Of a DNA stretch of 51,450 nt, positions 1 to 51,450 are shown in pieces. The stretch's first letter is position 1. The number at the start of each line of letters is the position of its first letter. Under the pieces are notes generated by a model. It was given only the letters and a program-made list of their open reading frames with translations. It did no database searches and had not been told where the DNA came from. This stretch comes from Bacteroidales bacterium (GTDB lineage: Bacteria; Bacteroidota; Bacteroidia; Bacteroidales; P3): contig JAFVBF010000040.1 of assembly GCA_017480145.1 (NCBI GenBank), positions 1 through 51,450 on the forward strand. The letters run 5' to 3'. A program made the translations under genes and the position numbers.

Positions 1-863
<863 letters not shown>

Positions 864-938
864 CTTTTTGTCAGAAAAAAAACTTTACTGTTTTTTTAAT
901 TAGTTGTATTGTAGGTGTTTGTGGTGATTCTTTTTACT

Positions 939-2060
939 TTAGATGCTTTTATATATTTTGCCAGGAAGGCATTTGATAAGATTGTTTAGTTCGAGATTGA
1001 GCAATGCGTTAGCAATTTTGGGTAGAGAGAGTCCGCATAGGGCATCCATCTCTTCCATGGTCAGTCCGGCATGGTTTTGTAGTATGCTGATGATTTTTTG
1101 CTCATCCTGGCTCATTGCTGTAAAAAGCTCTTGCTGTATGCCTGCCGGTTGTTTTGTGGAATCGTTTTTTTTGTGCCAGTTGAGGTGATAGAAAAGGTCG
1201 TCCATGGAACGAAGTAATACAGCACGATTGTTGGAAATCAGATTATTGCATCCTTTTGAATAACTATCAAAAACTCTCCCAGGAACGGCAAAAACATCTC
1301 GGTGGTAACTGCCGGCGATTCCAGCTGTAATGAGGGCTCCCCCCTTTTCCGATGCTTCTACCACGATGGTGGCATCGCTTAGGGCGGCAATGATTCTGTT
1401 GCGGGCAGGGAATAGTCCTGGATTTATGCGAGTCTCCGAAGGGTATTCTGTAAGCAGCCCTCCTCCTTGCTTTATCATTTCTTGCGCCAGACTACGGTTT
1501 TCTGGTGGATAAATTTTGTCAAGTCCATGACCTAACACCCCGATGGTTGGCAATCCATTGTGCAGCGAGGCCCGATGAGCTTCGGCATCGATGCCGTAAG
1601 CCAATCCGCTTACCACTAAAACATCTTCTCCCTGTAGTTGGCCTATCAGGCGTTGTGTCATGTCTTTGCCGTATTCGGTGGCACGTCGTGTCCCTACCAC
1701 GCTTATAACCCTTTTATGGTTTAGGTTGCAGTCTCCTTTTTGATATAGGATGACGGGCGTGTCGCCGCAGTCAGGCTGGTTGAGCCGTTGGGGGTATTGA
1801 TCATCTGTACAAAACAGAATTTGGATGCCATATCGTTCTGCCCACAGCAGTTCACTTTCGGCTTTTGCCATCATGGTGCGCTGTTCTATTTGTTCAATAA
1901 TGGCTTCGTGTTTGCCAAACAAATCTTTCAGTTCGGCATGATTCATTTCAAAAATGTCTTTAGGATTCGGACACAAATCGATGAGGTTTCGGCAGCTGCG
2001 GCAGCTAAGTCCTGATGTCATGGCGAGAGCCATTGCATAAATCCTATCGTTGGTGGACAT
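939..2060 (-). CDS. dprA: DNA-processing protein DprA
   Basis: DprA binds incoming single-stranded DNA and loads RecA during transformation. The 373-residue length is normal. A short N-terminal helical part is followed by the Rossmann-like core from about residue 115: GTRRATEYG, SGLAYGIDAEAH, GHGLDKIYPPEN, the conserved INPGLFPARNRIIA, and EKGGALITA. The C-terminal ~60 residues look like the usual winged-helix domain. The start overlaps the end of the upstream Nudix gene by 17 bases, so the two are probably translated from one mRNA. No other competence gene is visible here. DprA is widespread in bacteria not known to be competent, so its presence alone does not prove natural transformation. 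Confidence 0.95.
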   Translation of the reverse strand: MSTNDRIYAMALAMTSGLSCRSCRNLIDLCPNPKDIFEMNHAELKDLFGKHEAIIEQIEQRTMMAKAESELLWAERYGIQILFCTDDQYPQRLNQPDCGDTPVILYQKGDCNLNHKRVISVVGTRRATEYGKDMTQRLIGQLQGEDVLVVSGLAYGIDAEAHRASLHNGLPTIGVLGHGLDKIYPPENRSLAQEMIKQGGGLLTEYPSETRINPGLFPARNRIIAALSDATIVVEASEKGGALITAGIAGSYHRDVFAVPGRVFDSYSKGCNNLISNNRAVLLRSMDDLFYHLNWHKKNDSTKQPAGIQQELFTAMSQDEQKIISILQNHAGLTMEEMDALCGLSLPKIANALLNLELNNLIKCLPGKIYKSI

Positions 2061-2631
2061 GGGGTATGGTGTTAGGTATTATTTTGACTATTTGTCGCAT
2101 GGTGGCATAAGATTCTTGAAGCCGTTTTGACCATTCTGTCAAAGGCAGCCACACTGCTTGGTCGATGTTTTCTTCGGTTTGTGGGCTTAGTTTTTTTTGA
2201 GAGTCCTTACAAACCATTTGATACCATGTGGTCTGCTTCATCTGCCATTCCCCGTAAAGGTTGTGTATGTGGTAGCTTTTATAGACCAAGCGCTCCACTT
2301 CCAATTGGTCGGCACCCGTTTCTTCTTGCACTTCTCGGATGGCGGTATGCAAACGAGTTTCTCCATCATCTACAATGCCCTTAGGCAAATCCCAGCATCC
2401 GTAGTGACGGATGGCAAGCCAGTTTCCTCCAGTGTCATGGACAATGCCACCAGCCGCCTTTACATACGTATATTCATTCTGGACATAGTTCCAGAATGCA
2501 CGCCATGGACAGGTGATTTCCCCGTCCTGCCTGGCTTTTAATCGTGCAAAAGCTTCGGCAATCAGGTTGTATCCGTTTTCATCAGATGCAAATGATACCT
2601 GTAATTCGTTAGTGTCAAAGGCTATTTTCAT
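2044..2631 (-). CDS. Nudix hydrolase
   Basis: A 195-residue protein with a complete Nudix box GX5EX7REVXEETG at about residues 84-106 (PKGIVDDGE ... REVQEETGA), including the metal-binding glutamates. This family hydrolyses a nucleoside diphosphate linked to another group; the substrate cannot be read from sequence. The N-terminal ~60 residues precede the Nudix fold (starting around TYVKAAGGIV) and match the longer Bacteroidota form of the family. It is the first gene of a two-gene unit with dprA, overlapping it by 17 bases. No clear TAnnTTTG box was found in the 90 bases upstream. Confidence 0.85.
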   Translation of the reverse strand: MKIAFDTNELQVSFASDENGYNLIAEAFARLKARQDGEITCPWRAFWNYVQNEYTYVKAAGGIVHDTGGNWLAIRHYGCWDLPKGIVDDGETRLHTAIREVQEETGADQLEVERLVYKSYHIHNLYGEWQMKQTTWYQMVCKDSQKKLSPQTEENIDQAVWLPLTEWSKRLQESYATMRQIVKIIPNTIPHVHQR

Positions 2632-2721
2632 GATAGTGGTTCGTATTTTGTTGTGATAGTCATTCTATGCCTTTGTTTTTATAATATTTTGATTGGCACG
2701 GAATTAAAGCAAAACGAATCT

Positions 2722-3492
2722 CTATAGGAGTATTCCTATGGATACGTTGAAAAAAATAGGATGCATTTCAAAAGAGATGGTCTTGAAGTCGTGTTTGAAT
2801 ATATTATTCAGACCATAAGAAAACTGTCCGGATACTAAGAATCTTTGAAAGAAATGCCATTCAATGCCAGTGCAAAGCCCCCATTGTAATTCTCGAAGTT
2901 GATTGTCGAAGTTATAAGATGCGGATTGTCCGTTTTCAAAAAGGGCTTTCTCTCCTGTAGGATTACCTTCCCGCAGGTAGCCATCCATGACGCTTCCTCC
3001 AAAGGATTTACTTATAAGCCAGGCTCCATAGATTCCGATATGGGCATATAGTGTTGGATTTACACGGTATCTGACAGATAATGGCACTTTTAATGCAGTT
3101 GCTGAATAACGTGTTTTGACATCCCCTGTCCATACACCAGCCACAGTATTTCCATCGCTCCGGATTTCGGTGCTATAATTTTTTACACGCGCATGAGTCT
3201 TCATTGAGTTCCTCTCAATGATAATGCCACTTACTAATTGCAAAGGATTTAAGTTGGAATCTCCTATAGGGTGGGATACTTCCACATACAAAGAGCCATT
3301 AGTAAGAGGGGAGTAGCCTTTGATTTCTCTGATTTCCTTTGGCATAGATGTGGGCGCCACTGCACCTATGTTTATTCCTGGTTTAACAGCAAAATGCCAT
3401 GAGGATTGGCTCCTATCCCCTGTATCCTGTGCCTGCAACCTCGGTAGTACCAATAGCAAGAAGAGGAGTGGAAAAATAGACCTTGCCTTCAT
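2722..3492 (-). CDS. Outer-membrane beta-barrel protein (PorT-like)
   Basis: A 256-residue protein with a clear signal peptide (KARSIFPLLFLLLVLPRLQAQ, cleavage expected after LQA). The body alternates short amphipathic strands with polar turns and ends in a hydrophobic strand (FFNVSIGILL), as expected for an 8-10-strand barrel. Strands such as HFAVKPGINIG, ALKVPLSVRYRV and LYAHIGIYGAW resemble the PorT/outer-membrane-barrel-2 group of Bacteroidota. It follows the PCMD lipoprotein gene by only 3 bases, so the two are almost certainly cotranscribed and may form a surface pair. The barrel call is an inference from pattern; no specific function is known. Confidence 0.7.
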   Translation of the reverse strand: MKARSIFPLLFLLLVLPRLQAQDTGDRSQSSWHFAVKPGINIGAVAPTSMPKEIREIKGYSPLTNGSLYVEVSHPIGDSNLNPLQLVSGIIIERNSMKTHARVKNYSTEIRSDGNTVAGVWTGDVKTRYSATALKVPLSVRYRVNPTLYAHIGIYGAWLISKSFGGSVMDGYLREGNPTGEKALFENGQSASYNFDNQLRELQWGLCTGIEWHFFQRFLVSGQFSYGLNNIFKHDFKTISFEMHPIFFNVSIGILL

Positions 3493-3495
3493 TGC

Positions 3496-4644
3496 TTAGT
3501 GTATTTTGTTGATGGTAATCTTTATGTCATCGACTTTGAGGCGACTTCCAACCGCCCCCTCAAAAGTAGCTCCATTGGTACTGGAAGAAAAGACCACGGT
3601 GAGATTGTATCGTCCTTCTTGTAGTTTTTCATAGTCCAGGGTTCTGCCATCCAGTGTCTTAAAAGGTATTTCAAAATATGTCCAACCATGGGTTCCCTTT
3701 TGTAGTGACTCGTCTATTTCAGCATAGCATACCACATGGGGATTCTCCTTGATAGGTGCGTCGGCCCCTGTGAGGTAAGGCACGTCTTCACTGACTTCGT
3801 ATAATGCAGCGTATATGGCACATTGGTCGCTTTGTCCGGGCATGGGTTTCAACCCGGTGGATGATGTCTTATCAAACGTGTAGAAAACGTCTCCAGGTTG
3901 ATAGTCCATCCATCCGCTAAGGCTGATTGGTTCGTATTCAAATTGTATGCCGAATAAGGTGGCATATAGCGGGGTGGATAATGCTTTTGAGAAATCAAAA
4001 GTCCCCAAAAACATATTTCCTGCTGCTAAAGGTTTCTGGGCCATGGCTCCAAATGAGCCAGTACTACGGGTGATGAGTTCAACGCAACCACCACTATGCC
4101 CTTCAGGTGACCAATGTGTGGGGTATTCTTCCATTTCAGTAGCCATTCCCGTTAGGGCAAATCCAGCATTGCCAGAAGCCCAGTCAAATAGAATCTCTCC
4201 TTGATCGCCTGTTTCATAAAATACTGGATAATAGTTTGTGCCAATATTCTTCTTCTTCCAAAACTCGAAATCGAATTTGATGATATCTTCGGTGGTTGTG
4301 ATTCCACTGCTGACAACACGTATGGCATATCGTTTGCTCCATTGCCTATCTTCCGATGTAACAATGTAATATTGTACTTTACTGAAATCCTGAACCATAC
4401 CACTAATTGGTTCAACCGTTGCTCCAGGTGTGAGTTTGAGCAGTGGAGCAAGTTTTGTAAGATCCGTCCCCTCTTTTACGGTTAGGGTGATGGAGTCATT
4501 CCCAATTTCTGCCAGCCTGTTCAACACATTACCTGTTAGTGTGCATTCAATTATATCGGCTTCAGAGTTTGCCGCCTCTTCCTTAATACATCCCTCTGTA
4601 ATACATGTAAATAGAAGTATTATCAAGACCCATTGATTTTTCAT
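3496..4644 (-). CDS. PCMD-domain surface lipoprotein
   Basis: A 382-residue lipoprotein. The N-terminal hydrophobic stretch ends at a Cys (C19, in EGCIKEEA; C14 is an alternative), followed by acidic residues as in the Bacteroidota lipoprotein export signal. Residues ~30-110 form an Ig-like domain (LTVKEGTDLTKLAPLLKLTP ... YIVTSEDRQWSKRYAIRVV). Residues ~130-380 match the PCMD (putative carbohydrate metabolism) fold: VELITRSTGSFG, AAGNMFLGTFDF, GWMDYQPGDVFYT, and a closing LKVDDIKI strand. PCMD proteins are jelly-roll-like and often cited as putative sugar-binding or glycoside-active proteins, but no activity is established. It is followed after 3 bases by a barrel gene. No SusC/SusD neighbours are seen, so this is not a classic PUL. 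Confidence 0.8.
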   Translation of the reverse strand: MKNQWVLIILLFTCITEGCIKEEAANSEADIIECTLTGNVLNRLAEIGNDSITLTVKEGTDLTKLAPLLKLTPGATVEPISGMVQDFSKVQYYIVTSEDRQWSKRYAIRVVSSGITTTEDIIKFDFEFWKKKNIGTNYYPVFYETGDQGEILFDWASGNAGFALTGMATEMEEYPTHWSPEGHSGGCVELITRSTGSFGAMAQKPLAAGNMFLGTFDFSKALSTPLYATLFGIQFEYEPISLSGWMDYQPGDVFYTFDKTSSTGLKPMPGQSDQCAIYAALYEVSEDVPYLTGADAPIKENPHVVCYAEIDESLQKGTHGWTYFEIPFKTLDGRTLDYEKLQEGRYNLTVVFSSSTNGATFEGAVGSRLKVDDIKITINKIH

Positions 4645-4667
4645 TGTTGATAGGAATTTAGTGGTTA

Positions 4668-5777
4668 CTATTCTCCCCCAAATTCCATGAGGTAGGCTTT
4701 GATAAAATTATCTATTTTTCCATCCATCACACCAGTGACATCCCCAGTTTGGAAGTTCGTCCGATGATCTTTTACCCGGCGGTCGTCCATGACATAGCTA
4801 CGTATCTGGCTGCCCCATTCTATTTTTTTCTGGCTGGCTTTGATTTTGGCCTGTTCTTCCATTCTGTGGCGTAGTTCACGCTCGTAGAGTTGGCTTCGTA
4901 GCAACCGCATGGCGTTTTCTTTGTTTTTGGGTTGGTCTCGGGTTTCTGTATTTTCTATCAGAATCTCTTCTTCTTCTCCGGTATAAGGATCTTTGTATTG
5001 ATACCGTAAACGTACTCCGCTTTCCACTTTGTTTACATTCTGACCACCCGCACCACCGCTGCGAAATGTGTCCCAGCTGAGGCGTGACTGGTCTACTATT
5101 ACCTCAATGGTGTCGTCCACCAAAGGGGTGACACTTACAGATGCAAAAGAGGTCATTCGTTTGCCTTGGGCATTGAATGGGCTTACACGAACCAGTCTGT
5201 GTACTCCTGTCTCGCTTTTGAGGTAGCCGTAGGCAAATTCTCCCTCAATCTGCATGGTAACGCTCTTGATTCCTGCACCCTCTCCGTCCAGGCTGTTGCT
5301 AATGGCGACTTTATAGTTGTTGCGTTCCGCATAACGGATATACATTCGCATAAGCATTTCTGCCCAGTCCTGAGCCTCGACACCACCAGCTCCAGCATTA
5401 ATACTCAGCACGGCATCAAAACTATCGCTTTCGTTTCGTAGCATATTCTTGAATTCCAGTTCTTCTATCAGTTTGCTGGTCATGTCTAACTGTTGCATCA
5501 TTTCCTCTTCTGAGGCATCTCCAGCCTCGAAAAATTCGCCCAGAACTAACATATCGTCGCAGCTGCTGCTAACGCTGTCAAATGCCGTGGTCCATGCTTT
5601 TTTGCTTTTAATGCCTTTTAGGATTTTCTGGGCCTCTTTGGGGTCATTCCAGAAATCCGTTAATTCTGTTTTCTTTTCTTCATCAGCAATCTCATTGCGA
5701 AGCTTGTCTATGTCAAGGAATTTTCGCAATGCCTCTTTGCGTGCGGTCAAATCCTTGATGGTTTCAGGTATGGTCAT
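4668..5777 (-). CDS. prfB: Peptide chain release factor 2, without programmed frameshift
   Basis: Release factor RF2 reads UGA/UAA stop codons and triggers peptide release. The 369 residues include the RF2 stop-codon recognition motif SPF (199-201, in VRVSPFNAQGKR) and the catalytic GGQ loop (244-246, in SGGAGGQNVNKVE). In many bacteria prfB carries an in-frame UGA at about codon 26 within CTT TGA C, bypassed by +1 frameshifting. Here the equivalent site at codons 20-22 reads TTC CTT GAC, so the gene is one open frame with no shift needed and no SD-like stimulator before it. The usual UGA feedback on RF2 level is therefore absent. Confidence 0.97.
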   Translation of the reverse strand: MTIPETIKDLTARKEALRKFLDIDKLRNEIADEEKKTELTDFWNDPKEAQKILKGIKSKKAWTTAFDSVSSSCDDMLVLGEFFEAGDASEEEMMQQLDMTSKLIEELEFKNMLRNESDSFDAVLSINAGAGGVEAQDWAEMLMRMYIRYAERNNYKVAISNSLDGEGAGIKSVTMQIEGEFAYGYLKSETGVHRLVRVSPFNAQGKRMTSFASVSVTPLVDDTIEVIVDQSRLSWDTFRSGGAGGQNVNKVESGVRLRYQYKDPYTGEEEEILIENTETRDQPKNKENAMRLLRSQLYERELRHRMEEQAKIKASQKKIEWGSQIRSYVMDDRRVKDHRTNFQTGDVTGVMDGKIDNFIKAYLMEFGGE

Positions 5778-5822
5778 AATAATATCTTTTTTGTTCTAAA
5801 AAATATAATTGAATACTGGTTA

Positions 5823-7760
5823 TTAAATCCTGTTCCAGTTTCGTAGTACAATAACAAAATCTGTACTCGTCTTATAGTGTTGGGCGTAATCTTGATCTAA
5901 TCGATTTAGGTCCGGATGCTGCACACGTGGCATAATATGTCTTGTTTGTAAGATTCCTGGTTTCAAGTAGGGTAGAGGAGTCTCATCTTTTCCGGTAGCG
6001 AGGTTCCCCTGACTATAACTTACCCATGTTTTTTCCCCTGTGACAACGTTCCAGCATTTGGCGAAATAGTTCCTCTTATGCCTTTGGAACCAAAATGTTA
6101 ATGGTGACATTATGAGGAAGAATAAGGCGCATACGATGTCGAAGATACGTTTGTTTCTGCGGCAACGGGGAGTGGCGATAATGTCGTCATGCGAAGAATA
6201 TAACTCTTCAAGGCAATAAATCCGGTTGCTGCCAATGAGGATATTTCCGTATGCTGGGGCAGTAAAGAATTGGATTCCGTGGCTGTTCAGAGCCTGCATT
6301 GAGGTTAGCATTTCATGTACTGAAACATCTATGCTGCTGAATATTATATTCTCTGTGCTGTTTTTCTTTAGTTTTTCTTTAATCTGTTGGGATAACGGTC
6401 TCTCGGAATCGGGATTAAGGATTTCGATTTTTTTGGGGATGATTCCCAGCTGACCAAATAGCTTGTGTATTCTCGCCTGTTCTTCATTGTGTCCAACCAC
6501 GAGGTATTTCTTCTTCCTTTCACCCCCAAGACTATATCCGTCAATTCCGGCAAAACTTAATACCATGCGTACCATAAGAGTGGAAAGTATTGTCCATAGT
6601 GCTCCTATCAGTAGTATTGCACGAGAATAGCGTTGTGTTTCATCTAACAGAGAATAGAATGCCAGTAGAATGATGGCTCCGATAGCAACACCCCGCACAA
6701 TACGTTCCAAGCGAACTGGTTTGTCATATCCGCCACATAGCCACATGGAAAACATCATGACGAGGGAATAGATAGGCAGAATGCCCCAAGTGTAGATTGT
6801 GGGATAGTAATTGACGTTTTCTGCCCAGTATGTGGCCCATAGTTCCTTAGTTAAATAGAACCCAGCAAATGATAACAAGAGGTCGGCGATGGGCACTAAT
6901 GCATGTCGGGCAAATCTCTGTAGCATGGCCAGCAGGGCTCGCAGCCAGATAGCCAGTTGTATGAGAAGGTTATAAATTTGGGCATTCCCACCGGCAAAAT
7001 AGCGTTGTACAAAGATTGACATGGCATTGTAAAAGGCATATACATAATTCATGTTGCCCCTTTTGGTGGATTCTCCTTTGTAGTGTAGGATGCGGGCAGA
7101 GGGCAGATAGTAGTTGTCATAACCAGCAAGATGGATACGCCAAGAGAAGTCTATGTCTTCGCCATACATGAAGTAACTCTCGTCCAGCAGCCCCACTTGA
7201 TTCAGCACGTCTTTCTTCATCATAATGAATGCTCCTGGGAGAATGTCTACAACATTTGTTTCATTTTCAGACAAATGCCCCATGTAGTAGGCGCTGACCT
7301 TTCTGTGGTGTGGCAATAGGCGAATTAGGCCGCTGATTTTATAAAAGGAGGTTGCTGGGGATGGAAATCCTCTTTTGCTTTCTTTTAGAAACTCGCCTTC
7401 GCCGTTCACCATTTTTACACATACACCACCGCACCGGGGCGTGTTTGCGATAAAGTTGATACAATGAGATAGGGTGTCATTCTCTACAATGGTGTCTGGG
7501 TTGAGCAGTAGTATGTATTCTCCCGTGCATAGTCGCAAAGCCTGGTTATTTGCTTTTGCAAAACCAGGATTGTTGGCATTGGCTATAAGTCGCACTTGTG
7601 GAAATCGCCTCCGTAGCATCATCAAAGAATCATCTACGGAATTATTGTCCACGACGAAAATCTCTGTCTCTATTCCTCTGACTGCATCCAAAATTGATGT
7701 AAGGCATTGCTCAAGGTAGTGCCTCACGTTGTAATTGACTATGACAATGCTGAGGGTCAT
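5823..7760 (-). CDS. GT2 glycosyltransferase fused to a degenerate polyprenyl-phosphate sugar transferase
   Basis: A 645-residue protein if started at the ATG at 7760, which gives MTLSIVIVNYN and avoids running into the ZIP gene that ends at 7775. Residues 1-~260 are a family 2 glycosyltransferase: VVDNNSVDDS, LLLNPDTIVEN (the DxD-like metal site), and ESYFMYGEDIDFSWR (the ED base motif). Several membrane helices follow at ~280-410, then a cytoplasmic nucleotide-binding-like part from KKYLVVGHNEEQ. The C-terminus (KRIFDIVCALFFLIMSPLTF) resembles the membrane hairpin of WbaP/WcaJ-type glycosylphosphotransferases but lacks the KFRSM-type catalytic region. It probably acts in cell-surface glycan synthesis at the inner membrane; acceptor and donor are unknown. 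Confidence 0.82.
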   Translation of the reverse strand: MTLSIVIVNYNVRHYLEQCLTSILDAVRGIETEIFVVDNNSVDDSLMMLRRRFPQVRLIANANNPGFAKANNQALRLCTGEYILLLNPDTIVENDTLSHCINFIANTPRCGGVCVKMVNGEGEFLKESKRGFPSPATSFYKISGLIRLLPHHRKVSAYYMGHLSENETNVVDILPGAFIMMKKDVLNQVGLLDESYFMYGEDIDFSWRIHLAGYDNYYLPSARILHYKGESTKRGNMNYVYAFYNAMSIFVQRYFAGGNAQIYNLLIQLAIWLRALLAMLQRFARHALVPIADLLLSFAGFYLTKELWATYWAENVNYYPTIYTWGILPIYSLVMMFSMWLCGGYDKPVRLERIVRGVAIGAIILLAFYSLLDETQRYSRAILLIGALWTILSTLMVRMVLSFAGIDGYSLGGERKKKYLVVGHNEEQARIHKLFGQLGIIPKKIEILNPDSERPLSQQIKEKLKKNSTENIIFSSIDVSVHEMLTSMQALNSHGIQFFTAPAYGNILIGSNRIYCLEELYSSHDDIIATPRCRRNKRIFDIVCALFFLIMSPLTFWFQRHKRNYFAKCWNVVTGEKTWVSYSQGNLATGKDETPLPYLKPGILQTRHIMPRVQHPDLNRLDQDYAQHYKTSTDFVIVLRNWNRI

Positions 7761-7774
7761 GAATTGCACGGGTA

Positions 7775-8593
7775 TTATAGCGAAGAATAGATGTCTGAAC
7801 ACCCTGGCGTGAAATATGCCGCGGCAAAGGCAAGTGCTATCAGGCCCAATTTGGCCCACGAAAAATGGTTGTGGTCGTGGTCGAATAGGATGCTTGCACT
7901 CACATGTAGCAGTATGCCCACAACAATACCCATGACAATGTTTTGCAATGTGCTATCGGCAGGCAGAAAATATTGGTTGAATATTGAGCCCATGGGTGCC
8001 ATGAGTCCAAATAGTAGAAGTAAGCCAACTGCTTTGCATGGCGAATAGTGATTACTTATGAATAGCGTCACTAACACGATGGAGATGGGGATATTGTGAA
8101 TCACAATGCCGTATAATAATCCTTGATGAATGTCTCCGTCGGAGGCTACAATAGGCATCCCTTCAAGGAAGGCATGGGTGCATAATCCTATCATGAGTCC
8201 AAGAATTGGGTGGGATTGTTGCTCGTGACAGTGTCCTTCATGGCCATGGTGAGCATTAATATTTGCATCATCTCCACAGCACTCGCAATGGTTGTGGCCG
8301 TGTTCGATTCCGCGTGTCAAGTGTTCTAATACCAATTGAATTAGAAACCCCAAAAGTACGGATGCAGCCAGTTTGAAGTGCCATACCGAAGTCTCAAAAC
8401 ACGGACCGGTTGGACTATCGAAAATATGAGGTACAAGGTTTATGAAACACGAAGCCAACAAAAATGCTCCTCCAAACACTGAGATGCCTTGTATTGTACG
8501 ACTCGAAATGTGCCATCTGCCAGACAACAGTATAGACCACACGGCTACGCCAGCGATAATCAGTAGGTAAGAAAATAATACAGATGCATCCAT
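7775..8593 (-). CDS. ZIP family metal transporter
   Basis: A 272-residue integral membrane protein if started at 8593 (MDASVLFSYLL). A longer reading would run antisense through the SRP RNA and is rejected. About eight hydrophobic helices are visible. Between helices 3 and 4 lies a histidine- and cysteine-rich loop (HGHNHCECCGDD ... HHGHEGHCHEQQ) typical of ZIP metal-sensing loops. The transport motifs are present: HAFLEGMP in helix 4 and HNIPISI in helix 5. It imports divalent metal, probably zinc; the specificity is inferred from the family. A TACATTTG box (8612-8619) lies about 19 bases upstream. The fused glycosyltransferase gene follows after 14 bases. Confidence 0.9.
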   Translation of the reverse strand: MDASVLFSYLLIIAGVAVWSILLSGRWHISSRTIQGISVFGGAFLLASCFINLVPHIFDSPTGPCFETSVWHFKLAASVLLGFLIQLVLEHLTRGIEHGHNHCECCGDDANINAHHGHEGHCHEQQSHPILGLMIGLCTHAFLEGMPIVASDGDIHQGLLYGIVIHNIPISIVLVTLFISNHYSPCKAVGLLLLFGLMAPMGSIFNQYFLPADSTLQNIVMGIVVGILLHVSASILFDHDHNHFSWAKLGLIALAFAAAYFTPGCSDIYSSL

Positions 8594-8611
8594 GATGGCA
8601 TGTAGTGATTG

Positions 8612-8619
8612 CAAATGTA
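8612..8619 (-). promoter_or_regulatory. -7 box of the ZIP transporter promoter
   Basis: The minus strand reads TACATTTG, a match to TAnnTTTG, 18 bases before the ZIP start codon. It is back to back with the SRP RNA promoter on the other strand. No convincing -33 element is visible. Confidence 0.5.
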
Positions 8620-8633
8620 CGAAAAAATAATTT

Positions 8634-8667
8634 TTTGTTGTCATTCTCCGAAAAAGTCGTACTTTTG
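8634..8667 (+). promoter_or_regulatory. Promoter of the SRP RNA gene
   Basis: TTTG/TTG at 8634-8640 is followed after about 19 bases by TACTTTTG (8660-8667), a full Bacteroidota promoter match. The -7 box ends 5 bases before the predicted 5' end of the SRP RNA. Confidence 0.65.
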
Positions 8668-8672
8668 CATTT

Positions 8673-8775
8673 GGGTAAGTCTTATACGACCAGCTCCCAT
8701 TGAATCCCCCAGGGTAGGAATACAGCAAGGGTGTTTGGTTGTAGCGGTGCGATATAATCAGCTTACCCTTTTTTT
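8673..8775 (+). ncRNA. ffs: Signal recognition particle RNA (bacterial small type, 4.5S)
   Basis: The segment has the bacterial SRP RNA domain IV core: CCCCCAGGGTAGGAATACAG followed by CAAGGG (8705-8731), with the asymmetric internal loop and the GGAA-type tetraloop position. The flanks ACGACCAGCTCCC and GTAGCGGTGCGATATAATCA fit the lower helix. The ends pair as a terminal stem, GGGTAAGT (8673-8680) with GCTTACCC (8761-8768). This stem is followed by a run of seven T, so the RNA probably ends at its own intrinsic terminator. The RNA binds Ffh and guides membrane-protein targeting. The outermost nucleotides are approximate. Confidence 0.88.
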
Positions 8776-8781
8776 GTATCT

Positions 8782-9465
8782 ATGAGTAACAGAAATCACA
8801 TCATCTTCCTGCTTCTTTTTTTCTCTGTGGCACACATCGTTTCAGCCCAGCGTATCAATGCATATGTTTCTGCGGGGGCGGCATTCTCTCAGATAGAGGG
8901 TGATGAACTCAAGGGATTTAACAAGTTGGGTTTTGCTGGCAGTGTCGGGGCCATGGCTAATCTTTCGGGCAATGGGCGTTGGCAGATGTCGGTCGAGGCA
9001 GGATATGCTCGTCGAGGTGCTTTTAATAATAGCGGTGATCCTTATAATGTCAAAATCATGCTTGATTATGTCGACATTCCCCTCACCGTTTTTTTCAAGG
9101 ATCCTTACGGAGGCTTACTTGTCGGCATAGGTCCCGTTTATAGTCGTCTTGTTCAGCAGCCCCACGATAAAATTTCGTTTAGCCCGGAATACTTTATTCC
9201 TGATACTGCTGATATGACTTTTCTAAAAAATGACTTGGCTTTGGCTGGCGAGATTCGTTTTGCTATCTGGCGGGGGCTGCACATGAGCATTCGCTATCAA
9301 TATTCCATAATACCTGTAAAGAAAAATTGGCATTTCGAAGAAAACCCGAATACCACTTCCTATCGCAAGTGGGGAAATAATTGCTACAATATTTCTGCAA
9401 TGGTTCGTATTCTGTGGCAATTTGGGGCAACAGGAGATGGTTCGGTCTCAAAATCGAAACGATAA
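8782..9465 (+). CDS. Secreted outer-membrane beta-barrel protein (PorT-like)
   Basis: A 227-residue protein with a signal peptide (IIFLLLFFSVAHIVSAQ, cleavage after SA). The mature part is built of alternating strands: YVSAGAAFSQ, GKLGFAG-type segments, MSVEAGYARRG, VDIPLTVFF, GLLVGIGPVYS, LHMSIRYQYSI, YNISAMVRILW. This is the usual pattern of small PorT-like barrels of Bacteroidota. The gene starts 7 bases after the SRP RNA terminator, so it may rely on read-through from the ffs promoter; I see no separate TAnnTTTG box. The specific function is unknown. Confidence 0.7.
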   Translation: MSNRNHIIFLLLFFSVAHIVSAQRINAYVSAGAAFSQIEGDELKGFNKLGFAGSVGAMANLSGNGRWQMSVEAGYARRGAFNNSGDPYNVKIMLDYVDIPLTVFFKDPYGGLLVGIGPVYSRLVQQPHDKISFSPEYFIPDTADMTFLKNDLALAGEIRFAIWRGLHMSIRYQYSIIPVKKNWHFEENPNTTSYRKWGNNCYNISAMVRILWQFGATGDGSVSKSKR

Positions 9466-9527
9466 CTCTTTTGGTTGATACCTACAATCGCTGTAATACT
9501 TGTTGTTAGCTCAATTCAGGTGAATTT

Positions 9528-9974
9528 ATGACCCCGCGCACTGCTCTTTTTCCTGGCTCTTTTGACCCTTTTACCATTGGCCATAAGGCTATTGTTTTGC
9601 GGGCACTTCGACTTTTTGACCACGTCATAGTTGCCATTGGTGTAAATAGCGACAAGCAGTATATGTTCTCGGTCGAAGAACGGAAAGCTCGTATTTTGGA
9701 TTTTTTGGATGGTGTGGCTGGCGTTAGCATATGTTCATATAACGATATGACGGTTGATTGCTGCCGCCGACTTGGGGTTGAATTTATCATCCGCGGCATC
9801 CGCAATGTGGATGATTTTGACTATGAGCGTCAGGTTGCGGCGGTCAATCGCCATCTTGCGCCTGAGATTGACACCGTTTTTTTTCTATCTGATACTCACA
9901 TGGAACATATCAGTAGTACCATTGAGCGTGAGCGACTGCTCCATGAAGTCAGATTATCAAATAATATATGCTGA
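9528..9974 (+). CDS. coaD: Pantetheine-phosphate adenylyltransferase
   Basis: CoaD transfers AMP from ATP to 4'-phosphopantetheine, the fourth step of coenzyme A synthesis. It is 148 residues, slightly short of the usual ~155-160. The nucleotidyltransferase signature TxGH is at 16-19 (FPGSFDPFTIGHK). The second motif IIRGIRNVDDFDYE and the ISSTIERE segment (usually SSTxVRE) are both present. The 3' end overlaps the recG start by 7 bases, indicating translational coupling. panD, another gene of the pantothenate/CoA route, is elsewhere in this window. Confidence 0.95.
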   Translation: MTPRTALFPGSFDPFTIGHKAIVLRALRLFDHVIVAIGVNSDKQYMFSVEERKARILDFLDGVAGVSICSYNDMTVDCCRRLGVEFIIRGIRNVDDFDYERQVAAVNRHLAPEIDTVFFLSDTHMEHISSTIERERLLHEVRLSNNIC

Positions 9975-12073
9975 CTCCAATGACTCTCGACACCGAAATA
10001 AGTTATCTTAAAGGCGTTGGCCCTCAGAGGGCTTCCGTATTAGGTCGAGAATTGAATATTTTCACCTGTGCCGACTTGCTAAATCACTTTCCGTTCCGCT
10101 ATGTTGATCGTTCCCGCATCTCAACTATTTCCTCTATGGATATTCGAGAGCCATACGTAGTTCTCAAAGGGGTTATCCGTAATTTTCAGATTTTCCAGAC
10201 CAGCAAGTTCTCCCAGAGACTTACTGCTCGATTCACAGATGGTACGGGAGATATCGAACTCGTATGGTTTCAAGGCACCAAATGGGTTCAGGATTATGTT
10301 AAGCCAACTTCCGAATATATCATTTTGGGAAAACCAACACTTTATAATAACGATGTTCAGATTGTTCATCCTGAGCTGGAGCCATATTCTGGTGAGGATG
10401 GTAGTCGTCATAGTTATATGCCTGTTTATAGCACAACGGAAAAACTCAAAGCGAAAGGTATCAATTCGAAGGCAATTTCAAAGATTGTCGAAACCCTCCT
10501 TCGTCAGCCAGGCTTGGTCATCCCCGAAACACTGTCCCTCAGCCTCATTCAACGCTTCAGCCTTATGCCTAAGGCTATGGCTATGAGATGTATTCATTTT
10601 CCTGCCTCTCCCACAGAGATGCAGCAGGCTTTGTTACGCCTCAAGTTTGAGGAACTCTTCTTTATGCAGTTGGATCACCAATACAGTCGAATTTCGCGCT
10701 TAAGGCATTCTTTAGGTAGAACGTTTTCCAATGTTGGTAATCTCTTTAACCGTTTCTATAATGAGCGGTTACCTTTTGAAATGACTGGTGCGCAGAAACG
10801 CGTTATTCGTGAAATTTGGGCAGATATGCGTAGCGGACGGCAGATGAATCGCCTTCTCCAAGGCGATGTGGGTAGCGGAAAGACCATGGTTGCCTTGCTC
10901 ACCATGTTACTTGCTATTGACAATGGCTGTCAGGCCTGTCTAATGGCACCTACCGAGATTTTGGCTCAACAGCATTACGATAATTTTTGTCGTATGCTGA
11001 ATGGTCTTGATGTCAGGGTTGCTCTTCTCATAGGCAGTCTAAAAGCCTCCCAAAAACGCTCAATAAAACAAGCATTGGCAGGTGGTGAAATTGACTTGCT
11101 GATCGGCACCCATGCGCTCATAGAGGATTCTGTTCAGTTTCATCAGCTTGGCTATGTTGTTATTGATGAGCAGCATCGTTTTGGAGTTGAACAGCGTGCT
11201 CGGCTTTGGACCAAGAATCCAATACCGCCACATATTCTGGTTATGACGGCAACACCCATTCCTCGTACCCTTGCCATGACTCTTTATAGCGACCTCGAAT
11301 GCTCTGTCATTGATGAACTTCCGCCCGGTCGACAACCTATCAAAACCATTCATGCCACGGATTCCCAACGTCTCAAGGTTTTTGCTTTCCTGCGCCAGCA
11401 GATTTCTCAAGGCAGACAGGTATATGTGGTTTATCCACTTATTAATGAGTCTGAAAAACAAGATATTAAAGACCTTATGGATGGTTATGAGAGCATGGTT
11501 CGCAGTTTCCCGTTACCCGAATACCAGATTAGTATTGTCCATGGAAAACTCAGCCCAGAAGCCAAGGCTTACGAAATGGATCGTTTTAAGCGTGGCATTG
11601 CCAATATCATGGTCAGCACAACGGTCATTGAAGTCGGTGTTGATGTCCCTAATGCAACCGTCATGCTTATCGAAAATGCAGAGCGGTTTGGCTTGAGTCA
11701 ACTTCATCAGCTTCGAGGTCGTGTTGGGCGGGGTGGGGGAGCATCCTATTGCATCCTCATGACAAAGGAACAGCTGACCACCACGGGGCGTCAGCGTATT
11801 GAGACAATGTGTGCCACCACGGACGGATTTCAGATTGCAGAAGCAGACCTTCGGCTTAGGGGGCCTGGAGATATCGAAGGCCGCGAACAGAGCGGAATGC
11901 TCAATCTTCGCCTTGCTGACATTGTCGATGATGAGCCTATTGTATGTGCTGCCCGTGATGAAGTGAAACGAATGCTTGAGGCTGATCCAGAACTCCAACA
12001 TCCAGATCATTCTGTTTATCGGCAACATATTATACATCAAAAAGAAAAACTTTCATTGTCCAAAATAAGTTGA
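9968..12073 (+). CDS. recG: ATP-dependent DNA helicase RecG
   Basis: RecG remodels stalled forks and Holliday junctions. The 701 residues are a normal length. The N-terminal wedge/OB domain (about 60-150) is followed by the superfamily 2 helicase core: Walker A GDVGSGKT near residue 300, the DEQH box (VIDEQHRFG) near 400, TATPIPRT, and the motif VI region QLRGRVGRG near 580. The ATG at 9968 overlaps coaD by 7 bases. The alternative ATG at 9980 starts 6 bases after the coaD stop and gives MTLDTEISYLKGVGPQRA, which is equally plausible. The stop at 12071-12073 is in the same frame as the following GNAT gene. Confidence 0.97.
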   Translation: MLTPMTLDTEISYLKGVGPQRASVLGRELNIFTCADLLNHFPFRYVDRSRISTISSMDIREPYVVLKGVIRNFQIFQTSKFSQRLTARFTDGTGDIELVWFQGTKWVQDYVKPTSEYIILGKPTLYNNDVQIVHPELEPYSGEDGSRHSYMPVYSTTEKLKAKGINSKAISKIVETLLRQPGLVIPETLSLSLIQRFSLMPKAMAMRCIHFPASPTEMQQALLRLKFEELFFMQLDHQYSRISRLRHSLGRTFSNVGNLFNRFYNERLPFEMTGAQKRVIREIWADMRSGRQMNRLLQGDVGSGKTMVALLTMLLAIDNGCQACLMAPTEILAQQHYDNFCRMLNGLDVRVALLIGSLKASQKRSIKQALAGGEIDLLIGTHALIEDSVQFHQLGYVVIDEQHRFGVEQRARLWTKNPIPPHILVMTATPIPRTLAMTLYSDLECSVIDELPPGRQPIKTIHATDSQRLKVFAFLRQQISQGRQVYVVYPLINESEKQDIKDLMDGYESMVRSFPLPEYQISIVHGKLSPEAKAYEMDRFKRGIANIMVSTTVIEVGVDVPNATVMLIENAERFGLSQLHQLRGRVGRGGGASYCILMTKEQLTTTGRQRIETMCATTDGFQIAEADLRLRGPGDIEGREQSGMLNLRLADIVDDEPIVCAARDEVKRMLEADPELQHPDHSVYRQHIIHQKEKLSLSKIS

Positions 12074-12079
12074 TCGTTT

Positions 12080-12478
12080 ATGTCGATTATTCTTAAAAGC
12101 ACATCTTCGGACTATTGGTCAAAAGGGCGGTTGTCTTTGGCTGCTGTTACCGAAGAAACCGTTATGGACTCTGCCATTGTTGGCTGCATAGATCTTTACG
12201 ACTACGACCCACTTCATCAACGTGCTGCTGTAGGGATTGCGGTTTTACCTCAGTTGCGCCAGCAAGGCTATGCAACAGCCATGCTTCGGGCTCTCTCTGT
12301 TTTTTGTACCCATACGATCTCTCTTCATCAACTATATGCTGACATTCTGACCTCTAACATTGTTAGTCTGCATCTTTTTCAGCAGTCAGGTTATCAAAGG
12401 TGTGCTCTTATGAGAGACTGGATTTGTCAAGAGGGGAGATACCTTGATGCCTATCGATATCAACTTATACTACAATAG
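12080..12478 (+). CDS. GNAT family N-acetyltransferase, short N-terminus
   Basis: A 132-residue acetyltransferase-fold protein. The acetyl-CoA binding motif A is visible (VGIAVLPQLRQQGYATAML, about residues 53-71), as is a motif B region (LHLFQQSGYQ). The core IGCIDLYDYDPLHQRA pattern is that of the ~170-residue Bacteroidota RimJ/RimL-like group. Compared with that group some 40-55 N-terminal residues, the first strand and helix, are missing. The start cannot be extended because the recG TGA lies in frame 9 bases upstream. It may be a degraded but still open gene, or a short variant. The acceptor substrate is unknown. Confidence 0.75.
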   Translation: MSIILKSTSSDYWSKGRLSLAAVTEETVMDSAIVGCIDLYDYDPLHQRAAVGIAVLPQLRQQGYATAMLRALSVFCTHTISLHQLYADILTSNIVSLHLFQQSGYQRCALMRDWICQEGRYLDAYRYQLILQ

Positions 12479-12495
12479 ATTTCTATATCACACCT

Positions 12496-13575
12496 ATGTC
12501 AGTTTCAAAACAGAAACCTTCACGCAAAAAAAGTAATGTGCGCCGAAAAAAAAATATGACGCATACCAAAAGTCTTTATTTCCCCATTGTAGCTGTATTT
12601 GTATTCATTCTTTCTGGTGTATTATGGATTAACCATGGGCATACTTCCAATGAAGAAGAAATTCGTATATACATTCCTACGGGTAGCACCTATGAGGCTG
12701 TTGTAGATACGTTGATGGCTAACCATTGTCTGGATTCCCGCAGCACATTCGATAGGAAGGCACATATGCGCAAATACCCTTCAAGTGTCAAACCGGGATC
12801 ATACATTATCCACCCAAATATGTCCTGTTATCGCTTGGTTCGAAAACTTCGTTCTGGAAGTCAGGATCCTATTATTGTTGTTATTGGTAAACAACGTTCA
12901 CTCGAAACCCTTTGCAACAATCTTGATAAGCGTTTTGAATTTAGTGGTCGTCAGTTATATCGAATGTTAAATTCCGATAGCGTTTGTCATCACTATGGCC
13001 TCACACGCTCTACTATTATGACTCTCTTCGTCCGCAATAGCTATGAATATTATTGGAATGTCACTCCGTCAAGATTTTTGGATAGGATGCAACAAGAACA
13101 TAGCCGATACTGGAATTCATCACGCCTATCCAAATGTGATGCACTCAAATTGACTCCTGCCGAAGTCACAATTCTTGCTTCCATTATTGAAGAAGAAACA
13201 AATGTGGATGATGAAAAGCCACTTATTGCCAGTGTCTATCTTAACCGTATTCGTCGTCGAATGCCGTTACAGGCCGACCCAACAGTTCGTTATGCTGTCG
13301 GTGATTTTTCAATTCGTCGCATACTTAAATCTCATACAGAGATCCCCAGCCCATATAATACCTATCAGCATATCGGATTGCCTCCTGGACCGATTTGTAT
13401 TCCAGGTACGGCAAGTATTGATGCTGTTCTTGCCAATCATCGTACATCGTATCTATATTTTTGTGCCAAAGAAGATTTTTCTGGACGACACAACTTTGCA
13501 GCAACTCTTGCTGAACATCAGCAAAATGCTAACCGCTTCCATAATGCGCTTAATAAGCGTAAAATTTACAAATAA
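12496..13575 (+). CDS. mltG: Endolytic transglycosylase MltG
   Basis: MltG cuts nascent glycan strands near the inner membrane and helps terminate peptidoglycan polymerisation. It has 359 residues: a basic N-terminus (~1-25), one membrane helix (~27-46), a LysM-like part (~55-125), and the YceG catalytic domain. The catalytic glutamate is E232 in ASIIEEET. The downstream motifs LQADPTVRYA and SPYNTY..GLPPGPI (about 265-315) are intact. It starts 17 bases after the GNAT gene and is probably last in the coaD-recG-GNAT-mltG unit. Confidence 0.95.
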   Translation: MSVSKQKPSRKKSNVRRKKNMTHTKSLYFPIVAVFVFILSGVLWINHGHTSNEEEIRIYIPTGSTYEAVVDTLMANHCLDSRSTFDRKAHMRKYPSSVKPGSYIIHPNMSCYRLVRKLRSGSQDPIIVVIGKQRSLETLCNNLDKRFEFSGRQLYRMLNSDSVCHHYGLTRSTIMTLFVRNSYEYYWNVTPSRFLDRMQQEHSRYWNSSRLSKCDALKLTPAEVTILASIIEEETNVDDEKPLIASVYLNRIRRRMPLQADPTVRYAVGDFSIRRILKSHTEIPSPYNTYQHIGLPPGPICIPGTASIDAVLANHRTSYLYFCAKEDFSGRHNFAATLAEHQQNANRFHNALNKRKIYK

Positions 13576-13616
13576 TAGCAAAAATCTTGAATTACTAAAT
13601 TAAGGATATGCTATTA
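13573..13616 (+). terminator. Possible weak terminator after mltG
   Basis: TAATAGCA (13573-13580, containing the mltG stop region) pairs with TGCTATTA (13609-13616) across a 28-base AT-rich loop, followed by the T-rich TTCTTTATAT. The long loop makes this a weak candidate. Confidence 0.3.
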
Positions 13617-13707
13617 TTCTTTATATACATTTTTCTGATAATGCGCGTTATGTTAAGTAGCATGTGAAAATGATGATTTAATTCATTAAATATTAATGGT
13701 ATGTAAT

Positions 13708-13742
13708 AAAAAACGGACGACATCAATTTCTGATGTCGTCCG
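13708..13742 (-). terminator. Intrinsic terminator of the sulfur amino acid operon
   Basis: CGGACGACATCA (13714-13725) and TGATGTCGTCCG (13731-13742) form a perfect 12-bp stem with a 5-base loop. On the minus strand the stem is followed by TTTTTTATTA. It lies 70 bases after the stop of the gamma-lyase/synthase gene and probably ends that transcript. The plus side has a weaker T-rich tail, so some bidirectional action is possible. Confidence 0.8.
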
Positions 13743-13811
13743 CTATCTTTACTTTGAGAAAAATTGGAATTGTATCTATTATAATATAATTAGATAAATA
13801 ATCCAATAAAC

Positions 13812-14981
13812 TCATGCCAATGCCTGTTCTATATCATCAATCAGGTCTTGCGCATGTTCTACACCTACAGATAGTCTTACTAATGTGTCTGTAATTCCGA
13901 TTTTTGCTCGTTCTTCAGGTGCTACCGACGAATGTGTCATCAGTGATGGCAATTCGACGAGAGACTCTACCCCACCCAGACTTTCTGCCAGTGCAATTAC
14001 CTGAAGGCGAGACAGAAAACGCTTTGCGTCATTTACATCTCCTTTAATTTCAAAACATAGGACGCCACCATTGCCTCGTGCCTGACGTTTGTGAAGGTCA
14101 TATTGTCCAAATGAAGATAGTCCAGGATACACTACCCGATTAACAGATGGGTGTTGTTCCAGAAACTCAGCCACTTTCAATGCGTTTTCAGCATGTCGTT
14201 CCATCCTTAATGCCAGAGTCTTGATTCCACGAATGACCAGATAAGAATCAAAGGGTGCCATCACTGCACCTGCGGCATTCTGATAATATTGGATTTTCTC
14301 ATACAGATTATGCTCATTAAGCATCACAACTCCTCCCAGCACGTCGCTGTGTCCTCCGATATACTTGGTGGCACTATGCAGTACGATGTCCGCTCCAAGT
14401 TCTAACGGATTCATAAAATATGGAGAGAGAAATGTATTGTCCACAACAAAAATAATCCCGTGTTTATGTGCTATAGTGGCCAAAGCTGCTATGTCTGCTA
14501 TTTTTATAAGAGGATTAGAAACTGTTTCTACCCACATTAGACGAGTCGCAGGTGTGATGGCACGTTCAAATGCGGTGGTGTCCATAACGTCAGCATAGGA
14601 AACCGTGATGCCAAATTCGCGCACAACTTTGTTGAATAGTCTTTTGGTGCCTCCGTATAAGTCGTCGCTGGCCACAATGTGATCCCCATTACGCAGCAGT
14701 CCCATTACAACAGCCGTTTCTGCAGCCAGTCCAGAACTGAATGCCAGACCATGGTTTGCATTTTCTATGGCTGCCAATTTACTTTCCAAAGCAAATCTTG
14801 TTGGGTTCAAAGAACGGGTATATTCGTAACCCGCAGTTGGTACATCCACTTCATGGCGCGCAAACGTAGTGGATAGATGAATTGGGGCTGCAACATCTCC
14901 TGATGCACCTTCTCTCATGTCGGGCTCTTCTCCAGCATGGATAGCCCTCGTTTCAAATTGAAATTTATTGGTCTCTTTCAT
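13812..14981 (-). CDS. Cystathionine gamma-lyase / gamma-synthase (PLP enzyme)
   Basis: A trans-sulfuration enzyme of the Cys/Met PLP-dependent family, 389 residues, full length. The PLP lysine is K206 in SATKYIGGHSD. The substrate-loop YEYTRSLNPTR and the C-terminal signature SLGGVESLVE..MTHSS are present. Sequence alone does not separate synthase (metB, forward: cystathionine from O-acyl-homoserine and Cys) from lyase (mccB/CGL: Cys from cystathionine). The linked CBS-like gene points to the reverse direction, homocysteine to cysteine. It is the last gene of a three-gene operon ending at the hairpin at 13714-13742, 57 bases after the methyltransferase gene. Confidence 0.92.
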   Translation of the reverse strand: MKETNKFQFETRAIHAGEEPDMREGASGDVAAPIHLSTTFARHEVDVPTAGYEYTRSLNPTRFALESKLAAIENANHGLAFSSGLAAETAVVMGLLRNGDHIVASDDLYGGTKRLFNKVVREFGITVSYADVMDTTAFERAITPATRLMWVETVSNPLIKIADIAALATIAHKHGIIFVVDNTFLSPYFMNPLELGADIVLHSATKYIGGHSDVLGGVVMLNEHNLYEKIQYYQNAAGAVMAPFDSYLVIRGIKTLALRMERHAENALKVAEFLEQHPSVNRVVYPGLSSFGQYDLHKRQARGNGGVLCFEIKGDVNDAKRFLSRLQVIALAESLGGVESLVELPSLMTHSSVAPEERAKIGITDTLVRLSVGVEHAQDLIDDIEQALA

Positions 14982-15038
14982 ATTCTGTTATTATTAGTTT
15001 TAGGATAAATAGTGGATGATAATCCTTTTGACATCATT

Positions 15039-15890
15039 CTACTTTTTATACATCAAGTATATTTTATGGGTTGCGTCAAAGCGAATTAGCCTGTATCTTT
15101 TTTGTAGCATCTCGCTGTGAGACAAGTATTCTTGGTAGTATCCGAATTCTTCTACGGTTTTGAATCCAGGGTTCATTTTTTCCACATCCGTACCACAGCT
15201 CACACCGCATTTGAAAGCCGCTTTATCTACGTCAATACTTTGATGGGCGTGTAGTTTTGAGTATCGTTTGGCTAAAGCATCAAAAGCTATGGTGACATGA
15301 GTAAAATCCCGGGACAATATCTCGAAGAATTTTCGTACCATTTCTGCCCCGAAATACATAAGCACCCCTTCAACCAAAACCAGCACATGGTCTCGATGCG
15401 CTATCTGCGAACTCCAGCCTTCTTCAAATATACTTGCTGCTATGTTCGTGGCTTTTGACCCTTGAACATACTGTTGCCGTAGTGTTATTGGTGCCGCAAG
15501 ATCCACTTGATACCATGTTGCTTCAGGAAACCTATATTCTCGCGTGTCTAGTCCAGCTCCAAGGTTTATGACAACTGGTTGCCTGCCCATCTTGATTGTT
15601 TCATCAATATATTGGCGTGTGATACGGTCTAAAATCGCAGTACGAAGAGAGATGATTAATTGCATCTCTCGATCCACACGGAAATTCTGATTGTCATATT
15701 GTAGTCTATCTACAATATCTACGGCTGCCTGGTCTCGGATAATTCCATCCTCCCGAGTTTCTTGTGCACGAAAAAAAAGTGGAAGGAAGAGAGTTTTGCT
15801 CACATCCGTCATGCCTGGCGTAGCACGTTTCTCCCGTTCTACGGATGACTTAGGTGTACTGCTGTTAACTGTTCTGGAGTTGAATGCCAT
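15039..15890 (-). CDS. LCM-family (leucine carboxyl methyltransferase-like) SAM methyltransferase
   Basis: A SAM-dependent methyltransferase of the LCM/Ppm1 group (COG3315 type). The family hallmark is VINLGAGLDTREYRF (SAM-binding loop with GLDTR), followed by YQVDLAAP and VLVLVEGVLMYF. The ATG at 15890 gives 283 residues and overlaps the CBS-like gene by 26 bases. The ATG at 15812 (MTDVSKTLFLP) begins closer to the conserved domain and is also possible. The gene sits between the CBS-like and gamma-lyase genes. Its substrate is unknown. In that position it could supply S-adenosylhomocysteine and so homocysteine, recalling the unrelated yrrT methyltransferase in the Bacillus subtilis mccAB operon. 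Confidence 0.82.
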   Translation of the reverse strand: MAFNSRTVNSSTPKSSVEREKRATPGMTDVSKTLFLPLFFRAQETREDGIIRDQAAVDIVDRLQYDNQNFRVDREMQLIISLRTAILDRITRQYIDETIKMGRQPVVINLGAGLDTREYRFPEATWYQVDLAAPITLRQQYVQGSKATNIAASIFEEGWSSQIAHRDHVLVLVEGVLMYFGAEMVRKFFEILSRDFTHVTIAFDALAKRYSKLHAHQSIDVDKAAFKCGVSCGTDVEKMNPGFKTVEEFGYYQEYLSHSEMLQKRYRLIRFDATHKIYLMYKK

Positions 15891-16851
15891 GGTCGTTGAG
15901 CCAGATGTGGTTATACATTTTTGACAGGTATTTGTTTCCACTATCGCACACCAATGTGACCACACGTTGTGGAGTTTCGCTTTCACGGCAATATCGTAAG
16001 GCTGCTGCCAAAAGAGTCCCAGTTGAGGAACCGGCTAATATTCCTTCCTTAGATAGCAGGTCGTGTGCTGCTGTAAAAGCCTCTGTATCAGATATTGAAT
16101 AGGCCTTCTTGGTGAGTGAGAAATCTGCAATCTTAGGGATAAAGTCTTCTCCAATGCCTTCTACCAGCCAGCTGCCAGATACTTCGTTCAGCACCCCGTT
16201 GTTTACATAATCGGCTAAAACAGAGCCCTCGGGGTCTGCCAACACCATTTTGGTTTGGTTGGTCGTTTTTTGGAAGAAGTGAGACAGTCCTGTTAGAGTA
16301 CCGGTTGATCCAGCTCCCACAACAACGGCATCCACGTCATGATTCATTTGCTCCCAAATCTCAGGTCCTGTGGTCAGTTCGTGTGCTAACGGATTGGCAG
16401 GATTTTCAAACTGATTGATGAAGTAAGCACCTGTCTTTTGTGATAGACTGCGAGCCAAGTCTTGATAGTAGTCGGGATGACCTTTGGTAACATCGCTTCG
16501 CGTAATGACAATTTCTACCCCCATGGACTCCAGATGGCATAACTTTTCTTCACTCATTTTATCTGGGATGACAAGAGTTAGATGGTATCCTTTCATTTTT
16601 GCAGCCAGGGCAAGACCCAGCCCCGTATTTCCCGCAGTGGCCTCAATAATACGGTCGCCCGGATGGATGAGTCCCTTTTTTTCAGCTTCAGCCACCATCA
16701 TTAATCCTACACGATCTTTAATGGAGCCTCCCGGATTCTGGTTTTCAAGTTTTAGAAAAAGATGACATTTGCCCGTGTCCATTTTTGTGACTTCGAGCAT
16801 AGGGGTATGCCCAACCATCTCAAGCAGATTGTTTGTGACTAAATCGTTCAT
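15865..16851 (-). CDS. Cystathionine beta-synthase-like PLP enzyme without regulatory domain
   Basis: A 328-residue fold-type II PLP enzyme. The PLP lysine is K45 in NPGGSIKDR. The Asn/phosphate loops are EATAGNTG and GAGSTGTLTG. The segments DPEGSVLA and VEGIGEDFIP match cystathionine beta-synthase rather than O-acetylserine sulfhydrylase (CysK). The C-terminal tandem CBS domains found in animal enzymes are absent, as in bacterial MccA. The likely reaction joins homocysteine with serine or O-acetylserine to give cystathionine; cysteine synthase activity cannot be excluded. It is first in its operon. A ~300-base leader with a Cys-codon ORF precedes it. Confidence 0.88.
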   Translation of the reverse strand: MNDLVTNNLLEMVGHTPMLEVTKMDTGKCHLFLKLENQNPGGSIKDRVGLMMVAEAEKKGLIHPGDRIIEATAGNTGLGLALAAKMKGYHLTLVIPDKMSEEKLCHLESMGVEIVITRSDVTKGHPDYYQDLARSLSQKTGAYFINQFENPANPLAHELTTGPEIWEQMNHDVDAVVVGAGSTGTLTGLSHFFQKTTNQTKMVLADPEGSVLADYVNNGVLNEVSGSWLVEGIGEDFIPKIADFSLTKKAYSISDTEAFTAAHDLLSKEGILAGSSTGTLLAAALRYCRESETPQRVVTLVCDSGNKYLSKMYNHIWLNDHGIQLQNS

Positions 16852-16977
16852 AAATATTAGATTATTGAATAGATTTTATAATTACTATCACCATTCATTA
16901 TGGTATTGCCATATATTTCATATTTATCTTCATGGCCTAATCATGGTAGCCCATAAAAATATAATCGAAAACTTTGT

Positions 16978-17044
16978 GCAAGCGGCGGCTTAAGTGCTTG
17001 CTGAAAAAAAAAACTATAGATTGACTATCATGCAAGCCCGCCGC
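16978..17044 (-). promoter_or_regulatory. Candidate cysteine attenuator: mutually exclusive stems after the leader ORF
   Basis: On the minus strand GCGGCGG-GCTTGC (17044-17032) begins 1 base after the leader ORF stop codon. It can pair with GCAAGC (17001-16996) and CCGCCGC (16988-16982) in a 7+6 bp stem. The same GCAAGC can instead pair with a second GCTTGC (16983-16978) in a local hairpin; the two folds exclude each other. A run of ten U (17013-17004) sits between the arms. A ribosome ending the leader ORF would cover the first arm, while one stalled at the Cys codons would not. The geometry is seen; the regulatory role is inferred. Confidence 0.5.
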
Positions 17045-17045
17045 A

Positions 17046-17138
17046 TCAACAGATGCAACAGCAACAACACGATGCCAAAACAGGCATTTGAAGCCTTCTA
17101 AGAGCTTCTAAAACAATAATATGTGGCTCCTCTTGCAT
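17046..17138 (-). CDS. Cysteine-rich leader peptide of the sulfur amino acid operon
   Basis: A 30-codon ORF with ATG at 17138 and TGA at 17046. Codons 24-28 and 30 are all Cys (three TGT, two TGC, then ATC, TGT), so the peptide ends ASCCCCCIC. An in-frame ATG at 17087 would give a 13-residue version, MPVLASCCCCCIC. It starts about 20 bases after the predicted transcription start and ends 194 bases before the CBS-like gene. Six Cys codons in the last seven sense codons directly before a cysteine-pathway operon are very unlikely by chance. No function as a protein is proposed; the likely role is sensing charged Cys-tRNA. It is too short for ordinary gene finders. Confidence 0.65.
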   Translation of the reverse strand: MQEEPHIIVLEALRRLQMPVLASCCCCCIC

Positions 17139-17163
17139 TATTACCTGTTCCGAATATATTTTG

Positions 17164-17193
17164 CAAATATAAGTTTTTTCGGATAATTACAAA
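17164..17193 (-). promoter_or_regulatory. Promoter of the sulfur amino acid operon
   Basis: The minus strand carries TTTG (17190-17193), 18 bases, then TATATTTG (17164-17171): a full match to the Bacteroidota -33/-7 pattern. It puts the transcript start about 20 bases before the Cys leader ORF and about 300 bases before the CBS-like gene. Confidence 0.65.
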
Positions 17194-17258
17194 ATAGTTG
17201 TATTCCTAACTTCAACGAATCTAACATGTTCCATTTTGGTATCATCCTATTTTTCCCA

Positions 17259-17287
17259 TGCCCCAAAGAATGTTATTCTTAGGGGCA
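17259..17287. repeat. Inverted repeat between the divergent sulfur and pyrimidine promoters
   Basis: TGCCCC (17259-17264) pairs with GGGGCA (17282-17287), and AAGAAT (17266-17271) with ATTCTT (17275-17280), with one A/A mismatch and a 3-base loop. No T-run follows on either strand, so it is not an obvious terminator. It could be an operator for either divergent promoter. The rest of the 17.19-17.38 kb gap shows nothing I can name. Confidence 0.45.
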
Positions 17288-17383
17288 AAAAAGTTTGTTT
17301 AGAATTCTGTTTATTCCATGTATGTGTTGAAAAAAAACAATGAGGTCTCGGACAAAAAGAGCTTATGATTTATCGTTTTTCTG

Positions 17384-17391
17384 TAACTTTG
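17384..17391 (+). promoter_or_regulatory. -7 box of the pyrBI promoter
   Basis: TAACTTTG matches TAnnTTTG and lies 54 bases before the pyrB start codon. No convincing -33 was seen. The short leader shows no attenuator structure. Confidence 0.5.
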
Positions 17392-17445
17392 CAACAATTT
17401 GGACATTAAAAAACGATGATATTGGAATTATAAAACATTATATAT

Positions 17446-18363
17446 ATGAGTACATTAAAAGGACGTAATCTGATTTCCATCACCGACTTCTCAAAGGATG
17501 AATATATCCAGGTGCTGGACATTGCAGAGGATTTTGAGAAAAATCCGAAACAGCCCATTCTGAGTGACAAGGTTGTTGCCACTCTTTTTTTTGAGCCCTC
17601 AACGCGTACGCGCTTGAGTTTCGAGAGTGCGGCCAACCAATTAGGTGCCCGTGTCATCGGATTCAGCGATCCAGGTGCTACTAGTGTTCAGAAAGGCGAA
17701 AGCCTGCATGATACCATTACGATGGTCAGCAGTTATAGCGACCTTATTGTGATGCGCAACCCGAAAGAAGGCTCATCACGCTACGCCAGCGAAGTCGCCT
17801 CTGTTCCAGTCATCAATGCGGGAGATGGTGCCAATCAGCATCCAACACAGTGTATGCTTGACCTCTACTCGATCCGTAAGACTCAGGGAAAGTTGGAGAA
17901 TTTAAATATCGCATGTGTGGGTGACTTGAAATACGGACGTACGGTGCACTCATTGGTTCAAGCAATGTGTAATTTTAATGCAACTTTTCACCTTGTTTCG
18001 CCCGAAGAATTAAAATTGCCAAGCTCTGTGAAAATGAGTGTTAAAAATGCGGGATTAAAATACTATCAGTACACAGATTTAAAGGATGTTATTGCTACGG
18101 CGGATATCATCTACATGACCCGCGTTCAGCGTGAACGTTTTGCTGATCCTCTGGAATATGAGCGTGTAAAGGACAGTTGTATCCTCAGTGCCGATATGTT
18201 GGCTGGCTGTAAACCTAACATGCGTGTTTTGCATCCGTTGCCGCGTGTCAATGAAATAACGGTTGATGTGGATAAGACTCCCTATGCCTACTACTTCCAA
18301 CAGGCGCAGAACGGGGTCTATGTTCGTCAGGCACTCATGGCGGCCATCCTCGGTGCTCGTTAA
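17446..18363 (+). CDS. pyrB: Aspartate carbamoyltransferase catalytic chain
   Basis: It condenses carbamoyl phosphate with aspartate, the committed step of pyrimidine synthesis, in the cytoplasm. The 305 residues are typical. The carbamoyl-phosphate site STRTR is at 52-56 (FFEPSTRTRLSFE), followed by the SVQKGESLHDT loop, DGANQHPTQ, and the aspartate-binding HPLPRVNEI. It is followed by the regulatory chain gene pyrI after 56 bases, so the enzyme is probably the allosteric class B holoenzyme. Confidence 0.97.
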   Translation: MSTLKGRNLISITDFSKDEYIQVLDIAEDFEKNPKQPILSDKVVATLFFEPSTRTRLSFESAANQLGARVIGFSDPGATSVQKGESLHDTITMVSSYSDLIVMRNPKEGSSRYASEVASVPVINAGDGANQHPTQCMLDLYSIRKTQGKLENLNIACVGDLKYGRTVHSLVQAMCNFNATFHLVSPEELKLPSSVKMSVKNAGLKYYQYTDLKDVIATADIIYMTRVQRERFADPLEYERVKDSCILSADMLAGCKPNMRVLHPLPRVNEITVDVDKTPYAYYFQQAQNGVYVRQALMAAILGAR

Positions 18364-18419
18364 ACTAATCATCCGACATCGAAAAATTGAGATATAAAAT
18401 ACAGAAAATTAAGTATATC

Positions 18420-18881
18420 ATGGATAGCAAAAAAGAATTAGTTGTTCCTCGTATTGAAAATGGGACTGTTATCGACCATATTCCTACTAATGTTGTTTAT
18501 CAAATTGCTCACATTCTTGGACTTGAAAAATACAATGACGAGGTTCTTATTGGCAACTACCTCACTAGTCAGAAATTTATTCGCAAAGGCATTATTAAGG
18601 TAAAAAACAAGTTCTTTAGCAAAGAAGACCTTAGTAAGATTGCACTTGTTGCTCCAATGGCCTCTATTATTATCATAAAGAATTATGAGGTTGTTGAAAA
18701 ACATGAGGCGGAAATTCCTGATCATATTGACAATTTTGTCAAGTGTATGAATCCTCGTTGTGTTACCAACCATGAGATTATTCCCACCAAGTTTGACGTT
18801 ATTGATAAGGAAAACCTCAAACTTCGTTGCCACTACTGCGAAAAATTTGTCACCAAAGACACCATTCGATTCTGCGAGTAA
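18420..18881 (+). CDS. pyrI: Aspartate carbamoyltransferase regulatory chain
   Basis: The allosteric subunit that binds CTP/ATP and links catalytic trimers. The ATG at 18420 (MDSKKELVVPRIENG) gives 153 residues, the family length; an upstream in-frame ATG at 18387 adds 11 unlikely residues. The N-terminal effector-binding domain is followed by a zinc domain with four cysteines: C-x4-C in CMNPRC and C-x2-C in CHYC. The TAA stop shares its last base with the ATG of the next gene (TAATG), showing tight coupling. Confidence 0.96.
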   Translation: MDSKKELVVPRIENGTVIDHIPTNVVYQIAHILGLEKYNDEVLIGNYLTSQKFIRKGIIKVKNKFFSKEDLSKIALVAPMASIIIIKNYEVVEKHEAEIPDHIDNFVKCMNPRCVTNHEIIPTKFDVIDKENLKLRCHYCEKFVTKDTIRFCE

Positions 18882-19273
18882 TGAAAAATTATTTTTTTCA
18901 TATAAGTATTTTGACCTTGGTACTGGTACTTGCCTCATTTGTTATACTATGGTGTCGGCCTTCCTTTTTTTTGATAGCGATGCCTATCATTGCACTCTAT
19001 TTTGCTGTTATAACAGGGCTTGAACACTATTGTGTAACACGTGCTGCAAAGAAAGATCCACGCACCTTCATCAAATCATTTCTTGGAGTGACGGTAGGTT
19101 CAATGATGATACACCTTGTTGTGCTTATGGTTTATATGTTTACTCATGTGCAGCAAGCCCGTGTTTTTGCCATCTATTTTGCTATATGCTATGTGATACA
19201 TCTTGCATTTGAGACAATAGAACTTGTGAGATATGTCAAAGCATATCAGCAAAAATTAGAAGAGAGCAAGTAG
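18881..19273 (+). CDS. Small integral membrane protein, unknown function
   Basis: A 130-residue hydrophobic protein whose ATG overlaps the pyrI stop by one base. Four membrane segments are visible, about 8-28, 30-52, 66-88 and 95-115. A basic loop (RAAKKDPRTFIKSF) lies between segments 2 and 3, and the tail YVKAYQQKLEESK is charged. No catalytic motif is recognised. The layout loosely resembles AtpI-like small membrane proteins, but the match is too weak to name. Its coupling to pyrI and position before asd suggest it is a real gene of the pyrBI unit. Confidence 0.7.
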   Translation: MKNYFFHISILTLVLVLASFVILWCRPSFFLIAMPIIALYFAVITGLEHYCVTRAAKKDPRTFIKSFLGVTVGSMMIHLVVLMVYMFTHVQQARVFAIYFAICYVIHLAFETIELVRYVKAYQQKLEESK

Positions 19274-19279
19274 TCCTAA

Positions 19280-20314
19280 ATGTCTATTCTGATGAAAGAT
19301 TGTTCCCTTGCAGTTGTAGGTGCATCAGGCATGGTTGGTCATGTTATTATGCAAGTGCTTGCTGAGCGTGGTTTCGCTGGCTGTAAGGTATATGCAGTCG
19401 CATCGCCAAAGTCGGTTGGAAAACAAATCGAATTTGCTTCTCGCAGGGTGACTCTGATGTCTATTGAAGATGCAATCAATTTACATCCTCATTATGCAAT
19501 TTTCTCTGCAGGTGCTTCGGTCTCCAAACAGTATGCCCCTCAATTTGCGGCTATTGGTACTACGGTGATTGACAATTCTTCTGCTTGGCGAATGGACCCT
19601 TCTATACCGTTGGTCGTGCCTGAGATAAATATGCATACTGTGTCTTCAGACAGTCGTATTATCGCCAACCCCAATTGTAGTACAATCCAGATGGTATTGG
19701 CTTTGTCTCGCCTTCATGTCCGCTACAGAATCCGTCGGTTGGTTATCTCAACCTATCAGAGCGTAACAGGGTCGGGGCAGCGAGCTTATGAGCAGCTTTG
19801 CGCAGAAGAGAAAGGTGACACTATCCCTGTCACAAGTAGGAGCTACCCCTACCCTATTCACCGTAATGTTTTTCCTCATGGGGGCGATTTCCTGCCAGAC
19901 AACTATACCACAGAGGAACAAAAACTGGTGGATGAGACCCGCAAGATTCTTGGGGATAATCAAATTCTTATTAGTGCAACGGTCGCTCGGATTCCCGTTG
20001 TGGGGGGGCATTCAGAATCTGTCAATGTGGAATTTCATGAAGAATTTGACATCTCCGAAGTACAGCAGATTCTTACCAATACAGAAGGTGTTGTTCTTTA
20101 TGACAACCCTTCACGGAATCTATATCCGATGCCATTACTCAGTGAGGGACACGACGAGGTTTTTGTTGGGCGTGTCCGTCGCGATTTCTCTCAGCCTAAA
20201 ACACTTAATCTTTGGATCACCGCTGATAACTTGCGTAAAGGTGCCGCAACCAATGCTGTTCAAATTCTTCAACGTCTACTTGAAGTAAATCAGGGTAAAG
20301 ATTTTGATTTATAG
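19280..20314 (+). CDS. asd: Aspartate-semialdehyde dehydrogenase
   Basis: It reduces aspartyl phosphate to the semialdehyde, leading to lysine/DAP, threonine and methionine. The 344 residues are full length. The NADP-binding GASGMVG is near residue 14, the catalytic Cys is C133 in NPNCST, and the catalytic His lies in VVGGHSESV. The substrate motif SYPYPIHRNVFPHGGDF is intact. The ATG at 19292 (MKDCSLAVVGASG) is an equally good start. It follows the small membrane protein gene after 6 bases. Confidence 0.97.
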   Translation: MSILMKDCSLAVVGASGMVGHVIMQVLAERGFAGCKVYAVASPKSVGKQIEFASRRVTLMSIEDAINLHPHYAIFSAGASVSKQYAPQFAAIGTTVIDNSSAWRMDPSIPLVVPEINMHTVSSDSRIIANPNCSTIQMVLALSRLHVRYRIRRLVISTYQSVTGSGQRAYEQLCAEEKGDTIPVTSRSYPYPIHRNVFPHGGDFLPDNYTTEEQKLVDETRKILGDNQILISATVARIPVVGGHSESVNVEFHEEFDISEVQQILTNTEGVVLYDNPSRNLYPMPLLSEGHDEVFVGRVRRDFSQPKTLNLWITADNLRKGAATNAVQILQRLLEVNQGKDFDL

Positions 20315-20333
20315 AATTTTTATTTAACATATT

Positions 20334-20825
20334 ATGACATTGAGGACATTATACCTCGCTTTGATATTTCTACCTGTTTTTTTTGTTTCGTGTCAGAATG
20401 CAGAGTTGTTGGATGAGACGCGTTCGTTCTCCAATCATAAGTGGATGCGTTTTGAACCTGAGGAATTTACTGCTCATGTCAATAGTACTGACGATTGTTT
20501 CAATATCTATCTTACGGCTACTATTGATACGGCACTCTTTCGTGGGGATGCACTCCCTATGACCATTAACCTATATAGTCCAAGCGGTGAGCGACGTATG
20601 TTTCGCTATGATTTACATTTTAAGAACAAAAAAGACGGAAAGTGGTTGGGGGAATGGCACGGAGACCAACTTTCAGTCACACGATGTGTCCGGCAGTTTT
20701 TTTTCTTTAATAGCGTTGGAGAATTCAAGTTGGAATTAGCGCAATGTACCAGTCGTTATGAACTTGAAGGGGTCTCTCAGGTTGGCCTCCGTATCGTCAA
20801 GGCAGAATTGAAGTATCCTAAATGA
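20334..20825 (+). CDS. gldH: GldH-family lipoprotein
   Basis: A 163-residue lipoprotein: hydrophobic N-terminus ending in FFVSC (Cys 20) followed by an acidic stretch. The mature start (DETRSFSNHKWMRFEPEEF) and the later WLGEWHGDQ region match GldH, first found as a gliding-motility lipoprotein in Flavobacterium but conserved in many non-gliding Bacteroidales. Its exact role is unknown. The stop overlaps the uvrC start by 4 bases (ATGA). A DUF4835/PorD gene is also in this window, though not adjacent, so a type IX secretion link is possible but unproven. Confidence 0.82.
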   Translation: MTLRTLYLALIFLPVFFVSCQNAELLDETRSFSNHKWMRFEPEEFTAHVNSTDDCFNIYLTATIDTALFRGDALPMTINLYSPSGERRMFRYDLHFKNKKDGKWLGEWHGDQLSVTRCVRQFFFFNSVGEFKLELAQCTSRYELEGVSQVGLRIVKAELKYPK

Positions 20826-22711
20826 TAGACAAGTCCATCAATCCCAATATTGAACGCATTCTGTTGAGACTTAAGACTATCCCCGAAAATCCTGGTGTGT
20901 ATCAGCATCTTGATGCTTCGGGGACGGTTATTTATGTTGGCAAAGCACGAAACCTACAGAGGCGGGTCAGCTCCTATTTCTCGCACTATGATGACAAGAG
21001 TGCAAAAATCAAGATGCTTGTTCGTAATATCTACGATATTCGGGTTACTGTAGTATCAACAGAGGTTGATGCCTTGTTATTGGAGAACAATCTTATCAAA
21101 CGCTATCAGCCACGCTACAACAGTCTGCTCAAGGACGACAAAAGCTATCCCTATCTTTGCATTACACAAGAAGATTTTCCACGTCTCATATTCACTCGCA
21201 ATCGCAATATTCGAGGACAGTATTTTGGCCCGTATCCAAACCAAGGTATTATGCGGGCCTTGCAGGACATTATTCGTAAGCTATTTTCTTATCGCACCTG
21301 CAATACTTCCTTTCGTTGGATTGCGGATTCTAAGACAGGTGTAGGTAGTATTCTTGGGGGTAATGATCGCCCTTGTATGAAATATCAAATTGGCTTATGC
21401 AAAGCCCCTTGCTCTGGTCTTCAAAGTCGTGATGAGTATTTGCAGACTATAGAAAATATCCGTCGGATTCTCAAAGGTGAATTTGGTGATATTTTGGAGG
21501 ATATGAAACGTCAAATGATGTCTTTGGCTTCCGATTTGCGTTTCGAGGATGCCGAACAGATTCGGCAGCGTATTCGTCTCCTTGAGGAATACCAAAGTCG
21601 CTCGATGGTAGTTGATGCCCGTGTTAAGGATGTTGATGTGTTTAGCATTCTTTCTGATGAGCGGTATGCTTATGTAAATATGATGCGTATTAAGAATGGC
21701 AGCATTATATACAGCTTCTCTACTGAAATAAAAAAACAACTTGACGAAAGTGATGCTGAAATTCTCTCTACTGTCATTCCAGAATTACATGAACGTACAG
21801 AAAGCACTGCTCAAGAAGCCGTTGTGCCAATGAAGGTGGACGATCTCCCTGAAGAATATTTGAGGCTTACCGTTCCTACCCATGGAGACAAGAAGAGCCT
21901 TCTCGAACTTTCTTTGCGCAATGTCAGTTCCTATCAGACTCAGTGTCGCCATCAAAGGGCACTGGTCGATCCTGATGCAGCATCCATGAACGATAATAAT
22001 CGGAGTAAGCATCTACTCGAACGTATTCAAAAGGCACTTCAATTGCCTCAATTTCCTGTTCATATCGAATGTTTTGACAATTCCAATATACAAGGGGCTT
22101 TCCCTGTTGCCGGTATGGTGCGCTTTACCAATGGTAAGCCAAATCGGAAAGAATACCGAAAGTTTAATATAAAGACAGTCAATGGCCCTGACGACTATGC
22201 TTCTATGGCTGAGGTTATTTATCGTCGCTATAAGCGACTGTCCGACGAGAAACAAGAGTTGCCTCAATTGCTCATTGTTGACGGGGGAAAGGGCCAGATG
22301 GAAGTGGCACGTCAGGTTATAGAGGAACAGCTTCACCTAAACATTCCGATTGCTGGTTTGGCCAAAGATGAACGTCATCATACCTCTGAGCTTCTCTATG
22401 GCTTTCCCCCTCAGGTTGTGGGACTCCGCCCTTCCGACCCTCTTTTCCATTTGTTAGAGCAGATTCAGAACGAGGTGCACCGCTTTGCTATAACCTTCCA
22501 TAAAGACAAGCGTAGTCGAGGTACTATTCGGACCCAGCTTACGGATATTCCTGGCATTGGACAAAAGACAGCCAGTGACCTGCTACTTCGATTCGGATCA
22601 GTTAAACAGATTAAATTACAAACACTTGACGACCTTTCTTCTGCCATTGGTCCAGCTAAAGCCAAATTGGTGTATGAATTCTTCTCAAAAGAGAAAAATG
22701 ACCGAATATAG
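20822..22711 (+). CDS. uvrC: Excinuclease ABC subunit C
   Basis: UvrC makes both incisions in nucleotide excision repair. The 629 residues are typical. It has an N-terminal GIY-YIG nuclease (NPGVYQHLDASGTVIYVGKA, about 18-37), a UVR/UvrB-binding coiled region near 215-250, and an RNase H-like C-terminal nuclease (HIECFDNSNIQGAFPVAGMV; IVDGGKGQ). A terminal helix-hairpin-helix follows (LTDIPGIGQKTASDLLLRFGS). It is translationally coupled to gldH through a 4-base overlap and ends before a strong terminator at 22745-22783. Confidence 0.97.
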   Translation: MIDKSINPNIERILLRLKTIPENPGVYQHLDASGTVIYVGKARNLQRRVSSYFSHYDDKSAKIKMLVRNIYDIRVTVVSTEVDALLLENNLIKRYQPRYNSLLKDDKSYPYLCITQEDFPRLIFTRNRNIRGQYFGPYPNQGIMRALQDIIRKLFSYRTCNTSFRWIADSKTGVGSILGGNDRPCMKYQIGLCKAPCSGLQSRDEYLQTIENIRRILKGEFGDILEDMKRQMMSLASDLRFEDAEQIRQRIRLLEEYQSRSMVVDARVKDVDVFSILSDERYAYVNMMRIKNGSIIYSFSTEIKKQLDESDAEILSTVIPELHERTESTAQEAVVPMKVDDLPEEYLRLTVPTHGDKKSLLELSLRNVSSYQTQCRHQRALVDPDAASMNDNNRSKHLLERIQKALQLPQFPVHIECFDNSNIQGAFPVAGMVRFTNGKPNRKEYRKFNIKTVNGPDDYASMAEVIYRRYKRLSDEKQELPQLLIVDGGKGQMEVARQVIEEQLHLNIPIAGLAKDERHHTSELLYGFPPQVVGLRPSDPLFHLLEQIQNEVHRFAITFHKDKRSRGTIRTQLTDIPGIGQKTASDLLLRFGSVKQIKLQTLDDLSSAIGPAKAKLVYEFFSKEKNDRI

Positions 22712-22744
22712 CGAATTCTGATGTTCGATGTATTCGTAGCAATA

Positions 22745-22783
22745 AAAAAGCTGGCAAGTCTTATTGAGAACTGCCAGCTTTTT
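22745..22783. terminator. Bidirectional terminator between uvrC and the BNR protein gene
   Basis: AAAAAGCTGGCA (22745-22756) pairs with TGCCAGCTTTTT (22772-22783), a 12-bp stem with a 15-base loop and T/A-rich flanks on both sides. It sits between convergent genes and can serve both. Confidence 0.82.
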
Positions 22784-22800
22784 CTTATTTTACAAAATTT

Positions 22801-23835
22801 TTAATAGAACCAACGGGAGGTAATTGGACCATCAAATAATTTTAATGGCAATTTTGCGAGATATATGGAAGCCTTTGGGCCTTCATGTTTAGAATAATAG
22901 GTCACCCAAAGTTGTTCTCCCTCGATAATCATACCGGTATAGCTATTGTCATCTCCACCAGATGGAAGGATGGCTACTTCTTCAAGTTTCCCTCTAATAT
23001 CACCCTTGAAGAGCATTGTTTTTTCAGTTGAATATAGTGAGCGTGACGCTACAATCATGGTGCTGTCACTTGTCATCATAAAGTCAGGGCCTCCGAGTGG
23101 AACATCCATGTCCTGCCATTGCCACTGTGTATAAGGTGGCTTACTTAGTCCCCAGGCACCGTTCTTGCTGTCCCCATCGCGGCGAACCATTATGGCCATT
23201 GTCTCATCGCTCAGGAATCCCACGGTAGCCTCCCCTGGTCGGCCAGGCATATCCAATCGGGCCACAAGGTCATAATGAAGTCCATCTGTGGTTTTGACCA
23301 GCATAAATCCGCTGCCATAACTCACCCCGTAGCCTACTCCTTTGTGCCACGTAAGGCGCCATATCCATTCTTTGCCTTGGCCTATACCATCTGAAAATTG
23401 CACGGGTTCTGGTGAACTGAAATGCTCTCCGTCACTGCTGAATACCACATGGGGAACCATTCCGGTGAATTTTTGATTCTTGTAGATGGAACCTCCCATA
23501 AGAATCATCATACGTCCATCGGGCATGATAGACATTTTGGGGTCGCGTAAGTCAAAACCTTCTTTATCAATCAGGGCTACCGACTGCCAGGATTCTCCAT
23601 CTGTTGACATTAATACACGAGCTTTACCATTCTTGTTTTCTGGCTTCAAAATCTGGTGGCTATCTGACTCGCGGAAAGAGATGTAGTACTTTCCATGATA
23701 TTTTATCATGGAGGCAAATGAGCAATACTCTCCATTGCTCCATATCCGTTCAACTTGAATGTTCACATCCTGTCGTTGCTGAGCAAGTACGGGGATAAGC
23801 ATCGACAGAAAAATCACAATAGATATTCTTTTCAT
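22801..23835 (-). CDS. Secreted sialidase-fold (BNR/Asp-box) protein
   Basis: A 344-residue exported protein with a signal peptide (RISIVIFLSMLIPVLAQ). Three or more Asp-box-like turns of the six-bladed propeller are visible: MSTDGESW, SSDGEHF and TTDGLHY. Blade strands such as MIKYHGKYYISFRESDS and LTWHKGVGYGVSY accompany them. This fold includes sialidases and other exo-glycosidases. The classic FRIP motif is not seen, so I do not assign sialidase activity. It probably acts on glycans in the periplasm or at the surface. It is separated from the upstream aminotransferase gene by a terminator, so it is likely transcribed on its own. Confidence 0.72.
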   Translation of the reverse strand: MKRISIVIFLSMLIPVLAQQRQDVNIQVERIWSNGEYCSFASMIKYHGKYYISFRESDSHQILKPENKNGKARVLMSTDGESWQSVALIDKEGFDLRDPKMSIMPDGRMMILMGGSIYKNQKFTGMVPHVVFSSDGEHFSSPEPVQFSDGIGQGKEWIWRLTWHKGVGYGVSYGSGFMLVKTTDGLHYDLVARLDMPGRPGEATVGFLSDETMAIMVRRDGDSKNGAWGLSKPPYTQWQWQDMDVPLGGPDFMMTSDSTMIVASRSLYSTEKTMLFKGDIRGKLEEVAILPSGGDDNSYTGMIIEGEQLWVTYYSKHEGPKASIYLAKLPLKLFDGPITSRWFY

Positions 23836-23860
23836 TTAATTATTGTTATATTTTTGACTA

Positions 23861-23898
23861 AAAAAAAGCCGGAGAGACACACGTGGTGGCACCTCCGG
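23861..23898 (-). terminator. Terminator of the aminotransferase gene
   Basis: On the minus strand CCGGAG (23898-23893) and CTCCGG (23874-23869) form a stem directly followed by C and a run of T (complement of the A-run 23861-23867). It lies 18 bases after the aminotransferase stop. Confidence 0.65.
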
Positions 23899-23916
23899 TA
23901 TGTTTTTGTGCAAAGA

Positions 23917-25230
23917 TTATGCAATTGGGTGATCTTTATGGAATAATTCAAGACGTTGTTTTAAGTCTTCAAACTGGTCACGCCACACTTGGCTCACACA
24001 GGCTCGGATGCCTTGTCGAGTGCTACCAGTGATGTCTAAGGATATTGCACTAATTCCATAGGCAATTAATTCGTTGAGTAAATCTACTCCTGTAAATTTA
24101 GGATAGCAGAATGTGAAATAGAATCCATCGCTTATTTGCTCTCCCATATCGTGGTCATACACGATATAGAATCCATTGTCTGTGAGCATCTTCTTCATGA
24201 TTCGAGCCTTATCAGCATACTCTGCAATGTCCTTCACGAAATTGTATGTTCCATCATTGGCGCCTTTGAGCATTGCTGCCATGGCATATTGTGCTGAATG
24301 AGATGACCCGGAGCTAAGACAATATAGTGTTCCGAAAATCAATGCACGTCCTAACTGGGTTTGGCTGTAGTAGCGTGATAGATCGGGGCATTCCATATTG
24401 AAAAGAGTTGGGCTAACAACCATTAAAGCAATTCGTTCTCCTGCATAGCTAAAAGCTTTACTTCCGCTAATCATGAGTACGTATCGATTAGTGTATTTTG
24501 CCACTGTGGGCTGGTATGGCTCCTGTCCGGGAACAGAATAGTCTTTTCGTGTATCCATTAAAAAGTAAGCATCATCCTCAATGACTACTACTCCGTATTT
24601 GTTGGCCATTTCTCCAATAATCCTTAGTTCATAGTCAGTAAAGCAGAACCATGCTGGATTGTTGGGACTACTGTAAATCAGGCAGGCTACATCTCCGTTT
24701 TTAAGTTCTTCTTCAAGTTTGTCTCGTAGTTTGTCCCCCCGGTAGTCATACACGTCAAATGTTTGAAACGGGATGCCAAGGACTCTGCATTGTTGCTTTT
24801 GTACAGGGAATCCTGGGTCGATAAACAACACTTTGGTCTTGCTTGCATCATAGCGTGTGAGTGTCAGAAATGAGCAAAAACCAGCCTGCATTGAACCGAC
24901 TGTTGGAACACAGCAGTCAGGGGTAACGTCTATGTCTAGAAAGTTTTTTACAAATCGAGCTGCCTCAGTCTTAAAGCAGGCCGCATCATAGATTTCGGGA
25001 TATACTGATGCAACGCCGTTATTCAATGCTTCTATCTGCGCATTTACACCAACTTGGGAGGCTGGAAGTCCAGGAATACCCATCTCCATTTTTACGAATC
25101 GTATTCCTGTTTCGTGCTCCAAGTCGCCAATCATTTTGCGCATTTCTCGGATGGAGGCTTTTCCTGGATTTGAAATTTTGTTTTCGGCAGCGATCCTTCC
25201 GATCACTTCTTTCGATATAGGGATTTGCAT
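23917..25230 (-). CDS. PLP-dependent class I/II aminotransferase
   Basis: A 437-residue fold-type I aminotransferase. The substrate arm MEMGIPGLPAS, the SSPNNPAWFCFTDYEL motif (PLP Asn/Pro), EDDAYFLMD (PLP-pyridine Asp) and the Schiff-base lysine in SGSKAFSYAGERI are present, with the C-terminal TGSTRQGIRACVS (carboxylate-binding Arg). This subgroup is common in Bacteroidales; its amino donor and substrate are not established. It is monocistronic by context: a terminator follows, and the PorD gene lies 51 bases downstream of its start in the same direction. Confidence 0.85.
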   Translation of the reverse strand: MQIPISKEVIGRIAAENKISNPGKASIREMRKMIGDLEHETGIRFVKMEMGIPGLPASQVGVNAQIEALNNGVASVYPEIYDAACFKTEAARFVKNFLDIDVTPDCCVPTVGSMQAGFCSFLTLTRYDASKTKVLFIDPGFPVQKQQCRVLGIPFQTFDVYDYRGDKLRDKLEEELKNGDVACLIYSSPNNPAWFCFTDYELRIIGEMANKYGVVVIEDDAYFLMDTRKDYSVPGQEPYQPTVAKYTNRYVLMISGSKAFSYAGERIALMVVSPTLFNMECPDLSRYYSQTQLGRALIFGTLYCLSSGSSHSAQYAMAAMLKGANDGTYNFVKDIAEYADKARIMKKMLTDNGFYIVYDHDMGEQISDGFYFTFCYPKFTGVDLLNELIAYGISAISLDITGSTRQGIRACVSQVWRDQFEDLKQRLELFHKDHPIA

Positions 25231-25281
25231 GATTATTTTGTTTGTGATTATTGATTTATGAGTTTGAATGTTTCTATGGAT

Positions 25282-26205
25282 TTATTTTGTTGTGAATCCC
25301 TTGAGTTTGTTTGCGTTGATAGGGCTTACTTCACGTATGATTTCATACACCTGTTTCTGTTCCTCGGCGGGAGCTGGGGTAAAAATAGATATTATTTCCG
25401 ATATTTTTACATCCAAAAACTGTATGACTGATAATATGTTAGTTCTTGCTTTATGAACCTCTCGTAGAAATCCTAATGCCTGAATGATATTGAGTCTTGC
25501 TTGTGGCTGATCCTTCGTCATCATATCCAGCCCTAAACGTTGGTAATAATAGTAGGTGGAGTGTAGTGCTGCATAAGCAGAGTTGGTATGATTTTCTGTA
25601 AACCAATATCTTGATTTCTGTCCATCAGAATTCTTCCAGCCCTTGAAACCAGAGTTCTCTGCTGTTTGACTGATGTTTCGAGCCATCTCGTAAAAAGGTT
25701 CGCCTCCATTAGGTGCATAGGAGTCAAAATAGACCCCAAGCATGATATACAGGTAGTAGGCTATGGTTGATGACAGGTTGCTGTAAAATGTATTAGCTTC
25801 GAAATCTATGGGCTGACTTTCGTTATAGGAAAACTGGAAGTCGTTTTCCATATAATTAAATAAACCAGTAGAATAATTTGAGTTGTAGACAGGTGCTCGC
25901 AATTGAATTTGAAGTTGTCCCTTGAAGTCAGTAGCCGATGACTGCTCTGTAAGTACCAGACTCAATGAACAGTCAAGTTTCTCATGTTGCTCAAAATCCA
26001 GATTTGTCCATCTGCGGCCATTGACAAAGTCTTCCAAGGCTTGTTTCATGCTCTCAAACACCTTTGTGTCGCCAGAACTATACTGTTGTGTTGTGGTTTG
26101 CAACTTCTGGTAGTTGACTTGAATGGCGCAGCGAAACTCTTGGGCTTGCAGCGATGAAATTATTGTACAAAAAAAAATGATTATTAGAATTCCAATCCGA
26201 TGCAT
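25282..26205 (-). CDS. porD: DUF4835 protein (type IX secretion-associated PorD family)
   Basis: A 307-residue exported protein with signal peptide (ILIIIFFCTIISSLQAQ). The sequence matches the DUF4835/PorD family: the opening FRCAIQVNYQKLQ with KVFESMKQALEDFVNGRRWT, the middle LSSTIAYYLYIMLGVYFDSY, and GGEPFYEMARNI. PorD has been linked to type IX secretion in Porphyromonas gingivalis. In many relatives it lies between coaBC and recN; here neither neighbour is present. The function in this organism is inferred from the family only. Confidence 0.82.
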   Translation of the reverse strand: MHRIGILIIIFFCTIISSLQAQEFRCAIQVNYQKLQTTTQQYSSGDTKVFESMKQALEDFVNGRRWTNLDFEQHEKLDCSLSLVLTEQSSATDFKGQLQIQLRAPVYNSNYSTGLFNYMENDFQFSYNESQPIDFEANTFYSNLSSTIAYYLYIMLGVYFDSYAPNGGEPFYEMARNISQTAENSGFKGWKNSDGQKSRYWFTENHTNSAYAALHSTYYYYQRLGLDMMTKDQPQARLNIIQALGFLREVHKARTNILSVIQFLDVKISEIISIFTPAPAEEQKQVYEIIREVSPINANKLKGFTTK

Positions 26206-26213
26206 AGTAGATG

Positions 26214-26221
26214 CAAAGATA
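26214..26221 (-). promoter_or_regulatory. -7 box of the PorD-family gene promoter
   Basis: The minus strand reads TATCTTTG, matching TAnnTTTG, but only 8 bases before the start codon. Transcripts would be nearly leaderless, which lowers confidence. Confidence 0.4.
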
Positions 26222-28661
<2,440 letters not shown>

Positions 28662-28702
28662 GACCTAATTTTGCAATAATCCATTTTGAATTACATAACT
28701 AA

Positions 28703-29455
28703 ATGACGAATATGAAAAATCTCCTATTAATAAGTAATAGCACTATGCGGGGCGAATCTTACCTCGGTTGGTGTAAGGAAATGATTGCGGATTTTTGTCA
28801 TCGGCATAATGTCAAGCATGTTCTCTTTATCCCCTATGCAGGTGTAAGCCTGTCGCCAGATGGACTGGAGGCTTCATACAGCGTGTATGAGGACAAGGTT
28901 GCCAAAGTATATTCTGAGTTTGGCATCACTTTGAAGAGTGTCCATCATGAGGCAGACCCTGTCAAGGCCGTTTATGAGGCCGACTGTGTGGCTGTTGGAG
29001 GAGGCAACACTTTCCATTTGGTGCGTGAGATGCAGCGTCAGGGCTTGATGCAGGCTATTAGTCGCCGTGTTGAATCTGGTATGCCCTACATGGGTTGGAG
29101 TGCGGGTAGCAATGTGGCCGGCCCCACCCTCTGTACCACAAATGATATGCCCATTGTTGAACCGCTTTCATTCAACTGTATGGGGCTCGTCCCATTCCAA
29201 ATTAATCCGCACTATACTGACTTTTTTGATCCTAAACATGGTGGCGAAACCCGAGACGACCGTCTGAAAGAGTACATTATGGTGAATCCTACCGTCGTAG
29301 TGGCTGCAATTCGAGAGGCTACGGCTCTCCTACTCGAAGACGGCAATCTTCGCCTTATCGGTAAAGACAATCGGATGAAAGTCTTTTATGAGAAGATGGA
29401 AAACACCAAGGAATACAGCCTTGCCGATGATATCAACTTCTTGATGCAGGAATGA
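28703..29455 (+). CDS. pepE: Dipeptidase E (alpha-aspartyl dipeptidase, peptidase S51)
   Basis: A cytoplasmic serine peptidase that cleaves N-terminal aspartyl dipeptides. It has 250 residues, slightly longer than the E. coli enzyme. The nucleophile Ser133 lies in GWSAGSNVAG, preceded by the oxyanion-region VGGGNTFHLV. The conserved INPHYTDFF and the C-terminal REATALLLEDG are present. The in-frame ATG at 28712 is an alternative start (MKNLLLISNST). It follows gyrB after 41 bases in the same direction. Confidence 0.92.
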   Translation: MTNMKNLLLISNSTMRGESYLGWCKEMIADFCHRHNVKHVLFIPYAGVSLSPDGLEASYSVYEDKVAKVYSEFGITLKSVHHEADPVKAVYEADCVAVGGGNTFHLVREMQRQGLMQAISRRVESGMPYMGWSAGSNVAGPTLCTTNDMPIVEPLSFNCMGLVPFQINPHYTDFFDPKHGGETRDDRLKEYIMVNPTVVVAAIREATALLLEDGNLRLIGKDNRMKVFYEKMENTKEYSLADDINFLMQE

Positions 29456-29597
29456 CGCATCCTTGTGAGGAGGGATTCTGTTTCAAGACATATCAATATG
29501 GCACAGACCGTAGATACATCCACTTTTTTGCAACGTAAAGGGTGTTTAATGGGGTAAGTGTAATTTTTGAAGATGTTAATCATAGAGCAATCTGGCT

Positions 29598-30443
29598 ATG
29601 ACAAAATATATTGGAGCACATGTTAGTGCCAGTGGCGGTATCAGCAATGCCATATTGGCCGCAGAATCTATCGGAGCTGATGCCTTTGCGATGTTTACGC
29701 GCAATCAGCGTTCGTGGGTCAGCAAGCCATTGTCTTTAGATGAGATTAACGGATTCAAGACCCTTTTAATTGAGCGGGGATTCAGTCCCAAGTATGTCCT
29801 GCCACACGATAGTTATCTTATCAATTTGGGGTGTCCAGATGAGGAAAATTTACAAAAATCACGTGCGGCATTCCTTGACGAGATGATGCGTTGCCAGCAG
29901 TTAGGTCTTCCTATGCTTAATTTTCACCCTGGCTCTCATCTTAATAAAATAAGTGAAGAGGAGTGTCTTGACCAAATAGCACATGAGATAAACCTTGCGT
30001 TGGGCAAGACGGAAGGTGTTACGGCCGTAATAGAAAACACTGCTGGACAAGGCACCAATCTTGGCTGTACGTTCTCTCAGATTGCCCGTATTATCAGTGG
30101 TGTGGATGATAAGAGTCGTGTAGGCGTATGTATTGACACTTGTCATACTCTTGCTGCGGGATATGACTTAAGTACTGAGATTGGGTATAACTTTACTTTC
30201 GATGAGTTTGAACGTGAGATTGGTTTCAAATATTTGAGGGCAATACATCTTAATGATAGTAAAAAAGGTGTAAATTCACATGTGGATCGACATGAAACTC
30301 TTGGGAATGGTATGCTTGGTAAATCCTTTTTTTCGTGGTTTATGAATGACTCCCGCTTTGATGATATGCCAATTATCCTTGAAACGCCGGACCCTATGCG
30401 GTGGCCCAAGGAAATACAGTGGCTTAGGAGTCTCTCTCGTTAG
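29598..30443 (+). CDS. nfo: Deoxyribonuclease IV (AP endonuclease)
   Basis: Zinc-dependent AP endonuclease of base excision repair, 281 residues, normal length. The N-terminal YIGAHVSASGGI, the zinc-site motifs FHPGSHL, VIENTAGQGTNLG, DTCHTLAAGYD and HLNDSK, and the C-terminal ILETPDP are all intact. It begins 142 bases after pepE. It is followed by a pair of strong hairpins that probably end the transcript. Confidence 0.96.
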   Translation: MTKYIGAHVSASGGISNAILAAESIGADAFAMFTRNQRSWVSKPLSLDEINGFKTLLIERGFSPKYVLPHDSYLINLGCPDEENLQKSRAAFLDEMMRCQQLGLPMLNFHPGSHLNKISEEECLDQIAHEINLALGKTEGVTAVIENTAGQGTNLGCTFSQIARIISGVDDKSRVGVCIDTCHTLAAGYDLSTEIGYNFTFDEFEREIGFKYLRAIHLNDSKKGVNSHVDRHETLGNGMLGKSFFSWFMNDSRFDDMPIILETPDPMRWPKEIQWLRSLSR

Positions 30444-30469
30444 GATTTCAAATCCCAACATAACAACAA

Positions 30470-30532
30470 GGGCAGGCGATATGCTGCCCACACATAATAA
30501 GGCGAGGTTCAAAATCCTCGCCTTATTATGTG
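30470..30532 (+). terminator. Tandem hairpins after nfo
   Basis: First hairpin GGGCAG (30470-30475) with CTGCCC (30484-30489). One base later there is a perfect 17-bp inverted repeat, left arm 30491-30507 and right arm 30516-30532, with an 8-base loop and a TAATAAGGCGAGG core. The long stem is followed by no strong T-run, but the A/T-rich base of the stem itself supplies one on either strand. Probably a transcription stop or mRNA 3' end. Confidence 0.6.
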
Positions 30533-30801
30533 TAGGAGATTGTGAAGATTAAAAATTGAGTAACATCATATTGTTCAAGCAGTAACCACAAGAGGTCCTT
30601 ACTCCTCTAATGTCTTGGATTTCCTTTTATGAGTGTGCCCCCTCTGGCTATGCGGTAAGGTGTTAAACCAATCGATTTTGTACATCAATAGAATACCATT
30701 TGTCTCTGGTTTTCACGGTATGACAACTCGACGTGTTCAGTTCAACTGTTTTTGATTGATATGGATTTTGGTATACTTTTTTAGAGTAAGAAGAATCCTG
30801 C
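30533..30801. other. Intergenic region between convergent nfo and mntP
   Basis: About 270 bases without a supported gene. No tRNA, repeat or promoter match was recognised. A short open stretch of about 50 codons exists on the minus strand but has no start, no recognisable domain and is followed by several stops. Confidence 0.4.
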
Positions 30802-31368
30802 TTACAACAACAGATGTTCAATAAGCGTGTGAATCCCTAATCCAATCAGCACACTTCCGGCGAATATTCCCGACCATTTCTCTGGAATAAAAATATGCTT
30901 TCTCCCCATGCAGACCCCTAAAAATGACACAATAAATGTTGTTACTGCGATTATGGCTACGGTAAAAAGATTCTCTACCATCGTCTGCTCCAACCCAATA
31001 CCTATACCTATGACAAAAGCATCAATACTTGTGGCTATAGCTAATACAACAATAAGGCCAATACTTGCCCTATTAAATCTATTTTGCTTGTTATCCATGT
31101 TTGTCTTTAAGGATTCCCAGACCATTCTTCCTCCGACAAATGCAAGCAAAATGAATGCAATCCAATGATCTACGGCTTCAATATATTGCTGGCAGGCACT
31201 CCCAATACAGATGCCCAGTAATGGAAATCCACCTTGGAAGAGAGAGAATATCAGGGCCAATAGCATCCCCCTCTGTATCGTCATTTGTGTTTTGAAAGAG
31301 ATGGCAATGGATACTGATAAAGAATCAACGCATAGGGCTAACGATAGTAGTAGAGACTTAACAAACAT
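30802..31368 (-). CDS. mntP: Manganese efflux pump MntP
   Basis: An inner-membrane exporter that protects against excess manganese. The 188 residues form six hydrophobic segments in two repeats. The first repeat carries LALCVDSLSVSIAIS and the second LAIATSIDAFVIGIGIG, the paired Asp-containing motifs of the family. The ATG overlaps the stop of the YhcH-family gene by one base (TAATG). No yybP-ykoY-type manganese riboswitch was recognised; the gene appears to depend on the upstream transcript. Confidence 0.93.
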   Translation of the reverse strand: MFVKSLLLSLALCVDSLSVSIAISFKTQMTIQRGMLLALIFSLFQGGFPLLGICIGSACQQYIEAVDHWIAFILLAFVGGRMVWESLKTNMDNKQNRFNRASIGLIVVLAIATSIDAFVIGIGIGLEQTMVENLFTVAIIAVTTFIVSFLGVCMGRKHIFIPEKWSGIFAGSVLIGLGIHTLIEHLLL

Positions 31369-31829
31369 TACTTTGCCTCCACAAAAACTTTAGCGATGGC
31401 TTTTTTTACGGGTGTGGGTTCGGTTTCACATAATTGTGGCATATGGGCGTCATTGCTGTTCAAAATCAAGAAGTATCCGTGACCAATTTTTATGTCTGTG
31501 TAGGGTTTGTGGTCATCTTCGCAGAATGCTACATCACGTTCTTCATTATACGGGGTCGTAATGCTCAATGTGGATAATTGGCGTACGGCGATATGTTCTT
31601 CTCCTGTAATGGCATATTGAATGTCAATATATTTTTTGTGTGTCTCATATCCAACAGGATTTACTTTCAATGATTGATAATCCTGAACGTTTACAAAAAT
31701 TTCATCAGACAACACGTGTCTGCCTGTAGATAGCGATTGATCCGTGGTGGACAAAAAAAGTAAAGCCTTGTATATGGCATTGTTCAGTGTCTTGTAACGT
31801 TCAATGTTGCTGATGTGGTCGTAAATCAT
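31368..31829 (-). CDS. YhcH/YjgK/YiaL family protein
   Basis: A 153-residue cupin-like protein of the DUF386 family. The conserved segments VNVQDYQSLKVNP, ETHKKYIDIQYAITGEE and the late GHGYFLILNSNDAHMPQL are present; the histidines and glutamate in these could bind metal. Family members include E. coli NanQ, which speeds anomer exchange of sialic acid, and EbgC. The substrate here cannot be told; no sugar-catabolism gene adjoins it. It is coupled to mntP by a one-base overlap and follows the ATP-grasp gene after 47 bases. Confidence 0.88.
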   Translation of the reverse strand: MIYDHISNIERYKTLNNAIYKALLFLSTTDQSLSTGRHVLSDEIFVNVQDYQSLKVNPVGYETHKKYIDIQYAITGEEHIAVRQLSTLSITTPYNEERDVAFCEDDHKPYTDIKIGHGYFLILNSNDAHMPQLCETEPTPVKKAIAKVFVEAK

Positions 31830-31876
31830 AATTGAAATGGATTTTAATAGAATTGTAAAACTGCTTTAAATGATAA

Positions 31877-32854
31877 TCATATTTTTTTATACGGGCTTGG
31901 GGACATGGGACTCCATGTGGATTTATATAATTCAGGCTTGTATAGCAATAGTTCATGGGCAATAAATCCCATGGTATATCTGAAGTTTATTTCCACACAT
32001 GGTCTTAACTTGAAAATTCCTTGATTGCGATATATAAAGGCATCAACACCAATTGGGCCTTGGTAGTTCGTGTCTTTTAATATCGAGTTGAGCCAATTCT
32101 GAATTGTATGTTGGGCATTGGTGATTTCCTCAAATGGAATCCATTGAGATAAATATTCGGATATTTCAATGTCGTAAAGCAACTTATTTCCTCGATAAAC
32201 CCCGTTTTGAGTTTTAAAAAGAGAGTAACCTACAAATGTACATCCTTTTTGTTGTGTGTAATAGAATAAGAATGCAAAATCCTGTACAACGTCGAACTTT
32301 GGCTCTATAAGCACAGACTTCTGTGTGGAAAGTATTTTGCTAATCCAACTTTTGTCATGGCTGGAAAGTTGCATATCTACCCAGCGAATCCCCCTGCCAG
32401 AGCCTGACCATGGAGCCTTGAGGACTACATTATGGTGGATCCTCATGTAATTGTCAATGTCATCAAGGCATAAGGCTGAATAGGTGTCTTTTTGCAAGGG
32501 TAAGGCGGTACTTCTGTGCGATAGGGCTCGGATTGAGCTTAAAATACCATCTTCTGGTAGAATTTCCGGAGGAATACCTGATTTTATCAAAAACGTTTTT
32601 AATGTGGTATTCCATCCCCAGGAATATATATCTGCCTCACAATGAGTATCGACACATTGTCTGTAATATATTTGCCCTGCATGTGCGGCATCTGTGAAGA
32701 AATCCACTGGATGAAACCTTTTCAAATTACACATCCATTCTGCCCCCTGTTCAGCAAACAGCAATGCAGAACTTGGAGGTACAAAATGTGGATTGCCATT
32801 GGCAAGACACAAATCGTGTTCTGGATTAAAAATGACTATAGATACCCGATCCAT
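31877..32854 (-). CDS. ATP-grasp-like protein, unknown substrate
   Basis: A 325-residue protein if started at 32854 (MDRVSIVIFNPEHDLCLANG). A longer in-frame extension would overlap serA and its terminator and is rejected. The middle (VLKAPWSGSGRGIRWV) looks like the ATP-grasp glycine-rich loop. The C-terminus has GPIGVDAFIY and a metal/ATP-site-like EINFRYTMGF. The N-terminal FNPEHD motif recurs in a Bacteroidota family of unknown role. ATP-grasp enzymes join carboxylates to amines or thiols. The gene heads a likely unit with the YhcH-family gene and mntP. Confidence 0.65.
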   Translation of the reverse strand: MDRVSIVIFNPEHDLCLANGNPHFVPPSSALLFAEQGAEWMCNLKRFHPVDFFTDAAHAGQIYYRQCVDTHCEADIYSWGWNTTLKTFLIKSGIPPEILPEDGILSSIRALSHRSTALPLQKDTYSALCLDDIDNYMRIHHNVVLKAPWSGSGRGIRWVDMQLSSHDKSWISKILSTQKSVLIEPKFDVVQDFAFLFYYTQQKGCTFVGYSLFKTQNGVYRGNKLLYDIEISEYLSQWIPFEEITNAQHTIQNWLNSILKDTNYQGPIGVDAFIYRNQGIFKLRPCVEINFRYTMGFIAHELLLYKPELYKSTWSPMSPSPYKKI

Positions 32855-32866
32855 GCGATATAAGAA

Positions 32867-32894
32867 AAGGGGAGTTTTTTTGATGACTCCCCTT
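32867..32894 (-). terminator. Terminator after serA
   Basis: AAGGGGAGT (32867-32875) pairs with ACTCCCCTT (32886-32894), a 9-bp stem with a 10-base loop; on the minus strand it runs into TTCTTAT. It sits between the serA stop and the next start codon. Confidence 0.65.
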
Positions 32895-32921
32895 CTATAG
32901 AAATCCAAATAAAACCTTATT

Positions 32922-33839
32922 TTATTTATTAACTTGGAATTTCTTGTTGCCAGTGGCAAAGAAATCGCTGATTTGGTTTGCGGCAGCAATACCAGCATTG
33001 ATATTTGCTTCTTCCGTTTGGGCTCCCATTTTCTTAGGCGTAGCAAAGTAGCGGCCTTCAAATGCCTTGAACTCTGCATCAGCATCGGGCATAATGTCGG
33101 AAATATATTTCAAATCAGTGCGCTCGGTCATGAGTTTCAGCAGTCCTTCCTCATCAATAACCTCTTTGCGTGCAGTATTGACCAGAATGCCGCCTTTGCG
33201 CATCTTGCCCACTAAATCATAGTTGATGCTCTTCTTAGTCTCAGCTGTAGCAGGAATATGCAGCGAAACGATGTCGCACATCTCAAATAGAGCCTCCTGA
33301 TTGGCAACAGCATGAACACCAGCCGCCTCAATAGCATCTGCAGGGCAGTATGCATCAAAAGCATAAACGTCCATTCCAAAGCCTTTTGCAATACGTGCCA
33401 CATTGCGTCCCACATTGCCAAAAGCCAGGATTCCAAGTTTCTTGCCCATCAGTTCGGATCCTGATTTTCCATTGTAGAAGTTGCGTACGCAGTATACCAA
33501 CATACCCATGACCAACTCGGCAACAGCATTGCTATTCTGGCCAGGCGTGTTCATGGCTACGATGCCACGGGCTGTGCATGCTTCAAGGTCAAGGTTGTCA
33601 TAACCAGCACCGGCGCGAACCACAATTTTTAGATTTTTAGCGTGGTCAATAACTTCTTTGGTGACTTTATCTGAGCGAACGATAAGAGCATCGGCATCAG
33701 CCACAGCAGCATAAAAATCGTTCACATCAGTATATTTTTCGAGAAGAGCCAATTGGTGGCCATTTTTCTCTACGACTTCGCGAATGCCATCAACGGCAAC
33801 TTTTGCAAAAGGCTTTTCGGTTGCGACTAAAACTTTCAT
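32922..33839 (-). CDS. serA: D-3-phosphoglycerate dehydrogenase, Lys-type active site
   Basis: The first enzyme of phosphoserine synthesis, NAD-dependent, 305 residues and without the regulatory ACT domain of longer SerA forms. The NAD-binding fold shows LGILAFGNVGRNVARIA. The catalytic Arg is R224 in NTARKEVID. Where most 2-hydroxyacid dehydrogenases have the catalytic His (TPHxG), this one has lysine: ATPKKMGAQTEEAN (K269 aligned). The same Lys form is known in Bacteroidota and Entamoeba, so the enzyme is probably active. It lies downstream of serC with a hairpin between them. Confidence 0.92.
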   Translation of the reverse strand: MKVLVATEKPFAKVAVDGIREVVEKNGHQLALLEKYTDVNDFYAAVADADALIVRSDKVTKEVIDHAKNLKIVVRAGAGYDNLDLEACTARGIVAMNTPGQNSNAVAELVMGMLVYCVRNFYNGKSGSELMGKKLGILAFGNVGRNVARIAKGFGMDVYAFDAYCPADAIEAAGVHAVANQEALFEMCDIVSLHIPATAETKKSINYDLVGKMRKGGILVNTARKEVIDEEGLLKLMTERTDLKYISDIMPDADAEFKAFEGRYFATPKKMGAQTEEANINAGIAAANQISDFFATGNKKFQVNK

Positions 33840-33870
33840 AATGTATTTTAATTAGGTGGTAATAGAAAAG

Positions 33871-33897
33871 GAGTTGTGAGTCAAAGATTCACAACTC
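33871..33897 (-). terminator. Hairpin between serC and serA
   Basis: GAGTTGTGA (33871-33879) and TCACAACTC (33889-33897) form a 9-bp stem with a 9-base loop, with T-rich sequence on both sides. On the minus strand it lies between the serC stop and serA start, so it may partly end transcription or set the serC:serA ratio. Confidence 0.6.
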
Positions 33898-33910
33898 TTT
33901 TTTATAAATG

Positions 33911-35026
33911 CTATTTGTTCTCCTTTTCAAAGTCCTGCATGCATTGCACGAGAGCTTCAACAGCCTCGATTGGGCAGGCATTATACAGGCTGGCGCGGAA
34001 ACCACCAACGGAGCGATGTCCCTTGATGCCGACCATGCCACGCTCTTTGGCGAAAGCCATGAATTTGTCCTGCAAGCCTTCGCGCCCCTCTGCCATAACC
34101 CAGCAGTGGTTCATGATGGAACGGTCTTCTTTTGCTTCAACGGTGCCACGGAACATGCTGTTGCGGTCGATTTCAGCGTAGAGAAGTTCGGACTTCTTAA
34201 CGTTGATTTTATTCATTTCAGCCACGCCTCCGATAGTATTTTTCACCCATTTCAATGTCTCATGCATCAGGAAAATGGCAGATACAGGAGGAGTGTTGAA
34301 CATAGAGATATTTTTGGCTTCTTCAGCTGCATGAGTGCGATAGTCCACCATCGTGGGCAGTGGGTTCATGTACTGACGGTCGGTAATCTTGCCAAGAATG
34401 TCTTTGCGAACGATAACAAAGGTGACGCCAGCGGGACCAACATTCTTTTGGGCACCGCCATAGATAAGCCCATATTTTTTCACATCAACGGGACGACTCA
34501 TAATGTCGGAACTCATATCTGCAACCAACATTGTCGGAACGTTTTCTAAGTCGTATTTTATTTCGGTACCGTAGATAGTGTTGTTGGTGGTGATGTGGAA
34601 GTAATCTGCGTCGGCGGGTACCTTGCTCAGAAAGTCCTTGGGGATATAGCTATAGGTCTTGTCTTCACTGGATGCAACAATAACGGTTTCACCAAACAGT
34701 TTGGCTTCTTTAGCGGCTTTTTTTGCCCATACACCAGTCTGTAGATATGCAGCCTTTTTGTTGAGTAGGTTGGCAGGAACGGCCATGAATTGTGTGCTTG
34801 CACCACCGCCCAGGAAAAGGATTTCATATTCGGCAGGAATGTTCAGCAGGTCACGCCAAAGTTGACGGGTCTCCTCCATGGTACGCTCCCAGCCAGGAGT
34901 ACGATGCGAAATCTCGAAAAGACCAATGCCAGTGTTGTCAAAATCACGAATCGCATTAATCGTCGATTCAATAGCCTCTTTGGGCAATACGCAGGGGCCT
35001 GCGTTAAAGTTATAAGCCGTCTTCAT
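33911..35026 (-). CDS. serC: Phosphoserine aminotransferase
   Basis: It converts 3-phosphohydroxypyruvate to phosphoserine with glutamate; PLP enzyme, 371 residues. The opening [14 protein letters not shown] and [13 protein letters not shown] are the substrate-phosphate region. [12 protein letters not shown] binds PLP phosphate, and the Schiff-base lysine is in [11 protein letters not shown]. The C-terminal [16 protein letters not shown] is intact. It is transcribed ahead of serA. A good promoter lies at 35094-35123, about 70 bases upstream. Confidence 0.97.
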
Positions 35027-35093
35027 CTTGAATTGGTTTAAAGTGTTTTTATTTAATGGTTTAAAGGTGTATCTTATGTTTTTCGATACGAGA

Positions 35094-35123
35094 CAAATTT
35101 ACTCCTTTTATTTTATAATCAAA
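35094..35123 (-). promoter_or_regulatory. Promoter of serC-serA
   Basis: On the minus strand TTTG (35120-35123), 18 bases, then TAAATTTG (35094-35101) match the Bacteroidota -33/-7 pattern. Confidence 0.6.
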
Positions 35124-35786
35124 TCGAGCAAATAATAATTTTTTCACATAATAATGTTGAACGAAGGGGATGTCTGTTTGTCGATGAAAACATAAACACT
35201 ATGCCAGTGCATAAATATTTAAAACATGACATGGCTCTTGTTGGTTCTTTTGTAAAAGAAAAGATATTTTTTATAATTTCAAACATTTTTACCTAATCAG
35301 AATGATACGTTTCGGATGATAAATTTCTACGAAATGTATACTTAATATTGAAAATCACCCATATAAAAACATTTACTCCTTTTTTGTTTTTGATTATCAT
35401 ATTATTGTGTGTTATTTGTTGTAAATCAGTTGTTTATAAGGTTGCTTTTATGCAAGTTCTCTCATTTCAATTACTTGTATTAAAATGTTAAAAAAGCAAT
35501 TTTAGGAACATAATTTTGTTGAAAATTTTTCTCGGTTTTGAAAATTTTCTAAATTTAAAGTACTTTTTGTGTTCTATATTGGGTTTAAGGTTTTGTCTTA
35601 TATGTTTTTAAAAAAGTAAATTTATCCATGTGAGGAAAAAGTTAAAAATATCTTTATGAAATTTTAGTGAGAAGTGCAAAAATATTTTTCATCAGATGAA
35701 CGGTAAATAAAGAACAACTTTGCACTGCAAATAAGGGATGAGAGTCCCGAACAACAACGAATGACAAAATACACGAATTGAGAGAC
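35124..35786. other. AT-rich region upstream of dnaA, candidate replication origin
   Basis: A ~660-base gene-free stretch, strongly AT-rich, between leftward serC and rightward dnaA. It holds two copies of TTGAAAATTTT followed by T/C (35519-35532 and 35538-35550), spaced about two helical turns. A 12-base repeat TTTACTCCTTTT (35372-35383) also occurs at 35098-35109. TTTTTCACA (35140-35148) fits the loose DnaA box TTWTNCACA, and TTATCCATG (35622-35630) is a 7/9 match to TTATCCACA. No tight cluster of perfect DnaA boxes is seen, so the origin call is tentative. A degenerate -7 box (CAACTTTG, 35717-35724) may drive dnaA. Confidence 0.35.
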
Positions 35787-37241
35787 ATGAAGATTGAGAG
35801 CGATTATCAGAAGGTATGGGCAAGTTGCTTGGAAATCATCAAAGACAATTTGGGGAAAGAAAACGAAAACCAATTCAAAACATGGTTTGAACCCATTGTT
35901 CCCGTAGAACTTCGCGATAGCATCCTAACAATTCAGGTTCCCAGCCAATTCTTTTATGAATGGTTAGAGACAAATTTCATGGAGTTGTTAAAACGCACTA
36001 TCCGTGAAATCCTTGGTCCACAGGGTATGCTAAAGTATAGTATACTTGTAGATACGAGTATCGTTGGTAAGCCTGTAACGGTGCGGATTCCCTCTACGGG
36101 TGGTGGACAAAATACTCAGAATGCTCCAAGAGATGTTCCTTTTCCTACAGGTGTAGGTTCCAGTCGTGTTCCCATTAATCCTTTTGCACTGCCTGGCATC
36201 AAGAAGGTCAAGGTCTATTCCCAACTTCGAGATACGTACTCTTTAGATAATTTTGTTGAGGGTGAATGTAATAGACTGGCCAGATCAGCAGGTTTTGCTG
36301 TGGCTGAGAGACCGGGAACTACAGCCTATAACCCCTTATTGTTGCATGGCGGAGTGGGTTTGGGTAAAACCCATTTGGCTAATGCCATTGGACTAAAGAC
36401 AAAAGAATTTCATCCAGAAAAGACCGTCTTGTATGTTACTTCTGAGCAATTTATGCAGCAGTATGCCGAGGCTGGTCGCAATAATACAATCAATGATTTC
36501 GTGCATTATTATGAGATGATCGATGTACTGATTGTTGATGATATTCAGTTTTGGGCTCACAAAGCAGCGAAGACACAAGAGGCATTCTTCCATATATTCA
36601 ACCATCTACACCAAAGAAATAACCAGATAATCATCACTTCTGACAAGTCCCCAAGTGAGCTTGTCGGATTAGAGCCTCGTCTGATTTCTCGTTTAAAGTG
36701 GGGGCTTTCGGCCGACCTTCAAGCTCCTGATGTGGAGACCCGCATTGCCATTCTCAAACAGAAGTTACATAACGATGGCATCGAGATGCCCTATGATGTT
36801 ATAGAATACATCGCCTATAGCATCAATACTAATGTTCGTGAATTGGAGGGGGCATTGGTTTCCTTGATGGCTCAGTCCTCGCTGAATCGCAAACAGATTA
36901 CGCTTGATTTGGCAAAGCAGATGATTGACAAGTTTGTCAAAAATAGCGAACGTGACATTACAATTGATTATATACAGAAAATTGTTTGTGATTACTTCAG
37001 TCTGCCGGTGGACAGCATCCAATCGCGCACACGTAAACGCGAAATTGTCCAAGCTCGTCAGTTGGCCATGTATTTTGCAAAGAAACTAACCAAATCTTCT
37101 TTGGCAACGATTGGTATGCAATGCGGCAATAAGGATCATGCCACTGTGCTACATGCTTGTAAAACCGTGGCTAATCTGGCGGAAACCGATAAGACGTTCC
37201 GTTATTATGTGGAGGAGATAGAGAAACGTTTTAAAGACTAA
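35787..37241 (+). CDS. dnaA: Chromosomal replication initiator protein DnaA
   Basis: DnaA binds DnaA boxes and opens the origin. The ATG at 35787 (MKIESDYQKVWASCL) gives 484 residues; an in-frame TTG 9 bases earlier is less likely. Domain I is ~1-85, followed by a flexible linker ~95-135 and the AAA+ domain. In that domain Walker A GGVGLGKTHL is at about 188-197, Walker B is VLIVDDIQF, and sensor ITSDKSP is present. The C-terminal DNA-binding domain IV has the signature QCGNKDHATVLHACKT. It is followed by a flavin reductase gene after 38 bases. Confidence 0.97.
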   Translation: MKIESDYQKVWASCLEIIKDNLGKENENQFKTWFEPIVPVELRDSILTIQVPSQFFYEWLETNFMELLKRTIREILGPQGMLKYSILVDTSIVGKPVTVRIPSTGGGQNTQNAPRDVPFPTGVGSSRVPINPFALPGIKKVKVYSQLRDTYSLDNFVEGECNRLARSAGFAVAERPGTTAYNPLLLHGGVGLGKTHLANAIGLKTKEFHPEKTVLYVTSEQFMQQYAEAGRNNTINDFVHYYEMIDVLIVDDIQFWAHKAAKTQEAFFHIFNHLHQRNNQIIITSDKSPSELVGLEPRLISRLKWGLSADLQAPDVETRIAILKQKLHNDGIEMPYDVIEYIAYSINTNVRELEGALVSLMAQSSLNRKQITLDLAKQMIDKFVKNSERDITIDYIQKIVCDYFSLPVDSIQSRTRKREIVQARQLAMYFAKKLTKSSLATIGMQCGNKDHATVLHACKTVANLAETDKTFRYYVEEIEKRFKD

Positions 37242-37279
37242 CATGGCTCCTGCCAGGCGGAGTAGGCAAAACATACGGA

Positions 37280-37849
37280 ATGGGTAAAGTAGCCTTTAAG
37301 CCAGGAACAATGATATATCCCCTGCCAGCAGTGTTGGTGAGTTGTGGGGATAGCCCTGAAAATTATAATATTGTAACAATCGCATGGACGGGGACGGTAT
37401 GTACCAACCCGCCCATGTGTTATATTTCTATGCGCCATGAAAGACATTCTCATGGCATCATTATGCGTACTCGTGAATTTGTCATCAATCTTACCACCGT
37501 GCAATTGGCAAAAACCACGGATTGGTGTGGCGTACGGAGTGGTAGGGATTTTGATAAATTCAAGGAAATGCATTTGACTCCTGCACCAGCACAGATAGTC
37601 AAAGCACCATTGATAGCAGAAAGCCCTTTGAATATTGAGTGTCGTGTGGTCGACATCAAGCATCTCGGCAGCCATGATATGTTTCTCTCGGAAGTTGTAG
37701 CTGTAAATGCAGAAGAGTCGTTGATTGATAAGGGTACTGGGGCTTTCCAGTTAAATCACGCTTCTCCCCTTGCCTATTCACATGGAAAATACTATGGTTT
37801 GGGCGAAAAAATAGGTGGGTTTGGATTCTCCGTCAAAAAGAAGAAATAA
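37280..37849 (+). CDS. Flavin reductase family protein (FMN-binding)
   Basis: A 189-residue split-barrel flavin-binding protein. The opening KPGTMIYPLPAVLVSCGD and the FMN-contact segments NIVTIAWTGTVCTNPPM and SHGIIMRTREFVINL are typical of the family that reduces or binds FMN. The physiological partner is unknown. Homologues in Bacteroidales often stand near pyrI, but here the gene follows dnaA. It is followed after 17 bases by the 2-hydroxyacid dehydrogenase gene, so the two may share a transcript. Confidence 0.88.
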   Translation: MGKVAFKPGTMIYPLPAVLVSCGDSPENYNIVTIAWTGTVCTNPPMCYISMRHERHSHGIIMRTREFVINLTTVQLAKTTDWCGVRSGRDFDKFKEMHLTPAPAQIVKAPLIAESPLNIECRVVDIKHLGSHDMFLSEVVAVNAEESLIDKGTGAFQLNHASPLAYSHGKYYGLGEKIGGFGFSVKKKK

Positions 37850-37866
37850 CTTATTATTGTTGTTGC

Positions 37867-38802
37867 ATGAAGATTTCCTGTATTGAGCCGTTAGGCATAA
37901 ATGTTGAGCAATTCGAATCTTTAAAAGTTGAATTTGCCGAACAAGGCCATGATTTCATTTACTACATGGACAGAAAGGAAGAGGCTGAAGTTTTGGTAAA
38001 TCGCATGAGGGATGCAGATGTGGTAATTGTGTCTAATATTAAATTGACGGCTGAGGTTTTATCGCAGTGTTCCAGTCTTAAATTCCTATCAGTTGCTTTT
38101 ACTGGTTTGGATCACATTGATCTTGATTTTTGCAGACAGCATGATATTGCCGTTCAAAATGCAGCTGGTTATTCCACAACAGCCGTCAGTGAATTGGCGG
38201 TTGGATTAATGCTCGATTTATTGCGTCGTATTACGGAATTTGATTCCATAACTCGTAGAGGTATGGGCCGAGGACTCTTTTTGGGTCGAGAGTTGAAGGG
38301 AAAGACTGTTGGCATCATAGGAACTGGAGCTATTGGCATTGCCACTGCTCGCCTTTTATTGGCTTTTGGTAGTCGTGTGCTCGCCTATAGTCGCAGTCAG
38401 AGACAAGAGATTTCTGATTTGGGAATTCCCTATGTCTCTCTGCCGAATCTGCTTGAACGGAGTGATATCATCTCATTGCATATCCCGTTAAATGCAGCAA
38501 CACGGCATCTCATAGGCGAAAAAGAATTGGCTCTTATGAAACCAGACGCTTTGCTCATCAATACGGCGCGTGGCGATGTGATGGATATTGATGCAGTGGC
38601 GGAGGCTTTGAAGGATGGGCGAATTGCGGGAGTCGCTACTGATGTCTATGAACAGGAACCGCCTCTTTGCCTACAACATGTGTTGTTAAATGCTCCCAAT
38701 TGCATCTGTTTGCCACATGTCGGTTATGCCACACGCGAATCTTTTGATGTCCGAGCTGACATTGTCTTTAACCATGTCAAAGAGTGGTTAGGTGGCAGAT
38801 AA
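37867..38802 (+). CDS. D-isomer-specific 2-hydroxyacid dehydrogenase
   Basis: A 311-residue NAD(P)-dependent dehydrogenase. The Rossmann loop is GIIGTGAIGIATARLL (about 155-170). The catalytic trio is complete: Arg in NTARGDVMD, Glu in DVYEQEPPL and His in LPHVGYAT, in contrast to the Lys-type SerA in the same window. The substrate is a small 2-ketoacid or hydroxyacid (lactate, glyoxylate, hydroxypyruvate or phosphoglycerate type) and cannot be fixed. It converges with the thioesterase gene, leaving 10 bases between stop codons. Confidence 0.88.
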   Translation: MKISCIEPLGINVEQFESLKVEFAEQGHDFIYYMDRKEEAEVLVNRMRDADVVIVSNIKLTAEVLSQCSSLKFLSVAFTGLDHIDLDFCRQHDIAVQNAAGYSTTAVSELAVGLMLDLLRRITEFDSITRRGMGRGLFLGRELKGKTVGIIGTGAIGIATARLLLAFGSRVLAYSRSQRQEISDLGIPYVSLPNLLERSDIISLHIPLNAATRHLIGEKELALMKPDALLINTARGDVMDIDAVAEALKDGRIAGVATDVYEQEPPLCLQHVLLNAPNCICLPHVGYATRESFDVRADIVFNHVKEWLGGR

Positions 38803-38812
38803 AAGCGTAAAA

Positions 38813-39574
38813 TTATAAGAAAGAAAAAAGAGCTATGGCCGAAACACCACGAGGATTTTTTATTTGAAAACTGGTGGTGTTTTCTTCTTTATGACGATAG
38901 ATGGATAGTGGTTCTGCTGGACGGGTCTCTAATGGATAGTCTATCTGGAAGCATGTGTTATCAAACCGATGCTGTTGGAACTGCCCGTCTAAAGTGGCTG
39001 TATCAAAATAATCCGACATCAATTTTATATATTCTGCATTGTTTACATGCTGCGTATGGTCAATGAAAGAGTCGTTAGCCGGGATAATTGCGACACGTTC
39101 TGCATCTGCAAAATCACCTAATCGGAGCTTGTTGAATGATTCAACGGATGTTCCAATACTTTCGTGACTGGGAAATACAGCCATCAAATCTGTTATGCGG
39201 CAAACCTTTCGTGCCTGCATATCAATAACCACCCAATAGGTTGATGCCGAACATCTCAGATTCCCCTGAAGGTCATGCATCTGGAATTCACGGACAGCAA
39301 AAATTCCATTGGGCCCTCTTGACCATGTGGATACTGTCATTTCCTCACCCAGGGAGGGCATCTGGTGCATCTCATAATACATACGACTTAAGACCCATGC
39401 TTTTTGCTCTTTGATCAAGGCTTCGTAGCTGATGTTGGTACCATCTGTATGGTGTGCAGATGCCTCTTGAAAGATTCTACACAATCCCCATAGAGACAGA
39501 TGGTCTGTTCTATCGCAGTGATAGGTTTGTAATATTATTTTCTCTGTATGGATTTGAGTGGTGGTATGACTCAT
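38813..39574 (-). CDS. Acyl-ACP thioesterase
   Basis: A 253-residue double hot-dog thioesterase of the FatA/FatB-like bacterial group, releasing fatty acids from acyl carrier protein in the cytoplasm. The first hot-dog shows LWGLCRIFQEASAHHTDG and AWVLSRMYYEM. The second holds the catalytic-type HVNNAEYIKLM motif and the later CFQIDYPLE segment. The chain-length preference is unknown. It lies downstream of argS, with argS's terminator between, so it may be transcribed by read-through or its own unseen promoter. Confidence 0.88.
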   Translation of the reverse strand: MSHTTTQIHTEKIILQTYHCDRTDHLSLWGLCRIFQEASAHHTDGTNISYEALIKEQKAWVLSRMYYEMHQMPSLGEEMTVSTWSRGPNGIFAVREFQMHDLQGNLRCSASTYWVVIDMQARKVCRITDLMAVFPSHESIGTSVESFNKLRLGDFADAERVAIIPANDSFIDHTQHVNNAEYIKLMSDYFDTATLDGQFQQHRFDNTCFQIDYPLETRPAEPLSIYRHKEENTTSFQIKNPRGVSAIALFSFL

Positions 39575-39593
39575 TGTCTGTTAGTTTTATTCG

Positions 39594-39637
39594 AAAAAAG
39601 ACAGAAGACAGCGATTTGTAGAAGACTGCCTTCTGTC
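39594..39637 (-). terminator. Terminator of argS
   Basis: GACAGAAG (39600-39607) pairs with CTTCTGTC (39630-39637), extended by CAG/CTG across a one-base mismatch. On the minus strand it is followed by TTTTTTCG. It lies just after the argS stop. Confidence 0.75.
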
Positions 39638-39647
39638 ATTGGTTGGC

Positions 39648-41438
39648 TTACATCCGCTCGGGGACTTCTATGCCAAGGATTCCCATCGTGTTCCGTATAG
39701 CGATAGACACCGTGTTGCATAGTTGTACACGAAATGTTTTAAGTCTTATATTCTCTTCACGTAGAATGGGGGTGTCTTGATAAAAACTGTTGAAATTCTT
39801 ACATAATTCATAAGCATAGTTAGCCACTTGTGCTGGGCTGTAATTATCCGCAGCTTGGGAGATTATGGCAGGGAGGTCGTATAGGGAACGGACAACCTCT
39901 CGTTCCTTGGAAGTAAGTGTTAGATTTGATAGGCGTTGAGATATGTCAATTTTATGATCTTCAATGCCTTTGCGGACGATGCTGCGTATTCGTGCATGAG
40001 TGTATTGGATGAATGGCCCCGTATTGCCATTAAAATCGATACTTTCCTCAGGATTAAAGAGCATGGTCTTTTGAGGATCGACCTTCAGGATGAAATACTT
40101 TAAGGCTCCCAATGCTAAAATATGGTACAAATGTTTTTGTTGCTCCTCGGTTAAATCTTCATTCTTTCCGTGTTCGCGACACATATTTTCCGCAGTTACC
40201 TCCATTTCAGCGATAAGGTCATCGGCATCTACTACAGTTCCTTCTCGTGACTTCATTTTCCCATTGGGTAGTTCTACCATCCCATAAGAGAGGTGGTAGA
40301 CTTTGTCTGCCCAGTCGAATCCCAGTTTTGATAGAACTATTTTCAGAACCTTAAAATGGTAGTCCTGTTCGTTGCCGACTACATAAACTAACTGTTTCGC
40401 ATTGAACTCGTCGTGACGCAATAGTGCCGTGCCAAGGTCTTGCGTCATATAGACTGATGTCCCATCCCGACGCAGTAGTAGTTTTTGATCCAGTCCGTCG
40501 TTGGTTAGGTCACACCATACCGAGCCATCCTCTTTGCGATATAATACTCCCATATTAAGGCCGCGTTGTACTAATTCTTTACCCAGCAAATAGGTATTTG
40601 ATTCATAGTATATTTTGTCGAATCCAACCCCCATCTGTCGATAGGTTTCGTCAAAACCGGCATAGACCCAGTTGTTCATCATTGTCCATAGGTCACGAAC
40701 TTCTTTGTCCCCATCCTCCCATTTTTTTAGCATTTGCTGTGCTTCAATCATTAGAGGAGCCTCTCGTTTCGCCGTTTCTTCATCCATCCCATTCGCCATC
40801 AACTGACGGATTTCATTTTTGTAGTGTTTGTCGAACTCCACGTAGTATTTGCCCACCAAATGGTCGCCTTTAATACCAGAGTTTTCTGGAGTTTCTCCAT
40901 TACCATACCGCTGCCATGCCAGCATTGATTTGCAGATGTGAATGCCTCTGTCATTCACAAGATTAACTTTTTTTACGTTATTTCCGCTGGCCTGTAGTAA
41001 ATTGCTGACAGCCCAACCTAACAGATTGTTCCGTATGTGCCCTAAGTGAAGGGGTTTATTTGTGTTTGGTGAGGAGTATTCTACCACAATGGGGGCTGCC
41101 GACGGACTGGCAGATTTCAGTCCAAAAGATTCGTCATCTTTGTGCTGCATTACAAAGTTTCCCCAGTAGGTATCACTTACACAAAAATTCAAGAATCCTT
41201 TAATGACATTATAAGTCTCAATATCAACAACCCGTTCTTGTACAGCGGCACCTAATTCATTGGCCAAAACTTCGGGAGACCGATGTGCCTGTTTTACATA
41301 AGGGAATACAACAAGAGTAAAATCACCTACGAATTCCTTTTTTGTGTTCTGAAGAACGATGGATTCCGGAGTTGTTAATATGCCGTATAGGGTTTCTAAA
41401 GATTCGCTAATGGCATTTTGTAGTTGCTTTGCTATCAT
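39648..41438 (-). CDS. argS: Arginyl-tRNA synthetase
   Basis: A class I aminoacyl-tRNA synthetase charging tRNA-Arg, 596 residues, normal length. The N-terminal additional domain (~1-110) is followed by the HIGH motif as HLGH (131-134, in NKPLHLGHIRNN). The KMSKS loop appears in the relaxed form KMKSREG, common for ArgRS. The C-terminal anticodon-binding DALR domain ends in NTMGILGIEVPERM. A TATCTTTG box lies 19 bases upstream. Confidence 0.97.
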   Translation of the reverse strand: MIAKQLQNAISESLETLYGILTTPESIVLQNTKKEFVGDFTLVVFPYVKQAHRSPEVLANELGAAVQERVVDIETYNVIKGFLNFCVSDTYWGNFVMQHKDDESFGLKSASPSAAPIVVEYSSPNTNKPLHLGHIRNNLLGWAVSNLLQASGNNVKKVNLVNDRGIHICKSMLAWQRYGNGETPENSGIKGDHLVGKYYVEFDKHYKNEIRQLMANGMDEETAKREAPLMIEAQQMLKKWEDGDKEVRDLWTMMNNWVYAGFDETYRQMGVGFDKIYYESNTYLLGKELVQRGLNMGVLYRKEDGSVWCDLTNDGLDQKLLLRRDGTSVYMTQDLGTALLRHDEFNAKQLVYVVGNEQDYHFKVLKIVLSKLGFDWADKVYHLSYGMVELPNGKMKSREGTVVDADDLIAEMEVTAENMCREHGKNEDLTEEQQKHLYHILALGALKYFILKVDPQKTMLFNPEESIDFNGNTGPFIQYTHARIRSIVRKGIEDHKIDISQRLSNLTLTSKEREVVRSLYDLPAIISQAADNYSPAQVANYAYELCKNFNSFYQDTPILREENIRLKTFRVQLCNTVSIAIRNTMGILGIEVPERM

Positions 41439-41457
41439 GATGTATGTTTTTTAGGTG

Positions 41458-41465
41458 CAAAGATA
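41458..41465 (-). promoter_or_regulatory. -7 box of the argS promoter
   Basis: The minus strand reads TATCTTTG, a match to TAnnTTTG, 19 bases before the argS start codon. No clear -33. Confidence 0.45.
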
Positions 41466-41593
41466 CGTTTTTTTGCCATTATAGTCTTTCTGGGTCCGAA
41501 TACTATTTGTCAATTGGTTTGTAATCCTTGTACAATCAGTCTTCATGAGAGTTTGTGGTTGATAAATTCGCAAAGTGTTTTGGATATTATTGC

Positions 41594-41601
41594 TATATTT
41601 G
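41594..41601 (+). promoter_or_regulatory. -7 box upstream of the DUF3127 gene
   Basis: TATATTTG matches TAnnTTTG and lies 64 bases before the start codon. No clear -33 is visible. Confidence 0.45.
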
Positions 41602-41665
41602 CAAACTCATGCCTTTGGGTTCAGAAGGCCTTCAATTATGGAATAAATAACAAAAATACAATAGA

Positions 41666-42124
41666 ATGGAACTAACAGGAAAATTGATAAAGATTTTGCC
41701 GGAAACACGGGGCGAGAGCCAGCGTGGTCCGTGGGTGAGAGGTGGATTTGTTATTGAGTCCGATGGAGATTATCCTCGTCAAGTGGCTTTTACTACCTTC
41801 GGAGAGGATCGGTTGTCCATGGTACAGAGCATACCTCTTAACAGCCCTGTGATAGTGAATTTCACTATTGAATCGCGTGAATTTAACGAGCGTTGGTACA
41901 CTGATTGCCGTGCCAGCCGCGTACAGTCTTACGTTCCAGGGCAAATGCCTTCTACTGCCGCTGGCTATGGTTATCCACCAGTGCAGCCCATGCAGACCCC
42001 ACAGGTGTCGCAACCAGTGCCGCCTGTAGTTTCTCCTACACCGTTCGCAGCTGCTCCAACCCCAGCATCGACAATGCCTTCGGGGGCATCTATGCCTCAG
42101 TCTGATGATGACTTACCCTTTTAA
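41666..42124 (+). CDS. DUF3127 OB-fold protein with SSB-like C-terminal tail
   Basis: A 152-residue protein of the DUF3127 family. Residues 1-~88 look like an OB-fold (MELTGKLIKILPE ... GDYPRQVAFTTFGEDRL ... VIVNFTIESREFNERWYTD). Residues ~90-143 are a low-complexity linker rich in Pro, Gln, Ala and Ser. The last residues are SDDDLPF, closely matching the C-terminal peptide of SSB (DDDIPF in E. coli), which recruits repair and replication proteins. The overall plan (OB-fold, disordered linker, acidic hydrophobic tip) is that of single-stranded DNA-binding protein. DNA binding itself is an inference. The 5-formyl-THF cyclo-ligase gene follows after 3 bases. Confidence 0.85.
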   Translation: MELTGKLIKILPETRGESQRGPWVRGGFVIESDGDYPRQVAFTTFGEDRLSMVQSIPLNSPVIVNFTIESREFNERWYTDCRASRVQSYVPGQMPSTAAGYGYPPVQPMQTPQVSQPVPPVVSPTPFAAAPTPASTMPSGASMPQSDDDLPF

Positions 42125-42127
42125 TAA

Positions 42128-42673
42128 ATGGGAAAGCAAGAAATTCGTACACACATCAGGGCGGCTAAAAAAGCCGTCCCTTTTTTTGACAGGCAATCTC
42201 GTTCTGCCATAATAATGCAGCATGTGAGTCAGTTGCATGCATTCTCTTCCGCCCATGTCGTCCTCCTATATTGGTCTATGCCTGATGAGGTGCAGACTAT
42301 GGATTTTATCGATTTTTTCAAGGATGAAAAAGTAATATTACTTCCTTGTGTGGTTGGTGATAATCTGGTTTTAAAGCAATATTTGGGGGCTGAACTGATG
42401 CAAAAAGGAGAACAATTCGGTATTGGAGAACCCGTAGGAGACGCATTTGTTCAATTGGGCGACATTGATGTAGCCGTTGTCCCTGGAGTTGCATTTGATC
42501 GTTTTCGCAACCGTATGGGGCGGGGGCGTGGTTTTTATGATCGACTGCTGAAGAACATGCCGAATGCTTATAAGGTGGGAGTCGCATTTGATTTTCAACT
42601 ATTAGACTCAATACCTGTAGACCCTCATGATGTGTGTATGGATTGTGTGGTTACAGAAAGAGAAATTATTTAA
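42128..42673 (+). CDS. 5-formyltetrahydrofolate cyclo-ligase
   Basis: It converts 5-formyl-THF to 5,10-methenyl-THF with ATP, returning a storage folate to one-carbon metabolism. The 181 residues are typical. The N-terminal basic segment KQEIRTHIRAAKKAV and the late signature VVPGVAFDRFRNRMGRGRGFYDRLL (phosphate-binding and catalytic loop) are clear. It lies 3 bases after the DUF3127 gene and 11 before the tail-anchored protein gene, probably one operon. Confidence 0.94.
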   Translation: MGKQEIRTHIRAAKKAVPFFDRQSRSAIIMQHVSQLHAFSSAHVVLLYWSMPDEVQTMDFIDFFKDEKVILLPCVVGDNLVLKQYLGAELMQKGEQFGIGEPVGDAFVQLGDIDVAVVPGVAFDRFRNRMGRGRGFYDRLLKNMPNAYKVGVAFDFQLLDSIPVDPHDVCMDCVVTEREII

Positions 42674-42684
42674 AACTTGTATTT

Positions 42685-43209
42685 ATGCCGATGTTCTTTA
42701 CTCCAAAGCCAAGGCAGTTTCACTACGAGCCACGCTTCTACGATCCCGAAAAAGAGAAATGGGAAGCATTGAAAAAAAAATATGCTTCAGAAGAATCGTT
42801 AGAGGAAGCCACTGCTTTCGATGATGCCCTTGTAGGAACACAGGAAACGGTAGTGGATGACGATGATTTACGCTATTTTGAAAGCAAAATACATCGTATG
42901 GATCGTGAGTCTCAACGTAAGAGCTTGGGAATTAAGGATTTTTTTCAAAGGCGCGAAATGCCAAAATTCAACTACCAGCCGCGGTTTCAGAGTGATTCAT
43001 CCATGCTTGTCGGCCATACAGGCTCTAAGGATTCCTCTGATAGTGATGTTCAAACAAAATATAGCGATGAGGGGTGGCGACGGAACAATATTCGTATTCG
43101 TCGTCGATATAATATGGATGACCCAGAGTATATGAAGCCTGTTTCTGCCAGCAAAATCATGATGTACGTACTCTTAGCTTGTCTTTTGCTATACTGGATT
43201 TTGTTTTAA
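42685..43209 (+). CDS. Tail-anchored membrane protein, unknown function
   Basis: A 174-residue protein with the ATG at 42685 (MPMFFTPKPRQFHYEPRFYDP); the ATG at 42691 is possible. The first ~150 residues are highly charged and show a repeated RxFxYxPRF-type phrase: FHYEPRFYDP near the start and FNYQPRFQSD in the middle. A single hydrophobic helix (ASKIMMYVLLACLLLYWILF) ends the protein, so it is likely anchored in the inner membrane with the body in the cytoplasm. Related sequences occur in Bacteroidales without known function. No catalytic motif is recognised. Confidence 0.7.
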   Translation: MPMFFTPKPRQFHYEPRFYDPEKEKWEALKKKYASEESLEEATAFDDALVGTQETVVDDDDLRYFESKIHRMDRESQRKSLGIKDFFQRREMPKFNYQPRFQSDSSMLVGHTGSKDSSDSDVQTKYSDEGWRRNNIRIRRRYNMDDPEYMKPVSASKIMMYVLLACLLLYWILF

Positions 43210-43246
43210 TTATGCAGAAGCCGCATATTAACTTAGGCCGTTTTTG

Positions 43247-43254
43247 TATATTTG
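43247..43254 (+). promoter_or_regulatory. -7 box upstream of panD
   Basis: TATATTTG matches TAnnTTTG, 25 bases before the panD start codon. No clear -33. Confidence 0.5.
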
Positions 43255-43279
43255 CAGCTTCAAATCAAAATGACAGCTT

Positions 43280-43624
43280 ATGCTGATTCAGGTACTGAAG
43301 TCTAAAATTCATCGGGTTAGCGTTACCGAGGCTAATATGGACTATATAGGCAGCATTACTATTGATGGTGCATTGATGGATGCTGCCAACCTCATAGAAA
43401 ACGAACGCGTGGAAATCTATGACATTACGAATGGAGAACGTATCTGTACCTATGCCATACGAGGAGATGTCGGAACGGGTATTATAGGGATTAATGGTGC
43501 CGCAGCCCACAAAGTTCGTGTCGGGGATTTGGTCATTATCGCCTCGTATGCTACAATGGATTTTGAAGAGGCTAAGATATGGCATCCCACAGTCATATTT
43601 CCTAAAGACAATCATGTCCAATGA
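43280..43624 (+). CDS. panD: Aspartate 1-decarboxylase proenzyme
   Basis: It makes beta-alanine from aspartate for pantothenate and CoA. The 114-residue proenzyme is self-cleaved between G24 and S25 (DYIGSITID) to give the pyruvoyl group. The active-site lysine region (VLKSKIHRV) and [12 protein letters not shown] are present. The stop overlaps the start of the following membrane-protein gene by 4 bases (ATGA). Confidence 0.95.
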
Positions 43625-44640
43625 AAAAAAAGGCTGGAGACATACTCAAACTGGTCATTTTCCTGGGCATTGGAATCTTTTTTATTTATTGGTTTCTGCT
43701 AAAACTTGATGGTGAACAAAAGGCAGCCATTCTGGAGTCTTTCCGTGAAGCCAACTATATTTGGGTGATAGCGGCAATGGTCGTAAGCCTTTTAAGCCAT
43801 TGGGTACGAGCATTGCGCTGGCGTCTTCTCTATGAGCCAATGGGGTTGTTTCCAAGTCAAAATAATACTTTTGGCTCTGTTGTGGTGGCCTATATGGCTA
43901 ATTTGGCGTTTCCAAGATTGGGTGAAGTGGCTCGTTGCGCCACCATGCGGACTAGTGAACAGATACCCTTGGAGAAATCGTTGGGAACGGTGGTGACGGA
44001 ACGAGTTATTGACGTGTTGATGTTTGGTATAGTCATCTTGTTAGGTATGCTTATCATGTACAGTGATATTAAAGATTGGCTATATGACAGTTTGATAGAG
44101 AAATACGAATCCCTGCCAAGTATCCCGTTACTGGTAGCTGTAGTGATAGGTGGGGTTGTTTTGCTGATTATAGCCTATAAGTTGCTATGGAAAAGGTTGT
44201 TACACATTCTTTTTTTTCGGAAGATAGACGATTTGGTTCGTAGTTGCATTACAGGTGTCTCCAGTATTCTGCACCTTGGTGGGCATAATACGTGGCTTTT
44301 CATTGGTTACAGTTTTGCTATCTATTTACTATATATTCTTGGAGGACTGTTGATAATTCAGGCTTTCGAGGAAAGTGCTGGCCTTGGGTTGAAAGCGGCT
44401 TTTGCCATCTATTTGTTTGGTTCTGTTGGCATGGTGTTTTCTCAGGGAGGGCTGGGCGTTTACCCTGTCTTAGTACAGTGGGCACTAAGCCTGTATGCAG
44501 TTCCATTGACGACGGGAACAGCAGCTGGTTGGATGCTTTGGGGATCGCAGCAGGTAGTGGTAATAGTTGTGGGTTTTGCTTATTTGATATATTTCGCCAT
44601 GGCGAAACGTCGCCAGCATAAGTTGCCCAGTGATTTGTGA
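43621..44640 (+). CDS. Lysylphosphatidylglycerol synthase/flippase-like membrane protein (UPF0104)
   Basis: A 339-residue polytopic protein of the LPG_synthase_TM/YbhN group. About eight hydrophobic segments are visible, with the family phrases [38 protein letters not shown] and [15 protein letters not shown]. It matches the membrane part of MprF but has no soluble aminoacyl-transferase domain, so lysyl-lipid synthesis is not expected. A lipid-flipping or lipid-related transport role is inferred from the family. It is coupled to panD by a 4-base overlap and followed by trxB. Confidence 0.88.
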
Positions 44641-44660
44641 TTAATAAACAGAAATTCAAT

Positions 44661-45590
44661 ATGGAAACTACTCGTTGTTTAATTATTGGTTCAGGTCCTG
44701 CCGGATATACGGCGGGTATATATACTGGGCGAGCCGACCTCAAACCCATTCTGTATACGGGTATGCAGCCGGGCGGACAATTGACCATAACAACCGAGAT
44801 TGAAAATTTCCCTGGATACCCTAATGGTATTGGTGGTACAGAAATGATGGACGATTTACGTCGGCAGGCAGAACGTTTTGGTACCGAGGTTCGACAGGGA
44901 ACTATTGATCGAATTGACCTCTCGTCAAGGCCGTTTCATGCGGTAGATGATCATGGTAATGAACTTGTTGCCGAAAGTGTCATTATAGCCACGGGGGCTT
45001 CGGCGCGCTGGCTTGGATTAGACAGTGAGAAGCGTCTCTATGGGCAAGGGGTGTCTGCTTGCGCCACGTGTGATGGATTCTTCTATAAAAATCAGGTGGT
45101 TGCTGTCGTTGGTGGGGGCGATACGGCTTGCGAAGAGGCTTGCTATCTTGCTACATTATGTAAAAAAGTATATCAAATTGTACGTCGTAACGAACTCCGA
45201 GCCTCAAAAGCCATGCAGCACCGGGTACTTTCAAATCCTAAAATAGAAGTGCTGTGGGATAGTGTGACCGAGGAAATTACAGGTGATGATATAGATGGTG
45301 TGACGGGAGTAAATCTTCGCAATGTGAAAACAGGAGAGATTTCGCATATTGATGTTGCTGGATTTTTTGTGGCTATCGGGCATCAGCCAAATACTTCTTT
45401 CCTGCAAGGACAGGTGGCTCTGGACGAAAATGGTTATATAAAGGTGAGTGAACCTGGAAGTTCGACCAGTGTTGAAGGTGTTTTTGCTGCTGGTGACGTT
45501 TGTGATCCTAATTATCGTCAGGCGGTAGTGGCAGCGGGAAAAGGGTGTGTGGCAGCAATGGATGTGGAACGATTCTTGATGGCGAACTAA
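44661..45590 (+). CDS. trxB: Thioredoxin-disulfide reductase
   Basis: An NADPH-dependent flavoenzyme that reduces thioredoxin. The ATG at 44661 (METTRCLIIGSGPAG) gives 309 residues; an in-frame GTG at 44637 would add eight residues and is less likely. The FAD-binding GSGPAGYTAGIY is near residue 10. The redox pair is C134 and C137 in SACATCDGF, and the NADPH-binding VVGGGDTACEEA and C-terminal VFAAGDVCD are present. It starts 20 bases after the flippase-like gene and precedes a porin gene by 25 bases. Confidence 0.97.
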   Translation: METTRCLIIGSGPAGYTAGIYTGRADLKPILYTGMQPGGQLTITTEIENFPGYPNGIGGTEMMDDLRRQAERFGTEVRQGTIDRIDLSSRPFHAVDDHGNELVAESVIIATGASARWLGLDSEKRLYGQGVSACATCDGFFYKNQVVAVVGGGDTACEEACYLATLCKKVYQIVRRNELRASKAMQHRVLSNPKIEVLWDSVTEEITGDDIDGVTGVNLRNVKTGEISHIDVAGFFVAIGHQPNTSFLQGQVALDENGYIKVSEPGSSTSVEGVFAAGDVCDPNYRQAVVAAGKGCVAAMDVERFLMAN

Positions 45591-45615
45591 TATTCTCTTC
45601 AAATTCTTGTAAATC

Positions 45616-47688
45616 GTGAGGGGGCGAAGGGCCATACTGATATTTGCGACTATGCTGGTGTGTTTGACAGCATCAGCGCAAGTCACGGTCGGAACAACAC
45701 GATCTACCGCTCCAACAACTGGTTCAAAGACGGGGGGAGTAATGCCGAATAGTGCAGCCTCTCCATCAAGTATTAATACTTCAAATACGGAAAATGACAC
45801 TGTTCAAGAACAGACCGCGAGGGGTATAGTGTTCAATCAAGATATTTCTAACGAAGAACTGCTTGGGAGCATATTTTTATTTCATTATAAGCCAGGGACC
45901 ATTTGGATTGATGAAATTAGCCAACCCACGCTCTCTGCCGAAGGATTGAATTTTTTTGATAGATTGGATCGTATAGACGGGGATTATTTCTTGTCAAAAG
46001 GTGGCATTGGGCTTTCTCACTACAGCCTCTACCCTACCCTTTCGTCGGGTTTAGACTGGTATTTTCAACCCGATATTAATCGCGGGTATGGAAAAACACC
46101 TACATCGGTCAATTTTTACCAGGTCCGTAGACCCTATACAGTGTTGGGCTATGCTAGTTCGCTTAATAGTGAGTATCAGATTAAGGCATCGCACACCCGG
46201 AATATCATTCCTCGCTGGAATGTTTCGTTTGACATAGATTTCCTCAATCCTGATGAAATTTATGCTAATTCAGAAGCTAAGAATAGCTATTTGGACTTTA
46301 CAACCAACTATTACTCCCCTGATTCCCGCTATCAGTTGTATGCTGGCCTAATATGGCAAAAACTTCGTATGGGAGAGAATGGTGGAGTAACGTCAGATAG
46401 TGTTTTTACAGAAAACAGTAATTTGACAGGGCTATCGGGCATACCAGTCAGATCCACCACGAATCGGACTCTTTACAATCAGCTGACTCTATTCTCCCAC
46501 CAAAGTTACAATATGGCACGTCAGGTGGATCGTGTTATTACTCACAGTCGTGTTGAAGCCATAGATAGTTTGACACTTGATACCGTATACTGGGATGACA
46601 CATTACGACCAGCGTCACATAAAGTTATTAATGCAGGTGTCATAGGTGTGGATGTTTCTTGGCAGCGGTGGAAGCATCTTGTGCTTGACTCCGCAGGAAC
46701 AGATTCCGCGATTTTCCATAATCTCTCGGGCGATTTGTTTTGGACAAATGATGCTTTCCCTGATGCCAAATGGCATAATCCTCTCAAAATTACCATTGGA
46801 ATCAAGCCACAATTGGTGTATGTCAACGAAATGGATAGTCTGACTTATACTATGTTTGATTTATCCCCGTATGTTCGTCTGGACAAAACAATAGGGCGTG
46901 GTGTCGCAACGATAGAAGCCGAAAATGAAATGGGGGATAATTGTTTGAATAATGATCGCCGAATGGCATTATCTTATTTCTTCCCTTTTGACAGTCTGAG
47001 ACATCTGACAGCAAGCCTGACCAGCCAGCGAATAGAAGCCGATTTCTTTTACCTTCACAATCATGGCAATGGTCTTCACTGGGATATGGAGGATCAATTG
47101 AAGAAGATTGAAACGTTCAAGGGAGAACTTCACTATCAGAAGTCCAACAAAATAGATTTGACCCTGACAGCCAATAATATTAAAAATCATGTTTGGTTGT
47201 CGTCAGCCTCAATGCCAGTGCAGGGACTGTCGGACTTTTGGCTGCTACAGACACGAATTGTTTATCACTTGAATCTTTGGGGGTGGCTACGCTATGACAT
47301 GCAGCAGATGGTGCAGTATTGCAGTGATGAAGATCAGATGCGTGTACCGCTATGGGCCAGCAAAAATTCTATATATACTGATGTACAGCTGTTCAAAAAA
47401 GCATTGACTATGCAAGTTGGACTCGACATCCGCTATCACACCAAGTTTTATGCGGATGGCTATTTGCCATCGGCTGGGGCTTTCTATCATCAGAATGATG
47501 TGAAGGTTGGCGGCTATCTATGGGGGGATGTCTTTGTGAATTTACAGCTAAAGCGTGCAGTTATTTACGCAAAAGCAGGGCATTTGAACAGTCTATGGGA
47601 GAGCCATCCGAATTATTTTATCCTGCCGCACTATCCTGGCAATAAGTTCGGTCTGTACTATGGTGTTATCTGGAAATTTTTCGATTAG
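45616..47688 (+). CDS. Large putative outer-membrane porin
   Basis: A 690-residue exported protein. The start is a GTG (RGRRAILIFATMLVCLTASAQ is an intact signal peptide, and the first internal ATG falls inside its hydrophobic core, so the GTG is preferred). After a Ser/Thr-rich linker (~25-70) the protein is a long series of barrel strands with alternating hydrophobic residues and aromatic girdle positions, ending in FGLYYGVIWKFFD, a typical C-terminal barrel strand. It matches the putative porin family (DUF4289/PF14121 type) of Bacteroidota. Channel activity and substrate are not established. Probably cotranscribed with trxB. Confidence 0.82.
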   Translation: MRGRRAILIFATMLVCLTASAQVTVGTTRSTAPTTGSKTGGVMPNSAASPSSINTSNTENDTVQEQTARGIVFNQDISNEELLGSIFLFHYKPGTIWIDEISQPTLSAEGLNFFDRLDRIDGDYFLSKGGIGLSHYSLYPTLSSGLDWYFQPDINRGYGKTPTSVNFYQVRRPYTVLGYASSLNSEYQIKASHTRNIIPRWNVSFDIDFLNPDEIYANSEAKNSYLDFTTNYYSPDSRYQLYAGLIWQKLRMGENGGVTSDSVFTENSNLTGLSGIPVRSTTNRTLYNQLTLFSHQSYNMARQVDRVITHSRVEAIDSLTLDTVYWDDTLRPASHKVINAGVIGVDVSWQRWKHLVLDSAGTDSAIFHNLSGDLFWTNDAFPDAKWHNPLKITIGIKPQLVYVNEMDSLTYTMFDLSPYVRLDKTIGRGVATIEAENEMGDNCLNNDRRMALSYFFPFDSLRHLTASLTSQRIEADFFYLHNHGNGLHWDMEDQLKKIETFKGELHYQKSNKIDLTLTANNIKNHVWLSSASMPVQGLSDFWLLQTRIVYHLNLWGWLRYDMQQMVQYCSDEDQMRVPLWASKNSIYTDVQLFKKALTMQVGLDIRYHTKFYADGYLPSAGAFYHQNDVKVGGYLWGDVFVNLQLKRAVIYAKAGHLNSLWESHPNYFILPHYPGNKFGLYYGVIWKFFD

Positions 47689-47706
47689 CGAAATAGGAAG
47701 ATTTTG

Positions 47707-47714
47707 TATTTTTG
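47707..47714 (+). promoter_or_regulatory. -7 box of the pta promoter
   Basis: TATTTTTG matches TAnnTTTG, 37 bases before the pta start codon. Confidence 0.5.
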
Positions 47715-47751
47715 CAAATCCTTTTAAACCAAACTAAAACATACAACAATC

Positions 47752-48756
47752 ATGACATTGCTTGAACAAATACGCGCCAAGGCCAAATATGCTAACAAAT
47801 GTATCGTGTTGGCCGAAGGTACAGAAGAAAGAACGCTGAAGGCTGCTGACTTCATATTAGGAGAGGGGCTGGCACGCATCATCCTGCTGGGGAGTGAGAC
47901 CGAGATAAAAATTTTGGCAAACAAGTGGGGCTTACACAATATTGATAAGGCTCAGATTATAGATCCAGCGAATAATGATCGTAAACAGTATTTTGCGGAA
48001 ATGCTGTGCGAAATCAGAAAAAAGAAAGGCATGCAGATGGATGAAGCCATGCGTCTTGTTGAAGATCCGCTTTATCTGGCATGCTTGCTCATCAAAAATG
48101 GTGATGCGGACGGCGAAGTTGCTGGTGCCCGTAATGCCACAGGTGACGTGCTGCGTCCTGCATTCCAAATCGTGAAGACAAAACCTGGAGTGAGTGTGGT
48201 GAGTGGCGCTTATATTATGATTTTAAAAGACAAAAACTATGGAGAAAACGGCATGATGGTGTTTGCTGATTGTGCCGCTACCCCTTGTCCTACGGCTGCC
48301 GAATTGGGACAGATTGCTGTGGTTTCAGCTCAGACAGCCAAACATATTGCAGGATTTGAGGAACCCCGTGTCGCTATTCTGAGTTTCAGTACGAAGGGAA
48401 GTGCGAAACATGAGTTAGTGGATAAGGTTATCGAAGCCACGCGCGTGGCGCATGATTTGGATCCAAACGTCAAGTTAGATGGTGAACTTCAGGCAGATGC
48501 CGCCATTGTCCCCAAAGTTGCCATTACCAAGGCTCCGCAGAGCGATATTGCTGGCAAGGCAAATGTCTTGGTTTTCCCAGATTTGCAGAGTGGCAATATT
48601 TGTTATAAACTTGTGCAGCGTCTGGCTGGTGCCGAAGCCATCGGTCCTGTCATGCAGGGTATGGCGGCTCCAATCAATGATTTAAGTCGTGGATGTAGTG
48701 TAGAAGATGTTATCAATGTGGTGTGCATCACGGCTTTTCAGGCTGCTGCAAAATAA
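47752..48756 (+). CDS. pta: Phosphate acetyltransferase
   Basis: It interconverts acetyl-CoA and acetyl phosphate. The 334 residues correspond to the single-domain type. The motifs VLAEGTEERTLKAAD, DGEVAGARNATGDVLRPA, SFSTKGSAKHELVDKV, DGELQADAAI and the C-terminal DLSRGCSVEDVIN are intact. In many relatives ackA (acetate kinase) follows, giving the acetate-producing pair; here a rubredoxin gene follows instead, and ackA is not in the window. Confidence 0.96.
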   Translation: MTLLEQIRAKAKYANKCIVLAEGTEERTLKAADFILGEGLARIILLGSETEIKILANKWGLHNIDKAQIIDPANNDRKQYFAEMLCEIRKKKGMQMDEAMRLVEDPLYLACLLIKNGDADGEVAGARNATGDVLRPAFQIVKTKPGVSVVSGAYIMILKDKNYGENGMMVFADCAATPCPTAAELGQIAVVSAQTAKHIAGFEEPRVAILSFSTKGSAKHELVDKVIEATRVAHDLDPNVKLDGELQADAAIVPKVAITKAPQSDIAGKANVLVFPDLQSGNICYKLVQRLAGAEAIGPVMQGMAAPINDLSRGCSVEDVINVVCITAFQAAAK

Positions 48757-48798
48757 TGTATAATTGAGCTTGAATTATTAACCCTAAAAATTTCAGTC

Positions 48799-48957
48799 AT
48801 GAAAAAATATGTTTGCAAAGTATGCGGTTATGTCTATGACCCTGCCAATGGTGACCCCGATAGTGGCATTGCCCCTGGAACCGCTTTTGAAGATATCCCC
48901 GAGGATTGGGTATGCCCCCTCTGTGGTGTTGGTAAAGACGATTTTGAAGAGGAGTAG
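48799..48957 (+). CDS. Rubredoxin
   Basis: A 52-residue electron-transfer protein with a single Fe(Cys)4 site. The iron ligands are C6 and C9 ([12 protein letters not shown]) and C39 and C42 ([13 protein letters not shown]), spaced as in classical rubredoxins. It lies 42 bases after pta and ends before a strong terminator, so it may share the pta transcript. Rubredoxins serve oxygen and peroxide detoxification in anaerobes; the partner here is not visible. Too short for a 60-residue ORF cut-off. Confidence 0.95.
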
Positions 48958-48984
48958 GATTCTACAAAATACTTTAGTTGATTG

Positions 48985-49026
48985 AATCGATGGTTTTCCC
49001 AAAGAGGGAAAACCATCGATTTTTTT
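48985..49026 (+). terminator. Strong intrinsic terminator after rubredoxin
   Basis: A perfect 15-16-bp stem, left arm 48985-49000 and right arm 49006-49021, with a 5-base loop (AAAGA), followed by TTTTTT. It ends the pta-rubredoxin transcript and isolates the TPP riboswitch unit. Confidence 0.92.
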
Positions 49027-49075
49027 CGGTTTTGTAATATTGATAACTTTTTTCTGGTAGAATCACGGAAAAACT

Positions 49076-49083
49076 TATCTTTG
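49076..49083 (+). promoter_or_regulatory. -7 box of the TPP-riboswitch transcript
   Basis: TATCTTTG matches TAnnTTTG and lies about 28 bases before the riboswitch core. Confidence 0.5.
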
Positions 49084-49110
49084 TCGCGTTTTTCCGAGAG
49101 ATATGGAAAG

Positions 49111-49190
49111 TCTGGGAGTGCTGCAACCTGTTGTGGCTGAGAACATATCCCGAGGAACTTGATCCAGATAATGCTGGCGAAAGGAATAGA
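49111..49190 (+). promoter_or_regulatory. TPP (THI-element) riboswitch
   Basis: The conserved TPP aptamer pieces are present in order: TCTGGGAGTGC (P1/P2 start), GGCTGAGAAC (49135-49144, the pyrimidine-sensing CUGAGA), and then ACTTGATCCAGATAATGCTGG (49157-49177) with GCGAAAGGAATAG (49177-49189), the pyrophosphate-sensing half. It ends 2 bases before the TonB receptor start codon, so ligand binding would most simply hide the start region and block translation. Confidence 0.93.
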
Positions 49191-49192
49191 CT

Positions 49193-51400
49193 ATGAAAAC
49201 AACAAAATACATTGCGGGCGTTGCCGCCTTCGGTCTTTTTACGGCCGTAAACATTAATCAATCTATTTTAGCACAAGACACTGTGCATGTTCTTGACGAG
49301 GTGTTAATTCACGACAGTCGTGTTAGTAATAAGGCACCTCTGACAACAAGTACGATGAGCAAGGAATCCTTGTCTGACAATAAAGTCGAGACAAGTATCC
49401 CTTATATCATTGAATTACAGCCATCGGTTGTTGCCTCTACAGAGAACTGTGCCGCGGGTAATACCAGTCTGCGGATTCGTGGCGTTGATGCTTCTCGCAT
49501 CAATGTGAACATCAATGGAATTACCTTGAATGATGCTGAGAGCCAGTCGGTTTACTGGGTCAATATCCCTAATCTTGGCGGCATGGCACAGAGCCTTCAG
49601 ATTCAACGAGGTGTAGGGGCTTCTAATGGAGGCTCCCCAGCCTTTGGCGGTGCTATCAATTTGCAAACGATTAATGCGCAGAGCGAACCTTATGGTATTG
49701 CTGATTTGTCAGTTGGCTCATGGAATACACGCCAATATGGCATTGCTGCTGGTACGGGTATTACAAAGAAAGGTTTTTCATTTGACATGGCGTATAGCGG
49801 ACTGGGTACTGACGGGTTTATTCGCAATGGCTACAGTGATCAGCAGTCACTTTTCCTAAGTGCCAGTCATTATGGAGAGCGGTCTCTCCTGAAAGCGGTT
49901 TTCTTTATGGGATCCCAGACTACGGGTATTACTTGGAATGGTGCCTATGCTGATGATCTTGACAAGGACAAGCACTATAATGATGCTGGCGCCTATTATG
50001 ATGATATGGGAAACCTACATTACTACGATAATGAGACTGACAACTATTGGCAGCAGCACTATCAGTTATATTTTAACTACTTATTGACGGATTCCTGGAG
50101 CATGAATGCCGCATTGGATTTTACTCATGGTGATGGATACTACGAGAACTATCGTTACGATAAGAAAGCCAGCAAATATGGTCTGACTATAGGTGGCAAT
50201 GGCAGTGCTAAAGGAGACTTTATCACTCGCAAGGAGATGGATAACAATGCGGTAACCTTTAATTTTGGTGCACGCCATGCAGGCGAGAAGCTATCGCTAT
50301 CTTTTGGAGAAAATCTCATGTACTATCACGGAGAGCATTTTGGTAACGTTATTTGGGGTAAAGATCCTACCTTTAATTTCACCGAAGACAGTCCATTTGA
50401 ATGGTATCGCAACACGGGAGACAAGGCCGAGGCCACAACTTTTGTCAAACTGAATTACGACATCAATGAAAATTTCAATTTGTATGGTGACTTGCAGTAT
50501 CGCTACGTCCACTATGAAATAGATGGTGTAGAGGATGATGGCAGCCTTTTGGACTTTACGGAAAATTATAGTTTTTTCAATCCCAAGGCGGGTCTCAACT
50601 GGCGACTGACGGATCATCAGCGCACATATTTTGTGGCTGGAATCTCACAGCGCGAACCCACGCGTGCTAATATCAAGGACAAACTGCTTGTTGGCGACAC
50701 CATTAAGGCTGAGGCAATGCTTGACATTGAGTTTGGCTATCAACTCTCAACGAATCAATATGGTTTTTCGGCCAATCTGTATGCCATGCTCTACAAAGAC
50801 CAGCTTACGGCTTCGGGTAAGCTGAATGACGTGGGGTATGCACTTATGGAGAATGTGGACAAGTCTTATCGTATAGGAATTGAGTTAGAAGGTGGGTATC
50901 GTTTTTGCAACTGGTTTAAGATGGATGCTAATTTAACATTGAGTACCAATAAGATTATAGATTATACCTACACTGACTTTGAAGATGGAGGAACTGTCAT
51001 GGTTACTCGCACGGAGAACACGGATTTATCTTTCTCTCCTGCATTGGTTGGCGCTATCATTGCGACGATTGAACCCATAAAGGATTGGAAAATACAATTG
51101 GCGGGCAAATATGTTGGCGAGATGTACGGCGACAACACTTCTCGCAATGTGTATAAGCAAGATGCTTTTTTCCTTCTTAATGCCAAAACCTCTTACACCT
51201 GGCATCTTGGTGGAAGCAAAGAACTTGAAGCGCAATTTGTGGTACACAATCTGCTGGATCACGACTATCGTATCATTGCCTGGGTTGGCGATTGGGTTGA
51301 TGACTACAGCGTGGCTGGTAGCAATATTTATTATAATAGTACGGGCTTTTTACAACAGCCTGGCATTAATTGCACGGCTCGTATGGTGCTGAGATTTTAG
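49193..51400 (+). CDS. TonB-dependent outer-membrane receptor under TPP control (probable thiamine uptake)
   Basis: A 735-residue receptor. Signal peptide ends near NQSILAQ. A TonB-box-like segment (TVHVLDEVLIHDSR) precedes the plug domain (~45-160, with SLRIRGVDASRINVNINGI and GGSPAFGGAINLQT). A long beta-barrel then ends in a C-terminal aromatic strand, CTARMVLRF. There is no CarboxypepD_reg extension as in SusC, so it is a classic small-ligand type receptor. Because its mRNA carries a TPP riboswitch, thiamine or a derivative is the likely ligand; such receptors (OMR1 type) are known in Bacteroidota. Confidence 0.92.
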   Translation: MKTTKYIAGVAAFGLFTAVNINQSILAQDTVHVLDEVLIHDSRVSNKAPLTTSTMSKESLSDNKVETSIPYIIELQPSVVASTENCAAGNTSLRIRGVDASRINVNINGITLNDAESQSVYWVNIPNLGGMAQSLQIQRGVGASNGGSPAFGGAINLQTINAQSEPYGIADLSVGSWNTRQYGIAAGTGITKKGFSFDMAYSGLGTDGFIRNGYSDQQSLFLSASHYGERSLLKAVFFMGSQTTGITWNGAYADDLDKDKHYNDAGAYYDDMGNLHYYDNETDNYWQQHYQLYFNYLLTDSWSMNAALDFTHGDGYYENYRYDKKASKYGLTIGGNGSAKGDFITRKEMDNNAVTFNFGARHAGEKLSLSFGENLMYYHGEHFGNVIWGKDPTFNFTEDSPFEWYRNTGDKAEATTFVKLNYDINENFNLYGDLQYRYVHYEIDGVEDDGSLLDFTENYSFFNPKAGLNWRLTDHQRTYFVAGISQREPTRANIKDKLLVGDTIKAEAMLDIEFGYQLSTNQYGFSANLYAMLYKDQLTASGKLNDVGYALMENVDKSYRIGIELEGGYRFCNWFKMDANLTLSTNKIIDYTYTDFEDGGTVMVTRTENTDLSFSPALVGAIIATIEPIKDWKIQLAGKYVGEMYGDNTSRNVYKQDAFFLLNAKTSYTWHLGGSKELEAQFVVHNLLDHDYRIIAWVGDWVDDYSVAGSNIYYNSTGFLQQPGINCTARMVLRF

Positions 51401-51417
51401 GAAATATCGTAAGATAT

Positions 51418-51450
51418 ATGAATAAACAGTCGGGGCGGGGGTTCTTTAGA
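51418..51450 (+). CDS. Start of a following gene (partial, unidentified)
   Basis: An ATG at 51418, 17 bases after the receptor stop, opens a frame of 11 codons (MNKQSGRGFFR) up to the window edge. In relatives a PnuC-like thiamine transporter or thiamine pyrophosphokinase gene often follows this receptor; the few residues seen cannot test that. Confidence 0.35.
   Translation, partial: MNKQSGRGFFR

Follow-up and report, generated by a model that had tools for sequence, protein, structure and literature searches.

Genomic setting of the operon

The stretch of DNA analyzed here, referred to as the window (51,450 nt), is contig C32 of a 1.9-Mb Bacteroidales assembly that comprises 86 contigs and is 81% complete. 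Three adjacent genes on its minus strand form the operon under study.

15865..16851, minus strand: CBS-like / cysteine-synthase-like PLP enzyme, product of the operon's first gene (PF00291, 6e-71)
15039..15986, minus strand: LCM-type methyltransferase, listed from a GTG start that overlaps the CBS-like gene at its end (PF04072, 2e-10)
13812..14981, minus strand: cystathionine gamma-lyase/synthase family enzyme (PF01053, 2e-152)

The best NCBIfam matches of the CBS-like enzyme fell under their cut-offs. A gamma-lyase-family gene lies beside cbs in 22 of the 24 Bacteroidales loci listed (two of which, L062 and L135, are identical in sequence), and in L087 and L090 a methyltransferase gene is also found between the two. 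The pairing of CBS with a gamma-lyase presumably provides reverse transsulfuration to cysteine.

The cbs-methyltransferase-gamma-lyase block (13812-16851) sits between mltG and pyrB. The window's pyrB is 90–94% identical to pyrB of 29 congeners, and the contig therefore belongs to the genus. At these 29 congener pyrB loci, the operon was not seen in the flank compared (up to 1.5 kb). A search for cbs at E 1e-60 in 36 genomes of the same genus returned a 38% paralogue as its sole match. At E 1e-110, a search of 395 class-wide genomes returned only the window's own genome, and at E 1e-120, 13 of 393 Bacteroidales genomes contained a match, the window's own included. The operon looks to have been acquired, or often lost, in the window's genus.

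A predicted promoter and a Cys-codon leader ORF upstream of cbs

The region upstream of the CBS-like gene contains a promoter motif followed by a short ORF that ends in a run of Cys codons.

17164..17193, minus strand: Bacteroidota-type promoter read from the sequence, with TTTG at 17193-17190, an 18-nt spacer and TATATTTG at 17171-17164
17046..17138, minus strand: leader ORF of 30 codons by translation, MQEEPHIIVLEALRRLQMPVLASCCCCCIC and a stop, with its ATG at 17138 and its TGA at 17048-17046
17049..17069, minus strand: sensing codons TGT TGT TGC TGT TGC ATC TGT

The arrangement TTTG-18-TATATTTG matches what we take to be the Bacteroidota promoter consensus. The leader ATG is located 25 nt past the -7 box, and a TAn1-3TTTG motif starts 33 nt 5’ of it. 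Such a motif was present between -36 and -20 of the ATG in 10 of 13 leaders, compared to 152 of 5580 control ATGs (2.7%); a fourteenth leader (L005) was missed by the structure script and did not enter this test. The exceptions were L231, with its box at -57, and L007 and L203, which lack a box. Consensus sigma-70 promoters were no more frequent than expected (two seen versus 3.8 expected in the consensus scan).

The leader peptide terminates in ASCCCCCIC, such that six of the last seven codons encode Cys. When the 350-nt upstream region was shuffled with its dinucleotides preserved (n = 300), a short ATG-initiated ORF with four Cys in eight residues never arose and one with three Cys arose in 5%; the window has six. 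Among 803 control tiles of 350 nt, taken from the window and other Bacteroidales loci, three Cys in eight were reached in 27, four in three and at least five in two. Both tiles with at least five Cys proved to be leader-like ORFs themselves, one before a SusC-type gene (L006) and one before metY (L007). As raw DNA, five consecutive TGY codons occur at seven sites in the window's own genome, compared to one for the reversed control pattern. This raw pattern was rejected as a leader finder because at least 377 of 393 Bacteroidales genomes match it, which makes it too unspecific.

The window leader has no recognized family. Its single Rfam match (E 2.1, a nematode snoRNA) was far under the gathering score, and nothing reached the gathering score in 15 related loci. 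Comparison of the leader DNA to the 29 congener pyrB loci yielded just short chance pieces, and a search of viral contigs for relatives of the element found none. No orthologous leader near enough for covariation of the window stems was found, leaving the window leader as a single known sequence.

Predicted competing stems around the Cys codons

Folding of the leader region assigned four arms.

17052..17061, minus strand: arm 1 (fold), inside the Cys codons, pairing with 17047-17038, with an outer stem of 17073-17067 and 17033-17027
17032..17047, minus strand: arm 2 (folding), of which 17047-17038 is used in 1:2 and 17044-17032 in 2:3
17004..17013, minus strand: ten-T run in the sequence, within the loop of the 2:3 stem
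16982..17001, minus strand: arm 3 (fold), GCAAGC at 17001-16996 plus CCGCCGC at 16988-16982
16978..16983, minus strand: arm 4 (hairpin fold), GCTTGC, pairing with 17001-16996 (3:4) and followed by ACAAAGTTTTCGATTATATTTTT

The segment GCGGCGGGCTTGC (17044-17032) starts one base past the leader stop codon and is complementary to both parts of arm 3, giving a 2:3 fold of -23.3 kcal/mol (z -2.2). The 3:4 hairpin, in which 17001-16996 pairs with 16983-16978, has a predicted energy of -8.4 kcal/mol. A previous reading of this DNA from sequence only had proposed the promoter, the 30-codon ORF, these arms and the operon, each of which was found in place on inspection of the sequence and its translation; the complementarity behind its long stem (2:3) and its local 3:4 pairing is likewise present. 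A 1:2 helix, absent from that reading, was also identified. It joins 17061-17052 to 17047-17038 through ten pairs, with seven more in the outer stem, at -22.5 kcal/mol (z -3.2). The helix includes the sensing codons, and arm 2 is common to 1:2 and 2:3.

When the 70 nt past the stop codon were shuffled with the leader held fixed (n = 1000), the 1:2 energy was reached in six shuffles, the 2:3 energy in seven and both together in none; the test covered 1:2 and 2:3, and the figures are somewhat flattering because the fold windows were picked after the folds had been seen. The pairings 1:2, 2:3 and 3:4 are mutually exclusive by folding, as in a classical ribosome-mediated attenuator. With the whole leader folded in the absence of a ribosome, 2:3 is favored and the Cys region pairs upstream, so that a switch between the folds would depend on translation.

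Intrinsic terminators were also sought. No strong hairpin ends directly 5’ of the ten-T run, and no U-tract terminator was found at 3:4, where the stem is followed by ACAAAGUUUUCGAUUAUAUUUUU and the consensus scan detected no terminator. This bears out the reservation in the sequence-only reading that neither fold forms a textbook terminator. Given this result, the window element is not classed as a classical transcription attenuator.

Cys leaders upstream of cbs in other Bacteroidales

Cys leaders were found before cbs at four distinct loci of a second genus (g40, family f39) and nine distinct loci of a third (g57, family f56). The four g40 leaders are MLNYAQVLCICCCESTTSSCREGFVLFR, MLKYTQYLCICCCSYTASGCWEASVQSG, MPEYAQYLCICCCLYNTSGCWEASVQSG and MTSESIKNISACCCPINYACWAAA, each located 3’ of a TAnnTTTG box. 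In all four, a terminator follows (-10.6 to -14.1 kcal/mol), starting 49–51 nt before the cbs match. The 5’ arm of each terminator can enter a competing pairing with a duplex energy of -11.9 to -17.5 kcal/mol, a value not directly comparable with that of the terminator. No Cys leader is present at L139, the fifth g40 locus, and two more (L140 and L141) start inside cbs at contig ends.

In g57, eleven loci (nine distinct, as L099 and L104 repeat L096 and L089) carry leaders of the form MTDxxTYNFNY...RCSxVCCxF; two of them begin MTHL or differ slightly. A hairpin lies right past the stop codon, without a clear terminator. In these loci (L088, L089 and L096-L104), ATTGCA is kept shortly 5’ of the cbs ATG and, by eye, could pair with TGCAAT of the post-leader hairpin, a possible translational switch. 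Compared by eye, the leaders of the three genera have no alignable sequence outside the Cys runs.

The frequency of such ORFs was assessed in 21 Bacteroidales cbs upstream regions, among which loci of the same genus are not independent. At least three Cys in eight residues occurred in eight of them, compared to 0.55 expected from shuffles and one of 21 on the antisense strand; at least four Cys occurred in four, compared to 0.04 expected. One of the eight, L025, was counted but is not believed, since its frame lies in the upstream gene and looks like chance. The sequence-only reading had made retention of the Cys codons in orthologous leaders a test of its proposal. The outcome goes partly against it: 13 of the 21 regions, L139 among them, have no Cys leader by the scan. 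In some leaderless loci the upstream gene ends close to cbs (L006, L025, L087 and L090); others have a free upstream region. Two of 77 further upstream regions, L064 and L096 (a g57 copy), reached three Cys in eight. The candidate in L005 (ending in SQLACCCTVNCRL) is doubtful, being a 68-aa frame for which no promoter was seen.

Similar leaders upstream of metY and SusC genes

Cys/Met-rich leader-like ORFs were also observed before metY in L007, L178, L231 and L240 and before a SusC gene in L006. The L007 ORF (2302-2439; MKTRF...LLPTSMIMCCMCCCCMC) precedes a metY-type gene and lies behind a SAM riboswitch. At this locus (L007:2179-2439), a SAM-I riboswitch (55 bits) is followed directly by the Met/Cys-rich ORF and then metY, which places two sulfur sensors in series. 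The L006 ORF (6847-6975; MDNRF...LPFMRMCCCCMYC) precedes a SusC-type receptor. In L202 and L203, a leader-like ORF is found before an unclassified protein and then SusC (the SusC gene being seen in L203). The position of Cys-rich leader-like ORFs ahead of SusC/RagA-type receptors (L006:6847-7086 and L203:1950-3041) suggests that these receptors take up a sulfur compound.

The pattern ATGNNNATGTGYTGYNNNTGY matched at 53 places, spread over 50 of 393 genomes, compared to 12 places for the reversed control. Inspection of 35 of these loci (30 plus one each from G265, G407, G050, G054 and G191) left three judged to be leaders (L178, L202 and L203). Many of the others were out-of-frame matches, several of them apparently in SusD-like genes as judged by eye.

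A survey of metY covered 79 of 80 listed upstream regions, G123 being excluded for its position near a contig start; the gene start was unplaced by motif in 20 and misplaced in at least L207, L216, L217 and L242. No general enrichment was observed (at least three Cys in eight in six of 79 sense versus four of 79 antisense regions), and with a looser scan, a score of at least 4 was reached in five sense and three antisense regions. The metY leaders look sporadic, with L231 and L240 convincing by eye. Folding around the Cys codons of the L006, L203, L231, L240 and g57 leaders gave nothing significant.

A palindrome resembling ATACCATN4-5RTGGTAT was noted near sulfur genes: in the window (16906-16887, partial), at L006:6760 and L007:2087, in the cbs upstream regions of L038 and L092 and in the metY upstream region of L245. 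In L006 and L007 it lies just 5’ of the Cys leader. A sulfur regulator may use the palindrome as its operator. A stricter form of the pattern was present in two of 21 cbs and one of 79 metY upstream regions versus six of 628 control tiles, some of these tiles being the same sites.

Proposed mechanism and alternative explanations

The window element is probably a ribosome-mediated attenuator that responds to cysteine and controls an operon for cysteine synthesis by reverse transsulfuration. Support for a Cys leader with a switchable RNA before a cysteine operon, as the sequence-only reading proposed, comes from the 1:2 and 2:3 shuffles, from Cys leaders before the same operon in two other genera and from the four leaders that combine a terminator with a competing pairing. 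We infer that the region is transcribed, that the ORF is translated, that ribosomes stall on it and that the response runs in the following direction. RNA polymerase would start past the 17171-17164 box, with a ribosome trailing through the leader ORF. When Cys-tRNA is ample, the ribosome would reach the stop codon and be released, and arm 1 would close on arm 2 (1:2); arm 3 would then be free to pair with arm 4 (3:4), resulting in low operon expression. When Cys-tRNA is scarce, a ribosome stalled on the Cys run would cover arm 1, and arm 2 would pair with arm 3 (2:3). Formation of 2:3 would block 3:4, and the operon would be expressed. The link from stalling to the long stem in the sequence-only reading fits this geometry and is strengthened by the 1:2 helix.

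The g40 leaders have a terminator as their counterpart of 3:4, and the output there would be transcription. In the case of the window, the low state may be reached via a weak, non-canonical terminator at 3:4, via another termination factor or via translation of cbs. A search of the window's own genome (81% complete) with the rho model TIGR00767 at E 0.001 gave no match, and the same search was positive in 12 of 14 control genomes; that rho is missing is only suggestive. It is possible, though on balance we lean against it, that the Cys leader senses cysteine while the output runs through cbs translation or factor-dependent termination instead of the 2:3/3:4 switch. The missing terminator after 3:4 favors this explanation, as does the g57 post-stop hairpin, which likewise has no clear terminator; in Actinobacteria, Cys leaders without obvious terminators were predicted and Rho was proposed, according to the available part of that study (PMC1262725). 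However, a joint 1:2 and 2:3 fold is improbable by chance (none of the 1000 shuffles), and the rho search argues against a Rho-dependent output.

The remaining explanations give the leader little or no regulatory role. Control by a DNA-binding regulator at the palindrome before cbs, with the leader of little weight, is unlikely. The partial ATACCAT...ATGGT palindrome of the window and the better copies found ahead of the L038 and L092 cbs genes and of the L006 and L007 leaders point in that direction, but the window copy fails the stricter pattern, whose frequency before cbs and metY is set against its occurrence in control tiles. The palindrome also coexists with a Cys leader in L006 and L007, so that the two modes of control may be compatible. 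The ORF might instead encode a functional Cys-rich peptide for metal or redox binding; Cys runs are able in principle to bind metal, and the position before the operon would then be secondary. The g57 peptides, which keep both ends (MTDxxTYNFNY and RCSxVCCxF) between two types, are consistent with such a product. We regard it as quite unlikely, given that the leaders of three genera are unalignable outside the Cys runs, that the g40 leaders are directly followed by a terminator and competing pairing, and that the leaders sit before sulfur-metabolism genes. A chance Cys run in a non-functional short frame is very improbable. Seven raw runs of five TGY codons occur in the genome, but here a short-ORF context, a promoter position, the operon and two improbable helices coincide, and the layout recurs before the same operon in other genera.

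If the attenuator interpretation is correct, Bacteroidales measure cysteine through stalled ribosomes, and individual genera do so with unalignable leaders, only some of which have a terminator, before one operon. The operon would then offer a natural series for the study of attenuator origins and of shifts in attenuator output. Certain SusC-type uptake genes, whose substrates are unknown, would be tied to sulfur supply, which would provide a functional lead. A broader proposal is doubtful: that in Bacteroidales a regulon of leader peptides for cysteine (and methionine) has evolved repeatedly and covers reverse transsulfuration, metY and SusC-type uptake, and that its window member switches by competing stems without an intrinsic terminator or Rho, via an output step not yet described.

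Comparison with known attenuators

In classical trp/his-type attenuators, the leader ORF has many codons for the regulated amino acid, and 1:2, 2:3 and 3:4 pairings are available as alternatives. The window has the same three alternative pairings and an ORF rich in the codons of its operon's amino acid, with the Cys run placed before CBS-like and gamma-lyase-family genes. It differs in that its 3:4 lacks a U-tract terminator, whereas the four g40 relatives have an intrinsic terminator in this position.

The uORFC-8-2 motif, found before cysS in Rhodobacterales, has tandem Cys codons and predicted ribosome-mediated attenuation (PMC8632094, available portion). The window shares with it a uORF with tandem Cys codons and predicted attenuation; the motif differs, in the same portion of the source, in its gene (cysS), in the intrinsic terminator at its end and in belonging to Alphaproteobacteria. 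The window is not a uORFC-8-2 element, as its downstream gene encodes a PALP enzyme and not cysS.

Within the phylum of the window, attenuation by leader peptides was considered likely for Flavobacterium psychrophilum (PMC9723704), and Bacteroides thetaiotaomicron was noted to have leader-like sORFs (PMC7366714). The same general mechanism is proposed there, and the available portions of these two papers do not name a cysteine leader. No cysteine leader in Bacteroidota was recognized in the literature searched, a partial body of main texts.

The window also resembles actinobacterial polycysteine leaders. Leaders with Cys runs near the stop codon were predicted ahead of cys operons in Mycobacterium and P. 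acnes and ahead of the Bifidobacterium longum cbs gene, and the mycobacterial leaders were without conserved hairpins that could be terminators (Seliverstov 2005, PMC1262725, available portion). The window fits this description: a small ORF places its Cys codons close to the stop codon, a cbs operon lies downstream and there is no obvious terminator. It belongs to another phylum and has three competing helices predicted; the likeness is one of layout. Mycobacterial Cys leaders have reportedly been tested, in work of 2020 by Canestrari whose title calls them leaderless, whereas the window ATG follows its -7 box at a distance of 25 nt. The window thus appears to work like a cysteine attenuator, a type of control known from other bacterial groups and proposed here for Bacteroidales.
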